A stretch of 64,000 nt of DNA, from contig NZ_FUWJ01000006.1 of assembly GCF_900167455.1 (NCBI RefSeq), positions 62,001 through 126,000 of the forward strand, in the 5' to 3' direction. The notes under the pieces were generated by a model that saw only the letters and a program-made list of their open reading frames with translations, had not been told where the DNA came from and searched no databases. This DNA is from Enhydrobacter aerosaccus (GTDB lineage: Bacteria > Pseudomonadota > Alphaproteobacteria > Reyranellales > Reyranellaceae). Shown here in pieces: positions 1 to 64,000 of this stretch. The position numbers and the translations under genes were made by a program. How positions within the stretch are numbered: position 1 is the first letter of the stretch; each line of letters opens with the position of its first letter.

Positions 1-189
1 GACCACCTCGGCCTTGCCGCCTTTGCGGACGATCGCGCGGGCGGTGCCTTCGAGGCCTTTCACGGTGCGGCCGGCACAGAGCACGGTAGCACCGGCTGCG
101 GCCAGGGTGAGTGCCATGTCGCGGCCCAGGCCACGCGAGGCGCCGGTCAGGAGAACGACGCGGTTCTTCATGGAAAAGAGGTCTGCCAT
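1..189 (-). CDS. SDR family oxidoreductase, N-terminal part (runs off window)
   Basis: Only the first 63 codons are present; the gene continues past the left edge. The protein opens MADLFSMKNRVVLLTGASRG and shows the TGASRGLG dinucleotide-binding loop of classical short-chain dehydrogenases, followed by the beta-alpha-beta pattern of a Rossmann fold. It is divergent from another SDR that starts 53 bp away, so the two probably share a promoter region. A second in-frame ATG six codons in is an alternative start. The substrate cannot be inferred because the catalytic Tyr-Lys region is outside the window. Confidence 0.85.
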   Translation of the reverse strand, partial: MADLFSMKNRVVLLTGASRGLGRDMALTLAAAGATVLCAGRTVKGLEGTARAIVRKGGKAEVV

Positions 190-242
190 GGGAACCGATC
201 CTAGCCTAGAAAGGGGCCCGGCACCTATCGGGAGGAGAGATC

Positions 243-1034
243 ATGGCCAAAGTGGCAATCGTGACGGGCTCGGCGACCGGACTTGGCGCGGCCTGCGCCG
301 TCGATCTGGCGGGCAAAGGCTGGAACGTCGCGATCAACTACACCAAGAGCAAGAAGGAAGCGGACGAGACCTACGAAAAGGTCAAGGCCAAGGGTGTCGA
401 AGCCATCCTCGTCCAGGCCGACATGGGCCAGGACGCCGACTGCCGGAAGCTGGCTGCCGAGACCCTGAAGACGTGGGGACGCATCGACGGGCTGATCAAC
501 AATGCCGGGACCACCAAGTTCCAAAGTCAGGGCGATCTCGACGGCGTGTCGGCCGAGGACTTCGACCGCATCCTGCGCGTGAACGTCACCGGCCCCTACA
601 TGATGAGCCGTGCCGTCTATCCGACCATGAAGAAGCAATGGGACGAGAAGCAGGAGCGCGGCGCGATCGTGAACATCTCCTCGATCGCCGGCGTCATGGG
701 CGTGGGAACCTCGATCCCCTATGCCGCCTCGAAGGGCGCGCTCAATACGCTCACCCTGTCGCTGGCGCGCTGGTTCGGGCCGGCGGTGCGCGTCAACACG
801 GTGTGCCCCGGCTTCATCCAGACGCGCTGGCTGCTGGGCGCCCTGGGCCAGGACGACTACGAGAAGCTGAAGGCCGCCCAGGAGGCCAGCACGCCGCTGC
901 GCCAGGCCGGAACGCCGGAGCAGATGGCCGAAGCCGCCATCTTCTTCCTGACCAGCGCCTCCAATATCACCGGCGAGTTCCTGATCGTCGATGCCGGCAC
1001 CCATCTCGGCGGCCTGCCGATGAAGGGTCGTTAG
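243..1034 (+). CDS. SDR family NAD(P)-dependent oxidoreductase
   Basis: Complete 263-residue classical SDR, the usual family length. The N-terminus carries TGSATGLG for cofactor binding, NNAG lies near residue 87, the catalytic Ser sits in NISSIAGV, and the YxxxK pair is in YAASKGAL. The C-terminus ends in the typical 'FLIVDAGTHLGG' sheet. The ATG is preceded by GGGAGGAGAG, a strong ribosome-binding site. FabG-like 3-oxoacyl or sugar/alcohol dehydrogenases are the closest functional types; the substrate is unknown. It is divergent from the partial SDR to its left and is followed by a strong hairpin, so it is probably transcribed alone. Confidence 0.93.
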   Translation: MAKVAIVTGSATGLGAACAVDLAGKGWNVAINYTKSKKEADETYEKVKAKGVEAILVQADMGQDADCRKLAAETLKTWGRIDGLINNAGTTKFQSQGDLDGVSAEDFDRILRVNVTGPYMMSRAVYPTMKKQWDEKQERGAIVNISSIAGVMGVGTSIPYAASKGALNTLTLSLARWFGPAVRVNTVCPGFIQTRWLLGALGQDDYEKLKAAQEASTPLRQAGTPEQMAEAAIFFLTSASNITGEFLIVDAGTHLGGLPMKGR

Positions 1035-1052
1035 GACGGACAAATCGTCGAG

Positions 1053-1077
1053 CGTGGCGCGGCCCTGCCGCGCCACG
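1053..1077 (+). terminator. Hairpin after the SDR gene
   Basis: A perfect 10-bp GC-rich stem (CGTGGCGCGG / CCGCGCCACG) with a 5-nt loop begins 19 bp after the SDR stop codon. The downstream flank (ACTTGAACTTTCTT) is only moderately T-rich, so it may be a weak intrinsic terminator or a 3'-end-stabilising hairpin. Confidence 0.55.
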
Positions 1078-1221
1078 ACTTGAACTTTCTTCGGTGCCGA
1101 CGGCGAAGAGAAAGTCCTTTCCTTTCGCAGTACGTCTTCTCATGGACCGCCGCACTTCTTCTCCATGGCGGGATTTGGAGCGCGGGCCAAGATCGACCGG
1201 AACAACCCGGAGGTCTTGTCC

Positions 1222-2067
1222 ATGAGCCTGCAAGCGACTGCCGACACCCTTGCCAGCTTGCCGCATGTCGTGGCCGACTTGAACTATCTCGTGCCCATGG
1301 CCGAGCGGCCCCGCAACTACACCTTCGAACCGCCGGCCGGCGAGCCCTGGAGCAATATCCAGAACGAGACGCGGCGCGTTTCCATCCATGATGCGCGGCC
1401 GATCGCCGACAAGGTGTCGCTCGATGCCAATGGCTTCGCGCTCGTCAGCCATCGCAGCGCCGTGCGCGACTTCTTCGACGATGATGAAGTCCGGAAGGTC
1501 TACTACCCTGAGGTCGAGCGGTTGCTGAAGGAAGCAACTGGCGCCGATCGTGTCTTCATCTTCGACCATACGACCCGGCGCCGCGTGCCCGGCGCGCAGG
1601 ATCGTGGCGGCGGTCCGCGCCAGCCGGTGCAGCGGGTCCACATCGATCACACCGCGCGCTCCGGCCCGCAACGCGTGCGCGATCTCCTGCCCGAAGAGGC
1701 CGACGAGTTGCTGAAGGGGCGCGTGCAGGTGGTCAATGTCTGGCGGCCGATCCGTGGTCCGCTGCTCGACTCACCGCTTGCCGTGTGCGACGCCACGACC
1801 GTGCGCAGCGACGAGCTGGTGCCGTCGGATCTCGTCTATCCGCATCGCGTCGGCGAAACCTACTCGGTCACCTACAATCCGGCGCACCGCTGGTACTATG
1901 TCCCGCAGATGCGGACCGGCGAGGCGCTGCTGCTGAAATGCTCGGATACGTCGACGCAGGTTCCGGCGCGCTTCACGCCCCACACGGCCTTCGTCGACCC
2001 GACCGCGCCGGCCGACGCTCCGCCGCGCGAGAGCATCGAGGTGCGCACGCTGGTGTTTCACCGCTAA
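1222..2067 (+). CDS. CmcJ/NvfI family oxidoreductase
   Basis: 281-residue protein of the family typified by CmcJ (cephamycin biosynthesis) and fungal NvfI/AsaB-type enzymes, many of which are Fe(II)/2-oxoglutarate oxygenases. Visible family blocks are VFIFDHTTRR, then 'VHIDHTARSGPQRV', whose H-x-D supplies the likely first iron ligands, then NVWRPI, and NPAHRWYYVPQM, where the distal His is expected. The start is set at the ATG preceded by GGAGG nine bases upstream; an upstream in-frame ATG (1165) lacks a ribosome-binding site. A clear paralogue lies at 32524-33378. It converges with the phosphatase gene 7 bp downstream. The substrate is unknown. Confidence 0.85.
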   Translation: MSLQATADTLASLPHVVADLNYLVPMAERPRNYTFEPPAGEPWSNIQNETRRVSIHDARPIADKVSLDANGFALVSHRSAVRDFFDDDEVRKVYYPEVERLLKEATGADRVFIFDHTTRRRVPGAQDRGGGPRQPVQRVHIDHTARSGPQRVRDLLPEEADELLKGRVQVVNVWRPIRGPLLDSPLAVCDATTVRSDELVPSDLVYPHRVGETYSVTYNPAHRWYYVPQMRTGEALLLKCSDTSTQVPARFTPHTAFVDPTAPADAPPRESIEVRTLVFHR

Positions 2068-2074
2068 GGCGGCG

Positions 2075-2629
2075 TCACGCCGGCAGTTCGTGTCCCCGGC
2101 CGATGTTGCGGATGATCTCCGCCAGATGCGGCTTGGCCTGCAACAGGGCTCGCCGATAGGCGACGAGCCCGTCCAGCAGCGCCCCGTTGCGGCCGAGGAG
2201 CTGGTCGGCGAACTCGACCATGCGGGTGTTGGGCCAGCCGTGCGGACGCAGGTCGAGGATCTTGAGGAAGGCCTCTTCTTCCTGGCCGGGCGCGTGCTGA
2301 GCCATCAGGATCGCGGCCGCCGCCGTCGAGCGCGAGACGCCGGCATGGCAATGGATCAGGACGTGGCTGTCGGGAGCGGCATGCACGCGCTCCCCGAACG
2401 CCAGCACCTGCTCGATATGCTGCGGCGTGCAGGCCTCGAAGCCCGGATACTCGGCGACCACGTCGTCGAACCGCAGCAGCAGGTGGTCGATCTCGAAATA
2501 ATCGTCCAGCGCCTCTGGCCGTGGTTCGTGCGTGTCGATGATCGACAGCACATGGCTGACGCCGAGGGAGGAATGGCGCGACAGGTCGGGAATGCCGCAG
2601 ATCGTGAGCTTGTGACTGGGAAGAGGCAT
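2075..2629 (-). CDS. Dual-specificity/tyrosine phosphatase family protein
   Basis: 184-residue cytoplasmic protein carrying the cysteine phosphatase signature HCHAGVSRST (H-C-x5-R-S/T) near residues 94-103, the P-loop that forms the phospho-cysteine intermediate. Upstream is the 'VLSIID' strand and an acidic stretch (FDDVVAEYPGF) that could contain the general-acid Asp. This resembles the small bacterial protein-tyrosine phosphatases encoded in many alphaproteobacteria. It is last in a minus-strand run after the CoA-transferase pair, from which it is separated by 65 bp. No substrate is suggested by context. Confidence 0.85.
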   Translation of the reverse strand: MPLPSHKLTICGIPDLSRHSSLGVSHVLSIIDTHEPRPEALDDYFEIDHLLLRFDDVVAEYPGFEACTPQHIEQVLAFGERVHAAPDSHVLIHCHAGVSRSTAAAAILMAQHAPGQEEEAFLKILDLRPHGWPNTRMVEFADQLLGRNGALLDGLVAYRRALLQAKPHLAEIIRNIGRGHELPA

Positions 2630-2694
2630 GGCCGCGTTCTACCCCAAGTCGGGTGTGCCGTGCAGGCCGATCTCCGGCGTGCCAGGCATGACGA

Positions 2695-3444
2695 TCAGGC
2701 GGCGGTGGGAAAGACCTGGGCGACGAAGCGCCGATAGGCTTCGGCGATCTGGCGCGCGATCGGGCCGCGGATCGTCTCCAGCGTCGCCGCATCGGGCGGG
2801 GCTGTCGTTCGCACATCGCCGCCGATGTCGAAATCGAAGCCCGTATTGTCCCGCACTTCTTCCACCGTATGGCCAGGATGGACCGTCTCGAGGACGAATC
2901 GGCGGCGGCGGCGGTCGAAGGAGAACCAGCACAGGTTGGTCAGCAGGCCGACCGGGCCGCCAGGCCGATAGACACCGTCGGCCCGCGGGCCGGGGGCGGA
3001 GACGAAGTCCACCCGGGGCACCATGACGCGCCGGCTGTGCTCCTCCCGGAACAGGATCACCCGCGGCACTAGGTAATAGAGATAGGCCGAGCCGAACGAA
3101 CCGGGCCAGCGCACATTGGTCTGGGGATAGGTACCGCCGGCGCCGACGAGGTTGATGTTGGCCTCGCCGTCGATTTGCCCGCCGCCGAGGAAGAAGGCGT
3201 CGATTCGGCCCTGGGCCGCCATGTCGAACAGTTCGACGCCGCCCGATGTCATCGCATTCAGATGACGGCTGCCGAGAATGGTGAGGAACAGGCGCCGCGG
3301 CGGCGTCTCCGCCGCCGCCCAATGGCGGGCGAGCAGCGCGCCGGCGCCCGGGATCGGTGACGAGGCGCCCACGGCGACGCTGCGGCAGGGGAGTAGCAGC
3401 CGGCCAATCGTATGGATCAGCAGTTCCTGGCGCGACACGGTCAT
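2695..3444 (-). CDS. CoA-transferase subunit beta (GctB/IpdB-like)
   Basis: 249-residue beta subunit of a class I heterodimeric CoA-transferase of the glutaconate/IpdAB type. It shows the SPIPGAGALLAR strand-turn near the N-terminus, then 'FFLGGGQIDGEANINLVG', a family hallmark. Its start overlaps the end of the alpha-subunit gene by 4 bp (ATGA-type coupling), consistent with a 1:1 complex. In this family the name covers both true CoA-transferases and IpdAB-like ring-opening hydrolases of steroid catabolism, so the exact reaction is open. Confidence 0.87.
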   Translation of the reverse strand: MTVSRQELLIHTIGRLLLPCRSVAVGASSPIPGAGALLARHWAAAETPPRRLFLTILGSRHLNAMTSGGVELFDMAAQGRIDAFFLGGGQIDGEANINLVGAGGTYPQTNVRWPGSFGSAYLYYLVPRVILFREEHSRRVMVPRVDFVSAPGPRADGVYRPGGPVGLLTNLCWFSFDRRRRRFVLETVHPGHTVEEVRDNTGFDFDIGGDVRTTAPPDAATLETIRGPIARQIAEAYRRFVAQVFPTAA

Positions 3445-4277
3445 TCGGCAGCCTGGCGCCGCCGGTGGACGAACTCGTCGAGGTAGCGGGCGAAGCCGTC
3501 GGCGGTGCGGGCCAACTGACTGTAGTCGCGAAGGTGCGCCTCGTCGGTCTCGTAGTGATCCGCCAGTCCCAGCGGCCAGGCACCGCGTGCCGCGACCGCG
3601 CTGCCCGCGACATAGATCGCCGGCAGCGTTCCCGCTGCCGTCTCCTCGCTGGCGAGCAGATCGACGTCGCGGACCTCCTCAACGGTAACGAGGGCGCCGT
3701 GGATCGCCGCCTGGGCCATGACGGCCAGATCGTGCTGCCGGCCGATGAAGATGTTGCCGTCGCGATCGGCGTACGGCGCATGGATCACGGCGAAATCCGG
3801 TCGTATGGCCGGCAGCAGCACGATGGGATCGCGATGTGCCGCAAACGGATTGTCGATCACCTTCCAGTCGGAGCGATGCGTGAGCAGGTCGCTGCCGATG
3901 ATGCCGCGCAAGGGGATAAAGGGAATGTTCTTGCGACCGGCCTCGATCGCGGCGTGGATGGCCGGGCAGGTGGCATCCCGCATCTCGATCGTCCCGGCCT
4001 TCAAGGCGGCATGGAAGCGATGCGGAGTGCCGTGCTCGCCAAAGGAGATGGCGGAGGTCTCGAGCGTCCTGACGCAGCCGGCACCGATCAGCAGGTCGGC
4101 CTGAAGGTCGCTGACCGGAACGCAAACCAGATGAAGGTCTCGAACACCGCGCCGGATCAGGGCGCGCGTGGTCTCCATGGCAACGCCGAGCCCGTCATGA
4201 GGCACGGCGATCTTCGCGCCGTCCGATACCTGAGTGGCAAGTTCCTCGACGGAACTCCGCAGCCAATCCTGGGACAT
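3441..4277 (-). CDS. CoA-transferase subunit alpha (GctA/IpdA-like)
   Basis: 278-residue alpha subunit partnering the overlapping beta-subunit gene. N-terminal DGAKIAVPHDG corresponds to the region usually reading GxxI..GG in class I CoA-transferases. 'ISFGEHGTPHRF' and 'NPFAAHRDPIVLLPAIRPDFAVIHAPYADRDGNIF' regions match GctA-type proteins, the last being a strong signature (here split across residues 175-210). The start is placed at the ATG with a CGGGAGGG ribosome-binding site; 20 further upstream codons are open but lack one. No acyl-CoA dehydrogenase or thiolase is adjacent, so the donor and acceptor are unknown. Confidence 0.87.
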   Translation of the reverse strand: MSQDWLRSSVEELATQVSDGAKIAVPHDGLGVAMETTRALIRRGVRDLHLVCVPVSDLQADLLIGAGCVRTLETSAISFGEHGTPHRFHAALKAGTIEMRDATCPAIHAAIEAGRKNIPFIPLRGIIGSDLLTHRSDWKVIDNPFAAHRDPIVLLPAIRPDFAVIHAPYADRDGNIFIGRQHDLAVMAQAAIHGALVTVEEVRDVDLLASEETAAGTLPAIYVAGSAVAARGAWPLGLADHYETDEAHLRDYSQLARTADGFARYLDEFVHRRRQAAE

Positions 4278-4343
4278 GCGTCCCTCCCGAACAATCTTGT
4301 TGGGGGTCATTCTGTGGCCGGGCATCGCCTGCGGCAAGACGGG

Positions 4344-5309
4344 TCAGCCGCAGATCTCTTTCGCCATCCGGTCGAAGGCGACCCAGAACTGCGCCCGGAT
4401 ATCATCGGTTTCCATCAGCACTTCGTGCCGGCAGCCGGCGATGGTCAGGAGTTCGCCCTGGCGCAGCCGTGCGACCACCGGCGGATGGCTGGCCGGATCG
4501 ACGAGATCGTCCTGCGCCGCGCTGACCAGCAGGATCGGCAGGTCGATGCGCTCGAGCATCCCGGGCGCCAAGGCGGCGGTCATCGACCGCAAGGCCTGTC
4601 GGCACCAGCCGATGGTCGGCCCGCCAAGGCAGAGGCGCGGATCGGCCTCGAACCAATCGGCGGTGAAGCGAAAGCGCCGCTCGTCATGTGTGAGGACGTT
4701 GCCGGCGAACGGATACTTCGACGCCTGGAATGCGCCAGTGCCGAACAGATAGTGCCGGTCGACGGCCTGAAAAGGCGGGGTGAGCCGAATCACGTTCCGC
4801 AACAGCGCCTGGCGTTTCAGGCCCATCATGGGAGCCGTCACGATGCCGCCGGCAAACGGGCCGCTTCCGTTCTGGGCGAGCGAGCGCAGGAAGAGGTGGC
4901 CGCCCATCGAATGGCAAAGCCCGATCACTGGTCTGGGTGCATCGATCAGCACGGTATCGAGGAACAGGCTGAGATCCGTGAGATAGGTCTCGAAGCGATC
5001 GATATGGCCCTTATGGCTGTCCGGCAGGGGCCGATCGGACAGGCCCTGGCCCCGCCAGTCGAAGCCAACGACGGCGAAGCCGCGCGATAGGAGTTCGCCG
5101 ACCACTTCCGTCGCGTATTTCTCGATGAACTCCAGCCGTCCGGGCAGGATCAGCACTGTTCCCCGGGGCGTCCCGACAGCGTTCCACCACGCGTAGCGCA
5201 AACGAGTCGCACCCGATTGCAGAAAGGCATAGCGATCGGCGGGCCGATAGGGCGGCTGGAGACCGACCGGAACGGCCGCCGGTGCGGCAAGAGGGTCGTC
5301 TTTCGTCAT
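4344..5309 (-). CDS. Alpha/beta fold hydrolase (lysophospholipase-like)
   Basis: 321-residue serine hydrolase in the monoglyceride lipase/PldB group. The nucleophile elbow is GLCHSMGG, the oxyanion strand is 'VLILPGRLEF', FDWRGQGLSD matches the D-x-R-G-x-G-x-S block, and ASHPPVVARLR plus GCRHEVLME supply the acid/His region. There is no convincing signal peptide, so it is probably cytoplasmic. The start is uncertain: ATG codons at 5309 and 5324 and a GTG at 5375 are all in frame and none has a good ribosome-binding site. It lies 66 bp upstream of the CoA-transferase operon in the same direction. Confidence 0.88.
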   Translation of the reverse strand: MTKDDPLAAPAAVPVGLQPPYRPADRYAFLQSGATRLRYAWWNAVGTPRGTVLILPGRLEFIEKYATEVVGELLSRGFAVVGFDWRGQGLSDRPLPDSHKGHIDRFETYLTDLSLFLDTVLIDAPRPVIGLCHSMGGHLFLRSLAQNGSGPFAGGIVTAPMMGLKRQALLRNVIRLTPPFQAVDRHYLFGTGAFQASKYPFAGNVLTHDERRFRFTADWFEADPRLCLGGPTIGWCRQALRSMTAALAPGMLERIDLPILLVSAAQDDLVDPASHPPVVARLRQGELLTIAGCRHEVLMETDDIRAQFWVAFDRMAKEICG

Positions 5310-5608
5310 TTGAGACGGCGGCATTTTGGCATTTTGGCCTTCATTGGAGTCGGACTCTTTACCGGTCCCGGGCACACGGCTATAGATCGCATCGGTCGCC
5401 TCATCGCCTGCGAAGGGTCGCAGACGAGGAAATCTGGCGCAAGGAAACCTCGAAGAGGTCCGCCGCGGCGCGTGGTTATCGGCTCAAGGCTTGGAGTCGA
5501 TCCGGCATTTTCCTTGCGTCGACCTGAGTCGCGCGCGGGAGGCCTGCGACCACGACCCTGCTGCGAACCCTGCCCTCGTTGACGGATTATCGGAGCGGTC
5601 GCCGGTCT
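5310..5608. other. Intergenic region between divergent hydrolase and glucan synthase genes
   Basis: About 300 bp without a convincing gene. Short open frames here have atypical, Arg/Cys-rich composition and no ribosome-binding sites. The only local structure seen is a tandem 8-bp repeat (GGCATTTT twice, 5320-5335) close to the hydrolase start. It presumably holds two divergent promoters. Confidence 0.5.
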
Positions 5609-8407
5609 ATGTTTCGTCTCGGGGTGGTTCTCCTCATTACAGTCGCGGCCACAATTGCGGGCTGGCGGCTGCTTGATCGCCAGGTTGATGCGGCCAATGT
5701 CGAAGGGCCGCTGCACGGCGTCACCTATGCGCCCTGGGGCAAGGATCAGGATCCCCTGTCGGCCACGTCGAGCGGCATCCTGAGCTTCCTGCGCACCGCC
5801 TTCACCGAGGAGCCACCGCCGCCGGTCAAGCCGCGCAAGGAGCAGGTCGAACGCGACTTCGCAATGATGGCGGGACACGTCGATACGATCCGCACCTATC
5901 GCACCTCGGATGGCGGCGACTACATGCCCCAGATCGCGGCGCGCTACGGCCTGAAGCTGGTGCCGGGCGCTTGGATCTACAGCGCCAAGGAAGCCCAGCG
6001 GCAGTTCGGCCGCGACGCCGCAGACGTCAACGCTGAGGAGACGCGCACGCTCATCCGGATGGCCAACCAGAATCCGAACATCGAGCGGGTCCTGGTCGGC
6101 AATGAAAACATCCTGCGCTGGGACAATCAGCTCGGCCTCGCCGACTCCTACGCGGTCAGCCCGGCCCAGCTCATCCGCGAGATCCGCAACGTCAAGCGTA
6201 ACGTCCGGGTGCCGGTCGGCACGTCGGAGACGGCGGATATCTGGCTGCGCTATCCGGAGCTGGTGAAGGAAGTCGATTTCCTCGGCGTGCACATCCTGCC
6301 GTACTGGGACGAGGCCTCCAGCCAGAGCCCGCTCGATTACCTCAAGGACAAGATCAGCCAGCTGCGCAAGGCTTACCCTAACAAGAACATCATCGTCACC
6401 GAAGTCGGCTGGCCGTCGAACGGCGCCGCGCGCCGCATGCCGTCGACGGGCTACGTCAAGTATGCCACGCCGGCCGAGCAGGCGAAGAATGTCCGCGACA
6501 TGGTGGCCTGGCTGAAGCAGCAGGGCATCGACTACTTCGTCATCGAGGCCATCGATCAGCCGTGGAAGTCCTACGACCTCGAAGGCAAGGCCGGCGGCTA
6601 CTGGGGCGTGTGGAACGCCGATCGCCAGCCCAAGTTCGCCTGGAGCGGCGCGATCGAGACCTTCCCGCAATGGTCGGTCTATGCCGCCTGGTCGATTGCC
6701 GCCGCGATGCCCTTGATGCTGCTGTTCCTGTGGAAGTGGCGCGATCTCCGCATCACCGGCCAGTTGCTGTTCTGCGCGCTCGTCGTGCTCTCCACCAGCG
6801 CCGTGGCCTTCGGCGCGTCGGTGGCGGCCGGGACCTACATGGTCACGGGCGAGGAGGTGGGATGGGGCGCCTTGGCCTTCTTCCTGGTCATCAGCCTCGC
6901 CATGGCGCTGGTACAGGCGCTGGAGTTCGTCGAGACGATCTGGCGGCGCCGCTGGATGCGCGAGGCGTTGCCGGCGGCCGAGATGATCTCACTTCAGCCG
7001 GCCGATCGGTCATGGCCGAAAGTCTCGCTGCATCTGGCGATCTGCAACGAGCCGCCGGCGATGGTGATCCAGACGCTCGATTCGCTGGCTGCGCTGGACT
7101 ATCCGAACTTCGAAGTCATCGTCATCGACAACAACACCAAGGATCCGGCGGTCTGGCGTCCGGTGCAGGATTATTGTGCCCAGCTTGGTGAGCGCTTTCG
7201 CTTCTTCCATTTCGATGTGATGAAGGGCTTCAAGGCGGGCGCGCTCAACTACGTGCTGAGCCAGACCGCGGCCGATGCCAAGGTCATCGGTGTCATCGAC
7301 AGCGACTACATGGTGCGGCCGGATTGGCTGAAGGCGGTCGTGCCGTATTTCGACGATCCGAAGATCAGCTATGTCCAGGCGCCGCAGGATCATCGCGACT
7401 GGCGCGACGACCGCTTCAAGGAAATGCTGAACTGGGAATATGCCGGCTTCTTCGATATCGGCATGTGCCTGCGCAACGAGTACGACGCCATCATCCAGCA
7501 CGGCACCATGACGCTGGTGCGGCGCGACCGCATGGAGGAGATGGACGGCTGGGCGACCTGGTGCATCACCGAGGATACCGAACTCGGCCTGCGCCTGATG
7601 GAGAAGGGCTACGGCGCCATGTATAGCCGAGAGCGCTTCGGTCACGGCCTGACGCCCGATCATTTCGCCGGCTACAAGAAGCAGCGCTTCCGCTGGGCCT
7701 ATGGTGCCATGCAGATCATGAAGGCGCATGTCGGCCGGATGTTCGGCGGCAGCACCCAACTGACCTTCTGGCAAAAATACCACTTCGTCGCCGGCTGGCT
7801 CCCGTGGTTTGCCGATGCGCTCAACCTGATCTTCACCTGGGCCGGGCTGGCCTGGATCTTGGCCGTGCTGGTGCCGCCGCTGTTCGGGCTGAGGCCGGTC
7901 GGTCTGCCGCCCGCGGAGTTCATCGCACCGACCATCGGTATCTTCGTCTTCAAGCTGGTCTACTCCTTCGGCCTCTACGCCGATCGCGTGAAATGCACGT
8001 TCCGGCAGAGCCTGGGTGCGTCGCTGGCGGGCCTCGCGCTCACCTATACGGTCGGCCGCGCGGTCATCTATGGCCTGATGACGAGCCGGCTACCCTTCAT
8101 GCGCACGCCCAAGATGGACGAGCGCGCGACGCTCGGCATGGCACTTGGCATGGCGCGCGGCGAGGCCATTCTGATGCTGCTGCTGTGGCTGGCGGCGATC
8201 GTGCTGTGGAACACCAACGGCCAGATCAATCCGGAAGCGCGGCTGTGGGCTTTCTTCATGGTGGTGCAGTCGTTGCCCTTCACGGCGGCGGTCGTCGTTT
8301 CGCTGGTGAATGCCCTGGAGCAGATGCGTCACTCCCAGACCGCCTTCGAGCCTGCACCCGTGACCAGCCCCAGCAGTTCGGGGCCGGCCATGCAGCCGGC
8401 CCAATAG
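5609..8407 (+). CDS. GH17-GT2 fusion: membrane beta-glucan synthase/transglycosylase (NdvB-like)
   Basis: 932-residue two-domain inner-membrane protein. After an N-terminal anchor (FRLGVVLLITVAATIAG), residues about 30-355 form a GH17-type domain: GNENILRW contains the acid/base Glu and VTEVGWPS the nucleophile Glu. Two membrane segments follow, then a GT2 domain (about 475-780) with IDNNTK, the metal-binding IDSDY, TEDTELG and the processive-synthase QRFRW motif, then four or more C-terminal membrane helices. This layout matches NdvB-type proteins that make beta-1,3 (cyclic) glucans, where the GH17 part cyclises or transfers chains. The start is the ATG before the anchor; an upstream TTG is also open. 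It is a monocistronic gene. Confidence 0.9.
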   Translation: MFRLGVVLLITVAATIAGWRLLDRQVDAANVEGPLHGVTYAPWGKDQDPLSATSSGILSFLRTAFTEEPPPPVKPRKEQVERDFAMMAGHVDTIRTYRTSDGGDYMPQIAARYGLKLVPGAWIYSAKEAQRQFGRDAADVNAEETRTLIRMANQNPNIERVLVGNENILRWDNQLGLADSYAVSPAQLIREIRNVKRNVRVPVGTSETADIWLRYPELVKEVDFLGVHILPYWDEASSQSPLDYLKDKISQLRKAYPNKNIIVTEVGWPSNGAARRMPSTGYVKYATPAEQAKNVRDMVAWLKQQGIDYFVIEAIDQPWKSYDLEGKAGGYWGVWNADRQPKFAWSGAIETFPQWSVYAAWSIAAAMPLMLLFLWKWRDLRITGQLLFCALVVLSTSAVAFGASVAAGTYMVTGEEVGWGALAFFLVISLAMALVQALEFVETIWRRRWMREALPAAEMISLQPADRSWPKVSLHLAICNEPPAMVIQTLDSLAALDYPNFEVIVIDNNTKDPAVWRPVQDYCAQLGERFRFFHFDVMKGFKAGALNYVLSQTAADAKVIGVIDSDYMVRPDWLKAVVPYFDDPKISYVQAPQDHRDWRDDRFKEMLNWEYAGFFDIGMCLRNEYDAIIQHGTMTLVRRDRMEEMDGWATWCITEDTELGLRLMEKGYGAMYSRERFGHGLTPDHFAGYKKQRFRWAYGAMQIMKAHVGRMFGGSTQLTFWQKYHFVAGWLPWFADALNLIFTWAGLAWILAVLVPPLFGLRPVGLPPAEFIAPTIGIFVFKLVYSFGLYADRVKCTFRQSLGASLAGLALTYTVGRAVIYGLMTSRLPFMRTPKMDERATLGMALGMARGEAILMLLLWLAAIVLWNTNGQINPEARLWAFFMVVQSLPFTAAVVVSLVNALEQMRHSQTAFEPAPVTSPSSSGPAMQPAQ

Positions 8408-8464
8408 GCTTCGTCAGCGCTTTTCCCTGTCGACACGTCATCATCGTCTGTTAGACCCTTGGCC

Positions 8465-9067
8465 ATGCCCACCGCCGCCCATGCAGGCACTGCCCTGTTC
8501 CTGAAGCGCTGGCTTCGCCGGCCCCTTGCGGTTGGCGCCGTCATGCCGAGCGGTCGATGGCTGACCCAGGCAATGGCGCGGACGACATTGGCCGCTCTGG
8601 GAGATCGCCCGGGCCATGTCATCGAACTGGGAGCCGGGACGGGCGAGGTGACGCGCGCCTTGCTGGCGGCCGGCATTGCCGCCGATCGATTGGCCGTCAT
8701 CGAGCGTGATCCTGAGCTGGTGGCGTTCCTGCGCCGCTATATAGCCGGCCCCAAGATCATCGAAGGCGATGCGGCACGACTGCCGCAGCTGCTGGCGGCC
8801 CATGGCATTCGCCAGGTCGGCGCCATCGTCTCCAGTCTTCCCCTCCTGTCGCTGCCTGCCGATGTCGTGACCGGTATCGTCGAGGGCGTGTTCCAGACGT
8901 TGCCGGCGGACGGTGCGCTGGTGCAGTTCACTTATGGTCCGTCTCCGCCTGTGCCGAAGGCCCTGCGCGAGAGTCTGGGGCTCGCCGGTGGAAGAAGCCG
9001 CCGGATCTGGCGCAATGTGCCGCCGGCGGTCGTGTGGACCTTCACCCGGTCTCCGCGACGTGCCTGA
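8465..9067 (+). CDS. Class I SAM-dependent methyltransferase, PmtA-like (phospholipid N-methyltransferase)
   Basis: 200-residue protein resembling the rhizobial PmtA phosphatidylethanolamine N-methyltransferases. It opens 'FLKRWLRRPLAVGAVMPSG', the typical membrane-binding N-terminal segment, then VIELGAGTGEVTRAL (SAM motif I), an acidic motif II (AVIERDPEL) and IIEGDAARL. Proteins of this group are close to KsgA-type fold methyltransferases, so an alternative substrate is possible. The first start codon is ATG at 8465. Its stop codon overlaps the following Nudix gene, implying co-translation. Confidence 0.82.
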   Translation: MPTAAHAGTALFLKRWLRRPLAVGAVMPSGRWLTQAMARTTLAALGDRPGHVIELGAGTGEVTRALLAAGIAADRLAVIERDPELVAFLRRYIAGPKIIEGDAARLPQLLAAHGIRQVGAIVSSLPLLSLPADVVTGIVEGVFQTLPADGALVQFTYGPSPPVPKALRESLGLAGGRSRRIWRNVPPAVVWTFTRSPRRA

Positions 9068-9692
9068 TCTTCGCTTTGAAGACGCCTTGCGTGCCGACAT
9101 TGCCGACAATCTGCGGCGCTTCCAGGTGCGCCGACAAGCCGATCCGGGCAGCCTTCGCCACGCCGCCGTCGCCGTTGTCATCGTCGAGGCCGACACCGCC
9201 GGCGAGGCAGCCTTCCTGCTGACCCGGCGCACGCCGAAGCTCCGCGCACACGGTGGCCAGTGGGCTCTGCCCGGAGGGCGAGTCGATCCCGGTGAAACAG
9301 TCGAGCAGGCGGCGTTGCGCGAATTGCACGAGGAACTGGGAGTCCTGGCCGGCACCGACGACGTGCTGGGCCGGCTCGACGATTATCCGACGAGGTCGGG
9401 CTATCTCATCGCGCCGGTGGTCGTGTGGCTGCGCGGCATCGTCGATCTCGAGCCCAATCCGGCCGAGGTGGCTGCTGCCTACCGGATCCGATGCACCGAA
9501 CTCTTCCGTCCGGACTCGCCCGAGATTGTCGCCATCGAGGAGTCCGACCGGCCGATCATCCGGGTTCCCCTTCCGGTGGCAACCGTGAACGCGCCGACGG
9601 CAGCGATCCTGTACCAGTTCAAGGAAGTCGCGCTCGCCGGCCGCGATACGCGCGTGGACCACTACGAGCAACCGGTCTTCGCCTGGCGCTGA
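9060..9692 (+). CDS. NUDIX hydrolase (CoA pyrophosphatase-like)
   Basis: A complete Nudix box is visible: GRVDPGE, seven residues, then RELHEELGV, matching Gx5Ex7REUxEExGU, about 75 residues in. The N-terminal 'LRRFQVRRQADPGSLRHAAVAVVIVE' and 'FLLTRRTPKLRAHGGQWALPGG' resemble the CoA-diphosphatase (NudL/YeaB) group, which would hydrolyse CoA or acyl-CoA, but I cannot confirm the extra NudL motif. The start is inferred as the GTG at 9060, giving 210 residues and an 8-bp overlap with the methyltransferase gene. It converges with the MaoC gene 3 bp downstream. Confidence 0.87.
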   Translation: MPDLRFEDALRADIADNLRRFQVRRQADPGSLRHAAVAVVIVEADTAGEAAFLLTRRTPKLRAHGGQWALPGGRVDPGETVEQAALRELHEELGVLAGTDDVLGRLDDYPTRSGYLIAPVVVWLRGIVDLEPNPAEVAAAYRIRCTELFRPDSPEIVAIEESDRPIIRVPLPVATVNAPTAAILYQFKEVALAGRDTRVDHYEQPVFAWR

Positions 9693-9695
9693 GCG

Positions 9696-10166
9696 TCAGG
9701 AGCGCGCGCTCGCCACGGCCACGGGGCGCTTCTTCAGGAAGATCGTGGTTTCCTGCTCCATCACATGCTCGCCGCGCTGGTTGATGGTGACCTGCCGGAT
9801 GCGCGCTATCCCCCGGTCGGGCTTGGATGCCGACGGCCGCAATTCGACGATGTCGGTTACGACGCGCAACGTGTCACCGGGGCGAACAGGACGCGGGAAC
9901 TGGGTTTCCCCCAGGCCCGGCGAGCCCAGGCTGCAGGCGCGGAACACGCCGAGATCCAGCCACAGGCGCAAGGTCGCGCACATCGTATGGAGGCCGGAGG
10001 CGATCAGGCCCTCGAAGGCCCATTTGTTCGAGAACTCGACGTCGATGTGGAACGGCTGAGGATCCCACTGGCGGGCAAAGTCGATGATTGCGGCCTCGGT
10101 GATGGTCATGCCGCCGCTGACAAAGCGTTCGCCCGTGCGGAAGTCCTCGAAATAGCGATCGGTCAC
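9696..10166 (-). CDS. MaoC family dehydratase
   Basis: 156-residue single hotdog-domain protein. YFEDFRTGERF near the start is typical of MaoC-like hydratases, and 'FARQWDPQPFHID' holds the hydratase-2 motif with catalytic Asp and His. GLIASGLHT and RPVRPGDTLRV complete the family pattern. It likely hydrates an enoyl-CoA or dehydrates a 3-hydroxyacyl-CoA. It stands alone on this strand, with no beta-oxidation partner adjacent. Confidence 0.9.
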   Translation of the reverse strand: MTDRYFEDFRTGERFVSGGMTITEAAIIDFARQWDPQPFHIDVEFSNKWAFEGLIASGLHTMCATLRLWLDLGVFRACSLGSPGLGETQFPRPVRPGDTLRVVTDIVELRPSASKPDRGIARIRQVTINQRGEHVMEQETTIFLKKRPVAVASARS

Positions 10167-10314
10167 GGAACCAGCTCCCTCCAGTGGAGATCGACAATCA
10201 GATGGGAAGAGTAGGCTGGAAGCCCGACGAAACCCATCGATCGGTGAAGCCTTCCCTGTCTCTTATGTCGTCGCCGATTGTGTCGAGCGTGAGACGCCAA
10301 CGCGCTGCGGGTCT

Positions 10315-11151
10315 TCAGGCAAGCCGCATCAGCGGCACCGCAGCGGCCGATAGCAGGACCGCCAGCAATCGCAGGCGCGTAAAGGGCTCATGGAGCCATA
10401 TCACCGCAATCAAGAGGGCGAAGGCTGAGCTGGTGTCCCGCAATGCCGATGCCGGGGCCACCGGCGCATGGCTCCAGACCCACAGGATCAGCTGGTAGGA
10501 TAGGATCGCGGCGATGGAAATGGGCAGGACGCCGATCGCGTGATCGGCCAGGATGCGCCACGGTCGGGCGATGCGGCTCTGCGCCAGAGACATGGCCACG
10601 GCGTTGGTAATGGAGACGACGAAGCCGTACGCCCAAGGCGAGCCGGCATGGCGGACGCCCTGCGCATCGCACAGGACATAGGCGGCAGTCGAGAGGCCGG
10701 CGAGGAGGATCCAGAGCAAGGCCCGTCTCGGTACGGCTGTGGTGCTGGCATTGGCCTGCGCCAGCAGGAACAGCGACAGCGCGATCAGGCCAATACCAAG
10801 AAAGCCGTAGAGACTAAGCGTCTCACCGGACAGGAGAGTGGCGAGGGCAACCACCAGGAGGACCGACAAGGCGCGGACGACCGGATAAACCAATCCGAAG
10901 CCAACGAGCGCATAGGCACGCAGCAGCGCGGTGACCGTTACCAGATTGATGCAGGTCGAGGCGGCCAGCCATGGCCAGGAGGAGGGCGAAGGCAAGCCGG
11001 TCCAGAACAGGCCTGGCAGGACGAGCAGCGCGCAGACCATCATTTGCGCGGTCATGGCTTCGGTCGGCTTGGGATGGGCCTTTATGGCCGCGTTCCAACC
11101 CGCATGGAGCGCGGCGCTGACCAGGGCGCCGACCACATCCCACAGCTGCAT
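10315..11151 (-). CDS. DMT family transporter (EamA-type)
   Basis: 278-residue, highly hydrophobic protein with about ten predicted membrane helices in two repeated halves, as in EamA-type drug/metabolite exporters. Starts MQLWDVVGALVSAALHAGWN; the GWNA motif of helix 1 is common in this family. It is the last gene of an XRE-GNAT-DMT operon, starting 4 bp after the GNAT stop codon, so export of an amine, amino acid or acetylated product under XRE control is plausible. The substrate is unknown. Confidence 0.87.
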   Translation of the reverse strand: MQLWDVVGALVSAALHAGWNAAIKAHPKPTEAMTAQMMVCALLVLPGLFWTGLPSPSSWPWLAASTCINLVTVTALLRAYALVGFGLVYPVVRALSVLLVVALATLLSGETLSLYGFLGIGLIALSLFLLAQANASTTAVPRRALLWILLAGLSTAAYVLCDAQGVRHAGSPWAYGFVVSITNAVAMSLAQSRIARPWRILADHAIGVLPISIAAILSYQLILWVWSHAPVAPASALRDTSSAFALLIAVIWLHEPFTRLRLLAVLLSAAAVPLMRLA

Positions 11152-11155
11152 GGGC

Positions 11156-11677
11156 CTAGCCCAGCCGCCGATAATAGAAGGTGGTGCTGCACAGCCCGCC
11201 GTCGGGCCAGAGCGCGTAGTCCGGCACCGAGCCGGCGCGCTCCCAACCCAGTCGGGCATACAAACGCTCGGCATCGCTGCCGGTCGCGGTGTCGAGGACG
11301 AGCAGGGTCTTGCCCGCGGCGCGCGCCTCCTGCTCCGCCACGCGCATCAGGGCGGCGCCGACGCCCCGTTTGCGAGCTCGGCGGTGAACCAGCATCTTGG
11401 CCACGTCGGCACGATGGGGCTGATTCTCCGTTTGAGCCGGAACCAGTTGGACCGTGCCGGCAATGCCCTCGGCATCCTCCGCCACCAGCAGGATCCGACG
11501 GCCAGCGTCAATGTCTTGGGCGAGCCCCCGCCAGAACGACGCCGCTCTGTCCAGCGAGAGCGGCAGCATGAAGCTCACCGACGCGCCGCCTTCGACGCAA
11601 TCGACCAGGACATGGGCCAGTTGCTCGATATCCGGCTCGCGCAGGGCCGGAACACGTCTTACCCGGACGTCGGTCAC
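11156..11677 (-). CDS. GNAT family N-acetyltransferase
   Basis: 173-residue GNAT protein. The acetyl-CoA binding motif A is visible as VHRRARKRGVGAALM (R/Q-x-x-G-x-G/A), preceded by the 'VAKMLV' strand and followed by LVLDTATGSDAERLYARLGW, the typical motif B. Its ATG overlaps the XRE regulator stop by 4 bp, so it is translationally coupled. With a regulator in front and an exporter behind, it may detoxify or modify a small amine or amino acid. Confidence 0.88.
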   Translation of the reverse strand: MTDVRVRRVPALREPDIEQLAHVLVDCVEGGASVSFMLPLSLDRAASFWRGLAQDIDAGRRILLVAEDAEGIAGTVQLVPAQTENQPHRADVAKMLVHRRARKRGVGAALMRVAEQEARAAGKTLLVLDTATGSDAERLYARLGWERAGSVPDYALWPDGGLCSTTFYYRRLG

Positions 11678-12246
11678 GGCGTCCCCATCACGATCGCGAT
11701 CGCATAGCGTGCCGGCTTGCGGGTGCGGTTGCGATAGGCGGTCGGCTGGTCGAGGACGAAGGCCAGGCAGTCGCCCGTCTCAAGTCGGTAATGCTGCGTG
11801 CCGATGGTGACCTCGATGGTGCCGTCGAGAACCCAGACCTGTTGGTGCGCCGGCTTCTGGCGCGGCCCGCTGTCGTAAGCCACCGAGGCGCCGGCGGGGA
11901 ACTCGACTTCGACGATCTGGATCGGCGTCAGGGTGCCCGGCGGCGAGACGTTGCGTCGAACGTAGCCGGAGGCGGGATCACGCCAGACCGGCTGGTCGGA
12001 GCGTCGGGAAACGGGCGTCGCGGCGGTTGCCGGCGGCTCGAACAGGTTCGCCAGCGTGACGCTGAGACCCGTCGCAAGCCTTTCGAGCAAGACCGCTGTC
12101 GGGCTGGTCTCGCCCCGTTCGATCAGGGAGATCATGGAGCGGCTCACGCCGCTGCGCTCGGCCAAGGCCTCCAGCGAAAGCTCGCGCTCGGCACGAAGCT
12201 GTCGTACCCGCGCCGCGATTCGCTTGTTGACGTCTGACTCCTCCAT
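11674..12246 (-). CDS. XRE family transcriptional regulator with C-terminal cupin domain
   Basis: 190 residues: an N-terminal helix-turn-helix (LEALAERSGVSRSMISLIE, about residues 24-42) and a C-terminal cupin barrel (PAHQQVWVLDGTIEV ... ETGDCLAFVLDQP) that usually binds a small ligand. This architecture is common in regulators of amino-acid or polyamine metabolism (PuuR/SutR-like). It is the first gene of a three-gene operon with GNAT and DMT genes. A 25-bp inverted repeat directly upstream is its likely operator. Confidence 0.9.
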   Translation of the reverse strand: MEESDVNKRIAARVRQLRAERELSLEALAERSGVSRSMISLIERGETSPTAVLLERLATGLSVTLANLFEPPATAATPVSRRSDQPVWRDPASGYVRRNVSPPGTLTPIQIVEVEFPAGASVAYDSGPRQKPAHQQVWVLDGTIEVTIGTQHYRLETGDCLAFVLDQPTAYRNRTRKPARYAIAIVMGTP

Positions 12247-12262
12247 CTTCCCTATCGTGCAT

Positions 12263-12287
12263 CATAATGGATAACATGTCCATTATG
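12263..12287. promoter_or_regulatory. Inverted-repeat operator in front of the XRE-cupin operon
   Basis: Perfect 9-bp arms CATAATGGA and TCCATTATG separated by 7 bp (TAACATG), 17 bp upstream of the regulator's ATG. The arms are AT-rich against a GC-rich background. The position suggests autoregulation by the XRE protein. Confidence 0.65.
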
Positions 12288-12372
12288 TTGGACGTCGAGC
12301 ATCGGAGGGTGTTTTCGACGGCAGCGCATCTCGGCGTTGGCTAAAGAGACGAAGGGCTGGCTTGCGGCAGGC

Positions 12373-12594
12373 TCAGATATCGAGGATGGCGACGAGCTGA
12401 CCCTCGTCGATGGCATCGCCTTCGTTGACCTTGATTTCCTTGATGGTCCCGGCGGTCGGCGAGAGGACCGGGATCTCCATCTTCATGGATTCCAGAATCA
12501 TGATCTCGCCATCAGCGTCGACTTTGTCGCCGGCCTTGAGTTGGATCTTCCAGACATTGCCCGCGATCTCGGACTTCACGTTGACGACGGCCAT
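12373..12594 (-). CDS. Stand-alone biotin carboxyl carrier protein (BCCP-like)
   Basis: 73-residue biotinyl/lipoyl domain with the canonical ESMKMEIP biotinylation motif around Lys38. It is followed by the second half-barrel ending 'EGDAIDEGQLVAILDI'. Such minimal domains act as swinging arms for acyl-CoA carboxylases or decarboxylases; the large carboxylase genes in this window (37.5-44.4 kb) carry their own biotin domain. Its start overlaps the end of the upstream gene for an unrecognised duplicated protein by 19 bp, so the two are co-translated. The carboxylase partner is unknown. Confidence 0.88.
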   Translation of the reverse strand: MAVVNVKSEIAGNVWKIQLKAGDKVDADGEIMILESMKMEIPVLSPTAGTIKEIKVNEGDAIDEGQLVAILDI

Positions 12595-13403
12595 TCCCGG
12601 TGTTCCTCGCGCTCTTTCCGGCCAGCCTTTTCGGCCACGGCACGGGCCAAGGCAAGGGCAGAGCGGCCGGCTCGCGCGCCGAGCCGGTATGCCGTGTGGT
12701 TGAACGCGGAGATCGTTCCGTCCTGCAATGTGGACCGCCCGTCGCCGATGCGCGCGGACCGCGCCGCCACCGCGACGCCCGCGACCCCGGCCTCTTCCAG
12801 AACCGACAGGCCGAGGATGCCACCGTCATCGATGCCGGGACCTGCATCGTTGAAGAAGATCAGACGTGGCCTGGCCGGCGCCGTCGCATGGCCCGAGTTC
12901 AGTGCAGCGTGACTGCCCGTGGCGACTACGCGGTCCTTGTCCTCGGGGAGGAGTAATGAGGCCGAGTCGACGCACACGATATCGCCGACCAGGTGGCGAT
13001 CCTCGCCCTTGGGCGCCGGCGGACGATGGGGCCAATGTGCGGCTTTCAGCAACTCGACCGCGTCGCGGCAGGTCATGCCGATCGTCACGCCGCACAGCGC
13101 TGCCGGTGCATTGACGCGGCTGACGAGGCCGCGCTCGTACTGGTCCCTGCCGTCGCCGATGCGGCAGCTCTCGGTCGCCAGCGCGACCATGGCCATACCC
13201 AGCGATTCGGCATAGCCGAGGCCGCTGACACCGGCTTCGTCGAGTCCGATGCCCGCATCATGATGGATGGCGGCGCGCACGCCGGCCTTGGCCGACAGAT
13301 GGGCGGCATAGACGGCGCCGTGCGAACCGCCGACCACGACCGCGCCATCGGCTTCGCGCGGCAGCTTGGTCACACTGTCGAGGACGAGGACGGCGACGTT
13401 CAT
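12576..13403 (-). CDS. Unrecognised protein with an internal tandem duplication
   Basis: 275 residues; I do not recognise the family. Residues about 22-118 and 159-255 are repeats of one another in ungapped register with an offset of 137: GSH at 26-28 and 163-165, HDAG/NDAG at 48-51 and 185-188, RIGDGR at 81-86 and 218-223, followed by S-x-x-N. No signal peptide or membrane segment is seen. It precedes and overlaps the 73-residue biotin carrier gene, suggesting a joint role. The ATG at 13403 is chosen because upstream codons are Arg/Pro/Ser-rich shadow sequence running into the divergent DTW gene. The conserved His and Asp could be catalytic, but no reaction can be assigned. Confidence 0.75.
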   Translation of the reverse strand: MNVAVLVLDSVTKLPREADGAVVVGGSHGAVYAAHLSAKAGVRAAIHHDAGIGLDEAGVSGLGYAESLGMAMVALATESCRIGDGRDQYERGLVSRVNAPAALCGVTIGMTCRDAVELLKAAHWPHRPPAPKGEDRHLVGDIVCVDSASLLLPEDKDRVVATGSHAALNSGHATAPARPRLIFFNDAGPGIDDGGILGLSVLEEAGVAGVAVAARSARIGDGRSTLQDGTISAFNHTAYRLGARAGRSALALARAVAEKAGRKEREEHREWPSST

Positions 13404-13444
13404 TGGGCGACAGCATAGCCCCGCCCGTTCTATATGTCGTCTCG

Positions 13445-14056
13445 ATGAGCGAACCGAGCGTCGACAACAAGGTGGCCGTCCTGATCCTGCAACATCCACA
13501 GGAGCAGGACCGCGTGCTGGGAACAGCGAAGCTGATCGTATCGACTCTCGCCCAGGCGCAGGTGGCGGTCGGCCTGTCGTGGCGCAATCTGGGCCATGCC
13601 TTGAAAGCACCGGCAGAGCCGAAAGAGTGGGGCGTGCTCTATCTCGGTTCGGCGCACACCGCGAAGGAGATGAAGGGGAAGGGGCCGCTGATTGCGCTCG
13701 ATCGCAAGGGCGAGCCGCTGGCCGACCAAGCGGCCGCACGGCAGGGGATCAAGGGACTTGTCGCGCTGGACGGGAATTGGGCTCAGGCCAAGGCCCTTTG
13801 GTGGCGCAATCCCTGGCTGACCAAGCTGCACCGCTTCGTCGTGGTGCCCGATGGCCCATCGCTCTATGGCGACCTGCGCAAGGAAGCCCGGCCGGATGCG
13901 GTATCGACCCTGGAAGCGGTGGCGCTCGCCCTGTCCGTGCTGGAGGGTGATGCCGCAGTGCGGGAGAAGATGCTGGCGCCGTTTCGCGCCTTGTTGGCCA
14001 AGGCGCGCGCCGCAGGTATCCGGGACTCGAAACGGGATCGTCGCGTCAGGCGTTAG
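13445..14056 (+). CDS. DTW domain-containing protein (TapT-like tRNA aminocarboxypropyltransferase)
   Basis: 203-residue protein with the core of the DTW/TapT-Tsr3 family: LILQHPQEQ near the N-terminus, 'GVLYLGSA', 'LVALDGNWAQAKALWW' where the D-x-x-W signature lies, and NPWL. Characterised members transfer the aminocarboxypropyl group of SAM to a uridine of tRNA (acp3U) or to rRNA. The family's usual N-terminal Cys motif is not evident here. Its ATG is 41 bp from the divergent duplicated-protein gene. It is followed closely by the ferredoxin oxidoreductase genes but is probably unrelated to them in function. Confidence 0.83.
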   Translation: MSEPSVDNKVAVLILQHPQEQDRVLGTAKLIVSTLAQAQVAVGLSWRNLGHALKAPAEPKEWGVLYLGSAHTAKEMKGKGPLIALDRKGEPLADQAAARQGIKGLVALDGNWAQAKALWWRNPWLTKLHRFVVVPDGPSLYGDLRKEARPDAVSTLEAVALALSVLEGDAAVREKMLAPFRALLAKARAAGIRDSKRDRRVRR

Positions 14057-14072
14057 TCCCTATAATCAGCGC

Positions 14073-16223
14073 ATGCTCGACCAACCCCAGGTTCCCGTCG
14101 CCCAACGCACCAACCCGGAACGGTCGTTCCGCGAGGAAGTGCGGGCGCTGCGGCTCAGCGATGGCGAGGTCTTTCGCGGCGAAGGCATCCTGGCCGTCAC
14201 CAAGGCGATCCTTCAATCCGGTGTCGCCTATGTCGGCGGTTACCAAGGTGCTCCAGTGTCCCACCTTGTCGATGTGCTGGTCGAATCGCAGGATCTGCTC
14301 GACGAGCTGGGGGTGCATCTAGAAACCTGCACCAATGAGGCATCGGCGGCGGCGCTGCTCGGTGCCTCGATCAATTATCCGATGCGCGGGTGCGTCACCT
14401 GGAAGTCCATCGTCGGCACCAATGTCGCGGCCGATGCGCTGTCCAACCTGGCATCGCCCGGCGTCGTCGGCGGAGCGCTCATTGTCGTGGGCGAGGATTA
14501 CGGCGAAGGGGCGTCGGTCATCCAGGAGCGCTCGCATGCCTATGCGCTGAAATGCTCGGTCTGGCTGATGGATCCGCGACCATCGCTGCCGACGATCGTA
14601 CGCTGTACGGAGAAGGCGTTCGAGCTTTCCGAGGCCTCCAACACGCCGGTGATGATGGAACTGCGCATCCGCGCCTGCCACGTCACGGGCGAGTTCGTCG
14701 CCAGGGACAACCAGCCGCCGGCCATCTCCCGCAACCATCGTCTCGATGCTCCTGCGCCGCATAATTACGACCGCATCTCCCATCCCCCCTCGACCTACGC
14801 CCATGAGAAGCTGAAGGTGGATGTGCGCCTCCCGGCCGCCCAGAAATTCATCGTCGAGCAGGGATTGAACGAGCTCTTTCCCGGTGAGCGCTCCGACCTC
14901 GGCGTCATCGTGCAGGGCGGCATCACCAACGTGCTGATGCGCGGGCTCGATCGGCTGGAGGTCGAGGGGAAGATCCCGACGCTGGTGCTGAACGTCACGC
15001 ATCCGCTGGTACCCGATCAGATTGCCGACTTCTGCAAGGGCAAGCGCGCCGTACTGATCGTCGAGGAGGGCGCGCCGGATTACATCGAACAGGCCGTCCA
15101 TGCGCTCCTGCGCAAGCGCGACATCGACACCAAGATCCACGGCAAGGACGTCCTGCCCATGGCGGGCGAGTACACCGCCGAGGTGATCACCGACGGCCTG
15201 TTGAAGTTCTTCGCGCAGTCGGCCAATGACATCGATCTGTCGCGGCCGCGCGAGCGCTTCGAAGCGGCGCGGGCGGGTCGCTCGGAAGCGCAGCGGATCC
15301 TCGGTGGACCGCTGCCGCTGCGGCCACCGGGTTTCTGCGTCGGGTGCCCCGAGCGGCCGGTATTCTCGGCGATCAAGCTGTTGGAACGCGAGGTCGGCAA
15401 GGTCCATATCTCCAGCGATATCGGCTGCCATTCCTTCGGCACGCTGGCCCCGTTCAATCTCGGCAACTCGATCCTGGGCTTCGGCATGTCGCTCGCCGCG
15501 GCCGGCGCGGTCGCGCCGGTAATGCAGAAGCGCACCATCTCGGTGATGGGCGATGGCGGGTTCTGGCACAACGGCCTGCTGAGCGGCGTCGCCTCGTCGA
15601 TGTTCAACCGCGGCGACCGGGTTCTGGTCATCATGCAGAATGGCTACACCTCGGCCACTGGCGCTCAGTTCATCCCGAACACGTCTGGCAATCGCCGCGA
15701 CGGCGAGACGACCTCCGACATCGCCACCACGCTGAAGGCGATGGGGGTGAAGTGGCTGCGCACCATCCGCACCTACAATGTCGGCACCATGCTGAAGACG
15801 CTGCGCGAGGCGATGAGCACGGACCAGGCCGGCCTGAAGGTGATCGTGGCGGATGGCGAGTGCCAGCTTGCGCGTCAGCGTCGGATCCGGCCGCAGATCG
15901 CCGCTCAGCTCAAGCGCGGCGAGCGCGTTGTGCGCACGCGCTATGGTGTCGATGACGATGTTTGCACCGGCGATCATTCCTGCATCCGGCTGTCGGGTTG
16001 CCCGTCGCTGGTGGTCAAGCCCAGCCCCGATCCCCTGCGCTCGGACCCTGTAGCGCATGTGAACAACGGTTGCCTCGGCTGCGGTCTGTGCGGCGAGGTG
16101 GCGGATGCAGCGGTCCTTTGCCCATCCTTTTTCAAGGCCGACATCGTGCAGAATCCGGGCTGGTGGGATCGCCTGAAATGGCGTCTGCGTTCGGCGGTGA
16201 TTGGAGCGATGGCGGGTGCCTAG
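14073..16223 (+). CDS. iorA: Indolepyruvate:ferredoxin oxidoreductase, alpha subunit
   Basis: 716-residue thiamine-diphosphate subunit. The N-terminal pyrimidine-binding domain begins VAYVGGYQGAPVSHL, the TPP motif GDGGFWHNG with its downstream Asn (MQNGYTSATGAQ) lies near residues 490-525, and the C-terminus has iron-sulfur ligands CTGDHSCIRLSGCP and CLGCGLCGEV with a final Cys. The enzyme oxidatively decarboxylates aryl pyruvates (indolepyruvate, phenylpyruvate) to arylacetyl-CoA using ferredoxin. The ATG at 14073 is chosen; the open frame extends upstream into the DTW gene. The beta-subunit gene overlaps its stop codon. Confidence 0.9.
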   Translation: MLDQPQVPVAQRTNPERSFREEVRALRLSDGEVFRGEGILAVTKAILQSGVAYVGGYQGAPVSHLVDVLVESQDLLDELGVHLETCTNEASAAALLGASINYPMRGCVTWKSIVGTNVAADALSNLASPGVVGGALIVVGEDYGEGASVIQERSHAYALKCSVWLMDPRPSLPTIVRCTEKAFELSEASNTPVMMELRIRACHVTGEFVARDNQPPAISRNHRLDAPAPHNYDRISHPPSTYAHEKLKVDVRLPAAQKFIVEQGLNELFPGERSDLGVIVQGGITNVLMRGLDRLEVEGKIPTLVLNVTHPLVPDQIADFCKGKRAVLIVEEGAPDYIEQAVHALLRKRDIDTKIHGKDVLPMAGEYTAEVITDGLLKFFAQSANDIDLSRPRERFEAARAGRSEAQRILGGPLPLRPPGFCVGCPERPVFSAIKLLEREVGKVHISSDIGCHSFGTLAPFNLGNSILGFGMSLAAAGAVAPVMQKRTISVMGDGGFWHNGLLSGVASSMFNRGDRVLVIMQNGYTSATGAQFIPNTSGNRRDGETTSDIATTLKAMGVKWLRTIRTYNVGTMLKTLREAMSTDQAGLKVIVADGECQLARQRRIRPQIAAQLKRGERVVRTRYGVDDDVCTGDHSCIRLSGCPSLVVKPSPDPLRSDPVAHVNNGCLGCGLCGEVADAAVLCPSFFKADIVQNPGWWDRLKWRLRSAVIGAMAGA

Positions 16224-17721
16224 GCCGATCACGATCCTGGTCGGCGCCTTGGGCGGCGATGGCGGCGGCGTGCTGTGCGACTGGATCGTTGCCGCCGCTC
16301 ACGCCCAGGGGCTGGGCGTGCAGGCGACGCAAATTCCCGGTGTCGCGCAGCGCACCGGAGCCACGACCTACTATCTCGAGGTGATGCCGACACCCGGTCC
16401 GGCGCCGACGGCGCTGGCGCTCAATCCGGCGATCGGCGAGGTCGATGTGGCGCTGGCGACGGAGCTTCTCGAAGCCGGCCGCATGATCTTCAATGGCTTC
16501 GTCAGCCCCGACCGCACCACGCTCGTCGCCTCCACGCACCGGGTGCTGGCGATCGGCGAGCGCGCGGCGATGGGCGACGGCAGCTTCGATGTCGGCCGGC
16601 TGCTGCGCGCTGTGAAGGAGCGCAGCAAGGAACAGATCCTGTTCGATATGGATCAGGCCGCCGAGGAGTCTGGCGGTGTCCTCAATGCCGTTCTGTTGGG
16701 CGCGCTGGCCGGGTCGGGGAAATTGCCCATACCGGGACCGGCCTTCGAGGCGGCCATTCGCGAAGGTGGCAAGTCCGTCGATGCCAATCTTGCCGGCTTC
16801 GCCTTCGGTCGCGGCCATGCGCGAGGGGAACTGGCTCAGGCCGTTCGGGAGCATCGTAAGCGCCGGGCGGCATCGAATGGCGTCGAGGATCTGATCGAGC
16901 GAGCCCGCCAGTCGTATCCCGTCAGCAGCCTGGACGTGGTGGAGGAGGGGATTCGGCGGTTGGCCGCCTACCAGGATCGGTCCTACGCGGCGCTCTATCT
17001 CGATCGGCTCGACGCCATCCACGGCCTTGGATCGGCGGATCTGCTGCGCGATGTCGGCCGCCATCTCGCGGTGCGCATGTCGTTCGAGGACGTCATCCGC
17101 GTCGCCCAGGCGAAGACGTCGCGGGAGCGGCTGGTGCGGGTACGGACCGAGGTGCGGGCCAAACCGACCGAACCGGTCGAGATCACGGAGCATTTCAAGC
17201 CGGGCATCGAGGAGATCTGCGCCATCCTGCCGCCAGGGGTGGCGCGGCGGATCTTGGCTTGGGCCGAGCGCAGCGGGCGGCTGGGCAAGTTCCACATCTC
17301 GATGCATGTGCGGACCACGACGATCCTGGGCTTTGCTCGCCTGCGCGTGGTTGCCGGCCTGCGCTGGTGGCGTCCGCACAGCTTTCGCTATGTCGAGGAG
17401 CAGGCGGAGATCGAGCGCTGGCTCGCTTCGATTCGAGCCGCCCATCCGCTGAATGTCGATCTTGCCCGGGAGACCGCCGAACTCGCGCGCCTCATCAAGG
17501 GCTATGGCGACACCTACAAGCGCGGACTGGGCAACTATCGGGAGATCGTCGCCCAGGTCGTGGCGCCGGCTCTTTCCGGGCGCCTGTCGCCGAAGGTTGC
17601 CGCCGATGCCGTCGCGAATGCCCGTGTCGCCGCCCTGGCCGATCCCGAAGGACAATCGCTCGCCAAGACTCTGGCTGCGATCTCCGCTTCGGGCGTTGTC
17701 GTGCGTCAGGCGGCCGAATAG
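16216..17721 (+). CDS. iorB: Indolepyruvate oxidoreductase subunit beta family protein, extended form
   Basis: About 501 residues, more than twice a minimal IorB. Residues 1-200 form the gamma-type catalytic domain: 'LVGALGGDGGGVLCDW' with the CoA/TPP-contacting loop and QIPGVAQRTGATTYY. The remaining 300 residues are the C-terminal extension found in proteobacterial enzymes (DUF6537-like), with a conserved Arg/Lys-rich end. The start is probably the GTG at 16216, which has GGAG nine bases upstream and overlaps the iorA stop; a TTG at 16201 is also possible. It forms the heterodimer with IorA and heads directly into two thioesterase genes. Confidence 0.87.
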   Translation: MPRPITILVGALGGDGGGVLCDWIVAAAHAQGLGVQATQIPGVAQRTGATTYYLEVMPTPGPAPTALALNPAIGEVDVALATELLEAGRMIFNGFVSPDRTTLVASTHRVLAIGERAAMGDGSFDVGRLLRAVKERSKEQILFDMDQAAEESGGVLNAVLLGALAGSGKLPIPGPAFEAAIREGGKSVDANLAGFAFGRGHARGELAQAVREHRKRRAASNGVEDLIERARQSYPVSSLDVVEEGIRRLAAYQDRSYAALYLDRLDAIHGLGSADLLRDVGRHLAVRMSFEDVIRVAQAKTSRERLVRVRTEVRAKPTEPVEITEHFKPGIEEICAILPPGVARRILAWAERSGRLGKFHISMHVRTTTILGFARLRVVAGLRWWRPHSFRYVEEQAEIERWLASIRAAHPLNVDLARETAELARLIKGYGDTYKRGLGNYREIVAQVVAPALSGRLSPKVAADAVANARVAALADPEGQSLAKTLAAISASGVVVRQAAE

Positions 17722-17727
17722 CGCTGC

Positions 17728-18177
17728 ATGCCGACGAGCCGACCGCCAAAGGTGGACGTCGCCGCGCTGGCCGCACGCGATGCCTTCTGTCGCGACCTCG
17801 GGATCGAATTGGTCGAAGCTCAGCTCGGGCGGGCCGTTACGCGGGTCCGGATCGAGCCACGCCACCTCAATTTCAACGGATCGGGACACGGGGGCCTGAC
17901 CTTCACGCTGGCCGATGCGGCCTTCGGTTTGGCCTGCAATTCCCATGGCATGGCTGCAGCCGGTGTCGACGTGCACATGATCTACAATCGCGCGGCGCGG
18001 CCCGGAGACGTCCTCATTGCCACGGCGGTCGAGATATCGCGCTCGGCCAGCCTGTCGCATTATCGAATCGATGTCGCTCGCGCTGACGGCAAGCTGGTCG
18101 CGGCCATGACCGGGACCGCCTTCACCAGCGGCAATCCTCACGAGATCAAGGACGATGCCCCTCACCAGCCATCATGA
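17728..18177 (+). CDS. PaaI family thioesterase
   Basis: 149-residue hotdog thioesterase. HLNFNGSGHGGLTFTLADAA contains the PaaI signature, with the HGG turn and catalytic Asp. PaaI enzymes hydrolyse phenylacetyl-CoA-type arylacetyl thioesters. It starts 6 bp after iorB and overlaps the next thioesterase by 23 bp, so all are in one operon. The context suggests that it acts on the arylacetyl-CoA produced by IorAB, either as an overflow valve or to yield the free arylacetate. Confidence 0.88.
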   Translation: MPTSRPPKVDVAALAARDAFCRDLGIELVEAQLGRAVTRVRIEPRHLNFNGSGHGGLTFTLADAAFGLACNSHGMAAAGVDVHMIYNRAARPGDVLIATAVEISRSASLSHYRIDVARADGKLVAAMTGTAFTSGNPHEIKDDAPHQPS

Positions 18178-18574
18178 AATCACCGTGGAATGGGGCGACT
18201 GCGACCCCGCCGGCATCGTCTACTACCCGTCCTATTTCCGCTGGTTCGATCAGGCGACCTATCGCCTGTTTCTCGCGGCGGGTCTCAAGCGCGACGATGT
18301 CAGCACCGGCCAATGGAAGGAAGGCACGCCGCTGGTCGCCGCCGAATGCAGCTTCCGCCGGCCGTCCCAGCATGGCGAGAGGCTGGTGATCGAGAGCCAG
18401 GTCGAGAAGTTCGGCCGTACCTCCTTCACCGTGCGGCACGTCTTTCGCGACCTGACGGGCGCCGTCGCTGCGGAAGGCACGGAGACCCGCATCTGGGCCC
18501 GCAAGGAAGGCGACGCGCGCTCGCTGAAGGCCGTTCCCATGCCGGAGGGCGTGCGGCGCAAGCTTGGTGGCTGA
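18155..18574 (+). CDS. Acyl-CoA thioesterase (4-hydroxybenzoyl-CoA thioesterase/YbgC type)
   Basis: 139-residue hotdog protein with the 4HBT/YbgC signature 'VEWGDCDPAGIVYYPSYFRWFD', including the catalytic Asp of D-x-A/G-G-x-x-x. It overlaps the PaaI gene by 23 bp in another frame. Candidate substrates are aromatic or short acyl-CoAs; with IorAB upstream, an arylacyl-CoA is likely. Two thioesterases of different subfamilies in tandem is unusual. Confidence 0.9.
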   Translation: MPLTSHHEITVEWGDCDPAGIVYYPSYFRWFDQATYRLFLAAGLKRDDVSTGQWKEGTPLVAAECSFRRPSQHGERLVIESQVEKFGRTSFTVRHVFRDLTGAVAAEGTETRIWARKEGDARSLKAVPMPEGVRRKLGG

Positions 18575-18580
18575 GATCCG

Positions 18581-19903
18581 TCAGGCCGCCGCCTTGGTCT
18601 CGCCAAGCATCGCCTGGACGGCGTGATAGATGACGGCCCCGATGTCGTTCTGGTACAGCCACAGGCTGTTGGCCTGGCCGCTGAAATTCGGTTCGCATCC
18701 CATGCCCTGGGTCGGACGGAATCCGGTTCCCAATCCGATGCCGAACAGGTTGGGAAGAGGAGTGCCGTCGGACAGCAGCAGGCGGCACTGACCATCGACG
18801 GCATCGCCGTTCCGGTCAGCGTTCAACACCAGCCGCCGGCCCTTCGGGTCCAGGATCGGCAAGGTGGCCGACCGATAACCGAGACAGGGAACGACGAGGG
18901 CGGCGTCCTCGATGGTCTTGCGCAACTCGGTCGCGGGAAGCTGGTGGAGGTCGAGAACGACGATACGCGATTCCGGCGACACGCCTGGTCGCCGGGTAAT
19001 TTGCCGCCAGATATCGCGGCCGTGGCCACGCAATCCGCCCATCCGATTGACGCGCTGGGTGCGGATGCAGATGTCGCCGGGATCGACTTCGTAAGAATCG
19101 GCGACGGCGGCGGCGCGATCAGGATAGAAGACCCGCGGTGGCCGACGCTGAAGGATGACGACTTGGCCCTCTGCCAGCTTCGCGGCGGCGGGCAATTGGA
19201 GCAACGCCCAGGCCGCCGCATAGGCGCTGTGCGAACCGCCCAGAAGGACGATCTGCCGCCCGTCGGCTTCGCGCATGATCCTGTCCGCATCCCGCAGCCC
19301 CTGGTGACCCAGCAGCTCGTTGGATGGCAGGACATGGCGCATGGCGCATTGGGCGAAGGTCAGGCCCGGCATCGCAATCTCGTCCTGCCAGTGCTGCCGG
19401 CCGCCCAGCGCCACGACGGCCGAACGGGCCCTCAGCTCTCTTGGCCGGCCGCGATCGCCGGTGAGCACGATCGCCACCGTGCCGTCATCCTGCAGCTGAA
19501 CCGATTGGGCGGTGGTGTGCAGATGGAGCGCGGAGGCCGGATGCCGAGGGAACAGGCCGGCCATGGCGGCGCCAACCTTGGTCATGTAGCGATCGACCAG
19601 CGGCAAGGGCGGAAATGTCGTGCGGTAGCGCTCCATTTCCAGGGTCGTCGGCTCCTCCCGCAGATAATGGAACGCCTTTGGCCAGCCGGGAGCCTCGAGA
19701 CATTCGAGATAGGAGCCGCCAAGGGAATCGGAGTTGATGCCGTAACGGCCCAGCGTTCCGCCCAGACGTCCACTGCGCTCGACCAAAGCGACGCCCTGGT
19801 CGAGCCAGTGCTCGAGGTGCCCGTGCTGGGCCGCCCAGAGGAGCGGGCCAAGCCCGCCCGGGCCGCCGCCTATGACGGCGCAGGAATAAAGATCGCGCGG
19901 CAT
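18581..19903 (-). CDS. FAD-dependent oxidoreductase (two-dinucleotide-binding flavoprotein)
   Basis: 440-residue flavoprotein. The FAD-binding motif GGGPGGLG is at residues 12-19, and the second dinucleotide site GGSHSAYAA near residue 215 would bind NAD(P)H. The C-terminus 'GIGLGTGFRPTQGMGCEPNFSGQANSLWLYQNDIG' closes the FAD domain. The two-site architecture resembles class B flavin monooxygenases and N-hydroxylases, but no diagnostic motif fixes the reaction. It begins 7 bp after the CBS-DegT aminotransferase gene and is certainly co-transcribed, so it may oxidise the aminated product. It converges with the thioesterase operon. Confidence 0.82.
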   Translation of the reverse strand: MPRDLYSCAVIGGGPGGLGPLLWAAQHGHLEHWLDQGVALVERSGRLGGTLGRYGINSDSLGGSYLECLEAPGWPKAFHYLREEPTTLEMERYRTTFPPLPLVDRYMTKVGAAMAGLFPRHPASALHLHTTAQSVQLQDDGTVAIVLTGDRGRPRELRARSAVVALGGRQHWQDEIAMPGLTFAQCAMRHVLPSNELLGHQGLRDADRIMREADGRQIVLLGGSHSAYAAAWALLQLPAAAKLAEGQVVILQRRPPRVFYPDRAAAVADSYEVDPGDICIRTQRVNRMGGLRGHGRDIWRQITRRPGVSPESRIVVLDLHQLPATELRKTIEDAALVVPCLGYRSATLPILDPKGRRLVLNADRNGDAVDGQCRLLLSDGTPLPNLFGIGLGTGFRPTQGMGCEPNFSGQANSLWLYQNDIGAVIYHAVQAMLGETKAAA

Positions 19904-19910
19904 CTGCGGT

Positions 19911-21356
19911 TCAGCCCAGAACGTTGCGGAAGACTTGGACGATACGGTCGACCACCTGGTCGTCGACCGCCCGCGATGTCGGCAGGTTGATGCCGGTGGC
20001 CGCGAGCTCCAGGCTGTTGGGACACAGCCGGGCGTATTTCTCGTAGGGCGGCAGTGTCGACAGCGAATGGAAGAAGGGGCGCATCTCTATGCCTGCCTCC
20101 TGCGCCGCCACGAGGAGACGGTCTCGCTTGGCGGCCGGAACCTGAGCCGAGGCGAGCCAGACCACCGGCCTGCAGGTGCTGTCCATTGCCGGCGGAAGGC
20201 GGACGCCGGCAATGCCTTCGAGAGCATCCCGATAGGTGTCGGCGATCTGCTGGTTGCGCTTCAGCGTGTCTTCGATGCGCCAGAGCTGGGAATAGCCGAT
20301 CGCTGCCTGAAGGTTGGTGATCCGATAATTGTAACCGACGCGCTCATGCCAGTAGGAGCGGTTGGGCGTCATGCCGTGGTCGCGCAACTGGCGGATCGAT
20401 GCGGCAAGTTCGTCGGAGTTCGTCAGGCACATGCCGCCTTCGCCGGTCGTCACGATCTTGTTGGCATAGAAGGAAAAGCACGAGACATCGCCGAACTGTC
20501 CGACCGGGCGGCCGTCATAGGTGGCGCCATGCGCTTCGGCGCAATCCTCGATGACGGCGATGCCGCGCTTGGCGGCGAAGGCCGTGATCGGCCCGATCTC
20601 GGCCGGACGCCCATAAAGATGGACCGGGATCACCGCCTTGGTGCGCGGGGTACAGGCTTGCGACACCCCGGCCAGGGACAGGCACCAGGTGTGGCGATCG
20701 ACATCCACGATCACCGGTGTGGCGCCGCAATAGAGGACGGCGTTGATGGTGGCGGCGAAGGTCAGGTCCGGAACGATCACCTCGTCGCCCGGTCCGACGC
20801 CGAGGGCGACCAGGGCGAGGTGCAGCGCGACCGTGCCATTCGAGACGGCGATGCCGTGCCGGGTGTCGATGAAGGCTCGAAACTCCTGTTCGAACTTCTC
20901 TACATAGGGCCCTTTGCTCGAGATCCAGGAGGACAGGAAGGCGTCGAGAACCGATCGGAATTCCCTGTGGCTCATATCGGGCCGGGCAACCTGGATTCGC
21001 TGCGAGGAGCGATCGATGGTGACGCCGATGAGCTTGCCGGAGCCGTCGAGGACTGGACGGAGGATGTCCTTGTCCACGCCCGACTCGTTGTGCAGCCTGT
21101 GGGCGAACTTCTCGATGTGTTGTCCGAGCGTCGGATTGAGCAACGCCCCTTCGAGCACGGCCTTGCCGAGATCGTCGAGCGAGATCCGGCCGACAAGGTG
21201 GCTCTTGTCTCCCACGATGAGACAGGTGCCCAAGCCGTTGTCGAGGCACTTTTCAATGGCGGCAATCAGGGTCTCCGACGTGCTGCAAACGAAGTCGTCT
21301 CCGCCGAGCAGCGCCCCCTCCCCAACCGGGAGCGCTCCCGCTATGGACAAAGACAT
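19911..21356 (-). CDS. CBS-domain/DegT-DnrJ-EryC1-StrS aminotransferase fusion
   Basis: 481 residues. Residues about 10-120 are CBS-like, with 'GLGTCLIVGDKSHLVGRISLDDL' then a second weaker half 'ILRPVLDGSGKLIGVTI'. From about 130 a complete PLP aminotransferase of the sugar type follows (perosamine/GDP- or UDP-amino-sugar synthases): GTVALHLAL, VIEDCAEAHGA, and SFYANKIVTTGEGG with the PLP Lys. A strong ribosome-binding site, AAGGAGGA, precedes the ATG at 21356. It is first in an operon with a flavoprotein and divergent from a glycosyltransferase, so a modified amino sugar on a surface glycan is a reasonable inference. CBS domains would imply adenine-nucleotide control. Confidence 0.88.
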   Translation of the reverse strand: MSLSIAGALPVGEGALLGGDDFVCSTSETLIAAIEKCLDNGLGTCLIVGDKSHLVGRISLDDLGKAVLEGALLNPTLGQHIEKFAHRLHNESGVDKDILRPVLDGSGKLIGVTIDRSSQRIQVARPDMSHREFRSVLDAFLSSWISSKGPYVEKFEQEFRAFIDTRHGIAVSNGTVALHLALVALGVGPGDEVIVPDLTFAATINAVLYCGATPVIVDVDRHTWCLSLAGVSQACTPRTKAVIPVHLYGRPAEIGPITAFAAKRGIAVIEDCAEAHGATYDGRPVGQFGDVSCFSFYANKIVTTGEGGMCLTNSDELAASIRQLRDHGMTPNRSYWHERVGYNYRITNLQAAIGYSQLWRIEDTLKRNQQIADTYRDALEGIAGVRLPPAMDSTCRPVVWLASAQVPAAKRDRLLVAAQEAGIEMRPFFHSLSTLPPYEKYARLCPNSLELAATGINLPTSRAVDDQVVDRIVQVFRNVLG

Positions 21357-21573
21357 CGAGTCCTCCTTCGAAGATCTTCTTGCCGTCCCATGCACCCCTC
21401 CACGAACGGCTTACAGGCCATCAGACGTGCGTTGTCGTGTCGACGCCAGTGGCCACTTTGTGGCTGATATCTACTTGTGAGTGCAGTCCTGTCGGCGCCC
21501 TCCGATGGTCACTGGTCAGACAGAAAATCGCTGCGGCATGGTCGATATTGGGCGTCGGCCCATGGAGCGCGCC

Positions 21574-22833
21574 ATGCATTGCCTTTGGATAACGCTTGCG
21601 GATCCCGAACCGGCCACGAACGGGCAGTTGATCTATTCGCAAGGTCTGATCGAAGCCGCCCGTTCGGCGGGGGCGTCGCTGTGCGTGCTGGGCCTGGCGC
21701 GTGTGGAACGCTCCGCGCCGCCCCTCGATCGGTCAGATCTCACCTGGCGCCTCCTGCCCGAGGAGAATCGCTCCCGATGGAAGCGTCTGATCGACACCTT
21801 GCCCGAAGTGGCGCAACGGGGCCGCTTCCGCTCCATGGCTCTTGCGCTCGAACAGGCACTGGCCGAGCGTCATTGGGATGCGCTCATCTTCGACAGCATC
21901 TGCGCGGGATGGGCTTTCGATGCCGCGTTGCGCCATCGCGCCCGGGCCGGCAGCGGCTCCAAGATCGTCTATATCGCCCACAACCATGAGGTGACCGTCG
22001 CGCGGCGGATCGCCGATGCCAGCCGGGGGCTTCGGTGGCTGTTGAAGGAGGCCGACTATCTGAAAGTCATGGCCCTGGAGCGGCGCATGATCGCCAGGTC
22101 GGATCTGATGACCTCCAACACGCCGGACGATTGCCGTCGCTTCGTGGCCGAGGGGCTAGGCACGCCCGTCGCCTTTCTGCCGCCGGGCTATGGTGGCCCG
22201 CGCGTCGAGGCGCGCACGATCGGTGCCGAGGTCCCGCGCCGGGCGATCGTTGTCGGCAGTTTCAACTGGCCGCCGAAGCGGATCAGCCTGGAGCGCTTCC
22301 TGGCCTCTGCTGCCGCACCGCTGGCCGCGGCTGGTATCGAGCTGCAGTTCGTGGGCGAGGTCGAAGCGGCCTATCTCCAAAGCCTGAAGTCACGCTATCC
22401 GAGCGTGGATTTCGTGGGCCCCGTCGACGACGTCCGGCCCTATATGGCGGCGGCACGGATCGCCCTGGTCCCGGATCTGCTGGGCGGATTCAAGCTCAAG
22501 GGCCTCGATTACGTGTTCAACCGCATGCCGATTCTGGCGATGCGGGTGGCTTTGCCGGGTATGCCGCTCGTCGACGGGCACAGCATCGGTCTGTTCGACA
22601 GTCATGACGAACTGGCCCGCAGCGTGCTGGCTTTGATCGACGACTTCGAAGCGCTCAATGCCCGTCAGCAGGCGGCGTTCGAAGCCTGCGCCGTGCGATT
22701 CGATTGGCCTCGCATTGGCCGCCATCTTATTGGCCATATCAAGCGAGCTGATCGGAGGGCGGGCATCCGCCGGACCAATCCCATCGCCCTGGCGCCAGCC
22801 ATCGACCGACCAGCAGCTATGCCGCGGCCTTGA
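21574..22833 (+). CDS. Glycosyltransferase (GT4-like)
   Basis: 419-residue GT-B type protein. N-terminal strand 'CLWITLADPEPATNGQLIYSQGLIEAA' is the usual acceptor-domain start, and the C-terminal half has VVGSFNWPPKR, 'LQFVGEVEAAYL', 'VDFVGPVDDVRPYMAAARIALVPDLLGGFKLKGLDYVFNRMPILA' spread over residues 270-340, the nucleotide-sugar site. The ATG at 21574 has GGAG six bases upstream; three more upstream ATGs are in frame. It is divergent from the CBS-DegT gene by 217 bp. Its last 17 bp overlap the convergent GMC gene. Confidence 0.84.
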   Translation: MHCLWITLADPEPATNGQLIYSQGLIEAARSAGASLCVLGLARVERSAPPLDRSDLTWRLLPEENRSRWKRLIDTLPEVAQRGRFRSMALALEQALAERHWDALIFDSICAGWAFDAALRHRARAGSGSKIVYIAHNHEVTVARRIADASRGLRWLLKEADYLKVMALERRMIARSDLMTSNTPDDCRRFVAEGLGTPVAFLPPGYGGPRVEARTIGAEVPRRAIVVGSFNWPPKRISLERFLASAAAPLAAAGIELQFVGEVEAAYLQSLKSRYPSVDFVGPVDDVRPYMAAARIALVPDLLGGFKLKGLDYVFNRMPILAMRVALPGMPLVDGHSIGLFDSHDELARSVLALIDDFEALNARQQAAFEACAVRFDWPRIGRHLIGHIKRADRRAGIRRTNPIALAPAIDRPAAMPRP

Positions 22834-24412
22834 GGATATCGGCGGCTTTCTCGCCGACCATGATCGACGGTGCGTTGGTGTTGCCAGACGGCATGGTGGG
22901 GAAGATCGAGGCATCGGCGACGCGCAGCCCCTCGATCCCGTGAACCCTGAGCTTGTCGTCGACCACCGTGTTGGGGCCGGGTCCCATGCGGCAGGTCCCG
23001 ATCGGGTGATACGCTGTCTGCGAGTTGTTGCGGATCCAGGTCAGGATCTCCTCGTCCGATTGCACGGACGGTCCGGGCGAAAATTCGGAATCGCGATAGG
23101 CGTCCATTGGCGCGGCATCGACGATCCGGCGCATCATGCGGAAACCGTCGACCATGGCGCGTTGGTCGATCGGATCGGCAAGGAAGTTGAAGCGGATGGC
23201 GGGTTGCGCCTTCGGATCGGCCGAGCGGATATGGATGGAGCCCAGGCTTTCCGGGCGGAGCTGGTAGCAGGCGATGGTCATCGACGGGAAGTCCTGCAGC
23301 TTGCGCGTCTTGGGATCCTTGATGGAGTAGGGCACCAGGTGCATCTGCACGTCGGGCGTCGCAAGTTCCGGACGGGTACGCAGGAAGGCGAGCAGCGGCG
23401 CCGAGGGCAGGCTCATGAATCCGCCGCCGGTCGCGAGATATTTCATCATCTGCGTGACCGCGCCGACGCCGCGGGCCATGTGATTGTAGGAGACTCTGGG
23501 ATCCTTCACGCGCCAGATGATGCGCGCGTTGATGTGGTCGCGGAAGTTCTCGCCCACGGCCTGCAGTTCGTGCTTCACGTCGATGCCGTGCTTGCGCAGC
23601 AGCTCGGGCTGACCGATGCCGGAAAGTTCCAGGATCTGGGGAGAGGCGACGCCGCCGGCTGAGAGGATCGTCTCCTTCGCCCGAGCCTGGACGATCTTGC
23701 CCTCCTTCTCGTACTCGACGCCGATACAGCGCCTGCCCTCGAGCAGGACACGCAGCGTATGGGCGTTGGTCACGACGTGCAGATTGTGTGACCGCTTCAT
23801 CGCCGGCTCGATATAGCAATGGGCGACGCTCATGCGCCGGCCCTTGTAGATCGAGGTTTGCGTCTTCACGACGCCTTCCTGGTCCTCGCTGTTGTAATCG
23901 GGGTTGAGCTTGTAGCCGGCTGCTTCCGCCGCCTTGAACAGCGCATCGTAGAGCGGGTTCTGGTCCGGCACGGTGGAGACCTTGAGCGGTCCGGAAGTGC
24001 CCCGACCGTTGCTGCCGTCGCCATCGACGAAATGCTCCATCCGCGTGAACAGGGGCGCCACGTCCTGCCAGCTCCAGCCGCGGCAACCCATCTGTGCCCA
24101 GGTGTCATAGTCGAGCGGCTGGCCGCGCACCCACACAAGACCATTGATGGCGCTCGATCCGCCCAGCAGCTTGCCGCGCGGCACCGGTATGCGGCGGTTG
24201 GCGGTGCCGGGCTCGGGTTCCGACTCGTACAGCCAGTTGGCCGCCGGATTGTCGATCAGCAGGCCGAAGGAGAGCGGCATGCGGGAATAGGGATGGCTGG
24301 GCGCACCGGCTTCCAGCAGCAGGATGCGCGTCTCGGTATTTTCACTGAGCCGCGCCGCGAGCGCGCCTCCTGCCGAGCCCGCACCCACGATGATGTAGTC
24401 GTAGTCCACCAT
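22817..24412 (-). CDS. GMC family oxidoreductase
   Basis: 531-residue flavin alcohol dehydrogenase of the choline/aliphatic-alcohol dehydrogenase group. The N-terminus has the FAD motif IVGAGSAGGALAARL, then GGSSAINGLVWVRG (GMC signature 1), GGVASPQILELSGIG (signature 2) and the C-terminal catalytic HPIGTCRMG with a downstream Asn pair. It lacks a signal peptide. The ATG at 24412 matches the family start; a 6-bp-arm inverted repeat lies just upstream. It may oxidise an alcohol that feeds the acyl-CoA pathways in this window. A second GMC gene lies at 53596-55188. Confidence 0.92.
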   Translation of the reverse strand: MVDYDYIIVGAGSAGGALAARLSENTETRILLLEAGAPSHPYSRMPLSFGLLIDNPAANWLYESEPEPGTANRRIPVPRGKLLGGSSAINGLVWVRGQPLDYDTWAQMGCRGWSWQDVAPLFTRMEHFVDGDGSNGRGTSGPLKVSTVPDQNPLYDALFKAAEAAGYKLNPDYNSEDQEGVVKTQTSIYKGRRMSVAHCYIEPAMKRSHNLHVVTNAHTLRVLLEGRRCIGVEYEKEGKIVQARAKETILSAGGVASPQILELSGIGQPELLRKHGIDVKHELQAVGENFRDHINARIIWRVKDPRVSYNHMARGVGAVTQMMKYLATGGGFMSLPSAPLLAFLRTRPELATPDVQMHLVPYSIKDPKTRKLQDFPSMTIACYQLRPESLGSIHIRSADPKAQPAIRFNFLADPIDQRAMVDGFRMMRRIVDAAPMDAYRDSEFSPGPSVQSDEEILTWIRNNSQTAYHPIGTCRMGPGPNTVVDDKLRVHGIEGLRVADASIFPTMPSGNTNAPSIMVGEKAADILKAAA

Positions 24413-24427
24413 CAGTCTTTTCCTTTC

Positions 24428-24443
24428 GTCACGCCTTCGTGAC
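24428..24443. promoter_or_regulatory. Short inverted repeat upstream of the GMC gene
   Basis: GTCACG-CCTT-CGTGAC, a perfect 6-bp-arm inverted repeat 15 bp in front of the GMC start codon and about 150 bp from the divergent RND start. It could be an operator, but the short arms make chance occurrence possible. Confidence 0.3.
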
Positions 24444-24594
24444 CTGCGAACGCACGTTAACGCAGCACAACAGCGTGAGAAGCCCAAATATCGCCTCGAC
24501 TCCTCAATACCGTCATGTTCCGATGTGCGGGTGTTGGTGGTGGGTGCCAACACTCCAGCAATCACGTCAACCGCTTGCGGGAATTCGGCTGAGA

Positions 24595-27500
24595 ATGCTG
24601 AACCTTGTTCGTATCGCCTTGACCCGGCCCTACACGTTCGTCGTGCTTGCCGTGTTGATCCTGATCGTCGGTCCCCTGGCCGCGCTCAGGACACCGAGCG
24701 ATATCTTCCCGGAGATTCGCATCCCGATCATCGCTGTCGTGTGGGGCTATACGGGGCTGCCGCCGGACGACATGTCGGGGCGGGTGATGCTGCAGTTCCA
24801 GCGCGCCCTGACCACCACCGTCAACGACATCGAGCACATCGAGGCGACGTCCTATACCGGCATCGGGATCGTGAAGATCTTCTTCCAGCCCGGCGTCAAT
24901 ATCAGCGTGGCCAATGCGCAGGTGACGGCGATCTCGCAGACGGTCCTGAAGCAGATGCCGCCCAACATCACGCCGCCGCTGATCCTGAACTACAATGCGG
25001 CGACGGTGCCGATCGTGCAGCTTGCCCTGGCGGCCCAGGGTCTCACCGAACAGGCCGTCTTCGACCTCGCCATCAACACGGTCCGCACGCCGCTTGTCAC
25101 CGTGCCTGGCGCCGCCATTCCCTGGCCGTTCGGCGGCAAGATGCGGCAGGTTCAGATCGACCTCGACCCCGCCGCCCTGCAGGCCCATGGCCTCTCGGCC
25201 AACGACGTCGCCAATGCGCTGGCAGCGCAGAACTTGCTCACGCCGGCGGGGACCCAGAAGATCGGCAGCGTCGAATATCCCATCCAGCTCAATAACGCGC
25301 CGCGTCGTTACGAGGAGCTTGCCGACCTTCCCATCTATGCTGCCAACGGGACGATCGTCTATCTGCGCGACGTTGCCCAGGTCCGGGATGGAGCGCCGCC
25401 TCAGCAGAACATCGTCAATGTCGACGGCCAGCGCTCGGTGCTGCTGCAGGTGCTGAAGAACGGTGCGGTATCGACCTTGTCGATCGTCAACGGGATCAAG
25501 CAGCAGGTCGAGGAACTGAAGAAGATTCTGCCGGAGAATCTCACGGTCGCCATCCTTGGCGACCAATCCCTCTTCATCAAGAACGCGATCGGCGGCGTGG
25601 TGTTCGAGGCGGTGGTCGCGGCCGCCCTGACCAGCCTGATGATCCTCCTGTTCCTGGGCAGCTGGCGCTCGACGATCATCATCGCGACATCGATCCCGCT
25701 CGCGATCTTTGCGGCGATCGCGTCCCTCGCAGCGGCCGGGGAGACACTCAACATCATGACTTTGGGCGGCCTGGCGCTTGCGGTCGGCATCCTGGTCGAC
25801 GACGCCACGGTCACCATCGAGAACATCAACTATCACCTGGAGCGTGGAAAAGGGGTGATCGCCGCGATCACCGATGGCGCCCAGCAGATCGCCACGCCGG
25901 CTTTCGTATCAACCCTCTGCATCTGCATCGTCTTCGTGCCGATGTTCTTTCTCGAGGGCGTGGCGCGCTTCCTGTTCGTTCCCATGGCGCTCGCGGTGAT
26001 GTTCGCCATGGCCTGGTCCTACCTGTTGTCGCGCACCCTGGTGCCGACGATGGCGGCCTATCTCCTCAAGCCGCATGCCGGGCACGACCATGGCGCTACG
26101 CCGACGCGCAATCCGCTTGTCGCATTTCAGCGTGGGTTCGAGAGGCGGTTCGAATGGCTGCGCAGTGCCTATCGCGGATTGCTCGAACTGGCTCTGGCGC
26201 ACCGTGCCGCCTTCATCGGCGGCTTCATGGCCTTTGTCGCCGTGTCCTTCCTGCTGGTCCCGTTCCTGGGCCGCAACTTCTTCCCGGCCGTGGATGCCGG
26301 CCAGATCCTGATGCACGCGCGACTGCCCGTCGGAACCCGTGTCGAGCAGACCGCCGCCCGATTTGCCGACATCCAGAAGGAGATCCGGCGCATCATCCCA
26401 TCCGACGAAATCTCCACCATGGTCACCAATGTCGGGTTGCCGGTCAGCGGCATCAATCTGACCTACAACAATACCGGGACCGTTGGATCGCAGGATGGTG
26501 AAATCCAGATCAAGCTGACCGGGAATCATCATCCGACGGCCGATTATGTCCGGGAGATGCGTCGATTGCTGCCGGAGCGCTTCCCCGGCGTGACGTTTTC
26601 GTTCCTGCCGGCCGATATCATCAGTCAGATCCTGAATTTCGGAGCGCCGTCGCCCATCGATATCCAGATCAGCAGTGTCGACTCCAATGCCGCGTTCGAG
26701 CATGCCAATCGGTTGCTGACCCGGTTGCGGCAGATTCCGGGCATTGTCGACGCTCGCATCCAGCAATCGCGCTCGGCGCCGGCCTTCGATGTCGATGTCG
26801 ACCGCACGCGGGCGCAATATGTCGGGCTCACGACGCGCGACGTCACCAACTCGCTGGTCGTCAATCTTGCTGGCAGCAGTCAGGTGCAACCGACATATTG
26901 GCTGAACCGCGACAACAACGTCTCCTACAACATCGTGCTGCAGACGCCGCAGTATCGGCTCGATTCCCTGGCATCTCTGGCCAACCTGCCCATCATGGCG
27001 CCATCGGTCAGCGCGCTGCAGGTGCTCGGCGGTGTGGCCGACATCAAGCGCGACGTCTCCAATGCCGTGGTATCGCAGTTCAATCTCGATCCGGTCGTGC
27101 AGGTCTACGCCGCGGTGCAGGGCCGCGATCTGGGCTCCGTCGCGGTCGATGTCCGGAAGGTGATCGAGGAACTTTCCAGTCAGGCGTCCCCCAAGATCAA
27201 GTCGGTCCGCCTGCGGGGGCAGGTCCAGACGATGAACAGTGCGTTCGTCGGCCTGTTGGTCGGCCTGTTGGGCGCCGTCGTGCTGATCTACCTGCTGATC
27301 GTCGTGAATTTCCAGTCCTGGAGCGATCCGATGATCATCATCTCGGCGCTGCCGGCGGCGCTGGCCGGCATCGTCTGGATGTTGTTCACGACCAATACGA
27401 CGTTGTCCGTTCCGGCCCTTACCGGCGCCATCATGTGCATGGGGGTGGCGACCGCCAATTCGGTGCTGGTGGTCAGTTTCGCCCGCGAGCAACTGGCCGA

Positions 27501-27786
27501 ATTGGGTGATGCCACGACAGCGGCGCTCGAAGCGGGTTTCGTGCGCTGCCGCCCGGTGATCATGACCGCGCTGGCCATGATCATCGGCATGCTGCCGATG
27601 TCCCTCGGCCTGGGCGAGGGTGGCGAACAGAACGCGCCCCTGGGACGCGCGGTGATCGGTGGCCTGATTTTTGCGACGGTTGCAACGCTGATTTTCGTCC
27701 CGGTCGTCTTCAGCTTCGTTCACCGCAAGTACAGCAAGCCATCGTCACCATCCCTCGAGTCCGACGGAGTACCCCATGTCGCCTGA
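24595..27786 (+). CDS. Efflux RND transporter permease subunit
   Basis: 1063-residue RND pump of the AcrB/MdtB-like class. It opens MLNLVRIALTRPYTFVVLAVLIL (TM1), and 'LGGLALAVGILVDDATVTIENI' in TM4 carries the paired Asp residues of the proton relay; 'FLEGVARFLFVPMALAVMFAMAWSYLLSRTLVP' and the C-terminal helices complete twelve membrane segments with two large periplasmic loops. The start is the ATG at 24595 on family length. The adaptor gene overlaps its end by 11 bp. No outer-membrane channel gene is nearby, so it presumably uses a TolC-type protein encoded elsewhere. Confidence 0.94.
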   Translation: MLNLVRIALTRPYTFVVLAVLILIVGPLAALRTPSDIFPEIRIPIIAVVWGYTGLPPDDMSGRVMLQFQRALTTTVNDIEHIEATSYTGIGIVKIFFQPGVNISVANAQVTAISQTVLKQMPPNITPPLILNYNAATVPIVQLALAAQGLTEQAVFDLAINTVRTPLVTVPGAAIPWPFGGKMRQVQIDLDPAALQAHGLSANDVANALAAQNLLTPAGTQKIGSVEYPIQLNNAPRRYEELADLPIYAANGTIVYLRDVAQVRDGAPPQQNIVNVDGQRSVLLQVLKNGAVSTLSIVNGIKQQVEELKKILPENLTVAILGDQSLFIKNAIGGVVFEAVVAAALTSLMILLFLGSWRSTIIIATSIPLAIFAAIASLAAAGETLNIMTLGGLALAVGILVDDATVTIENINYHLERGKGVIAAITDGAQQIATPAFVSTLCICIVFVPMFFLEGVARFLFVPMALAVMFAMAWSYLLSRTLVPTMAAYLLKPHAGHDHGATPTRNPLVAFQRGFERRFEWLRSAYRGLLELALAHRAAFIGGFMAFVAVSFLLVPFLGRNFFPAVDAGQILMHARLPVGTRVEQTAARFADIQKEIRRIIPSDEISTMVTNVGLPVSGINLTYNNTGTVGSQDGEIQIKLTGNHHPTADYVREMRRLLPERFPGVTFSFLPADIISQILNFGAPSPIDIQISSVDSNAAFEHANRLLTRLRQIPGIVDARIQQSRSAPAFDVDVDRTRAQYVGLTTRDVTNSLVVNLAGSSQVQPTYWLNRDNNVSYNIVLQTPQYRLDSLASLANLPIMAPSVSALQVLGGVADIKRDVSNAVVSQFNLDPVVQVYAAVQGRDLGSVAVDVRKVIEELSSQASPKIKSVRLRGQVQTMNSAFVGLLVGLLGAVVLIYLLIVVNFQSWSDPMIIISALPAALAGIVWMLFTTNTTLSVPALTGAIMCMGVATANSVLVVSFAREQLAELGDATTAALEAGFVRCRPVIMTALAMIIGMLPMSLGLGEGGEQNAPLGRAVIGGLIFATVATLIFVPVVFSFVHRKYSKPSSPSLESDGVPHVA

Positions 27787-28957
27787 ACCCTCGTCAGCCA
27801 CCCGCTCGACCGGGCGCCGCGGACTGGCGATCTTCGGCACGGTGGTCGCTCTGGTGCTCGCGGTGATCGTCGTCAATGGCATCTGGGACCGGAATTCCAG
27901 CGCCGCCCGCCTCAAGGAGAGCACGGACGCTCAGGCGGCTCCGACCGTCAGTGTCGTGACGCCGAGCGACGGCCTGAACAACAGCCATCTCGGATTGCCC
28001 GGCCGCCTGGAGGCCTATTACCGGGCGCCCATCTATGCCCGCGTCAGCGGCTTCGTGAAGGCCTGGTATGCCGATATCGGCACGCCCGTCAAAGCAGGCC
28101 AGCTCCTGGCGGAAATCGAGGCGCCGGACCTGGATCAGCAACTCGAGCAGGCCAAGGGCGCGCTCGCTTCGGCCCAGGCTGCCGAGGCGCTGGCCAAGGT
28201 TACGGCGCAGCGCTGGCAGGCGCTCGGGGTGACCAACGCGGTGGCGAAGCAGTCGGTCGACGAGAAACTGGGCGATCTTGGCGTCAAGGAAGCCAACACC
28301 AAGGCAGCGCAGGCGGTCGTCGATCGGCTCCAGGTGCTGTCGGAATTCAAGCGGGTGACGGCGCCGTTCGACGGCATCGTCACCGCCCGCAACACCGATG
28401 TCGGTGCCCTGATCAATGCCGACTCGAGTGCCGGTCTGGCTCTCTTCGTCGTGTCGGATGTGAAGAAGTTGCGCCTGACGATCGCGGTGCCGCAGATCTA
28501 CGTGCCGGCGGTCAAGATCAACTCGAAGGTCGAGATCAGGGTACCGGAACATCCGCGCCGGGTTTATTCCGGGCTGGTCGAGGCATCGTCGCGAGCCGTC
28601 GATGCCGCTTCCGGCACCACGCGCATGCAGGTCGTGGTCGACAATAGTAGCGGCGACCTGATGCCGGGCGCCTTTGCCAATACGCGGATCGAGTTCCCGC
28701 AGGCACTGAAGGTCCTGACCATTCCGTCGGGCGCATTGATTTTCGACGAGAAGGGGCTGCGCGTGGCGACCGTCGATGCCAACAGCAAGGCGGTGCTCAA
28801 GTCCGTGACGATCGCCCGTGATCTCGGTCAGGTCGTCGAGATCAGTGCCGGCCTGTCGCTCGACGATCGCGTCATCGAGAGTCCGCCGGATGGCATTGCG
28901 ACCGGCGATCCGGTCCGGGTAGTCAAGGTGTCCCAGGCCGAACTCAAGAAGCGGTAG
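27776..28957 (+). CDS. Efflux RND transporter periplasmic adaptor subunit
   Basis: 393-residue membrane fusion protein that links the RND pump to an outer-membrane channel. An N-terminal anchor (LAIFGTVVALVLAVIVVNGIW) precedes the lipoyl half-domain 'YARVSGFVKAWYADIGTPVKAGQLLAEIEAPDLD', an alpha-helical hairpin (about residues 115-185), the second lipoyl half VTAPFDGIVTARNTDVG and a beta-barrel. The gene overlaps the permease, which is unusual in order (permease first) but common in alphaproteobacteria. Substrates are unknown. Confidence 0.92.
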   Translation: MSPEPSSATRSTGRRGLAIFGTVVALVLAVIVVNGIWDRNSSAARLKESTDAQAAPTVSVVTPSDGLNNSHLGLPGRLEAYYRAPIYARVSGFVKAWYADIGTPVKAGQLLAEIEAPDLDQQLEQAKGALASAQAAEALAKVTAQRWQALGVTNAVAKQSVDEKLGDLGVKEANTKAAQAVVDRLQVLSEFKRVTAPFDGIVTARNTDVGALINADSSAGLALFVVSDVKKLRLTIAVPQIYVPAVKINSKVEIRVPEHPRRVYSGLVEASSRAVDAASGTTRMQVVVDNSSGDLMPGAFANTRIEFPQALKVLTIPSGALIFDEKGLRVATVDANSKAVLKSVTIARDLGQVVEISAGLSLDDRVIESPPDGIATGDPVRVVKVSQAELKKR

Positions 28958-28969
28958 CGCCTCGCGGCA

Positions 28970-29824
28970 CTACTTGCGCTTGGGGCGCAGCGCCTCCCAC
29001 TGCTCGTCGGTCCAATCCAGCATGGCCTGCGTGCTGGCGCCGCCACCGCCGGACTGCAGCATCTTGCCGCCGTCGATCACGACCGCATCGCCGTTGATAT
29101 AGGCGGCGCCGTCGCTCACCAGGAAAGCGGCGAGGTTGGCCAACTCTTCGTGCTCGCCCACGCGTCGCAGCGGGATCGTCTTCACCAGTTCTTCGTTGCC
29201 GCCGCGCTCCTTGGGCATGAGTCGGCTCCACGCTCCTTCGGTCGGGAAGGGGCCCGGGACGATGGCGCAGGTGCGGATGCCCTTAGGGCCCCATTCGACG
29301 GCCAGGCTCTTGGTCATGGCCAGGACGCCCGCCTTCGCCATCGAGGAGGGGACAGTGAAGGGCGCGCCGGTCAGCGACGATACGGTCAGGATCGACATCA
29401 CCACCCGATCCCGCAGGCCGGCGTCAATCCAGCGTCGGCCGGCCGCGACCGTGCAATAGGCCGAGCCGTGCAGCACGATCCCCAGCACGGCGTCGATCGC
29501 GCGGGTGGACAGCTTGTGGGTCTGCGCCAGGATCTGACCGGCTGCATTGTTGACGAGGATATCGAGCGGCCGCTTGGCCCAGATCGTATCCATCATCGCT
29601 TCGACGGCGTCGGGGATGCGTACATCGCACCCGACGGCCTCGATCTCGCCGCCGGTTTCCTTGGCAAGTTCATCGACCGTCTGCTTGAGCACGTCCTCGC
29701 GCCGACCGCAGATAACGACATTCGCGCCGAGTTCGAGGAAGCGATGGGTCATCGAGCGGCCGAGACCGGTGCCGCCCCCGGTCACGAGAATGCGTTTGCC
29801 CTTCAGCAGATCCGGTTGGAACAT
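28970..29824 (-). CDS. SDR family oxidoreductase, 2,4-dienoyl-CoA reductase-like
   Basis: 284-residue SDR. TGGGTGLG binds cofactor and NNAAG is present, but the catalytic region reads VPSSMAKAGV: the usual Tyr of YxxxK is Ser while Lys is kept. That substitution, with 'KSLAVEWGPKGIR' and the PGPFPTEG loop, is typical of 2,4-dienoyl-CoA reductases and related peroxisomal-type SDRs, where a different residue donates the proton. It would reduce unsaturated acyl-CoAs. It follows the CaiB CoA-transferase gene by 9 bp in the same operon. The start is ATG with a GGAGG ribosome-binding site. Confidence 0.88.
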   Translation of the reverse strand: MFQPDLLKGKRILVTGGGTGLGRSMTHRFLELGANVVICGRREDVLKQTVDELAKETGGEIEAVGCDVRIPDAVEAMMDTIWAKRPLDILVNNAAGQILAQTHKLSTRAIDAVLGIVLHGSAYCTVAAGRRWIDAGLRDRVVMSILTVSSLTGAPFTVPSSMAKAGVLAMTKSLAVEWGPKGIRTCAIVPGPFPTEGAWSRLMPKERGGNEELVKTIPLRRVGEHEELANLAAFLVSDGAAYINGDAVVIDGGKMLQSGGGGASTQAMLDWTDEQWEALRPKRK

Positions 29825-29833
29825 CGCTTCCTC

Positions 29834-31042
29834 CTAGTTTTTCTTGATTTCTTCCAACGCGATACCCGTGGCGATCAGCTTGTCGATCTCCTGCGCCGTG
29901 AAGCCACGCTCGGCAAGAACGGCGCGCGTATCGAGGCCGAACTTCTTCGGCTTGCTGCGGACCTGCGCCGGCGTCCGCGACAGCTTCACGGGATTGCCGA
30001 CATTGCGATAGCCGTCCTTCTCCCACACCATGTTGCGGTGCCTGGTGTGAGGATGCTCCATCACATCGGGCACCTCCAGCACCGCGCCCGACGGTACGCC
30101 GCCCTTCATCAATTCCTGCGAGAAGGTCTCGGCGTCGCGGTCCTTCAGGAGTTCGCGCAGCTCGGCTTCGAGCGCCGGCTTGTTAGCGACGCGGTCCTTG
30201 TTGGTCTTGAAGCGGGGATCGTCGGCGAGCTCCGGCTTGCCAAGCATCTGGGTCAGCTTGCGGAACTGTCCGTCATTCCCGGCGCCGACGACGATGTTGC
30301 GGGTCCTGGTCGGGAAGTTGGAATAGGGGGCCAGGCTGCCATGGCTGTTACCGACCAGCTTCGGCTTCTGGCCCGCTACGAAATAGTTCGGCGCATGAGG
30401 CTGGTGCAGTGCGACCGCGCTGTCATAGAGCGTGGCATCGACGAACTGGCCCTTGCCGGAACGATTGCGCTCGTAGAGCGCCATGAGGATGCCGATGCAG
30501 GCGTTCATGCCCGTCGAGAGATCGACCACCGGTACGCCGATCCGTACCGGGCCGCTGTCCGGTGACCCATTGACCGAAACCAGGCCAGCCGAGGCCTGGA
30601 CCATGGCATCGTAGCCCGGAAAGCCGCCCAGCGGGCCATCGGCGCCGAAGCCCGACACGCGCGCATGGACGAGGCGCGGGAACTTCTTGGACAGGGTGTC
30701 GGCGTAGCCGATGCCCCACTTCTCCATGGTCCCGGTCTTGAAGTTGTCGATCAGCACGTCGGTGTCTTCGAGCAGCCGTAGCAGCACGTCGCGGCCTTCG
30801 GGCTTGGACAGGTCGAGCGCCATGGTGCGCTTGTTGCGGTTGATACCGGCGAAGTAGGCCGAGATGCCTTCCTTGTCGAAAGGCGGTCCCCAGCCACGCG
30901 TCTCGTCGCCCTGCGGCGGCTCGATCTTGATCACCTCGGCCCCATGATCGGCCAGCATCTGACCGCAATAGGGGCCCCCCAGAACGCGCGACAGATCGAC
31001 AACCTTCAGCCCTTCCAACGCACCCTTGCTGCCCTCAGGCAT
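29834..31042 (-). CDS. CaiB/BaiF family (class III) CoA-transferase
   Basis: 402-residue family III CoA-transferase. 'VVDLSRVLGGPYCGQMLADHGAEVIKIE' is the N-terminal signature; the catalytic Asp lies in FPGYDAMVQA, and the C-terminal 'GVPSGAVLEVPDVMEHPH' is conserved. It moves CoA between a donor (such as succinyl-CoA) and a carboxylic acid. Co-transcribed upstream of a DECR-like SDR, it probably activates an acid that is then reduced or processed as the thioester. Confidence 0.92.
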   Translation of the reverse strand: MPEGSKGALEGLKVVDLSRVLGGPYCGQMLADHGAEVIKIEPPQGDETRGWGPPFDKEGISAYFAGINRNKRTMALDLSKPEGRDVLLRLLEDTDVLIDNFKTGTMEKWGIGYADTLSKKFPRLVHARVSGFGADGPLGGFPGYDAMVQASAGLVSVNGSPDSGPVRIGVPVVDLSTGMNACIGILMALYERNRSGKGQFVDATLYDSAVALHQPHAPNYFVAGQKPKLVGNSHGSLAPYSNFPTRTRNIVVGAGNDGQFRKLTQMLGKPELADDPRFKTNKDRVANKPALEAELRELLKDRDAETFSQELMKGGVPSGAVLEVPDVMEHPHTRHRNMVWEKDGYRNVGNPVKLSRTPAQVRSKPKKFGLDTRAVLAERGFTAQEIDKLIATGIALEEIKKN

Positions 31043-31250
31043 CTCGTTCCACTCCTCGAACTCGAACCGAAGGCGGGGTTATAGACCATCAACCGTAGCA
31101 CCGGTACCGTTCGGCCATGATCGAACGCGAACCGGATATCGCCACGCAAGACAGTGCCCGGACAATCTGTTCCGGCTGAGGTCATCGGTTGATTGCGCAG
31201 TCCAACCGTTGCCCCAGCGGTTTCAGCGGCGTCGAGGAGGAGGAGTTTCG

Positions 31251-32426
31251 ATGTTGAACGGCATCCATGGTCATCAGGACATCGAGCGTGTCGTCTACGG
31301 TCGTCCCGCCGGTGCGGCCGTGCTGGCGGAGGCGGAGCGGCTCGGGGCCGAGCGGGTCTTCCTGACGACTTCGAAGTCCGTGGCGTCGACTGAACTGCTT
31401 GCGAGCATCAAGCAGAGCATTGGGCACCGCTGCGCCGGCGTCTATGGCGGCATCACCGCGCACTCACCGCGTTCTTGCGTGATCGAAGGCGCCCGGCTGG
31501 CAACGCAGGCGAAGGCGGACCTCATCGTGGCCGTGGGTGGTGGCTCGGTGATCGACGCCACGAAGGTGATGCTGATCGCCTTGTGGCAGGGGGCGGAGTC
31601 CATCGAAGACCTTGATCGCTACCGCGCGGGCAGGCCGAAGGAAGGGGCGGCTCCTCCTGCGGAAGCGATCAGGCCACCGGCCAACGCGATCCGGATGCTC
31701 GCTGTGCCGACCACGCTCTCGGCGGCGGAGTTCAACGCTTTCGCCGGCATCACCGATACCCGCTACGGGATCAAGGAGAGCTTTGGCCACCGCTTGATCG
31801 TGCCGCGCGTGATCGTGCTCGATCCGGCAGCGACACTCGCCACGCCGATGGATCTGATGCTATCGACAGGACTCAAGGCCGTCGATCACGCGGTCGAGCG
31901 GCTGTGCTCGCAGCAAGCCCATCCTTTCGTGCTCGGCACGTCCACCGAAGCGCTCAAGCTCCTGGCTGCGGCGTTACCGGCGCACAAGGCCAAGCCGGAC
32001 GATATGGAAACGCGCCTCAACCTCCAGTTCGGCATGTGGCTGTCGATCGGCGCCGGCACGTCGGGCGTCGGCGTGGGCGCCAGTCACGGCATTGGCCATG
32101 TGCTCGGCGCCGCCTGTCACGTGCCGCATGGCCATACCTCCTGCGTGATGCTGCCGTCGGTTCTGCGGTGGAACCTGCCCGCCAACGCCGACCGGCAGAA
32201 GCGCGTAAGCGAGGCGTTCGGTCGGCCCGGCGTGGCAGCGGCCGATCTGATTGCCGAACTGGTCCAGTCCCTGGGATTGCCTCGACGGCTGTCAGATGTC
32301 GGTGTGGGCCGTGATCGCTTCCGCGAAGTCGCGGAAAAGTCGATGCACGATCGGGCGGTGCTGAACAATCCGCGGCCGATTACGCAACCAGCCCAGGTGA
32401 TGGAGATCCTCGAACTCGCCGCCTGA
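31251..32426 (+). CDS. Iron-containing alcohol dehydrogenase (maleylacetate reductase-like)
   Basis: 391-residue group III dehydrogenase. VAVGGGSVIDATKVM binds NAD(P); VPTTLSAAEFNAFAGIT resembles the maleylacetate reductase subgroup. The metal ligands are in 'LKAVDHAVERL' (Asp/His), 'SHGIGHVLGAACHVPHGHTSCVMLP' (His residues). The start is the ATG at 31251 behind a very strong GAGGAGGAGGAG ribosome-binding site. It stands between a CaiB operon and a CmcJ-like gene without ring-cleavage genes nearby, so an alcohol or semialdehyde substrate is as likely as maleylacetate. Confidence 0.9.
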   Translation: MLNGIHGHQDIERVVYGRPAGAAVLAEAERLGAERVFLTTSKSVASTELLASIKQSIGHRCAGVYGGITAHSPRSCVIEGARLATQAKADLIVAVGGGSVIDATKVMLIALWQGAESIEDLDRYRAGRPKEGAAPPAEAIRPPANAIRMLAVPTTLSAAEFNAFAGITDTRYGIKESFGHRLIVPRVIVLDPAATLATPMDLMLSTGLKAVDHAVERLCSQQAHPFVLGTSTEALKLLAAALPAHKAKPDDMETRLNLQFGMWLSIGAGTSGVGVGASHGIGHVLGAACHVPHGHTSCVMLPSVLRWNLPANADRQKRVSEAFGRPGVAAADLIAELVQSLGLPRRLSDVGVGRDRFREVAEKSMHDRAVLNNPRPITQPAQVMEILELAA

Positions 32427-32523
32427 CGGGGCAGCATGACTACATGAATTCTTCTCGCCCGGCGCGCTCCTTGGCGGAGCTATCCTCGTATCCGATATGG
32501 GACAGCCGGAGTCAGGAGCGGTC

Positions 32524-33378
32524 ATGCAGACAGCTACGGTTACCGAACAGGGACGCGCCAGCCCGATGCCCGCGCAGTGGGTGGAGGCACCCGTCAACTA
32601 TCTCGCCGATCTCAGCATCAAGCCCGTCACCTACAATCCGCCAGCCGGGACGGGGGTGCCGCGGCGCGAGGGAAACTACAGGGACTTCTTCGTGCGCGTC
32701 CATGACGCGCGGCCCTACGCGGCCAGCCTGTCGCTGGACAAGCAGGCTTTCATCCTTGCCCGGCACGACACGCACGTGCGGGACTTCTACGACGAGGCGG
32801 ACCTGCGGTCGGTGTACTTCCCCGAGGTCGAGGCCCTGATCAAGCGCGAGACGGGAGCGTCCAAGGTGGTCGTCTTCGACCATACGATCCGGACCGCCGA
32901 CCGCGCGGTCGAGCGTGGGCTGCGGACTCCCGTGCGCAGCGTTCACAACGACTACACCGAACGGTCAGGGCCGCAGCGCGTGCGCGATCTGCTGCCTGCG
33001 GATGAAGCCGAGGCTCGTCTGCGCAAGCGCTTTGCGGAGTACAACGTGTGGCGGAACATTGCGCACGATCCCATCGAGATGGCGCCCTTGGGATTCGTCG
33101 ATGCCGGCACGATCGCGCCGCGTGATCTCGCCGTGTGCGACCTGGTCTATGCCGACCGCGTGGGGGAGATCTATCAGGGCGTGTACAACGCCGATCATCG
33201 CTGGCACTACTTCCCGTCGATGACGCGGGAGGAAGCGATCCTCATCAAGTGCTACGATTCGGTGACGGACGGCCGGGCGCGCTTCTCGCTGCATTCGGCC
33301 TTCGACGATCCGACGTCACCCACCGATCCCAGGCCGCGTCAGAGCATCGAGGTCAGGACCTTCGCCTTCTTCGACTGA
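32524..33378 (+). CDS. CmcJ/NvfI family oxidoreductase, second copy
   Basis: 284-residue paralogue of the protein at 1222-2067. Both share FDHT near the middle, then H-x-D (VHNDYTERSGPQRVRDLLP here), NVWR, 'CDLVYADRVGEIY', HRWHYFP and the C-terminal RQSIEVRTF. The H-x-D and distal His suit a non-haem Fe(II)/2-oxoglutarate enzyme, as shown for some family members. The ATG at 32524 has GGAG six bases upstream. It is 97 bp downstream of the iron alcohol dehydrogenase and may share its transcript. The substrate is unknown. Confidence 0.85.
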   Translation: MQTATVTEQGRASPMPAQWVEAPVNYLADLSIKPVTYNPPAGTGVPRREGNYRDFFVRVHDARPYAASLSLDKQAFILARHDTHVRDFYDEADLRSVYFPEVEALIKRETGASKVVVFDHTIRTADRAVERGLRTPVRSVHNDYTERSGPQRVRDLLPADEAEARLRKRFAEYNVWRNIAHDPIEMAPLGFVDAGTIAPRDLAVCDLVYADRVGEIYQGVYNADHRWHYFPSMTREEAILIKCYDSVTDGRARFSLHSAFDDPTSPTDPRPRQSIEVRTFAFFD

Positions 33379-33400
33379 CGCCTTGTTCGAGTGACGGCGG

Positions 33401-34120
33401 TCAGGAGCGCGCGATCTCCTCCAGGTGCTCGGCCAGCTCCTCGGGCTTGCTGTAGAAGGGCGTGTGGCCGCATTCCATGGTGATCACCTTGCACGGCAGG
33501 GTCTTCACCATCGTGCGCTGCCGGGCGATACGCACGGCATTGTCCTGCGTGCACTCGATGTACCAGCGCGGGACCGAGCCGAAGCGGTCATCGGTCAGGC
33601 TGACCGGCGTGGTCGAGATCGAGATGGGTTGGGGCCGTAGACGCTCCATCGCGCGATAGCGATCTTCCGGGGAGACGTCGGCATAGAACAGCACCGGCAA
33701 TTGTGCCCGCGCGAAGGTATAGGTGAGACCGTCCGGGCTCAGCTCGCGCGAACGACGGAACAGCGCATCGGGATCGTCGCCCGTCATTTCACGGCTGGTC
33801 TTGCCCGACGGCGGCATCAATCCGCAGACATAGACAAGCGCCTTGATCTTGCGCCGGCGCGCTTCAGCGACCTGGCTGATGGTCACGCCACCCAAGGCGT
33901 GGCCGACCAGGATGACGGGCTCTTCCATCTTGTCGAGAAGGCGCGAGATCCTCTCGACATTGTCCGCCAGCGTGACGCTGGCCGGCGGAGTCTGATCCTT
34001 GCCAAGGCCGGGCAAGTCGGGTGTGCAAACCTTGTGTCCGTGTCCTTCCAGGATCGGCTTTACCTTTTCCCAGCACCAACCGCCGTGCGAAGCACCGTGA
34101 ACGAGGATGAAGGTCGCCAT
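33401..34120 (-). CDS. Alpha/beta fold hydrolase lacking the nucleophile serine
   Basis: 239-residue member of the SABP2/hydroxynitrile-lyase/MES-like group: opens FILVHGASHGGWCWEKV, with CTQDNAV (Asp region) and CGHTPFYSKPEEL (His region). The nucleophile elbow is GHALGG; the codon is GCC, so the expected Ser is Ala. This predicts loss of normal esterase activity, leaving a lyase-like, binding or regulatory role. It starts 2 bp after the upstream SDR gene and is co-transcribed. A sequencing error would have to change the codon's first base to restore Ser. Confidence 0.87.
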   Translation of the reverse strand: MATFILVHGASHGGWCWEKVKPILEGHGHKVCTPDLPGLGKDQTPPASVTLADNVERISRLLDKMEEPVILVGHALGGVTISQVAEARRRKIKALVYVCGLMPPSGKTSREMTGDDPDALFRRSRELSPDGLTYTFARAQLPVLFYADVSPEDRYRAMERLRPQPISISTTPVSLTDDRFGSVPRWYIECTQDNAVRIARQRTMVKTLPCKVITMECGHTPFYSKPEELAEHLEEIARS

Positions 34121-34122
34121 CG

Positions 34123-34977
34123 TCAGCTGCGTCCTACAACGGTGCGGGCACCGGCGGCCGGTACGAAGAAGTCCGGCATCAGCGACGAGCCGGGCGAGAC
34201 GGCATACTGGTCGAAATCGGTCACGCCTTCCGCGGTCAGCACCTCGTCATCGATGAAGAAATTGCCGCTGCAGCTCCGGGCGGCGCGGTTGAAGATGGCA
34301 TAGGCGGCGTCGGCCATGATCTCTGGCTTGCGGCAGTGCTTCATGCCTTCCTCACCGCCCAGAACGTTCTGAATGGCGGCGGTCGCTATGCCTGTACGCG
34401 GCCAGAGGCAGTTGAAGGCGATGCCCTTGTCCTTGAACTCCTCGGCCATGGCCCAGGCGTAGATCGACATGGAGTACTTGGCGAGCGTGTAGGCCGGGTG
34501 GGAGGCGAACCACTTCAGGTCGAAATCCAGCGGTGGGGAGAGGTTGAGGACATGCGGATTTACGGCCTTGGACAAGTGGGGGATGCATTTCTGCGACGCA
34601 AGGAACGTGCCGCGAGCGTTGATCTGATGCATCAGGTCGTAGCGCTTCATCGGCGTGGCGAGTGTGCCGGTCAGGCTGATGGCGCTGGCATTGTTGACCA
34701 GGATGTCGATGCCGCCGAATTTGGTAACCGTTTCATGGACGGCACCTTCGACCGCCTGTTCGTCGCGGATGTCGCAGATCAGCGGAAGCGCTTTCCCTCC
34801 GGCCTTCTCGATCGCCTCCGCGGCGGTGAAGATCGTTCCCGGCAGGCGAGGATCGGGTGTCGCGGTCTTCGCCGCGATCGCGATGTTGGCGCCGTCGCGG
34901 GCGGCACGCAAAGCGATGGCGAGGCCAATACCGCGACTAGCGCCGGTCACGAACAGCGTCTTGTTAGCCAGGCTCAT
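34123..34977 (-). CDS. SDR family oxidoreductase (HSDL2-like)
   Basis: 284-residue short-chain dehydrogenase resembling bacterial homologues of hydroxysteroid dehydrogenase-like 2. TGASRGIG and NNASA are present; the active site YTLAKYSM keeps Tyr and Lys, and the stretch 'NPHVLNLSPPLDFDLKWFASHPAYT' and WPRTGIATAAIQN are typical of this subgroup. Substrates in the family are poorly known; fatty-acyl or sterol-like molecules are suspected. First gene of a two-gene operon with the Ser-less hydrolase. Confidence 0.9.
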   Translation of the reverse strand: MSLANKTLFVTGASRGIGLAIALRAARDGANIAIAAKTATPDPRLPGTIFTAAEAIEKAGGKALPLICDIRDEQAVEGAVHETVTKFGGIDILVNNASAISLTGTLATPMKRYDLMHQINARGTFLASQKCIPHLSKAVNPHVLNLSPPLDFDLKWFASHPAYTLAKYSMSIYAWAMAEEFKDKGIAFNCLWPRTGIATAAIQNVLGGEEGMKHCRKPEIMADAAYAIFNRAARSCSGNFFIDDEVLTAEGVTDFDQYAVSPGSSLMPDFFVPAAGARTVVGRS

Positions 34978-35057
34978 GCATTCCCCAAGATTCCCTTGGG
35001 TCTATAGCGGCCGCTCGTTCACGCCGCTAGTCTCGGTACGTCGCAGGGGAGGCATGC

Positions 35058-36503
35058 ATGAACGAGTGTTTCGAGACCGCAACCGGTCTTGCACGCGCTA
35101 TACGAAACGGGCGCATCACTTCCCGCGAGGCGACCGAGGCGCATCTGGAGCGTATCGCGCGGTTGAACGGGCCCTTGAATGCCCTGGTCGTCATCGACCG
35201 CCATGCTGCCCTCAAGACGGCGCGTGCTGCCGACAGGGCCCTGGCGAAGAAGGGGACGACACAGGGGCCCTTGCACGGCGTGCCGATCACCATCAAGGAG
35301 GCTTTCGACGTCGCTGGCCTGCACACGACGTCCAGCCATCCGCCGCTCAAGGACAATGTCGCCGTGTCGGATGCCGCTGTCGTGGCGCGGCTGCGGGCTG
35401 CCGGCGCGGTGATCCTGGGGAAGACCAACGTTCCCGAACTATGCATGGACTTCCAGACCGACAGTCCGCTGTTCGGCACCACCAAGAATGCCTGGGACAC
35501 GCGCCGCACCTCGGGCGGCTCGACCGGCGGTGGCGCGGTTGCCGTCGCCGCGCGATTCTCGCCGCTCGAGCTGGGCAGCGACATCGGCGGTTCGGTGCGC
35601 AATCCGGCCCATTTCAACGGCATCTTCTCGCTGAAGCCGACGGAATGGCGGGTGCCGGGCCGAGGCCATGTGCCCGGCCTTCCCGGGCAGACGCGGACGA
35701 TCCGCTACATGGGCGTCTATGGCCCGTTGGCGCGTTGCGTCGACGATCTCGACCTGGCGCTCCGCATCGTCGCCGGTCCCGACGGGTACGAGGCGGAGGC
35801 CGCCCCCGTGCCAATCGGCCCGACGCCGAGGCTCGCTGCCAAGGGCTTGCGGATTGCGGTGCTCGAGAGCAATCCGCTGGTGCCCGTCTCGGCGGACACG
35901 GCCAGGGTGGTCCAGGAGACCAGCCGATTGCTCGCCAAAGCCGGTGCCAGGGTGAAGCGCGTCGAGCCGGAGGGCCTCGATTGGCGGAAGGCCTGGGACG
36001 ACTGGTCTGACCTGCTGCAGTACGAGGTGCGCGCCCTGCAGCCGCTCGCCGACCGCGAGCGCTACTTCGATCGCACCGACGCCCCGGACCCGACGACGCG
36101 CTCGGTGGCGCGGGCGGCGCGGCTCGACATGGCGGAGTTCTTCGCCGTCCTCGATCGTCGCGACCAGGTCATGCGGCGCTGCGAGTCGTTCCTCGACGAC
36201 CACGATGCCTGGCTGATGCCGGTCATGCCCGACGCGGCCTTCGTCCGGCAGAAGCAAAGTCAGCCCTTGACCATCGACGGCCGCGACCATCCGTATTTCT
36301 TCGCCGGCACCTCCTACAACTTCCTTGCCAATTTCACCGGCCAGCCCTCCATCGTCTTGCCGTGCGGGTTCGCCCGCAACGGGTTGCCGATCGGCCTGCA
36401 GCTCACCGGCAAGCGCTGGGGCGAGGCGAAGCTGCTCGGTGTCGCCAAGGCGCTGGAGAAGCTTCTGCCGCCCTGTCCCGTGCCGCCCAACTACGCGGAC
36501 TGA
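35058..36503 (+). CDS. Amidase (amidase-signature family)
   Basis: 481-residue serine amidase. The Ser-cisSer-Lys triad is visible: Lys in VPITIKEAFD, Ser in TSGGSTGGGAVAVAA and the nucleophile Ser in LGSDIGGSVRNP. The domain spans nearly the whole protein and there is no signal peptide. It hydrolyses amide bonds of an unknown small substrate. The ribosome-binding site GGGGAGG lies before the ATG. It is transcribed alone, convergent with the TctC gene 3 bp beyond its stop. Confidence 0.92.
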   Translation: MNECFETATGLARAIRNGRITSREATEAHLERIARLNGPLNALVVIDRHAALKTARAADRALAKKGTTQGPLHGVPITIKEAFDVAGLHTTSSHPPLKDNVAVSDAAVVARLRAAGAVILGKTNVPELCMDFQTDSPLFGTTKNAWDTRRTSGGSTGGGAVAVAARFSPLELGSDIGGSVRNPAHFNGIFSLKPTEWRVPGRGHVPGLPGQTRTIRYMGVYGPLARCVDDLDLALRIVAGPDGYEAEAAPVPIGPTPRLAAKGLRIAVLESNPLVPVSADTARVVQETSRLLAKAGARVKRVEPEGLDWRKAWDDWSDLLQYEVRALQPLADRERYFDRTDAPDPTTRSVARAARLDMAEFFAVLDRRDQVMRRCESFLDDHDAWLMPVMPDAAFVRQKQSQPLTIDGRDHPYFFAGTSYNFLANFTGQPSIVLPCGFARNGLPIGLQLTGKRWGEAKLLGVAKALEKLLPPCPVPPNYAD

Positions 36504-36506
36504 TCC

Positions 36507-37475
36507 TCACTCGACCTTGACGTTGGCGTCGCTCAGGATCTTCTGCCATTTGGCGTATTCGGCGCGCTGGAACGCAGCGAAGGCTGCGGGCGCCATCTCG
36601 GTCGGTGTCGGCACGTCCTGGCCGAGATCTTCCATGCGGCTCCGGATGGCGGGATCCTGCAGCGTGGCGACGGCGGCCGCGTTCAGCTTCTCGACGATGG
36701 CGGCTGGCGTTCCCTTGGGGGCCCACAGGCCATGCCAGATGGCAACCTCCATCGGATAGCCGGCCTCGGCGGCGGTCGGGATCTCGGGCGCCGCGGCCGA
36801 ACGATCCTTGGCAGTGACCGCGTAGGCGCGGATCTTTCCCGCCCGGACGTGGGGAAGCGAGTTGGAGGACTGGTCCACCATCACCTGAATCTGGTTGGCG
36901 ATCAGGTCCTGCACGGCGGGCCCGGTGCCGCGATAGGGCACGAGCTGATATCTGGCGCCGGTGGCCGCGAAGAAGGCAAGGGCGCCGAGATGCGAGGCCG
37001 AGCCGATGCCGGCCGTTCCGCCAGAGACCTTGTCGGGATTGGCCTTGAGATAGTCCACCAGCTCTTTCAGGTTTTGCGCCGGCACGGCATTGGCGCTCAC
37101 CACCAGCATGGGATTGGAGGGCAGGCGCGCGATCGGCAAGAGATCGGTCAGCAGATCGTAGGACAGGTTCTTGTAGATGGTGCCGTTGGCGACATGGGTG
37201 CCGAGATGGCCGATGCTGATGGTGTAACCATCGGGAGCTGCGCGGACGGCCTTGCCGACGGCGATCGTGCCGGCTGCGCCGGTCGTATTGTCGATGATGA
37301 ATTGCTGGCCGAGTTCCTTGCCCATGCGCTCGCCGATGATGCGCGCCATCAAGTCCGTCGGTCCGCCGGCGGCGAAGGGCACGACCAGCGTGATCGGCCG
37401 GCTGGGATAGGTTTCGGCCAGGGCCGGTCCGGCTAGGGCACTGCCCAGCCCCGCCAACAGGGTTCTCCGCAGCAT
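36507..37475 (-). CDS. Tripartite tricarboxylate transporter substrate-binding protein (Bug/TctC)
   Basis: 322-residue periplasmic receptor. A signal peptide (LRRTLLAGLGSALAGPALA, cleavage after ALA) is followed by TYPSRPITLVVPFAAGGPTD, the classic Bug start, and VDYLKANPDKVSGGTAGIGS and LWAPKGTPAAIVEKLN later. These proteins bind carboxylates or other small acids. No TctA/TctB membrane genes are in the window, so it is an orphan receptor. It sits at the end of the atu-like operon, 59 bp after the carboxylase alpha gene, and may capture an acid used by that pathway. Confidence 0.92.
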   Translation of the reverse strand: MLRRTLLAGLGSALAGPALAETYPSRPITLVVPFAAGGPTDLMARIIGERMGKELGQQFIIDNTTGAAGTIAVGKAVRAAPDGYTISIGHLGTHVANGTIYKNLSYDLLTDLLPIARLPSNPMLVVSANAVPAQNLKELVDYLKANPDKVSGGTAGIGSASHLGALAFFAATGARYQLVPYRGTGPAVQDLIANQIQVMVDQSSNSLPHVRAGKIRAYAVTAKDRSAAAPEIPTAAEAGYPMEVAIWHGLWAPKGTPAAIVEKLNAAAVATLQDPAIRSRMEDLGQDVPTPTEMAPAAFAAFQRAEYAKWQKILSDANVKVE

Positions 37476-37534
37476 CACTTCCTCCCGCTTTTACAGGAGC
37501 GTTGCACCGTCTCTGGTGGCCGTAAAGTCGCGAG

Positions 37535-39421
37535 TCAGGCTGCGGCTTCCGTCGCCAGAGTCAACAGAACGGTGCGATTGCTCACCTGCTGCCCCTCCTG
37601 CACCGCGATCGATTCGACCCGCGCATCAAAGGCGGCCTTGAGCTGATGCTGGATCTTCATGGCCTCAAGAACGATCATGGTCTGGCCTTTGATGACGGTG
37701 TTGCCGGGCGCGACCTTGACTGAGACGATCCGTCCGTCCATCGGCGCCCGGAGCTTGCCGTCGCTGCCGGCCGCAGCAGCCGCGGGCGGCATGTAGGTGC
37801 GATCCTCGAAGCGCACCGTATGGCCATCGAGATCGACGATTATCTGGCGGCCGTCGATATGGAACGGGAGCGTGGCGGGAACCGGAGTGGTCGCGGCCAC
37901 CGTCATCGCGCGCTCGACATCGCCCACAGCCAGCTTGATTGGCGTCGGCTCCGGATTGGAATTGCGCCAGCCGCGGAAGGCGGGCGGATAGCGCTTCGCC
38001 GACTCGTGCCACAGGAGTGAGGCGGCGAGCTGCCAGTGCTGATCCGTGACCTCTGGTGGCTTCAGCGCATCGCCGGCGAAATAGCGGCCGATGAAGGCTG
38101 TCGTGGCCTGGCCGGCAGCGAATGCCGGGTGCTCCAGCAGGCGGATCAGGAAATGCCGGTTGGTCGTCGGGCCAAGGACGACGGTCTCCTGCAGGGCGCG
38201 CACGAGCCGGGTGCGGGCCTGCTCGCGTGTGGCGCCGTACGCAATCACCTTGGCGATCATGGGATCGTAGAAGGGGGAAATGGCGAGTCCGTCCGTCATG
38301 CCATGATCGATGCGGATGCTCGGACCGCTGGCCGGCCGCCAGACGTCAATGCGCCCCGTCTGCGGCAGGAAGCCGGCGTAGGGATCCTCGGCATAGAGGC
38401 GGACTTCAATGGCATGGCCGTCGAGCCGGATATCGGCCTGTGACAGCGGGAGGGCCTCGCCACGCGCGACGCGGATCTGCCACTCGACGAGATCGAGGCC
38501 GGTGATCGCTTCGGTCACCGGATGCTCGACCTGCAGGCGGGTATTCATCTCCAGGAAGTAGAATGCACCATCGCTGCCGAGCAGGAACTCGACCGTGCCC
38601 GCGCCGCGATAGCCGACGGCCTTCGCGGCCGCCACGGCGGCGGCTCCCATGCGCTGTCGCAGATCGGGATCGACGGCGGGCGAGGGCGCTTCCTCGATCA
38701 CCTTCTGATGGCGGCGCTGCACCGAGCAGTCGCGCTCGCCGAGATGGATGACATTGCCCTGGCTATCGGCGAAGACCTGGATCTCGACATGGCGTCCGTC
38801 GATTACGGCCTTCTCGAGGATCAGCTCGCCGGAGCCGAAGGCATTCTCTGCCTCGGCGCGCGCCGTGCGGATGGCTTCAGCAAGTTGCGCTTCCTGCTCT
38901 ACCAGACGCATGCCGCGCCCGCCGCCACCGGCGGCCGCCTTGACCATCACGGGCAGGCCGATCTTGCGCGCCTCCTGTTCCAGCGTTGCGTCACTCTGGT
39001 CCGCGCCCTGGTATCCCGGCACGCACGGGACGCCAGCCTCGATCATACGCCGCTTGGCGGCTGCCTTGTTGCCCATGGCTGCGATGGCGCTGGCCGGCGG
39101 TCCGATGAAGACGAGCCCCATCTTCTCACAGGCGCTGGCAAAGCGCTCGTTCTCGGACAGGAAGCCGTACCCCGGATGGATGGCGTCGGCTCCCGTCTGG
39201 CGAGCCGCATCGAGGACGCGGTCGATGTCGAGATAGCTCTCGCCAACCGGAGGTGGCCCTATGCGGACTGCCTCATCGGCAAAGGCGACGTGCGGCGCCT
39301 CGCGATCGGCGTCGGAATAGGCGGCGACGGTGCGATAGCCCATCGCCTTGGCCGTGCGCATGATACGCCAGGCGATCTCGGCACGGTTGGCGACCAGGAT
39401 CTTGCTGAAGGATGTCGTCAT
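37535..39421 (-). CDS. Acyl-CoA carboxylase alpha subunit: biotin carboxylase + biotin carrier (AtuF/LiuD-like)
   Basis: 628 residues: biotin carboxylase (ILVANRAEIAWRIMRTA start, ATP-grasp with MVKAAAGGGGRGMRLV, EMNTRLQVEHPVTE) over about 1-450, then a linking BT region, then a biotinyl domain with EAMKIQHQL near the C-terminus (Met-Lys-Ile rather than Met-Lys-Met). It carboxylates its own biotin for transfer by the beta subunit at 42785-44401. Within this gene order it corresponds to AtuF (geranyl-CoA carboxylase) or LiuD (methylcrotonyl-CoA carboxylase). The ATG at 39421 overlaps the hydratase stop by 4 bp. Confidence 0.9.
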   Translation of the reverse strand: MTTSFSKILVANRAEIAWRIMRTAKAMGYRTVAAYSDADREAPHVAFADEAVRIGPPPVGESYLDIDRVLDAARQTGADAIHPGYGFLSENERFASACEKMGLVFIGPPASAIAAMGNKAAAKRRMIEAGVPCVPGYQGADQSDATLEQEARKIGLPVMVKAAAGGGGRGMRLVEQEAQLAEAIRTARAEAENAFGSGELILEKAVIDGRHVEIQVFADSQGNVIHLGERDCSVQRRHQKVIEEAPSPAVDPDLRQRMGAAAVAAAKAVGYRGAGTVEFLLGSDGAFYFLEMNTRLQVEHPVTEAITGLDLVEWQIRVARGEALPLSQADIRLDGHAIEVRLYAEDPYAGFLPQTGRIDVWRPASGPSIRIDHGMTDGLAISPFYDPMIAKVIAYGATREQARTRLVRALQETVVLGPTTNRHFLIRLLEHPAFAAGQATTAFIGRYFAGDALKPPEVTDQHWQLAASLLWHESAKRYPPAFRGWRNSNPEPTPIKLAVGDVERAMTVAATTPVPATLPFHIDGRQIIVDLDGHTVRFEDRTYMPPAAAAAGSDGKLRAPMDGRIVSVKVAPGNTVIKGQTMIVLEAMKIQHQLKAAFDARVESIAVQEGQQVSNRTVLLTLATEAAA

Positions 39422-40236
39422 TCGACGGCCCATCGGGGAGGCCGCTTTTCGGCAAAGGCGCGCAACCCCTCGGCGGCCTCGGGGCTGCGACGCGCTTCGG
39501 CGAACTTGTCGGCGGCGAAATCGAGCACCGACGACAATGGCTCGGTCCCGACCTTCATCACCACCGCCTTGGTAGCGGCATTGGCGAAGGGGGCGCAGCG
39601 GTCGACCTGCTTCAGCACCTCTTCGAGTTTGGCGTCGAGAGCGGCGCTATCCTTCACGAGATAGTGGGCGATGCCGAGACGATAGGCCTCCGGACCCTTG
39701 AAGCGAGCGGCCGTCAACGCGAGGTGCCGCGTCTGCGGCACGCCGATGCGAGCGGCCACGAACGGCGCGATCTGCGCTGGAACGATGCCGATCGCGGTCT
39801 CGCTCATGGCGAAGCCGGCATCCTCGGTGCAGATCGCGACGTCCGACACGCAGAGGAGACCGAAGCCGCCGGCGATGGCATAGCCCTCGACCGCCGCGAC
39901 GACGACCTGTGGCGCGGTGTTCACCAGCTCGAGGAAGGTGCCGAACTGGCGGTTGTTCACCGCGATCGGGTCCTTCTCGCCGGGCTTCGGCGGCTCGTTG
40001 AAGCTTTGCTCCATGTTCTTGAGATCGGCTCCGGCGCAGAAGGTGCCGCCGGCTCCGCGCAGGATCATCACCTTGATGTCCCGGCGATCGCGCAGGACCT
40101 CGAAGACGGAGCGCAGCTCGCCGATCAGGGTCGGGTTGAGCGCGTTCTTCACCTCGGGGCGATTCAAGGTGACGTAGAGCCGTGAGCGCTCGCGGCGCAG
40201 CAGCAGCGTGTCGTACTTGGGCGCGAAGTCGGACAT
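39418..40236 (-). CDS. Enoyl-CoA hydratase/isomerase family protein (AtuE/LiuC-like)
   Basis: 272-residue crotonase-fold protein. 'VMILRGAGGTFCAGADLKNME' forms the first oxyanion-hole strand, and 'AAVEGYAIAGGFGLLCVSDVAI' the second; 'FAMSETAIGIVPAQIAPFVAARIG' contains the usual catalytic Glu. In this operon it would hydrate the product of the carboxylase: isohexenylglutaconyl-CoA (AtuE) or 3-methylglutaconyl-CoA (LiuC). The ATG shares a base with the stop codon of the upstream acyl-CoA dehydrogenase and its own stop overlaps the alpha-subunit gene, so the three are translationally coupled. Confidence 0.9.
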   Translation of the reverse strand: MSDFAPKYDTLLLRRERSRLYVTLNRPEVKNALNPTLIGELRSVFEVLRDRRDIKVMILRGAGGTFCAGADLKNMEQSFNEPPKPGEKDPIAVNNRQFGTFLELVNTAPQVVVAAVEGYAIAGGFGLLCVSDVAICTEDAGFAMSETAIGIVPAQIAPFVAARIGVPQTRHLALTAARFKGPEAYRLGIAHYLVKDSAALDAKLEEVLKQVDRCAPFANAATKAVVMKVGTEPLSSVLDFAADKFAEARRSPEAAEGLRAFAEKRPPRWAVE

Positions 40237-41396
40237 CAGCGGTTCTCCCCCCGCGGCAACGTACCCATCATCTTGGAGATGATCTGCAGCATCACTTCGT
40301 CGGCGCCGCCGCCGATCGAAGCCAGGCGTGAATCCCGGAAGGCGCGGGCCGTCGGCGATTCCCAGAGATAGCCGGCGCCGCCCCAGTATTGCAGGCAGCC
40401 GTCGGTCACCAGCCGCACCATGCGGCCGGCCTTCAGCTTGGCCATGGAGGCGAGCAGGGTGACATCCTTGCCCTCGAGATATTCCTCGCAGGCGCGGTAG
40501 CAGAGGGAACGCACCAGCTCGATCTCGGTGCGCAGCTCCGCCAGCTTGAAATGAATCACCTGGTTGTCGAGCAGGGACCGGCCGAACACCTTTCGCTCGC
40601 GCGTGTACTCGATCGTCTCGTCGATCAGCCGTTCCATGCCGACGACGGCGCTGATCGCGCCCCACAGCCGCTCCTCCTGGAATTGCTGCATCTGGTAGAT
40701 GAAGCCCATGCCTTCCTGCCCGATCGTGTAACGGACGGGCACCTTCACCTCGTCGAAGAAGATCTGGGCGGTATCGGAACTGCGCATGCCGAGCTTGTCG
40801 AGCTTCTTCACGACCTGCACGCCCTTGGTCGTCATCGGCAGGACGATCATCGACTTGTTCTTGTGCACCGGCCCTTCGCCGGTGTTGGCCAGCAGACACA
40901 TCCAGTCGGCCTGGGTGCCGTTTGTGGTCCACATCTTGCCGCCGTTGATGACCCAGTCACCGCCCACCTTGCGGGCCGTGGTCTTCAGGGACGCCACGTC
41001 TGATCCGGCGCCGACCTCGGAAACGCCGAGGCAGGCGACATAGTCACCCGCAATCGAGGGGGCGAGGAATTCGCGCCGCAGCTCGTCGCTGCCGTGGCGG
41101 GCGAGGGCGGGGGTCGCCATGTCGGTCTGCACGCCGATCGCCATGGGCACCGATCCGCAATGGATGTGGCCCAGCTCCTCGGCCATCACCATGGCGTAGG
41201 AATAATCGAGCCCCATGCCGCCATATTCGGTGGGCTTGTTGATACCGAGTAGACCGGCATCGCCCAGAGCCTTGAAGACCTTGTGGGCGGGGAAGATTCC
41301 ATCCTCTTCCCATTGGTCGACATGCGGATTGATATCCTTGTCGATGATCGCCCGCAGCGTGCGGCGGATCTCTTCATGTTCCTGGGTGAACTGCAC
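40236..41396 (-). CDS. Acyl-CoA dehydrogenase (AtuD/citronellyl-CoA dehydrogenase-like), copy 2
   Basis: 386-residue FAD acyl-CoA dehydrogenase, strongly similar along its whole length to the adjacent 41599-42759 gene. ACLGVSEVGAGSDVASLKTT and 'WVINGGKMWTTNGTQADWMC' are the family signatures. The position of the common catalytic Glu (YEGT) reads IGGGADEV, as in isovaleryl-CoA and long-chain dehydrogenases, where the base is a Glu on helix G; QEERLWGA here can supply it. This suits 3-branched acyl-CoAs such as citronellyl-CoA. The start is a GTG at the conserved family position with a GAGGA ribosome-binding site. A 202-bp spacer with a palindrome lies upstream. Confidence 0.92.
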   Translation of the reverse strand: MQFTQEHEEIRRTLRAIIDKDINPHVDQWEEDGIFPAHKVFKALGDAGLLGINKPTEYGGMGLDYSYAMVMAEELGHIHCGSVPMAIGVQTDMATPALARHGSDELRREFLAPSIAGDYVACLGVSEVGAGSDVASLKTTARKVGGDWVINGGKMWTTNGTQADWMCLLANTGEGPVHKNKSMIVLPMTTKGVQVVKKLDKLGMRSSDTAQIFFDEVKVPVRYTIGQEGMGFIYQMQQFQEERLWGAISAVVGMERLIDETIEYTRERKVFGRSLLDNQVIHFKLAELRTEIELVRSLCYRACEEYLEGKDVTLLASMAKLKAGRMVRLVTDGCLQYWGGAGYLWESPTARAFRDSRLASIGGGADEVMLQIISKMMGTLPRGENR

Positions 41397-41450
41397 GGGT
41401 CGTTTCCTCTGTCGATCGCGTTCGATGCCGGTCAGCCACGTCGCGGGCTG

Positions 41451-41466
41451 GTTACCGGCCGGTAAC
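41451..41466. promoter_or_regulatory. Perfect 16-bp palindrome between the two acyl-CoA dehydrogenase genes
   Basis: GTTACCGG followed directly by CCGGTAAC, a perfect palindrome 54 bp upstream of the second dehydrogenase start, flanked by an AT-rich stretch (AAATAAATGGAAATTTAAT) in an otherwise GC-rich region. Its size and symmetry fit a TetR-type operator, suggesting an internal promoter for the distal part of the operon. Confidence 0.55.
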
Positions 41467-41598
41467 GCTTAAATAAATGGAAATTTAATGGAGCGAGGCT
41501 CGGCGAGCCGGAAAAGGCGATCATGCCGAACAGGATAGGCTGGCCGTACCTCGATTCCCGATTCCGGTCTTGAATGGCGGTGGCTTCGCCCGCGCCCA

Positions 41599-42759
41599 TC
41601 AGCGATTATCCAGCCGCGGCATGGTGCCCATCAGCTTGGAGATGATCTGCAGCATCACCTCGTCGGCACCGCCGCCGATCGAGCCCAGGCGTCCGTCGCG
41701 ATAGCTGCGCGCCACCGGGCTGTCCCACAGATAACCGGCGCCCCCCCAGTATTGCAGGCAGGCGTCCGAGACTTCGCGGCGCAGCCGACCGGCCTTCAAC
41801 TTGCCCATCGAGGCCAGCATGGTGACGTCCTTGCCGGCGAGGTAGTCCTCGCAGGCGCGATAGACGAGCGACCGCAGCGCCTCGACCTCGCTCTTGAGCT
41901 CGGCCAGCCGGAAATGGACGACCTGGTTGTCGAGCAACGGACGACCGAACACCTGACGCTCGCGCGTATAGTCGATCGTCGCGTTGATGATGCGCTCGCA
42001 GCCCATCAGCGTGCCGGCGCCGGCCCATAGCCGCTCCTCCTGGAATTGCTGCATCTGGTAGATGAAGCCCGATCCCGGCTGGCCGATCGTGTAGCGCACC
42101 GGCACCTTCACCTCGTCGAAGAAGGTCTGCACCGTGTCGGAGGCGCGCATCCCAAGCTTGTTCAGCTTCTTCACGATCGAGATGCCCTTGGTCTTCATCG
42201 GCACCACGATCAGGGATTTGTTCTTGTGCACCGGGCCGTCGCCGCTATTGGCAAGAAGACACATCCAGTCGGCCTGTGCGCCGTTGGTGGTCCACATCTT
42301 GCCGCCGTTGATGACCCAGTCGCCACCGACCCGGCGTGCCGTGGTCTTGATCGAGGCGACGTCGGAACCGGCGCCGGTCTCGGAGACGCCGAGACAGGCG
42401 ACGTAGTCGCCGCTGATCGACGGCGCCAGGAATTCCTGCCTGAGTTCATCGCTGCCGTAGCGAGCGAGTGCCGGCGTGGCCATGGAGATCTGCACGCCGG
42501 TTGCCATCGGGATCGAGCCGCCGTTCACCAGCCCCAGCGACTCCGAGCAGATCATGGCATAGGAGAAGTCGAGGCCCGAGCCGCCGAACTCGACGGGCTT
42601 GTCGACGCCGAGCAGTCCGGCATTGCCCATCTTCTTGAACAGCTCGTGAGCCGGGAACTGGCCTTCCCTTTCCCATTCGTCGACGTACGGATTGACCTCG
42701 CGATCGATCAGCGTCTTCCAGGTCTGGCGCAGCGCCTCATGTTCCGGCGTGAATTTCAT
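41599..42759 (-). CDS. Acyl-CoA dehydrogenase (AtuD/citronellyl-CoA dehydrogenase-like), copy 1
   Basis: 386 residues, same length and near-colinear with the downstream dehydrogenase; it opens MKFTPEHEALRQTWKTLIDR. ACLGVSETGAGSDVASIKTT and 'WVINGGKMWTTNGAQADWMC' are intact; again IGGGADEV replaces the YEGT catalytic site and QEERLW offers the helix-G Glu. In the atu pathway this enzyme converts citronellyl-CoA to geranyl-CoA; in the liu pathway the equivalent is isovaleryl-CoA dehydrogenase. The ATG matches the paralogue; the open frame upstream runs into the carboxylase gene and is rejected. It lies 25 bp after the carboxylase beta gene. Confidence 0.92.
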   Translation of the reverse strand: MKFTPEHEALRQTWKTLIDREVNPYVDEWEREGQFPAHELFKKMGNAGLLGVDKPVEFGGSGLDFSYAMICSESLGLVNGGSIPMATGVQISMATPALARYGSDELRQEFLAPSISGDYVACLGVSETGAGSDVASIKTTARRVGGDWVINGGKMWTTNGAQADWMCLLANSGDGPVHKNKSLIVVPMKTKGISIVKKLNKLGMRASDTVQTFFDEVKVPVRYTIGQPGSGFIYQMQQFQEERLWAGAGTLMGCERIINATIDYTRERQVFGRPLLDNQVVHFRLAELKSEVEALRSLVYRACEDYLAGKDVTMLASMGKLKAGRLRREVSDACLQYWGGAGYLWDSPVARSYRDGRLGSIGGGADEVMLQIISKLMGTMPRLDNR

Positions 42760-42784
42760 CCTGTCGTTTCCTCTTTGTCTTGCG

Positions 42785-44401
42785 TCACATCCGGGCGACG
42801 CCGAAGGTGATCGGATTGAGCGGACGCACCATCGATTCGCGAGCGATCGAGAGCGTGAAGGCCAGGACCTTGCGGGTGTCGCGCGGATCGATGATGCCGT
42901 CGTCCCACAGGTGCGCGGTGCCGTAGAGCGCGGTCGACTCGCGTTCGAACTGGTCGACAATCGCCTTGAACATCTTGTCGATCTGTTCGCGCGGCGGCTC
43001 CTTGCCTTCGCGCAGGAACTTCTGTTCGGTCACGGTCTTCATCACACCGGCGGCCTGCTCGCCGCCCATCACGGCGGTACGGCTGTTGGGCCAGGCGAAG
43101 ATGAAGCGCGGATCGTAGGCGCGGCCGCACATGCCGTAGTTGCCGGCGCCGAAGCTGCCGCCGATCACGATGGTGATCTGCGGCACCGTCGCGTTGGCGA
43201 CCGCCTGGATCATCTTGGAGCCATGCTTGACGATGCCGCCGCGCTCGGCCTCGGTGCCGACCATGTAGCCGGTCGTGTTCTGCAGGTAGACGATCGGCGT
43301 GCCCTGCTGGCAGCAGAGCTGGATGAACTGGGCCGCCTTGACGGCGCCCTTCGTCGTGATCGGTCCGTTGTTGCCGATCAGCCCGACCGGTTCGCCCTCG
43401 ATCTCGGCCCAACCGCAGATCGTCTGCTGGTCGAACAGGCCCTTGAACTCGAGGAAGTCGGAGCCGTCGACCAGGCGCGCAATCACTTCGCGGACGTCAT
43501 AGGGATCCTTGTGCGAGGGCGGGACGACGCCACACAGCTCGTCGATATCGTACAGCGGCTCCTTGAAGGACTTCGCTGTCCTGGGAGGCAGCTTGTCGTT
43601 CCAGTGCCACTTGGCAATCACTTCTCGCGCCATGCGGATGCCGTCGGCGTCGTCCTCGGCCATCCATTCGGCGACGCCCGAGACGGTCGCATGCATTTCC
43701 GCGCCGCCCAGCTCCTCGTCGGTGGCAATCTCGCCGGTCGCGGCCTTGAGCAACGGCGGGCCGGCCAGGAACACCTTGGCCTGATTGCGCACCATGATGA
43801 CGTAATCCGACAGGCCGGGAAGGTAGGCGCCACCGGCCGTCGAGGAGCCGTGCACCACCGTCACCTGCGGAATGCCGCGCGCCGACATGCGCGCCTGGTT
43901 GGCGAAGCCGCGGCCGCCCGGCACGAAGATCTCGGCCTGATAGAGCAGGTTGGCGCCACCGGACTCGACCAGGTTCACAACTGGCAGCTTGTTCTCCAGC
44001 ACGATCTGCTGCACGCGCTGGCCCTTGCGCTGGCCGGAGGGGGCGACGGTGCCGCCTTTGATGGCGGAGTTCGACGCGGTGACGATGCAGCGCACCCCTT
44101 CGACATAGCCGATGCCGGAGACCGAGCCGCCGCCGGCGCTCGAACCGTCCTTGTCGTCATGCATGCGATAGCCGGCGAGCGGCATCAACTCCAGGAACGG
44201 CGCACCGCGGTCGAGCAGCAGCGCGATGCGCTCGCGCGGCATCAGCTGCTTGCGCTTGCGGAAGCGCTCGCGGACCTTCTCGGACGCCGCCTGCACGCTG
44301 GCCTCGGCATCGCGAAATTCCTGGATCGCGGCCAGCATGCGCTCGCGGTTCTTCCTGAACTCGTCGCTGTTGCGGTCGATCTGGCTCTCGATGATGGGCA
44401 T
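42785..44401 (-). CDS. Acyl-CoA carboxylase beta subunit (AtuC/LiuB-like carboxyltransferase)
   Basis: 538-residue carboxyltransferase. N-terminal half: 'RFRKRKQLMPRERIALLLDRGAPFLEL', LVESGGANLL and HGSSTAGGAYLPGLSDY; C-terminal half: PVGLIGNNGPITTKGAVKAAQFI, 'NTTGYMVGTEAERGGIVKHGSKMI', and GGSFGAGNYGMCGRAYDPRF for CoA and carboxybiotin binding. This is the methylcrotonyl/geranyl-CoA carboxylase branch. Its biotin-bearing partner is the alpha gene four genes downstream. Operon order and the AtuD-like neighbours favour geranyl-CoA over 3-methylcrotonyl-CoA, but the pocket residue that separates them was not aligned here. Confidence 0.91.
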   Translation of the reverse strand: MPIIESQIDRNSDEFRKNRERMLAAIQEFRDAEASVQAASEKVRERFRKRKQLMPRERIALLLDRGAPFLELMPLAGYRMHDDKDGSSAGGGSVSGIGYVEGVRCIVTASNSAIKGGTVAPSGQRKGQRVQQIVLENKLPVVNLVESGGANLLYQAEIFVPGGRGFANQARMSARGIPQVTVVHGSSTAGGAYLPGLSDYVIMVRNQAKVFLAGPPLLKAATGEIATDEELGGAEMHATVSGVAEWMAEDDADGIRMAREVIAKWHWNDKLPPRTAKSFKEPLYDIDELCGVVPPSHKDPYDVREVIARLVDGSDFLEFKGLFDQQTICGWAEIEGEPVGLIGNNGPITTKGAVKAAQFIQLCCQQGTPIVYLQNTTGYMVGTEAERGGIVKHGSKMIQAVANATVPQITIVIGGSFGAGNYGMCGRAYDPRFIFAWPNSRTAVMGGEQAAGVMKTVTEQKFLREGKEPPREQIDKMFKAIVDQFERESTALYGTAHLWDDGIIDPRDTRKVLAFTLSIARESMVRPLNPITFGVARM

Positions 44402-44404
44402 GGT

Positions 44405-45268
44405 TCAGCCACCCAACACTTTGGGCGTGACGGCGAGATGGAAGCCGTTGAAAGACTGCGACCGATCGGTCGCGGGCAAATCGACCGAGCGGTTGGCCAG
44501 CGGCACACCACCGTCGATACGAATCTCGGTCCCGGTGATATAGGCGGCAGCTTTGCTCAGCAGGAAACAGACTGCGGCAGAAACCTCGCTCTCCGTGCCC
44601 AGCCGGCCCAAGGGACAGTAGCCCTTGAGCTTGGGTATCTGCTCCTTGAACTCGCCCGTATAGGTGTCCATGCCAGACGAGGCGATCCAGCCCGGCGCAA
44701 CGGAATTCACGCGTACGCCGGAAACGGCCCATTCGTAGGCGAGCGTCATGGTGAGGTTGGCCATGCCCGCGCGGGCCGCGCCGGTATGGACCATGTTGGG
44801 GAAGCCGTTACGGTAATCGGCCGTCATGTTGACGATCGAGCCGCCATGCTGCTGCATCGATTGGGTATAGACCTCGCGACTGACGAGGAAGCCGCCGGTC
44901 AAGTTGTTGCGCACCACGACGTCGAAGCCCTTGGCGCTGAGCTGCGCGGCCGGCGAGGGGAATTGCCCGCCGGCATTGTTGAACAGCCCGTCGATGCGGC
45001 CGTTCCTGGCGACGATCCGAGCAATCGACTCCTTCACCTGCGCTTCCTCGCGGATGTCGAAAGTATGCGTCTCGCAGGTGTGGCCGGCTGCTTCGATTTC
45101 AGCCTTCACCGCTTCGAGCTTCTCGATCTTGCGGCCGGCAATGACGACATGGGCTCCCAGGGCGGCGAGCTCGTGCGCGGTGCAGCGGCCGATGCCGCTG
45201 CCGCCGCCCGTGACGAGGACGGTCTGGCCCTGGAAGAGTCCCGGTGCAAAGACCGAGCGATACGACAT
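44405..45268 (-). CDS. SDR family oxidoreductase, first gene of the atu-like operon (AtuB-like)
   Basis: 287-residue SDR beginning MSYRSVFAPGLFQGQTVLVT. TGGGSGIG binds cofactor and NNAGG is present; the active-site segment 'NMTADYRNGFPNMVHTGAARAGM' has Thr in place of Tyr four residues before an Arg, so the YxxxK pair is not intact, resembling dienoyl-CoA-reductase-type SDRs. It starts the operon, 3 bp ahead of the carboxylase beta gene, which is where atuB sits in Pseudomonas. A 22-bp palindrome 43 bp upstream matches the MerR-type sites at 58.1 kb. Confidence 0.88.
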   Translation of the reverse strand: MSYRSVFAPGLFQGQTVLVTGGGSGIGRCTAHELAALGAHVVIAGRKIEKLEAVKAEIEAAGHTCETHTFDIREEAQVKESIARIVARNGRIDGLFNNAGGQFPSPAAQLSAKGFDVVVRNNLTGGFLVSREVYTQSMQQHGGSIVNMTADYRNGFPNMVHTGAARAGMANLTMTLAYEWAVSGVRVNSVAPGWIASSGMDTYTGEFKEQIPKLKGYCPLGRLGTESEVSAAVCFLLSKAAAYITGTEIRIDGGVPLANRSVDLPATDRSQSFNGFHLAVTPKVLGG

Positions 45269-45310
45269 GTTTCCTCCGCACGACCTGAATAGCCGTTTAT
45301 CGGGCTGTAG

Positions 45311-45332
45311 TTGACGTTTACGTAAAGGTCAA
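45311..45332. promoter_or_regulatory. MerR-type (LiuR-like) operator in the atu-like/SCP2 divergent promoter
   Basis: 22-bp near-perfect palindrome: left half TTGACGTTTAC, right half GTAAAGGTCAA (one mismatched pair). It is almost identical to the sites before the MerR gene (58113-58156). It lies 43 bp upstream of the SDR start and 40 bp upstream of the SCP2 start, so it could control both directions. Confidence 0.72.
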
Positions 45333-45371
45333 GTAAGCCCCCAAGGCATTGGCCGACAGGAGGAACTCGCC

Positions 45372-45668
45372 ATGACGTTGCAGGAAATCACTGCGAAAAT
45401 GAAGGAAAACGCAGCGCAGAAGTCGTCCTTCGGCAGCACGGTGAAATTCGCCACCGACCAGGGTGTGATCTTTGTCGACGGGAATGCGAATCCGCCAGTC
45501 GTCAGCAACGACGACAAGGATGCCGACTGCACGATCAAGATGGATTTCAGCGACTTCGCGGACCTGATCGGCGGCAAGCTCGACGGCATGACCGCCTTCA
45601 TGACCGGCAAGCTCAAGATCGAGGGCGACATGGGCGTCGCCATGAAGCTGCAGAGCATCCTGCGCTAA
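45372..45668 (+). CDS. SCP2 sterol-binding domain-containing protein
   Basis: 98-residue single SCP2 domain: 'TVKFATDQGVIFVDGNANPP', CTIKMDFSDFADLIGGKLDG and MTGKLKIEGDMGVAMKLQSIL, the lipid-binding core. Such proteins bind acyl-CoAs, sterols or isoprenoid-like lipids in the cytoplasm. It is divergent from the atu-like operon and shares its operator region, so it may carry a hydrophobic acyl-CoA intermediate. GACAGGAGGAA is a strong ribosome-binding site. A strong terminator follows. Confidence 0.9.
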   Translation: MTLQEITAKMKENAAQKSSFGSTVKFATDQGVIFVDGNANPPVVSNDDKDADCTIKMDFSDFADLIGGKLDGMTAFMTGKLKIEGDMGVAMKLQSILR

Positions 45669-45703
45669 GGAAACGGTGCCGCGCCGTTGGCTTGGCGCGA
45701 TCC

Positions 45704-46381
45704 TCACCACAAGTGCGGTATCAGGCGATACCGCACTTTTTGTTTGTAGTCGGCATAGCCCCGCAGGTTCAGCACCAGGAACCTCTCCTCGTCGAGGATG
45801 CGCCAGGCAAGCGCGGCGGCAATGACGCCGAAGGAAAGCAGCCCCCACCACGAGGCCAGCGCGATCGGAATGCCGACGAGCATCACGAGAGACGCTGCAT
45901 ACATGGGATGCCTGACCATGCCGTACGGTCCGGTGGAGATCACTCTCTGATCTGAGGCCACCTCGATGGTCGCCGACGTGAAGCTGTTTTCGCGAAACAC
46001 ACGGTAGATCGCGATCCATCCCAACAGAACGAGAAGATCGCCGGCGATCGCGGCCGCGGTCGGGACGTGAGACCAGCCGAAGCGACGATCGAGAGCGGGT
46101 ATGATGAGCAGGCCTGCGAAGCCGATCGAGGCAAACAGCATGATGATCTTCTGCTTCGGTTCCTTCTCCGCCAGCGGCCCGGCCCGCATGCGACGGCGCA
46201 GCAGTTCCGGATCCTTTTCGAGAAGGCTGAGGCTGATGAGCAGTGCGGCCAGGAAGTAGACGAACAGGAAAAGCCACGCCTGCCAGTAATCGATCGTCCA
46301 GGGCAGGCCGAACAGAAGCGCGGCCATCGCGAGGAAAAGGCCGACAAGTCCCTGCAACGCTTTCCCGGCCAGCGTGTTCAC
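45704..46381 (-). CDS. Isoprenylcysteine carboxyl methyltransferase (ICMT)-like membrane methyltransferase
   Basis: 225-residue integral membrane protein with about five helices (LVGLFLAMAALLFGLPWTI, 'AWLFLFVYFLAALLISLSLL' and others). The C-terminal half has GPYGMVRHPMYA and 'AWRILDEERFLVLNLRGYADYKQKVRYRLIPHLW', the SAM-binding motif shared by ICMT, PEMT and NnrU-like proteins. The bacterial substrate is unknown; small lipids or thiols are possible. The start is a GTG behind AGGAGG. The last codons contain the terminator of the convergent SCP2 gene. Confidence 0.86.
   Translation of the reverse strand: MNTLAGKALQGLVGLFLAMAALLFGLPWTIDYWQAWLFLFVYFLAALLISLSLLEKDPELLRRRMRAGPLAEKEPKQKIIMLFASIGFAGLLIIPALDRRFGWSHVPTAAAIAGDLLVLLGWIAIYRVFRENSFTSATIEVASDQRVISTGPYGMVRHPMYAASLVMLVGIPIALASWWGLLSFGVIAAALAWRILDEERFLVLNLRGYADYKQKVRYRLIPHLW
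45711..45745 (+). terminator. Intrinsic terminator of the SCP2 gene, embedded in the convergent CDS
   Basis: Perfect 12-bp stem AAGTGCGGTATC / GATACCGCACTT with an AGGC loop, followed by TTTTGTTTG on the plus strand, 42 bp after the SCP2 stop. The same bases encode residues near the C-terminus (KVRYRLIPHL) of the minus-strand ICMT-like protein. Confidence 0.8.
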
Positions 46382-46394
46382 CTTCCGCCTCCTG

Positions 46395-46961
46395 TCAGGC
46401 CTGGTCCTTGCTCTTGTGGTAGTGCCGTCGTGCCTTGGCACGATTGCCGCAGGCGGACATGGAACACCAGCGTCGCTTGCCGGCCCGGCTGTCGTCCAGG
46501 AAGAGCCAGCCACATTCCGGATTGGCGCACCGCCGGACGCGATCGAGCCGGGGACCGGTCAGCAAATCCCCGGCCGACCACAGCACCGGCGCCAGGAGAT
46601 TGAGCGCCGTCCCGGCCTTCATGTCCACATCCCAGTCGTAGCCGTTGCGCGCGCGCTTGAGGGCCGTGCGAGCAGGAGCTGCGGCGAGGGCGTCATTCAG
46701 GGCCGCGAGATCACGCGATGGCGGTGGTTTGTTCTGCGCCTGCGCGTCGAACAGCCGATAAATGGCTTCCCGCAAGGACAGGGCCTGGTCGAGATCCCGC
46801 GTGGTCAACGGCTTGTCGGGCTTGGCCCCGGCATTGGCCGACCCCCAGGCCGCGAAGTCTTCCGGGCGGTTCAAGGTTTCGGTCGGAGTCGCCTGTCCGC
46901 GCCAAAAGCGCGTGTTGGCAAATTCCAGGCAGAGGTCGGGACGCACCATCCAAACAAGCAC
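46395..46961 (-). CDS. CGNR zinc-finger transcriptional regulator (ABATE domain)
   Basis: 188-residue protein: N-terminal ABATE-type domain (LCLEFANTRFWRG ... LREAIYRLFDA), C-terminal zinc finger with C-x4-C in RRCANPECGWLF and CSMSACGNRAKARRHY, the CGNR motif. These proteins are presumed DNA-binding regulators, often with a stress-related partner gene. It is divergent from a VOC protein gene, with repeated operator-like sequences between. The start is the GTG at 46961 or the ATG four codons later. It ends 13 bp before the ICMT-like gene, so the two may form an operon. Confidence 0.9.
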   Translation of the reverse strand: MLVWMVRPDLCLEFANTRFWRGQATPTETLNRPEDFAAWGSANAGAKPDKPLTTRDLDQALSLREAIYRLFDAQAQNKPPPSRDLAALNDALAAAPARTALKRARNGYDWDVDMKAGTALNLLAPVLWSAGDLLTGPRLDRVRRCANPECGWLFLDDSRAGKRRWCSMSACGNRAKARRHYHKSKDQA

Positions 46962-46964
46962 GTA

Positions 46965-47023
46965 ATAACCGGTTGACCGGTTGACAAGCGCGCTGTCACC
47001 GCTTAACCATATAACCAGTTATA
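46965..47023. promoter_or_regulatory. Repeated operator-like elements between CGNR regulator and VOC gene
   Basis: ATAACCGGTT (46965-46974) contains the palindrome AACCGGTT and begins a tandem ACCGGTTG repeat (46968-46983). A related copy ATAACCAGTT (47011-47020) lies within the palindrome TATAACCAGTTATA (47010-47023), just in front of the VOC ribosome-binding site. Two spaced copies between divergent genes fit autoregulation by the CGNR protein. Confidence 0.55.
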
Positions 47024-47040
47024 TAGTGAGGAGGAAAGCG

Positions 47041-47412
47041 ATGCTCGACCACGTTTCGATCGGTGTTAGCGACATCAAGCGGACGGGTGCCTTTTACGAC
47101 GCGGCTCTCTCGCCCCTCGGGTACAAACGCCTTTCCCATGGCGATAGTTCTCTCGGCTATGGCGACAAGGGCGTGCAGTTGTGGATCAGCAAGACGGGCA
47201 AGCCGGTACCGGCCGACAGGGAGTCTGGCTTGCACTTCTGCTTCACCGCAAAGGATCGCGCTGCCGTGGATGCCTTCCATGCCGCCGCCCTCAAGACCGG
47301 GGGCAAGGACAACGGCAAGCCGGGCGTCCGCGCCGATTACAGCCCCAAGTACTACGCCGCCTTCGTCATCGATCCCGACGGCTACCGCCTCGAGGCCTAT
47401 TGCGGGAAGTAG
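47041..47412 (+). CDS. VOC family protein (glyoxalase/bleomycin-resistance fold)
   Basis: 123-residue protein of two beta-alpha-beta-beta-beta modules: 'LDHVSIGVSDIKRTGAFYDAALSPLGYKR' with a metal-ligand His near residue 4, HFCFTAKDRAAVDAFHAAAL, and C-terminal 'YYAAFVIDPDGYRLEAYC' with the Glu ligand. This subgroup is common as lactoylglutathione-lyase-like proteins of unknown substrate. The ribosome-binding site GAGGAGG is strong. It is divergent from the CGNR regulator and followed within 22 bp by a GNAT gene. Confidence 0.9.
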   Translation: MLDHVSIGVSDIKRTGAFYDAALSPLGYKRLSHGDSSLGYGDKGVQLWISKTGKPVPADRESGLHFCFTAKDRAAVDAFHAAALKTGGKDNGKPGVRADYSPKYYAAFVIDPDGYRLEAYCGK

Positions 47413-47434
47413 AAGTCGGCTACCGTCGCGGTGC

Positions 47435-47956
47435 ATGACCGATCCGTCGATCCGCACCGCGACTCTTGTCGATGCCGACGCCATCGCGGCGCTGCATGCC
47501 GCGAGCTGGCGTTCAGCCTATCGTGGTATCCTGAGCAGCGGGACACTTGGACCGGCTCTCGACCAGGAGCGGCGCACGCATTGGCGTTACGCTCTCGCCG
47601 ATCTCGGCCCGCGCGATATCGTGTTGCTGGTCGATGACCTGGCCTTCATCGCCGTGTGGGATGAAGGTGATCCGGGCTTCGGTGCCTATCTCGACAATCT
47701 CCATGTCCATCCTGACCGGCGCGGCGGGGGTGTCGGCCGACGGCTGATGGGCGCGGCCGCCGAACGCCTGGCCGCACGGGGCGAACGGCGGCTCTATCTC
47801 TGGGTGTTCGATGCCAATGTCCGCACGATCGAATTCTATCGTCGGCTGGGCGGTGAGATCGTCGAGCGCGGTATGGCCGAGATCGACGGCAACCGCGTGC
47901 CACAGAGCCGTGTCGTCTGGACCGACACGGCGGTTCTAGCGGAAGCCTGTCGCTAG
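47435..47956 (+). CDS. GNAT family N-acetyltransferase
   Basis: 173-residue acetyltransferase. 'LDNLHVHPDRRGGGVGRRLM' is motif A with R-x-x-G-x-G, and LYLWVFDANVRTIEFYRRLGGEIVER is motif B. It is downstream of the VOC gene in the same transcript. The start ATG at 47435 lies 22 bp after the VOC stop. The stop codon is inside a 10-bp-stem hairpin. Substrate unknown. Confidence 0.88.
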   Translation: MTDPSIRTATLVDADAIAALHAASWRSAYRGILSSGTLGPALDQERRTHWRYALADLGPRDIVLLVDDLAFIAVWDEGDPGFGAYLDNLHVHPDRRGGGVGRRLMGAAAERLAARGERRLYLWVFDANVRTIEFYRRLGGEIVERGMAEIDGNRVPQSRVVWTDTAVLAEACR

Positions 47957-47960
47957 AACC
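47932..47960. terminator. Hairpin across the GNAT stop codon
   Basis: Perfect 10-bp stem GGTTCTAGCG / CGCTAGAACC with a 9-nt loop, containing the TAG stop of the GNAT gene, 6 bp from the end of the convergent GGT gene. No T-tract follows, so factor-independent termination is uncertain; it could separate the two convergent transcripts. Confidence 0.45.
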
Positions 47961-47966
47961 TGCCGG

Positions 47967-49565
47967 CTAGAATCCCACCGCGGCGCCGTCGCGGCGGCTT
48001 TCCGAGGCGCCGAGATAGGGGCCGCCTTCGGGGAAGCGCCAGATGATCTGGCTCGAGCCGAAATCGAAGCTCGGGGCCTTGGTGCGCGTCACCTTGTGGC
48101 CGCGCGTTTCCAGGCCCGCGATGGTGTCGGTGGGCATGTGCTCCTCGGTCCAGATCGTGCCGTCGGTTTCGTGCACGCGCCAGCGCGGCCCGTCGATGGC
48201 GGCCTGCGGATTCTGGCCGTAGTCGACGATGCGCGAGAAGACTTGCATGTGGCCCTGGGGCTGCATGGCGCCGCCCATCAGACCGAAGGTGGCGACGGGT
48301 TTGCCGTCCTTGGTGATGAAGGCCGGGATGATGGTGTGGAAGGGCCGCTTCTTCGGGCCGACCTGATTGGGATGGCCTTCCTTGGTGACGAAGCCGGTGG
48401 CGCGATTCTGGAGCGCGATGCCGGTGCCGGGCACGACGATGCCCGAGCCGAAGCCCGTATAGTTGGACTGGATCAGCGACACCATCATGCCGGAGGCGTC
48501 GGCGGTGCCGAGATAGATCGTGCCGCCGTCCTTGGGCGTACCGGGCCCGAAATCCTTGGCCTTCTTCGGGTCGATCAGCTTGGCGCGGCTCTTGAGATAG
48601 TGCTTGTCGAGGAGCTGCGCCGGCGTGACGTCCATGAAGCGCGGATCGGCGACGTAGCGGTAGATATCGGCGAAGGCGAGCTTCATCGCCTCGATGCGCA
48701 GATGCGCCACTTCGGGGCCATCGCAATCGAGGCCGACGAGATCGAAATTCTCCAGGATGCCGAGCGCCATGCAGGCGGCGATGCCCTGGCCCGACGGCGG
48801 GATCTCGTGCAGCGTGGCGCCGCGATAGGTAAGGCCGATCGGGTCGACCCAGTCCGGCTGATGGACGGCAAGGTCCTCCTTGCGCAAGGCGCCGCCGGTT
48901 TCCCGCGCGTACTTGTCCATCGCCTCGGCCAGTTCGCCGCGATAGAAGGCCTCGCCCTTGGTCTCGGCGATCTTCGCGAGCGTCTTCGCCTGGTCGGGGA
49001 ACTTCCACAGCTCGCCCGGCTGCGGCGCCCGGCCGTTGGGCAGGAACGCCTTCACCCAGCTCTCCTGGCCTTTCAGGCGGTCGATCGCCCGATCCCACTG
49101 GCGCGCCACCATGTAGGAAACGCGGAAGCCGTCGTGGGCGTATTTGATCGCCGGCTCGAACAGGTCGGCAAACGGCAGCTTGCCGTAGCGGCCATGCAGC
49201 GTCATCCACAGCGACACCGCGCCCGGCGTCGTGACGCTGCCCCAGCCGACATTCGGCATCTTGTCCTGGCCCTTGTACTGGTCGGGCGTCATCAGGGCCG
49301 GCGAATGGCCGTGCGCATTCAGGCCGACGAGCTTCTGGCCATCCCACAGGATGCAGAAGGCATCGGCGCCGATGCCGTTCATGGTCGGTTCGACCACCGT
49401 GATGGCGATGGCCGCGGCTACAGCGGCATCCACCGCGTTGCCGCCCTTGGCCAGCATGCGCAGGCCGGCGGTGGCGGCGAGGTGCTGGGAGGAGGCGACG
49501 ACATTGTCGGCGAAGATCGGCAGCTTCTTGGAGGCGTAGGGGAAATCGTAAGTGAAAGACGGCAC
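47967..49565 (-). CDS. Gamma-glutamyltransferase family protein
   Basis: 532-residue Ntn-hydrolase of the GGT family. The nucleophile Thr is expected at the GGTIYLGTADASGMMVS segment (about residues 347-362), preceded by the small autocleavage region. 'GGNAVDAAVAAAIAITVVEPTMNGIG' in the N-terminal half is the usual signature, and GLMGGAMQPQGHMQV closes the active site. There is no signal peptide, unlike E. coli Ggt, which suggests a cytoplasmic acylase or glutathione-conjugate hydrolase. It is last in an operon with a lipoprotein, a CoA ligase and a GNAT protein. Confidence 0.9.
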   Translation of the reverse strand: MPSFTYDFPYASKKLPIFADNVVASSQHLAATAGLRMLAKGGNAVDAAVAAAIAITVVEPTMNGIGADAFCILWDGQKLVGLNAHGHSPALMTPDQYKGQDKMPNVGWGSVTTPGAVSLWMTLHGRYGKLPFADLFEPAIKYAHDGFRVSYMVARQWDRAIDRLKGQESWVKAFLPNGRAPQPGELWKFPDQAKTLAKIAETKGEAFYRGELAEAMDKYARETGGALRKEDLAVHQPDWVDPIGLTYRGATLHEIPPSGQGIAACMALGILENFDLVGLDCDGPEVAHLRIEAMKLAFADIYRYVADPRFMDVTPAQLLDKHYLKSRAKLIDPKKAKDFGPGTPKDGGTIYLGTADASGMMVSLIQSNYTGFGSGIVVPGTGIALQNRATGFVTKEGHPNQVGPKKRPFHTIIPAFITKDGKPVATFGLMGGAMQPQGHMQVFSRIVDYGQNPQAAIDGPRWRVHETDGTIWTEEHMPTDTIAGLETRGHKVTRTKAPSFDFGSSQIIWRFPEGGPYLGASESRRDGAAVGF

Positions 49566-49578
49566 TCCAGAAGTCCTT

Positions 49579-50184
49579 TCATTTCTTAGTCGAGGCGGAG
49601 AGCGACTCGATGCGGGCCACGAACCGTGGCGATTGCAGGAACAGGCGGTTGTCCGTATCGCCCTTGCCGAACAGGCGCGAGAGATCGAACAAGCCCGAAC
49701 CGGCGATCGCGCCCATCTTTCCGGAAAGCTGCACGTGCTGGCCCAGGCGGAAGGTTTTTAGCGCTGCGATGGCCTGCTGGGAAAGGCCCGGTGGCGGCGC
49801 CTCGCGCGATCGTGTGTCGAACAGGCTCGCCAGAGCCCCCGCCGTTGCCAGCGCCCAGTCATTGAAAGCGTAGAGCGAAACCTGCGGTCCGACCTCGATC
49901 GTGACGGCGACATTGTCGGCTTTGCCGTCGATGGACTTGAGGGTGCCGCACCAGTCGGTGAACGCGCCGACCGAATCGGCCAGGGCCAGGCTGCGCTTGG
50001 CGGCATCCTCGACGGCGAGCGGGTTGTTGGACGCCATCGCCGGCTTGGCGAGCGCCGCCAGATCGGACACGAACTTCTTCTGCTGCGGGTTCGACTCGTA
50101 GCACGAGCCCTCGAAGCAGCCGCCCAGAGCGAGGCCGGCCGCACCGACGACGAAGGTCCGACGATCGAAAACGAACGCGCTCAT
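49579..50184 (-). CDS. Hypothetical lipoprotein
   Basis: 201 residues. The N-terminus FDRRTFVVGAAGLALGGCFEG combines a twin-arginine-like RR with a lipobox (LGGC, Cys23), so it is probably a lipoprotein exported by Tat or Sec. The mature part is alpha/beta with VAVTIEVGPQVSLYAFNDWALATAG and two extra cysteines (Cys28 and one in DWCGTL). I do not recognise a family. It lies 13 bp before the GGT gene and 28 bp after the CoA ligase gene. Confidence 0.8.
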   Translation of the reverse strand: MSAFVFDRRTFVVGAAGLALGGCFEGSCYESNPQQKKFVSDLAALAKPAMASNNPLAVEDAAKRSLALADSVGAFTDWCGTLKSIDGKADNVAVTIEVGPQVSLYAFNDWALATAGALASLFDTRSREAPPPGLSQQAIAALKTFRLGQHVQLSGKMGAIAGSGLFDLSRLFGKGDTDNRLFLQSPRFVARIESLSASTKK

Positions 50185-50212
50185 GGCGACGAATGCAGCG
50201 CCCGCACCAGGG

Positions 50213-51934
50213 TCATGCCGCTTTGGCCTGGGCCTTGGCGCGCTCCTCTTCCTTGAGCTCCTTCTTGGAGAGCTTGCCGACCGGAGTCTTGGGCAGCTCC
50301 GGTCTGATCTCGAGCGCGACCGGCATCTCGTGCTTGCCGATCTTGCCTTCGAGATGCCGTTTCAACTCCTCGAAGGTGAGGCTGGCACCCGGCTTCAGCT
50401 TGACGAATACCTTGGGCGCTTCCTGGCGATAGGGATCGGCAATGCCGATCACGATGCATTCATCGACGGCCGGGTGTTCGTAGACCGCTTCCTCGATCAT
50501 GCGGGGATAGACGTTGTAGCCGGAGGAGATGATCAGGTCCTTGGAACGATCGACCAGATAGAGCCAGCCGTCGGCATCCATATAGCCCATGTCGCCGGTG
50601 CGAAGTCCCTTCCAGCGGCTGCCGGGGTGATCGAACAGGACCTTGGCGGTTTCGTCGGGCTTCTTCCAGTAGCCCTTCATGATCTGCGGGCCGATGATGC
50701 AGACCTCGCCGACATGCTCCTTGCCCGGCGGCAGGACGCGGTCGGGATTATCCATATCGCGGATCTCGATGATGGTGCCGACGATCGGAACGCCGCACGA
50801 GCCGACGCGCCGCACGCTCTTGTCCACCGGGCAGATCGCGCCGGTGGGCGAGGTCTCTGTGAGGCCGTAGCCTTCGATCAGGGTCGCCCCGGTCAGTTTC
50901 TCGAAGGCCTGCTGGACCTCGACAGGCAACGGCGCGCCGCCGGACATGCAGATCTTGAGCGCCTTGAGATTGAGCCCCTGCGCCTTCGGGTGTTTGTTGA
51001 TGGCAGTATAGAGCGTCGGGACGCCGGGCAGGAAGGTCGGCTTCTTCTTGGTCAGATCCTGGATGATGAGGTCGATGTCGGGACGGGGATAAAGGATCAG
51101 TTCGTTGCCGTTGCGCACCGCGCCCATCATGATTCCGGACAGTGCGTAGATGTGGAACAACGGCAGCACGCACACCACTTTTTCGGTGCCGGCCTTGGTG
51201 TAGGGCGTGGTCCAGGCGGCGCCCTGCAGCGTCGCGGCAACGACGCAGCCATGGGTCAGCATGGCCGCCTTCGGCAGGCCCGTGGTGCCGCCGGTATATT
51301 GCAGGATCGCGACCTCGTCCCACGGATCGGCTGGCGCTGGGGCAGGGACGTACTTGCCGTCATTGGCCAGCAGGTCCTTGAAGGACATGTGCCAGTCGTC
51401 GCGCGGCCACGGCGACAGTTCCTTCTTCTTCGCGAGGGGGTAGAGCCAGTTCTTGGGCCACGGCAGGTAATCGGCAATGGAGCCGACAATCAGCTTCTTG
51501 AGCCGCGTCTTGCCGCGCATGGCGGCCATCTTTGGATAGAGCGCCGCGACGTCGAGCGTGACCAGGATATCGGTTTCGGAATCGCCGATCTTGAATTCAA
51601 GCTCGCGCGCGGCATCGAGCGGGCTGTAGTTGACGACCCGTCCACCGGCCTTCAACACGCCGAAGAAGGCAATCAGGTAGTGAGGCGTATTCGGCAGGTA
51701 GAGGCCGACATTGACCCCGGGCTTCACGCCCAGCTTCTGGAAGCCGGCCGCCGCGCGGTCTGACGCTTCCTTGTAGTCGCGGAAGCTCATCACCTTGTCG
51801 AGGAAATCCGTGAACGGCTTGTCGCCGTATTTCGCGCAACTCTCTTCGAAGATCTGGTGGATCGTCGTGCGCGGGACGTCGAGTTCCCACTTCACGCCCG
51901 GTGGATAGCTCGATTCCCACGGATATTGTGCCAT
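50213..51934 (-). CDS. Long-chain fatty acid-CoA ligase (AMP-forming)
   Basis: 573-residue ANL-superfamily enzyme. The ATP-binding motif is LQYTGGTTGLPKAAMLTHG, followed by 'LIEGYGLTETSPTGAICP', GLRTGDMGYMDADGWLYLVDR and the C-terminal catalytic Lys region (PKTPVGKLSKKEL). It activates carboxylic acids as acyl-adenylate then acyl-CoA, most likely medium to long chains. The ATG at 51934 is preceded by AGGAGG. It could supply acyl-CoA for the dehydrogenase and carboxylase operons in this window, but its own operon carries GNAT, lipoprotein and GGT genes. Confidence 0.93.
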   Translation of the reverse strand: MAQYPWESSYPPGVKWELDVPRTTIHQIFEESCAKYGDKPFTDFLDKVMSFRDYKEASDRAAAGFQKLGVKPGVNVGLYLPNTPHYLIAFFGVLKAGGRVVNYSPLDAARELEFKIGDSETDILVTLDVAALYPKMAAMRGKTRLKKLIVGSIADYLPWPKNWLYPLAKKKELSPWPRDDWHMSFKDLLANDGKYVPAPAPADPWDEVAILQYTGGTTGLPKAAMLTHGCVVAATLQGAAWTTPYTKAGTEKVVCVLPLFHIYALSGIMMGAVRNGNELILYPRPDIDLIIQDLTKKKPTFLPGVPTLYTAINKHPKAQGLNLKALKICMSGGAPLPVEVQQAFEKLTGATLIEGYGLTETSPTGAICPVDKSVRRVGSCGVPIVGTIIEIRDMDNPDRVLPPGKEHVGEVCIIGPQIMKGYWKKPDETAKVLFDHPGSRWKGLRTGDMGYMDADGWLYLVDRSKDLIISSGYNVYPRMIEEAVYEHPAVDECIVIGIADPYRQEAPKVFVKLKPGASLTFEELKRHLEGKIGKHEMPVALEIRPELPKTPVGKLSKKELKEEERAKAQAKAA

Positions 51935-51958
51935 TTTGAGTCGTTCCTCCTGCAACGA

Positions 51959-52708
51959 CTATGGCACACGATAGGCATAGGAGTAGACAGTCTTGAAGCC
52001 GAGGGTTGCGTAAAGCGGCAAGGCCGCTTCGTTCGTGGCCACGACCTGCAAATAGGCAAAGCGCGCGCCGTGCTGGCAGCCCCAGGCGCCGATGCTTTGC
52101 GTGAGGCGGCGCGCAAGACCCCGACGTCTGGCTTCGGGGGCCACCAGGACATCGAACAGGCCGACATGGTCGCCGTCGACCACGCCGAGCGCGAAGCCCA
52201 CGAGCCGGCCTGCCTGCTCGACCTGGGCGAATCCCACCGGTGACTCGATGGCGGTCAGCATGCGCGCCATCGTCTGACGATGATGCGGTGCCACGGGGCT
52301 GAGGGCCGCGAAGCCGGCCAGCCATTTCGGCGACGGGGCAGGCGCGATGGTCACGACGGGATCGGCGGCGAAGCGATCATCGAGGGATGCCACTTGGATG
52401 TAGCTCTCGTCGATGCGGCGATAACCTTGGGCCGCGAGGGTGGCATCGACGTCTTCCGGCGCCAGCGGCGTCAACCGCCAGATCGGCGGCAGATTGCGTT
52501 CGCAGTAAGCCGCTTCCAGCTCGTCCTTAATCTGTAGTGTAAATTGAGTATTAGATCCTAAGGCATTGATAGAATTTGCTCTTTTTGTATAGCCGCCTGA
52601 AAATCTCTGGAGCCAACCATGCTCGGTTCGGCAGTCGAGAGCGGGCCAGGCGCGGAAGCAGCGGTCTTCCAGTTGCCGGATGAGAGTGTGGTTTAAGGGC
52701 AGTGACAT
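51959..52708 (-). CDS. GNAT family N-acetyltransferase (two-lobed)
   Basis: 249 residues. The C-terminal GNAT core is clear: LFDVLVAPEARRRGLARRLTQSI (motif A) and 'LQVVATNEAALPLYATLGFKTVYSYAYRVP' (motif B). The N-terminal lobe (LEDRCFRAWPALDCRTEHGWLQRFSGGYTKRANSIN, residues 12-48) is typical of a small GNAT subgroup with a duplicated fold. The first 60 codons are markedly AT-rich compared with the rest. It is first in the minus-strand operon running to the GGT gene. Confidence 0.88.
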   Translation of the reverse strand: MSLPLNHTLIRQLEDRCFRAWPALDCRTEHGWLQRFSGGYTKRANSINALGSNTQFTLQIKDELEAAYCERNLPPIWRLTPLAPEDVDATLAAQGYRRIDESYIQVASLDDRFAADPVVTIAPAPSPKWLAGFAALSPVAPHHRQTMARMLTAIESPVGFAQVEQAGRLVGFALGVVDGDHVGLFDVLVAPEARRRGLARRLTQSIGAWGCQHGARFAYLQVVATNEAALPLYATLGFKTVYSYAYRVP

Positions 52709-52770
52709 TGGTGATCGTTTGTGCTAAAAGATAATCAAATAAAAACATAAAGCTAGAGTATGAACTGCAA
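52709..52770. promoter_or_regulatory. AT-rich divergent promoter region
   Basis: 62 bp between the GNAT gene and a DUF2272 lipoprotein gene, very AT-rich (for example AAAAGATAATCAAATAAAAACATAAAG) in a GC-rich genome. It should carry promoters for both directions; no clear inverted repeat is seen. Confidence 0.5.
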
Positions 52771-53556
52771 GTGATACATGAACGCCTCCCCTTCGGCGAT
52801 GTTCGTGTTTGCTGGCGGCCGCAGTCCCGATGGTCCTTTGACCTGGTCGATTTGCGGCTGCCAGCGCTGCTTTTCCTTGTGCTTTTGCTCTTTGGCTGCG
52901 GTACCGCCGATCGAGGCGGCTATGCCGATCGGCCACCGACCAATAGGACTGCCCTGGTCGCGTGGGAAGAATGGACACGTTTCGGCCGTTCGACCGTCGT
53001 CTATGGCGGGGCGGCCGGCGGCTATACCAATCGGGCCGGCGTGAGTGAGCGCAGCGAGCCGCTTTCCAGTCGCGTCGGCGACTATTGGGGGAGCTGCGGC
53101 CATCCGGAATGGAATGGCCATACTTCGAGCCGGCCCTGGTCAGGCGCCTTCGTGTCCTGGGTCATGAAGCATTCCGGCGCCGGTGGCTTCCCGGCCGCGG
53201 GCCGCCATGGTCAGTATCTGTCGGCGCTCTACGATCGCGAGCATGGCAGCCGCAGCACCGCGTTCCTGCTCCATGCGCCGAATGAATATTCGCCCAAGCC
53301 GGGCGATCTCGTCTGTTCGGGAACCGCAGGAGCGAGTTGGCGCTATGCCAGCCCCGCCATGGCGCACCGCCGCATCGACAGCACCGCCAGCCATTGCGAC
53401 GTCGTCACCGACGTGCGCGGCGGCTATGTGCAGGCGGTGGGGGGAAATGTGAAGAACAGCGTGACGATGAGCCTCTATCCCATCGACAGCCGCGGCCGCC
53501 TGGCGCCGACGCCAGGCAAGCTCTGGATGATGGTCGTGGAGAACCGGGCGACCTGA
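52771..53556 (+). CDS. DUF2272 domain-containing lipoprotein
   Basis: 261 residues from a GTG start. 'RLPALLFLVLLLFGCGTADRG' is a lipoprotein signal with Cys at residue 43; because the 28 residues before it are long for a signal n-region, a TTG at 52852 is a possible start. The mature part matches DUF2272: 'WEEWTRFGRSTVVYG', SRVGDYWGS, 'RPWSGAFVSWVMKHSG', YSPKPGDLVC and SHCDVVTDVRGGYVQAVGGNVKNSVTM. The Cys, His and Asp-bearing segments recall NlpC/P60 or CHAP peptidase folds, so a cell-wall role is likely. A diverged copy lies at 55201-55950. Confidence 0.83.
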   Translation: MIHERLPFGDVRVCWRPQSRWSFDLVDLRLPALLFLVLLLFGCGTADRGGYADRPPTNRTALVAWEEWTRFGRSTVVYGGAAGGYTNRAGVSERSEPLSSRVGDYWGSCGHPEWNGHTSSRPWSGAFVSWVMKHSGAGGFPAAGRHGQYLSALYDREHGSRSTAFLLHAPNEYSPKPGDLVCSGTAGASWRYASPAMAHRRIDSTASHCDVVTDVRGGYVQAVGGNVKNSVTMSLYPIDSRGRLAPTPGKLWMMVVENRAT

Positions 53557-53595
53557 TCGTCGACGGTGCGCCTGGTCTTACACGGCTAAGGACGA

Positions 53596-55188
53596 TCAGC
53601 CCTTGCCCTGCATGAAACTCGCCACGCGCTCGGCGATCATGATGGTAGGGGCATTGGTATTGCCGCCGACCAGCGTCGGCATCACCGAGGCGTCGACCAC
53701 GCGCAGTCCCTGAATGCCGCGCACCCGGCACTCGTGGTCGACCACCGCCATGGGATCGTTGTCCGGCCCCATCTTGCAGGTGCCGACCGGGTGGTAGATC
53801 GTCTCGCTTCGGGCCCTGATCCAGCGCTCGATTTCGACATCATTCTTGGCTATGGCGCCCGGCTGGAACTCTTCGGCCCGATAGGGGTCGAGGCCCGACT
53901 GGGCGAGAATGTCCCGACCGATCTTCACGCCCTCGATCAGCGTGTCGAGATCCTTGCGCTCGGCCAGATAGTTGGCGTCGATCAACGGATGCTGGTTCGG
54001 GTCCTTGGTGGCCAGCCGGATGGTGCCGCGGCTTTCCGGGCGCAACGTGCAGACATGCAGGCTGTAGCCGTTCTTCTTCATCTTGGTGCGGCCGTGATCG
54101 ACCACCAGCGCCGGCAGGAAATGCAACTGGATGTCGGGTGCTGCCAGGCCAGGCTTCGTACTGATGAAGCCGCCGGACTCGGCAATGGGAGAGGTGCCGG
54201 GGCCTTTCTTGTCCTTCCAGTACTGGTAGAGCGACCACAGCTTGTTGGCGGTGTCGTAGGTGTCGCGTGTCCTGCAGAACTGCAGGATCGAGGCGTCGAG
54301 GTGATCCTGCAGATTGGCGCCGACACCGGGAATATCGAACAGCGGATGGATGCCGACCGATTTCAGGTGGTCGGCCGGACCGATGCCGGACAGCATCAAC
54401 AGCTGCGGCGAGTTCACGGCGCCGCCACAGAGGATGATCTCGCGGCTGCAGCGGGCCACTTCGTCCTGGTCCTTGTAGCGGTAACGCACACCCATCGCCT
54501 GGTTCTGGTCGAGGATGATGCGCTCGACGACGGCGCCCGAGAGGACATGGACGTTGTTCTTGTTGCGCTCGACCGCCGGTCGCAGATAGGCCGACGCCGT
54601 GCTCCAGCGCTGCCTGTCCTTCTGCGTCACCTGAAAGTATCCGACGCCTTCCTGCGTCGGGCCATTGAAGTCCTTGTTGCGCTTGTGGCCGGCCTGTTCG
54701 CAGGCCTTCAGGAACGCTTCGTTGATCTTGGCCGGATCCGCCTGGTCGGCGACGTTCAACGGACCGCCCGTACCATGGAAATCGTCCGCGCCGCGTTCGT
54801 TGTTCTCCGCCTTCTTGAAGAACGGCAGCACGTCGTCGTAGCTCCAGCCTTCGTTGCCGAGCTGGCGCCAGTGGTCATAGTCAGATGCGTGGCCGCGCAC
54901 ATAGAGCATGGCGTTGATCGAGGACGAACCGCCGAGTGTCTTGCCGCGCGGCCAGTACATGCGGCGGTCGTTGCAATGCTTTTGCGGCACCGTCTCGTAG
55001 CGCCAGTTGTAGGGCGTCGTCTCGCCCAGACTGGCGAACCCCGCCGGCATCTTGAGCTTGAAGGAGTCATCGGCAGGCCCGGCCTCGAGGATCAGGATCC
55101 GCAGGGCGTAGTCCTCGGCGAGCCGGTTGGCGATTGCGCAACCGGCGGATCCGGCGCCGATGATGATGTAGTCGTACGGCCAAGACAT
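53596..55188 (-). CDS. GMC family oxidoreductase, second copy
   Basis: 530-residue flavin alcohol dehydrogenase. It starts YDYIIIGAGSAGCAIANRL (FAD site), has 'KTLGGSSSINAMLYVRG', 'LCGGAVNSPQLLMLSGIG' and the catalytic YHPVGTCKMG with Asn in GGNTNAPTIMIAER. It is clearly homologous to the 22817-24412 protein but not a recent duplicate. It is last in an operon after gamma-carbonic anhydrase, VOC and DUF2272 genes, 12 bp from the DUF2272 stop. Substrate unknown; choline, PEG or aliphatic alcohols are typical. Confidence 0.93.
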   Translation of the reverse strand: MSWPYDYIIIGAGSAGCAIANRLAEDYALRILILEAGPADDSFKLKMPAGFASLGETTPYNWRYETVPQKHCNDRRMYWPRGKTLGGSSSINAMLYVRGHASDYDHWRQLGNEGWSYDDVLPFFKKAENNERGADDFHGTGGPLNVADQADPAKINEAFLKACEQAGHKRNKDFNGPTQEGVGYFQVTQKDRQRWSTASAYLRPAVERNKNNVHVLSGAVVERIILDQNQAMGVRYRYKDQDEVARCSREIILCGGAVNSPQLLMLSGIGPADHLKSVGIHPLFDIPGVGANLQDHLDASILQFCRTRDTYDTANKLWSLYQYWKDKKGPGTSPIAESGGFISTKPGLAAPDIQLHFLPALVVDHGRTKMKKNGYSLHVCTLRPESRGTIRLATKDPNQHPLIDANYLAERKDLDTLIEGVKIGRDILAQSGLDPYRAEEFQPGAIAKNDVEIERWIRARSETIYHPVGTCKMGPDNDPMAVVDHECRVRGIQGLRVVDASVMPTLVGGNTNAPTIMIAERVASFMQGKG

Positions 55189-55200
55189 CTTCGTTCTTTC

Positions 55201-55950
55201 CTACGGCAGTCTGTTCTCGATTACGGTGAAGAAGGGTCGGGCGGAAATGGGCGATAAAAAGCCATTGGCGTCCAGAGGAAATACGCTGCGAGTGACTGAA
55301 TCATCCACATTACCGCCGATTGCAATTAGTTCGCGGGCGCGCACTTCGACGACGATATCGCAATGGCCCGGGCCGCGATCGAGATTGTCGAGCGTCGTCT
55401 TGCCACCGGCGCGGGACGAGCAGATCAGGTCGCCGACCTGCGGCGCTCGCTCGTTCAGGCGTCGCGGAATGAACGCCGGATCGGGCTCGCGCGCGCGTTG
55501 GACCATGCGCTCGACATAGATCGTGTGGCGGTCATCGGGACAGAACTGATCGCGCGGCACGCCGGCGCTTTCGATATCCCAGGAGATGAACGCCGCTGAC
55601 CACGGAACTTCGTGGTTCGCTCCGCTGAGATTGGGCCGGCCGACGCTCTTCCAGTAATCGCGCACACGCTCGGATGCGAATGCGTCGCCCTCCTGCATGC
55701 CGCTGCGTTCGACCTGCGGCGCGCCGTTGCTGGGATAGTCGACCGTCTGCTGTCCGAAGCGGAACCACTCCGCGACGGCGAGCAGCACCATCGATGTCTT
55801 CTTGCTGGCCGTCGGTGGCGGCGCCTCGGGATGCCAGGTGGAAGCCGGGCAGGGCCCGAGCGGCGGAAGCGGCCCGGCCTGACGCGGAGGCTGCGGCGCG
55901 CAGGCCGCAGCGCTTGCGGCGAGGAGAAGTGGAAACAAGAGGCGACGCAT
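55201..55950 (-). CDS. DUF2272 domain-containing lipoprotein, second copy
   Basis: 249 residues. MRRLLFPLLLAASAAACAPQ is a clean lipoprotein signal with lipobox SAAC (Cys17). The core mirrors the 52771-53556 protein: 'VAEWFRFGQQTVDYPSNG', RVRDYWKSVG, 'VPWSAAFISWDIESAG', APQVGDLICS, GHCDIVVEVRARELIAIGGNVDDSVTRSVFPLDANG. The conserved GHCD/SHCD and GDL-C pair are candidates for an active site. It sits between VOC and GMC genes in one operon. Confidence 0.87.
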   Translation of the reverse strand: MRRLLFPLLLAASAAACAPQPPRQAGPLPPLGPCPASTWHPEAPPPTASKKTSMVLLAVAEWFRFGQQTVDYPSNGAPQVERSGMQEGDAFASERVRDYWKSVGRPNLSGANHEVPWSAAFISWDIESAGVPRDQFCPDDRHTIYVERMVQRAREPDPAFIPRRLNERAPQVGDLICSSRAGGKTTLDNLDRGPGHCDIVVEVRARELIAIGGNVDDSVTRSVFPLDANGFLSPISARPFFTVIENRLP

Positions 55951-55971
55951 TTCCGTCTCCCTGTGGCGATG

Positions 55972-56709
55972 CTACCAGCGCCCGAGGCCACCGATGACGA
56001 TCGTGGGCACGTTCGCGGTGTGGCTTAGCACGCTGAAAACCTGCGTGCCTGGCCTGCGGCCGTCGCGCGGTGAAGAAACCTCGACTCCCGACTTCTGCAG
56101 CCGCGCGTGGGCGCGGGCGATGTCGGGCACGCGCCAGCTCAGACCCCAGAGCTGATCGGGACCAGCGGAGACACCCTTGCCGAGATCGTGCGCAATCTCG
56201 ACGACCAGATCACCGCACCGGAAAAACAGCAGGCGCGTGCCCCATTGCGGGTTGCTGCGGTCGAGCCTCAGATCCAGCCCGAGGCGGCCGCCATAGAAGG
56301 CGACGGCGCGTTCCGGATTGGGCGTGCGGATCACGATGTGATCCAGTCCGGCGATTGCAGCCGCTTCGTCGGCGCCCGTCAGATCGGACATGACCGGCCT
56401 GTCCTTGCGTTCGATCAGGGCGATCGGCACGCCATGAGTCGCCGCGGGATCGAGGGCGAGGCCGTAGCCCGCGCGCGTAGTCTGCACGTTGCGTCGCTGC
56501 AGCAGATGTTCCGCCTTGTCGAGCGACTCGGTCGCGAAGGCCATCGACGCGAGATGGGCGGTCGTCGCTTCGTTCTCGATGGCCAAGCCGACATTGCCGA
56601 GCTGGAAGCGACTGCTCTCGGCGCGCCGACCGAGCAGCGTCTCGTAGGCCGCCACCGCCGCCTCGCCGAACGGCGCCCGCAGGACGACATGGTCGAGGGA
56701 TGCGATCAT
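55972..56709 (-). CDS. VOC family protein with two glyoxalase domains
   Basis: 245 residues with two VOC modules: MIASLDHVVLRAPFGEAAVAAYETLLGR at the start, and AGLDHIVIRTPNPERAVAFYGGRLG from about residue 119, followed by 'LLFFRCGDLVVEIAHDLG' with the Glu ligand and a final VPTIVIGGLGRW. The first module lacks an obvious second metal ligand. This type includes lactoylglutathione lyase-like and ring-cleavage dioxygenase-like proteins. It starts 31 bp after the gamma-carbonic anhydrase gene. Confidence 0.87.
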   Translation of the reverse strand: MIASLDHVVLRAPFGEAAVAAYETLLGRRAESSRFQLGNVGLAIENEATTAHLASMAFATESLDKAEHLLQRRNVQTTRAGYGLALDPAATHGVPIALIERKDRPVMSDLTGADEAAAIAGLDHIVIRTPNPERAVAFYGGRLGLDLRLDRSNPQWGTRLLFFRCGDLVVEIAHDLGKGVSAGPDQLWGLSWRVPDIARAHARLQKSGVEVSSPRDGRRPGTQVFSVLSHTANVPTIVIGGLGRW

Positions 56710-56740
56710 GCTGGGAGAGCGCTCCGCCCGCGGCAGACCA

Positions 56741-57265
56741 TCAGCCGATCCGCTTCAGATTCGCTTTGTAGTTCTGGCCGCGATGGACGTAGCTCTCCGC
56801 GCTCATCGCCAGCCGCACGGCGTTCTGCTCGTCCAACTCGCGCGCCACTTTTGCCGGAGAGCCGAAGATCACCGAGCGATCCGGGAAGCTCTTGCCCTCG
56901 GTCACGACGGCGCCGGCTCCGACCAGGCAGTCCTTGCCGATCACCGAGCGGTTCAGGACCACGGCCTGGATGCCGATCAGCGAGCCGTCGCCGATGGTGC
57001 AGCCATGCAGCATCACCTGATGGCCGACCGTGACCTTCTGGCCGATGGTGAGGGGCGCGCCGGGATCGGTATGCAGCACGCAGTTCTCCTGGATGTTGCT
57101 GTCGTCGCCGATCACGATCGGCTCGTTGTCGCCGCGCAGCACGGCGCCGAACCAGATATTGACCCGTTCGCCCAGCCGCACATCACCGATGATGACGGCT
57201 TCCTCGGCGATGTAACAGGAGGCGGGGATGATCGGCTTGCGGTCATTGAGCTGGTAGATGGCCAT
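56741..57265 (-). CDS. Gamma carbonic anhydrase family protein
   Basis: 174-residue left-handed beta-helix hexapeptide protein of the gamma-CA/YrdA/PaaY group. Hexapeptide turns run from IIGDVRLGERVNIWFGAVLRGD to VLNRSVIGKDCLVGAGAVV; metal-binding His residues are in VLHTD, VGHQ and LHGCTIG. Members bind zinc and may act as carbonic anhydrase or thioesterase accessory proteins. The ATG at 57265 begins the typical 'MAIYQLNDRKP'. The much longer open frame upstream overlaps the divergent YdcF gene and is rejected. First gene of the operon ending with the GMC gene. Confidence 0.92.
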   Translation of the reverse strand: MAIYQLNDRKPIIPASCYIAEEAVIIGDVRLGERVNIWFGAVLRGDNEPIVIGDDSNIQENCVLHTDPGAPLTIGQKVTVGHQVMLHGCTIGDGSLIGIQAVVLNRSVIGKDCLVGAGAVVTEGKSFPDRSVIFGSPAKVARELDEQNAVRLAMSAESYVHRGQNYKANLKRIG

Positions 57266-57392
57266 TGGGGCTTCTTCCTCCGGAACGTTGAACAGTGACC
57301 TACACGACTTCCCGCGTGCCGTCTCTCGTGCAACCTTAGGCCACCGGGCCAGGTATGGGATTTTCGTTTTTCTCCGGGATCGCCAGACGACA

Positions 57393-58091
57393 ATGACTTG
57401 GAACGCGCCCGACATCGCTTCTGCCCTGCGCGTGGTGTGGCAGTACATGCGCCTGGTCCATTCGCCGGCGCGATCGGACGCGATCCTGGTCCTCGGCAGT
57501 TTCGATACCCGAGCAGCCGTACATGCGGCCGCTCTTTGGCGGGAAGGATGGGCGCCGGTAGTCATCATGTCCGGTGGCATCGCGCACCGTGGAGGACTGT
57601 TGGACACGGGCTGGGATCGGCCGGAAGCGCATGTCTTTGCCGACATCGCCATTGCCGAGGGGGTTCCCGCGAAAGCCATCTTGAGGGAGGACCGAGCCCA
57701 GAATACCGGCGACAACTTCGTCTGTGGCCGAGCGGCCGCCGAGCAGGCCGGTATCGCGATTCGACGGCTCGTGGTCGTTGCCAAGCCTTATATGACGCGC
57801 CGGGGCTTCGCGACCGGCCGGATCCAGTGGGCCGACGTGGATCTTCTGATGCAGTGCGAGGCCATCGATGTCCTCGACTATTTCGAGCGCGAAGCGGACC
57901 CGGAGCGCACGCTGTCCGCTCTCGTCGGAGATCTGCACCGGATCATCGTTTACCCCTCTCTCGGGTTCTCGCTGCCGCAGCCCGTGCCGGAGGAGGTGAG
58001 AGACGCGCTGCAGAGATTGGTCGACGACGGCTACGGTGCACGCCTGCTCGCGGGCTACGATCTCGCCGGCAATCGCACCGGTCCGCATTGA
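57393..58091 (+). CDS. YdcF/SanA-like (DUF218) family protein
   Basis: 232-residue DUF218 protein with 'AILVLGSFDTRAAVHAAALWREGWAPVVIMSGGIAHRGG' (nucleotide-type Rossmann start) and ILREDRAQNTGDNFV, the conserved E-x-x-A-x-N-T-x-x-N family motif, and 'VVVAKPYMTRRGFATGR'. No membrane anchor is seen, so it is the cytoplasmic YdcF type, reported to bind SAM in E. coli. It is divergent from the gamma-carbonic anhydrase gene and ends 81 bp before the MerR gene. Confidence 0.87.
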   Translation: MTWNAPDIASALRVVWQYMRLVHSPARSDAILVLGSFDTRAAVHAAALWREGWAPVVIMSGGIAHRGGLLDTGWDRPEAHVFADIAIAEGVPAKAILREDRAQNTGDNFVCGRAAAEQAGIAIRRLVVVAKPYMTRRGFATGRIQWADVDLLMQCEAIDVLDYFEREADPERTLSALVGDLHRIIVYPSLGFSLPQPVPEEVRDALQRLVDDGYGARLLAGYDLAGNRTGPH

Positions 58092-58112
58092 GGCCATGGC
58101 GACGCGAGTAGG

Positions 58113-58156
58113 CTTCCGTTTACGTAAAGCTCCATTGACGTTTACGTAAACGTTAA
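58113..58156. promoter_or_regulatory. Tandem MerR-type (LiuR-like) operators in front of the MerR gene
   Basis: Two 22-bp palindromes, abutting, with centres exactly 22 bp apart. The stronger (58135-58156) has halves TTGACGTTTAC and GTAAACGTTAA; the weaker (58113-58134) keeps the core GTTTACGTAAAG. The strong site ends 16 bp before the MerR ATG, fitting autoregulation. The same sequence is found at 45311-45332. Confidence 0.75.
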
Positions 58157-58172
58157 CTATGACGCTCTCGTT

Positions 58173-58610
58173 ATGTCCGTCGCCGCTCCCGCCAGCACCC
58201 AAACCCAGCGCGACCTGCAGCGCATCTACAGCATTGCGGAACTGGCGCGGGAATTCGGCATCACGGCCCGGACGATTCGCTTCTATGAGGACGAAGGGCT
58301 GATCAAGCCTCGGCGGCAGGGGCTGACCCGGCTCTACAGCGCAGGCGATCGGACCCGGCTGGGCTGGATCCTGCGCGGCAAGCGCCTGGGCTTCTCGCTC
58401 GCCGAGATCAAGGAACTGCTCGATCTCTACCAGGTCGATCGGACGGGTGTGCAGCAGTTGCGGGAGCTGCTGCGGCGCAGTCGCCTGCATATCGAGGATC
58501 TCGAGCGCCGGCGCCGCGATCTCGACGCGCACATCCAGGAATTCAGGGAAGTGGAAAGCCAGGCGGCGACCGAGCTCAGGAAGCGCGGCATCGATCTGGC
58601 GAAGGACTGA
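58173..58610 (+). CDS. MerR family transcriptional regulator (LiuR-like)
   Basis: 145 residues. The winged helix-turn-helix is 'YSIAELAREFGITARTIRFYEDEGLIKPRRQGLTRLYS' (about residues 18-55), followed by a long coiled coil (residues 80-140). It has no Cys pair for metals, unlike MerR/CueR, and resembles LiuR-type regulators of branched acyl-CoA catabolism. It is first gene of an operon with an acyl-CoA dehydrogenase (11 bp downstream) and an enoyl-CoA hydratase. Tandem palindromes just upstream, repeated before the atu-like operon, are its likely targets. Confidence 0.9.
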   Translation: MSVAAPASTQTQRDLQRIYSIAELAREFGITARTIRFYEDEGLIKPRRQGLTRLYSAGDRTRLGWILRGKRLGFSLAEIKELLDLYQVDRTGVQQLRELLRRSRLHIEDLERRRRDLDAHIQEFREVESQAATELRKRGIDLAKD

Positions 58611-58621
58611 GGAGGAAGATC

Positions 58622-60409
58622 ATGGCCGTCTACAAGGCCCCGCTGAAGGACATCCAATTCGTTCTGACCGAGGTGCTGGACGTCTCGAGTCTCGCCAAGC
58701 TGCCCGGCTACGAGGACGCAACGCCGGACACGATCCAGGCGATCCTCGAGGAGGCGGCCAAGCTGTGCGAGAACGTGCTGTTCCCGCTCAACCGCTCCGG
58801 CGACGAGGAGGGCTGCACCTACGAGAACGGCGTGGTGCATACGCCCAAGGGATTCAAGGAGGCCTACAGGCAGTTCTGCGAAGGTGGCTGGACGGCGACG
58901 ACCAACGATCCGGCTTATGGCGGCCAGGGCCTGCCGGCGACGGTCGGCTTTGCCATCACCGAGATGATCACGGCGGCCAATCAGTCCTTCGGCATGTATC
59001 CGGGGCTGAGCCACGGCGCCTACGAGGCGCTGGCGCAGCACGGCTCGGACGAACTGAAAAAGCTTTATCTGCCCAAGCTGACCGACGGCACCTGGTCGGG
59101 CACCATGTGCCTGACCGAGCCCCAGTGCGGCACCGATCTCGGCCTGATCCGCACCCGTGCCGAGCCGCAGGCGGACGGCAGCTATTCGATCTCTGGTACC
59201 AAGATCTTCATCTCGGCCGGCGAGCACGACCTCACCGAGAACATCATCCATCTGGTGCTGGCGCGCCTGCCGGACGCGCCGGGGGGAACCAAGGGCATCT
59301 CGCTGTTCCTGGTGCCGAAGTTCCTGCCGACGGCCGACGGCAAGGTGGGCGAGCGCAACGGCATCCGCTGCGGCGCCATCGAGCACAAGATGGGCATCAA
59401 GGCGTCGTCGACCTGCGTCATGAATCTCGACGGCGCCAAGGGCTGGCTCGTCGGCGAGCTGAACAAGGGCATGCCGGCCATGTTCGTGATGATGAACGCA
59501 GCCCGGCTCGGCGTCGGCATGCAGGGTCTCGGCATTGCCGAGTGCGCCTACCAGAGCGCTGTCGCCTATGCGCGTGATCGCCTGCAGGGCCGCTCGCTCA
59601 CCGGGCCGAAGAACGCCGGCGGGCCGGCCGATCCCATCATCGTGCATCCCGACGTGCGGCGCATGCTGATGACGCAGAAGTCGTTCACCGAGGCGGCACG
59701 CGCGCTGGCGCTGTGGGTCGGCATGCTGATCGACGAGGCGCATCGTCATCCGGACGCCAAGAAGCGCGAGGCGGCGGACGACCTGATCCAGATGCTGACG
59801 CCGATCATCAAGGCCTACTTCACCGACATGGGCAGCGAATGCGCCAATCTGGCGGTGCAGACCTACGGTGGCCACGGCTTCATCCGCGAGAACGGCGTCG
59901 AGCAGCTGGTGCGCGATGCGCGCATTACCCAGCTCTATGAAGGCACCAACGGCATCCAGGCGCTGGACCTGGTCGGTCGCAAGCTGCCCATGAAGGGCGG
60001 CGCAGCGGCGCAACGGCTGCTGGGCGAGATCGCGGGCTTCGTCGGCGCCCACAAGGGCGACGAGAAGATGAAGGAGTTCGTCGAGCCGCTCGAGAAGGCG
60101 CTCGGTCGTGTGCAGGACGCGGCGCTGTTCCTGATGCAGAACGCGATGAAGAATCACGACGAGGCCGGCGCCGCCGCGTCCGACCTGCTGCGCCTGATGG
60201 CGCTGACCGCCATGGCGTACATGTGGAACCGGATCGTGGTCGCGGCCAACAAGGGTCTGGCGACCGGCGGCGACAAGGCCTTCTACGAGGCCAAGATCGC
60301 CACGGGACGCTTCTTCATGGCGCGGATCCTGCCGCAGACGACGTCGCTCAATCACACCATTAAGGCAGGGGCGGCGACGCTGATGGCATTGCCGGCCGAA
60401 GCGTTCTAG
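58622..60409 (+). CDS. Acyl-CoA dehydrogenase, long DmdC-like type
   Basis: 595-residue acyl-CoA dehydrogenase, longer than the usual 380-400 because of N- and C-terminal extensions, as in DmdC (3-methylmercaptopropionyl-CoA dehydrogenase) and related fatty-acyl enzymes. 'MCLTEPQCGTDLGLIRTRA' and the catalytic LYEGTNGIQALDLVGRKL (Glu in YEGT) are present; the C-terminal part after residue 440 is the helical extension. It probably oxidises saturated acyl-CoAs and is likely controlled by the MerR protein encoded 11 bp upstream. GAGGAAG precedes the ATG. Confidence 0.93.
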   Translation: MAVYKAPLKDIQFVLTEVLDVSSLAKLPGYEDATPDTIQAILEEAAKLCENVLFPLNRSGDEEGCTYENGVVHTPKGFKEAYRQFCEGGWTATTNDPAYGGQGLPATVGFAITEMITAANQSFGMYPGLSHGAYEALAQHGSDELKKLYLPKLTDGTWSGTMCLTEPQCGTDLGLIRTRAEPQADGSYSISGTKIFISAGEHDLTENIIHLVLARLPDAPGGTKGISLFLVPKFLPTADGKVGERNGIRCGAIEHKMGIKASSTCVMNLDGAKGWLVGELNKGMPAMFVMMNAARLGVGMQGLGIAECAYQSAVAYARDRLQGRSLTGPKNAGGPADPIIVHPDVRRMLMTQKSFTEAARALALWVGMLIDEAHRHPDAKKREAADDLIQMLTPIIKAYFTDMGSECANLAVQTYGGHGFIRENGVEQLVRDARITQLYEGTNGIQALDLVGRKLPMKGGAAAQRLLGEIAGFVGAHKGDEKMKEFVEPLEKALGRVQDAALFLMQNAMKNHDEAGAAASDLLRLMALTAMAYMWNRIVVAANKGLATGGDKAFYEAKIATGRFFMARILPQTTSLNHTIKAGAATLMALPAEAF

Positions 60410-60485
60410 GGAACGCGTCTCACATCACACGCCTGGTCCTCTCCGTCGGCATGGAGAGGAGCTGCAAGTAGAAGGGGGAGGCGCC

Positions 60486-61286
60486 ATGTCCGCACCGCAT
60501 GTTCTGGCCGAAGTCAAAGACGGCATCGGCTGGCTGACGCTCAACCGGCCGGAGTCGCTGAACGCGCTCTCGTTCGAGATGACCGACCTGCTGATCAAGC
60601 ACACAGCCGAGTTCGAGAAGGATCCGGCGGTGCGATGCGTGGTGATCCGCGGCGCCGGCACGCATTTCATGGCGGGCGGTGACATCAAGGGCTTCCACAA
60701 GTCGCTGACCGAGAACAAGGCGGTGCATCTCGCCGGCTTCGAGATGCGCGTGGTGAAGGCGCACCAGACGATCTACCAGATCCGCCGCATGGCGAAGCCG
60801 GTGCTGGCGTCGGTGCAGGGAGCCGCGGCCGGCTTCGGCTTGTCGTTGATCCTCGCCTGCGATCTCGCCATTGCTGCGGATGACGCGTTCTTCACGCTCG
60901 CCTACCGCCATATCGGCCTGAGCGCCGACGGTGGCGCGACCTATTTCCTGCCGCGCATCGTCGGCGAGCGGAAGGCGCTCGAGATCGCCTTGCTGGGTGA
61001 ACGCTTTACCGCCCAGGAGGCCAAGGGGCAGAACATCCTCAACTGGATCGTGCCCAAGGATCAGCTTGCGGCCGAGACCGAGAAGATGGCGCGCCGCCTG
61101 GCCGACGGACCGACAATTGCGCTCGCCACGGCCAAGCGGCTGATCCGCAACTCGTTCGACAACTCGTGGGACGAGCACAGCCACCGCGAGGCCGAGGGCC
61201 TGGCCGCCTGTGCGGCGACCGAGGATCATTTCGAGGGGCTGAATGCCTTTCTCGAGAAGCGCAAGCCGCACTTCAAGGGGCGGTAG
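60486..61286 (+). CDS. Enoyl-CoA hydratase/isomerase family protein
   Basis: 266-residue crotonase. 'VVIRGAGTHFMAGGDIKGF' and 'ASVQGAAAGFGLSLILACDLAIAA' make the oxyanion hole, and HIGLSADGGATYFLPRIVG has Asp at the second catalytic position, as in PaaG-like isomerases. It is likely the hydration or isomerisation step after the acyl-CoA dehydrogenase upstream. The 76-bp leader contains a short hairpin (CTCTCC / GGAGAG). It converges with the acr3 gene. Confidence 0.92.
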   Translation: MSAPHVLAEVKDGIGWLTLNRPESLNALSFEMTDLLIKHTAEFEKDPAVRCVVIRGAGTHFMAGGDIKGFHKSLTENKAVHLAGFEMRVVKAHQTIYQIRRMAKPVLASVQGAAAGFGLSLILACDLAIAADDAFFTLAYRHIGLSADGGATYFLPRIVGERKALEIALLGERFTAQEAKGQNILNWIVPKDQLAAETEKMARRLADGPTIALATAKRLIRNSFDNSWDEHSHREAEGLAACAATEDHFEGLNAFLEKRKPHFKGR

Positions 61287-61304
61287 CAACCCAGTCCGCC
61301 ATGA

Positions 61305-62366
61305 TCAGGAACCGGACGGTACCCGTTCCCTCCGCCGGACGGCGTCGCCGCGCTCGTACCAGCTCTTGGTCGTGCCGACGATCTTCACCACCGACAGCAT
61401 GACCGGCACTTCGATCAGGACGCCGACGACTGTCGCAAGCGCGGCGCCCGAGTCGAAGCCGAACAGGCTGATCGCGGTGGCGACGGCGAGCTCGAAGAAG
61501 TTGCTGGCGCCGATCAGTGCCGATGGCGCGGCAATGCAGTGCGCTTCACCGGTCGCGCGGTTGAGAAGATAGGCGAGCCCCGAGTTGAAGTAGACCTGAA
61601 TCAGGATCGGGACGGCCAGCAAGGCGATGATGAGCGGCTGCCTGATGATCTGTTCGCCCTGGAAGCCGAACAGCAGGACCAGCGTCGCCAGCAGGGCGAT
61701 CAGGGACAAGGGCTGCAGCACAGCGAGGGTCCGCGCCAGGCCGGCCTGTCCTCCCGCTGCCAGCCGACGTCGCCGCAGGACCTGGGCGATCACGACAGGC
61801 ACGACGATGTAGAGAGCCACCGACAGGACCAGCGTGCTCCACGGCACGGTGATCGCGGACAGGCCCAGCAGCAGGCCGACGATCGGGGCAAAGGCGAAGA
61901 CCATGATGGTGTCGTTGAGTGCCACCTGGGTGAGCGTGAAGTGCGGTTCGCCCTCCGAGAGGTTGCTCCAGACGAAGACCATGGCCGTGCAGGGCGCCGC
62001 CGCCAGCAGGATCAGGCCCGCGATGTAGCTGGTGATCTGTCCGGCGGGAAGATAGGGCGCGAAAAGATGGCCGACGAACAGCCATCCCAGCACCGCCATC
62101 GAGAACGGCTTTACGGCCCAGTTGATGAGGAGGGTGACGCCGATGCCGCGCCAGTGGGCCCCGACCTGGCCCAGTGCGCCGAAATCGATCTTGGCCAGCA
62201 TCGGGATGATCATCAGCCAGACCAGAGCCGCGACAGGCAGATTGACCCGTGCGACCTCGGCGGAGCCTATCGCCTGAAAGATCGACGGCAGGAAATGGCC
62301 GAGCGCCACGCCGACGACGATGCACAGAGCCACCCAGAGGGTGAGATAGCGTTCGAAGCGGGACAT
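61305..62366 (-). CDS. acr3: ACR3 family arsenite efflux transporter
   Basis: 353-residue membrane protein with ten helices in the BART-superfamily pattern. 'LAAAPCTAMVFVWSNLSEGEPHFTLTQVALND' contains the conserved Cys of TM4 needed for arsenite export, and 'LVWLMIIPMLAKIDF' is typical of Acr3. It extrudes arsenite produced by ArsC, encoded 10 bp upstream in the same transcript. The C-terminus ends in short basic sequence. Confidence 0.94.
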   Translation of the reverse strand: MSRFERYLTLWVALCIVVGVALGHFLPSIFQAIGSAEVARVNLPVAALVWLMIIPMLAKIDFGALGQVGAHWRGIGVTLLINWAVKPFSMAVLGWLFVGHLFAPYLPAGQITSYIAGLILLAAAPCTAMVFVWSNLSEGEPHFTLTQVALNDTIMVFAFAPIVGLLLGLSAITVPWSTLVLSVALYIVVPVVIAQVLRRRRLAAGGQAGLARTLAVLQPLSLIALLATLVLLFGFQGEQIIRQPLIIALLAVPILIQVYFNSGLAYLLNRATGEAHCIAAPSALIGASNFFELAVATAISLFGFDSGAALATVVGVLIEVPVMLSVVKIVGTTKSWYERGDAVRRRERVPSGS

Positions 62367-62376
62367 GAGACTGCGA

Positions 62377-62892
62377 TCAGGCCGCTGCGCTCGACGGCGA
62401 CCGCGCGCCGATGGCGTCGAGCTTCTGCTGCAGCGCCATGCGATCGAGCTTGCCCAGGGGAAGGCTCAGGAACAGACGGATCCGGTTCTCCAGAGCGGCG
62501 AAGGCGGCTCGGAAGGCCGCGCGCCTTTCGATCTCGCTGCCTTCGGCGGCGGCCGGATCGGGCACGCCCCAATGGGCCGTCATCGGCTGTCCTGGCCAGA
62601 GCGGGCAGGTTTCGCCCGCGGCGTCGTCGCAGACGGTGAAGACGAAATCCATGTGCGGAGCGCCGGCGACGGCGAAGACATCCCAGCTCTTGGAACGCAT
62701 GCCCTCGGTGGGATACCCCATGCCGTTCAGCAGTTCGAGCGCGTAGGGATGGACCTGGCCCTTGGGGTGGCTGCCGGCGCTGAAGCCCCTGAAGCGCCCT
62801 GCGCCGAGGCGATTGACGATCGATTCGGCCAGGATGCTGCGGGCGGAGTTGCCGGTGCACAGGAACAGGACGTTGAAGGTGCGGTCGGTCAC
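62377..62892 (-). CDS. arsC: Arsenate reductase ArsC (thioredoxin-coupled type)
   Basis: 171-residue low-molecular-weight-phosphatase-like reductase. The catalytic P-loop is FLCTGNSARS (C-x5-R) near residue 12; the shuttle cysteines are in FTVCDDAAGETCPLWPG. It reduces arsenate to arsenite, which Acr3 expels. It is first gene of the minus-strand arsenic operon, divergent from arsR, with an inverted-repeat operator between them. The C-terminal 30 residues are an Ala/Gln-rich tail beyond the usual fold. Confidence 0.94.
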   Translation of the reverse strand: MTDRTFNVLFLCTGNSARSILAESIVNRLGAGRFRGFSAGSHPKGQVHPYALELLNGMGYPTEGMRSKSWDVFAVAGAPHMDFVFTVCDDAAGETCPLWPGQPMTAHWGVPDPAAAEGSEIERRAAFRAAFAALENRIRLFLSLPLGKLDRMALQQKLDAIGARSPSSAAA

Positions 62893-62905
62893 GAGAGTTC
62901 TCCTT

Positions 62906-62927
62906 TATTTCTATAATTCTAGAAATA
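62906..62927. promoter_or_regulatory. ArsR operator between arsC and arsR
   Basis: TATTTCTA and TAGAAATA separated by 6 bp (TAATTC): a perfect 8-bp-arm inverted repeat spanning 22 bp, 13 bp from the arsC start and 39 bp from the arsR start, AT-rich in GC-rich surroundings. Confidence 0.7.
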
Positions 62928-62966
62928 CGGCTTGATTTCTATGGCGCCCGGACTAGATTTGCAATC

Positions 62967-63290
62967 ATGAAGATCGAAGATGCCGCTGCCCGCCTGGAAG
63001 CCTTGGGCAACCCCACGAGGCTCCGCATCTACCGGGCGTTGGTGCGCGCGGGAGAAGAGGGGATGCCGGTCGGTCGCTTGCAGGATCGGTTGGATATCGC
63101 CGCGTCGACCTTGTCGCACCATCTCAAGGCGCTGGTCGCTGTCGGCCTCGTGACACAGACCCGCGACGGCACGACGCTGATCTGCCGGACCAACTACACC
63201 CTGATGCGTGGCCTCCTCGAATACATGGCCGAGGAATGCTGCGCCGAAGGCAAGGGGTGCGCGCCCTTCAAGTTGCCGAAGGTCGCGTAA
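62967..63290 (+). CDS. arsR: ArsR family transcriptional regulator
   Basis: 107-residue winged-helix repressor. 'LGNPTRLRIYRALVRAGEEGMPVGRLQDRL' and DIAASTLSHHLKALVAVGLV form the DNA-binding domain; the C-terminus EECCAEGKGC holds three Cys residues that would bind arsenite, an arrangement different from the E. coli helix-alpha3 site. It should repress arsC-acr3 and the downstream flavoprotein by binding the two similar inverted repeats. Divergent from arsC. Confidence 0.93.
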   Translation: MKIEDAAARLEALGNPTRLRIYRALVRAGEEGMPVGRLQDRLDIAASTLSHHLKALVAVGLVTQTRDGTTLICRTNYTLMRGLLEYMAEECCAEGKGCAPFKLPKVA

Positions 63291-63305
63291 AAATTTTTGG
63301 CTTTA

Positions 63306-63327
63306 TATTTCGATTGTTCTGGAAATA
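63306..63327. promoter_or_regulatory. Second ArsR-type operator, before the flavoprotein gene
   Basis: TATTTC and GAAATA arms with a 10-bp spacer (GATTGTTCTG) over 22 bp, the same span and outer arms as the operator at 62906-62927. It lies 13 bp before the flavoprotein ATG and 15 bp after the arsR stop. Confidence 0.6.
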
Positions 63328-63340
63328 GAGGAGAAGACAA

Positions 63341-64000
63341 ATGCCAGACGCTCTTACCAAGACGAAGAAGACCGTCGCCATCGTCGGCGCGGGACCGGTT
63401 GGGCTTGCCGCCGCGGCGCACGTGATGGAGCGCGGCATGGAACCGGTCGTCCTCGAAGCGGGGCCGGAGGTCGGACACGCCATCCGCCAGTGGAGCCATG
63501 TGCACATGTTCTCGCCATGGCAGTACAATATCGACAAGGCGGCCGAGCGCCTGCTGGTCGCGGGCGGTTGGAATTCGCCGCCGCTCGATGAATATCCGAC
63601 CGGCGGCGCGATCGTTTCGCAGTATCTCGAACCCCTGGCCTCGCGGACGCCGCTCCGGGATCGCATCCGGACATCGACCCGCGTTACGGCCATCGCGCGG
63701 GCCGGATACGACAAGATGAAGAGCAACGGTCGCGCCTTCGAGCCGTTCACCGTCCGCTATCGCAATGACAAGGGCGTCGGGACGCTGAAGGCCGACGCGG
63801 TCATCGATGCGTCCGGCACCTGGTTCTCGCCCAATCCGGCCGGTGCAGACGGCCTGCCGGCCATTGGCGAGGAGGAGATGGCGGCGCGGATCGTCTATGG
63901 CATGCCGGATGTACTGGGAGCCGCGCGCGGCCGGTATGCGGGCAAGACCGTCGCGGTCCTCGGGGCCGGTCATTCGGCGGTGGGGACGCTGATCGATCTG
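63341..64000 (+). CDS. Arsenic-locus flavoprotein (FAD/NAD(P)-binding oxidoreductase), N-terminal part
   Basis: The first 220 residues are present before the window ends. FAD-binding motif GAGPVGLAAAAHVMERG is at residues 16-32, then WSHVHMFSPWQYNID and 'VIDASGTWFSPNPAG'; a second dinucleotide site, GAGHSAVGTLIDL, begins at the right edge. The family occurs in bacterial ars operons (ArsO-like flavin monooxygenases are one possibility), but the reaction is not settled. An ArsR-type operator in front of it places it in the arsenic regulon. GAGGAGA precedes the ATG. Confidence 0.87.
   Translation, partial: MPDALTKTKKTVAIVGAGPVGLAAAAHVMERGMEPVVLEAGPEVGHAIRQWSHVHMFSPWQYNIDKAAERLLVAGGWNSPPLDEYPTGGAIVSQYLEPLASRTPLRDRIRTSTRVTAIARAGYDKMKSNGRAFEPFTVRYRNDKGVGTLKADAVIDASGTWFSPNPAGADGLPAIGEEEMAARIVYGMPDVLGAARGRYAGKTVAVLGAGHSAVGTLIDL

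Follow-up and report, generated by a model that had tools for sequence, protein, structure and literature searches.

A biotinyl carrier gene beside a two-unit protein gene

Is a protein that is encoded together with a free-standing biotinyl carrier part of a biotin-dependent enzyme, or does its family do something else? This question is raised by two genes on the minus strand of the window, the stretch of 64,000 nucleotides analyzed here. P0001 (12576..13403) encodes a two-unit protein of 275 amino acids, and P0002 (12373..12594) encodes a single-domain biotinyl carrier of 73 amino acids that resembles BLAP of B. subtilis. The original prediction had taken this combination to suggest a biotin-dependent enzyme, or a partner of one, of a type not recognized before.

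The start of P0001 at 13403 is the start common to most relatives. The frame is a real coding sequence: across 33 genomes of the genus to which the window belongs, it could be aligned over nearly its whole length, with dN/dS values of 0.14-0.39. For P0002 the values were 0.05-0.19, and both genes are under purifying selection; the ratios of both genes are rough because dS is near saturation. Three named Reyranella MAGs (L148, L152 and L156) have the same gene order as the window, and we infer that the window's genus is Reyranella. The overlap of the two genes described earlier (12576..12594, minus strand, 19 bp) is real at the window locus but is not conserved, being present in 2 of 28 measured loci of the genus: the spacing is -19 in the window and one other member, and +7 to +25 bp in the other 26. 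A divergent DTW-domain gene (13445..14056, plus strand; PF03942, 1.1e-29) provides the context of the pair and lies outside it.

Downstream of the DTW gene, positions 14073-18574 contain a divergent indolepyruvate-ferredoxin-oxidoreductase-like pair (an IorA-like protein of 716 aa and an IorB-like protein with DUF6537); genes for two 4HBT thioesterases come next. Genes matching this region in size and order adjoin the P0001/P0002 pair in one of the named Reyranella MAGs (L156).

Internal duplication and conserved residues of P0001

When P0001 was compared with itself at all offsets, the best ungapped offset was 137 (score 179, with 36 for the runner-up). At this offset residues 22-118 are identical to their partners at 37 of 97 positions without a gap, and the predicted duplication is thereby borne out. 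The gapped local self-score was 184, compared to 33.9 ± 6.3 (maximum 64) for 2000 shuffled sequences. The motifs GSH, (H/N)DAGxGxD and RIGDGR were found in both units as described. The repeat is real, but the unit length of about 97 residues given for it was an underestimate, since the conserved unit is somewhat longer (about 118 aa, approximately residues 3-120 and 140-257). Self-alignment and unit alignment place the N-terminal unit (residues 3-120) at 13044..13397, and self-alignment places the C-terminal unit (residues 140-257) at 12633..12986, both on the minus strand.

In a tree of 66 units, all N-units were set apart by one branch (94/96) and all C-units by another (97/93), each group forming one clade. 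Judged from their sequences, N- and C-units stem from one ancient duplication. Two single-unit members of 131-132 aa (L034:3571-3969 and L065:8486-8881) branch apart from N- and C-units; they possibly represent the form before duplication or a secondary loss.

The AlphaFold model of the whole protein reached a pLDDT of 96.9 and a pTM of 0.91 (66 family sequences), and the N-terminal unit folded separately reached a pLDDT of 97.5. DSSP assignments of the model together with residue counts were used to locate the conserved residues. In the N-unit, strand 22-28 ends in Ser27-His28 (13320..13325, minus strand), which is part of a strand-turn-helix element with the sequence GGSHG (helix 31-39). Asp49-Ala-Gly (13251..13259, minus strand) lies where strand 44-48 ends, Ile82-Gly83-Asp84 comes later than strand 71-75, and Asn98 directly follows strand 93-97. 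The C-unit model repeats this layout with Ser164-His165 (12909..12914, minus strand), Asp186-Ala-Gly (12840..12848, minus strand), Ile219-Gly220-Asp221 and Asn235, the first two being the counterparts of Ser27-His28 and Asp49. P0001 carries the features of its family, namely two units with SHG, DAGxG and IGD motifs and the conserved residues Asp146, Asn98 and Asn235.

Ser27 is present in all 82 sequences from outside the genus that have a residue at this position and in 33/33 from within. Asp49 was found in 83/85 and 33/33 sequences, Asp186 in 84/85 and 33/33, and Ser164 and His165 each in 85/85 and 33/33, respectively. His28 is present in 76/82 sequences from outside the genus, and 6/85 N-units have Tyr. 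A conserved His and a conserved Asp had been proposed as parts of a pseudo-two-fold active site. Asp, like Ser and Asn, is nearly invariant, and the two units do provide two equivalent conserved sets of Ser, Asp and Asn; the His of GSH, however, is not strictly invariant. Two members encoded in a DHDPS aldolase context (L133:9288-10112 and L153:9992-10822) carry GSYGG at the N-unit position of GSHGG, and His28 is therefore not essential in these members.

Each unit is modelled as a compact beta-alpha-beta domain with the conserved residues at or just past the C-terminal ends of the strands, which is the usual place of the active site in alpha/beta enzymes. With such a layout, the conserved residues of a unit may come together in space.

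Relationship to known families and folds

That P0001 is of an unrecognized type proved correct: Pfam gave sub-threshold matches only, NCBIfam and a phmmer search of the PDB gave no match, and the relatives on annotated plasmids are all labelled hypothetical protein. P0001 belongs to a family of alpha/beta proteins with two units that has no name and no close relative of known structure. Foldseek searches against the PDB with the whole protein and with one unit yielded no match below an E-value of 0.001, and no match to P0001 was obtained in a viral fold library.

Among the whole-domain matches that Foldseek gave for the unit, the best was to TA1206 of Thermoplasma (1qw2; 58 columns, probability 0.82, rmsd 2.6 Å, TM 0.38/0.44, E 0.33), which is a relative of DUF1805 by sequence. 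DUF1805 (PF08827) includes YunC of B. subtilis and TA1206 of T. acidophilum (PDB 1qw2). DUF1805 is also the Pfam family touched below threshold by the largest number of units (29/94, best 6.5e-4; also 7/13), and when 41 whole genomes of the order were searched with PF08827, a single match was returned, to a P0001 orthologue. The cut-off of 29.5 bits was not reached by P0001 (16.9), the first unit of A1 (19.6) or the best protein of the genus (22.3). Alignment of the unit family with hhalign to a small set, four plasmid DUF1805 sequences and TA1206, gave 26 columns with a probability of 21%; the set consisted of DUF1805 records located with a YunC seed sequence. By eye, GS(K/H)G...GYL and C-terminal G-x-x-x-GM stretches are common to both families, whereas the P0001 unit, with about 118 aa, has an extra DAG segment and is duplicated. 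Since sequence and structure point to DUF1805 independently, a relationship is plausible; all scores are below the cut-offs, and P0001 is not filed in this family. DUF1805 proteins are not known to have an activity. The literature yielded passing mentions of DUF1805 and nothing useful on the operon type described below, on YunC, or on apionate together with RuBisCO-like proteins. Because DUF1805 is the only tentative relative, a structure or activity of the P0001 family could inform DUF1805 too.

Other candidates were rejected. The nitrilase superfamily provided the top Foldseek matches of whole P0001 (E 0.01), but with a TM of 0.2 and an rmsd of 16 Å. RecA was returned by a PDB profile search in which each stretch scored 6-7 bits and the E-value was summed over fused repeats. 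Matches to Y-family polymerases (Pfam IMS, DinB and Pol eta) comprise a strand-helix motif of 27-30 residues only, which we take to be a shared local motif; residues ~92-120 of P0001 superpose on the Y-family structures 4r8u and 4j9p with 0.4-1.6 Å and 33-37% identity, probably through this common local motif. An ORF of 1054 aa in L072, considered as a domain fusion, was judged to be read-through of a high-GC frame.

The alternative readings here and below are not mutually exclusive, and the probabilities that we attach to them do not have to add up to one. The family could specifically be a lactonase or esterase in which the TGSHGG elbow serves as nucleophile elbow with Asp49/Asp186 as partner. 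The invariant Ser between strand and helix fits this, as do local Abhydrolase_6 matches in 11/94 units and the sugar-acid and SDR contexts, where a lactonase step is expected. These matches are, however, below the cut-off (P0001 11 bits compared to 26.3), an alpha/beta-hydrolase or patatin fold is not among the Foldseek matches listed, and the protein has no separate catalytic His. We consider a lactonase quite unlikely.

The biotinyl carrier and its pairing with P0001

P0002 consists of a single PF00364 domain of ~70 aa (3.1e-17) with the (S/A)MKM motif, scores 82.9 bits against NF004547 (cut-off 75), and matches PDB 1z6h, BLAP of B. subtilis, with 5.5e-18. Lys38 in ESMKMEIP (12481..12483, minus strand) is the predicted site of biotinylation, the position of the motif in the sequence being that found in BLAP and BCCP. 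P0002 shares the length class, the single domain and ESMKMEIP with BLAP (YngHB), and differs from it in its company: BLAP adjoins acyl-CoA carboxylase genes, whereas P0002 adjoins P0001 and no carboxylase gene (PMC4016012 for BLAP). BLAP is biotinylated by BirA and is not modified by the lipoylation enzymes of B. subtilis (PMC4016012).

Neither a biotin carboxylase nor a carboxyltransferase gene adjoins the P0001/P0002 pair, the nearest being an acyl-CoA carboxylase operon 25 kb off. This operon is complete (window positions 37535-45268) and encodes an alpha subunit (628 aa) that carries an EAMKI biotinyl domain of its own, a carboxyltransferase of 538 aa, an enoyl-CoA hydratase, two acyl-CoA dehydrogenases and an SDR.

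Co-occurrence of the two genes across genomes gave a divided answer. The pair is adjacent and on the same strand in 33/33 genomes of the genus, but in 0/99 loci outside it; five plasmid loci outside the genus had no biotinyl gene near the family member. Altogether 37 genomes of the genus were searched, and 4 were without a P0001 copy; at least one of the four has a contig that is broken within the biotinyl gene. In 30/30 loci of the genus examined, the divergent DTW gene accompanies the pair. P0002-like proteins elsewhere are encoded apart from the P0001 family, some of them near carboxyltransferase-like genes.

The pair might represent a new and small type of biotin-dependent enzyme, with P0001 as the (de)carboxylating or transferring partner of P0002. 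Strict adjacency and same-strand order in the genus argue for this, as do the canonical ESMKMEIP of P0002, the biotinylation of BLAP by BirA (PMC4016012) and the remodelling of the C-terminal unit in the same lineage (see below). On the other hand, the 99 loci outside the genus have no biotinyl neighbour, showing that the family works without a biotinyl partner. In addition, P0001 has no meaningful sequence or fold similarity to carboxyltransferases, no gene for a biotin carboxylase or carboxyltransferase is adjacent, and P0002 could serve the 5 biotin carboxylases and 8 carboxyltransferase matches present at other sites in the genome. On balance, an enzyme of this kind seems to us very unlikely. 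The proposal of a biotin-dependent enzyme is consistent with the invariable gene pair in the genus but does not hold in general, the loci outside having catabolic neighbours instead. Since relatives outside the genus are without the biotinyl gene and the pair is without carboxylase or carboxyltransferase neighbours, such an enzyme would be at most lineage-specific. A version restricted in this way is highly improbable: in one lineage, presumably Reyranella, P0001, a two-unit alpha/beta enzyme from a fold class that has no characterized member, would have come to serve a free-standing biotinyl carrier as its dedicated partner, and its remodelled C-terminal site would handle a carrier-bound or carboxylated substrate without a classical carboxyltransferase.

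Alternatively, the two genes may merely be co-transcribed, P0002 serving as a general BLAP for other carboxylases and P0001 being unrelated to it. The P0002-like proteins whose genes lie apart from the family, in some cases next to carboxyltransferase-like genes, are consistent with this, and the adjacency does not extend beyond a single synteny block of the genus that includes the DTW gene. Nevertheless, the pair was kept in 33/33 genomes, with gaps of just 7-25 bp or an overlap, despite divergence of the proteins to 57-77% identity, and the acceleration of the C-terminal unit coincides with the pairing. We regard co-transcription alone as doubtful, although it retains an appreciable share of the probability.

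Distribution and operon context of the family

The family was found in 31/289 sampled genomes of the window's class, about a tenth, and in 6/399 genomes of a whole-phylum sample searched at a stricter cut-off. A scan of named genomes yielded 80 loci, chiefly from Alpha- and Betaproteobacteria. The same scan also returned Gammaproteobacteria, Minicystis (Myxococcota), Poribacteria, Latescibacterota, SAR324 and a Halobacteriales archaeon; the single odd phyla have to be read with care because several are MAGs. Haloarchaeal plasmids carry the family as well.

Neighbouring genes within eight genes of a family member were taken from codon-usage gene calls and clustered over 90 loci, and were identified by Pfam and NCBIfam searches with representatives. 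Closely related species were kept in these counts, and 4/90 loci are from Reyranella. An acetolactate-synthase-like (ALS-like) ThDP enzyme was encoded near the family gene at 50/90 loci, E1 alpha at 39/90 and E1 beta at 38/90, followed by SDR (20), IclR (17), TRAP subunits (10-12) and Bug receptors (11). Since the 6.8 Mb of the window genome contain just 8 ALS-like matches and 2 E1-alpha-like ones, proximity by chance is expected in a few per cent of cases at most. The operons in L066-L164 recurrently combine the ALS-like ThDP enzyme and lone E1 alpha/beta with TRAP, IclR and SDR genes, with no E2/E3 cluster seen alongside.

At other loci the neighbours are DHDPS together with MR_MLE, Fe-ADH, FMN-dehydrogenase and a tripartite transporter, or a citrate-synthase-like protein together with an AMP-ligase. 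The haloarchaeal neighbours include an OiaX-like RuBisCO-like protein, an OiaK-like kinase, an HpcH/HpaI aldolase, SDR, TRAP and IclR. OiaX-like (1.3e-153) and OiaK-like (3.7e-134) proteins recall the D-apionate/oxo-isoapionate pathway; their scores of 512 and 448 bits, however, are below the equivalog cut-offs of 700 bits, which points to a similar pathway only. The theme common to the neighbourhoods is the breakdown of oxo- and hydroxy-carboxylic acids, and the members of the family are most likely cytosolic enzymes of this catabolism. A nameless family present in about a tenth of the sampled genomes of the window's class thus sits in recognizable organic-acid catabolic operons, which makes its reaction and pathway directly testable.

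The family could instead have no enzymatic activity and serve ThDP/E1 enzymes as an accessory subunit, a scaffold or a sensor, with the biotinyl protein being served in this way here. Its close association in operons with E1 alpha/beta and ALS-like genes and its weak relation to DUF1805 would agree with such a role. Against this, the family is also encoded with unrelated catabolic enzymes (aldolase/MR_MLE, RuBisCO-like), a lone single-domain gene exists as well, and the conserved polar residues are placed in the model as they would be in an active site. An accessory role appears unlikely.

While the family is a frequent member of ALS-like/lone E1 alpha-beta operons outside the genus, such partners are absent beside P0001, and the window genome has no close ALS-like orthologue: its best matches to the partners are 30% (ALS-like) and 35-41% (E1 alpha). 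The family-level context may not apply to P0001 because close orthologues of the ThDP/E1 partners are missing from the window genome.

Changes in the C-terminal unit in the window's genus

Two positions of the C-terminal unit differ between the genus and its relatives. At position 198 (12810..12812, minus strand), P0001 has Gly, whereas Arg is found in 85/85 aligned relatives outside the genus and in 0/33 proteins within it (Gly in 20, Ala in 13). Position 226 (12726..12728, minus strand) is Leu in P0001 and in 33/33 proteins of the genus; outside, it is aromatic (Trp, Tyr or Phe) in 75/85. The presumed active-site residues are retained in the proteins of the genus. On the stem branch of the genus, C-units accumulated 0.90 changes per site and N-units 0.29. 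At the level of the sequences compared, the change in the genus is concentrated in the C-terminal unit, and Gly at position 198 in place of the invariant Arg puts P0001 in a divergent subfamily.

The explanation that we favour, tentatively and with a probability a little short of even, is that P0001 is an alpha/beta enzyme of catabolism, and that its second site was reshaped in the lineage in which the biotinyl gene became its neighbour. The family protein would act on a 2-oxo or hydroxy acid made or used by the neighbouring enzymes. Ser and Asp may be the residues of the chemistry, which could be a hydrolysis, for example of a lactone, or an isomerization, and Arg198 of the C-unit may hold a carboxylate or phosphate group. 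In the window's genus, the C-unit evolved fast and lost Arg198 and the aromatic residue at position 226, and the gene became locked to that of a BLAP-like biotinyl protein. The substrate of the genus protein may have changed, possibly to one presented by the carrier protein or used together with it, or its partner may be new. Biotin does not define the P0001 family, which is probably catabolic and has the biotinyl neighbour as a lineage-specific addition. The genus-specific pairing and the loss of Arg198 represent a natural experiment in which a catabolic protein gains a new partner.

A genus-type protein was also found on a Methylovirgula plasmid (L180:8007-8690). It has no Arg198, and its C-terminus is apparently truncated. 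SDR genes lie on either side of its gene, and a biotinyl gene is absent from the vicinity. Loss of Arg198 and pairing are therefore not strictly coupled, and the loss may predate the pairing.
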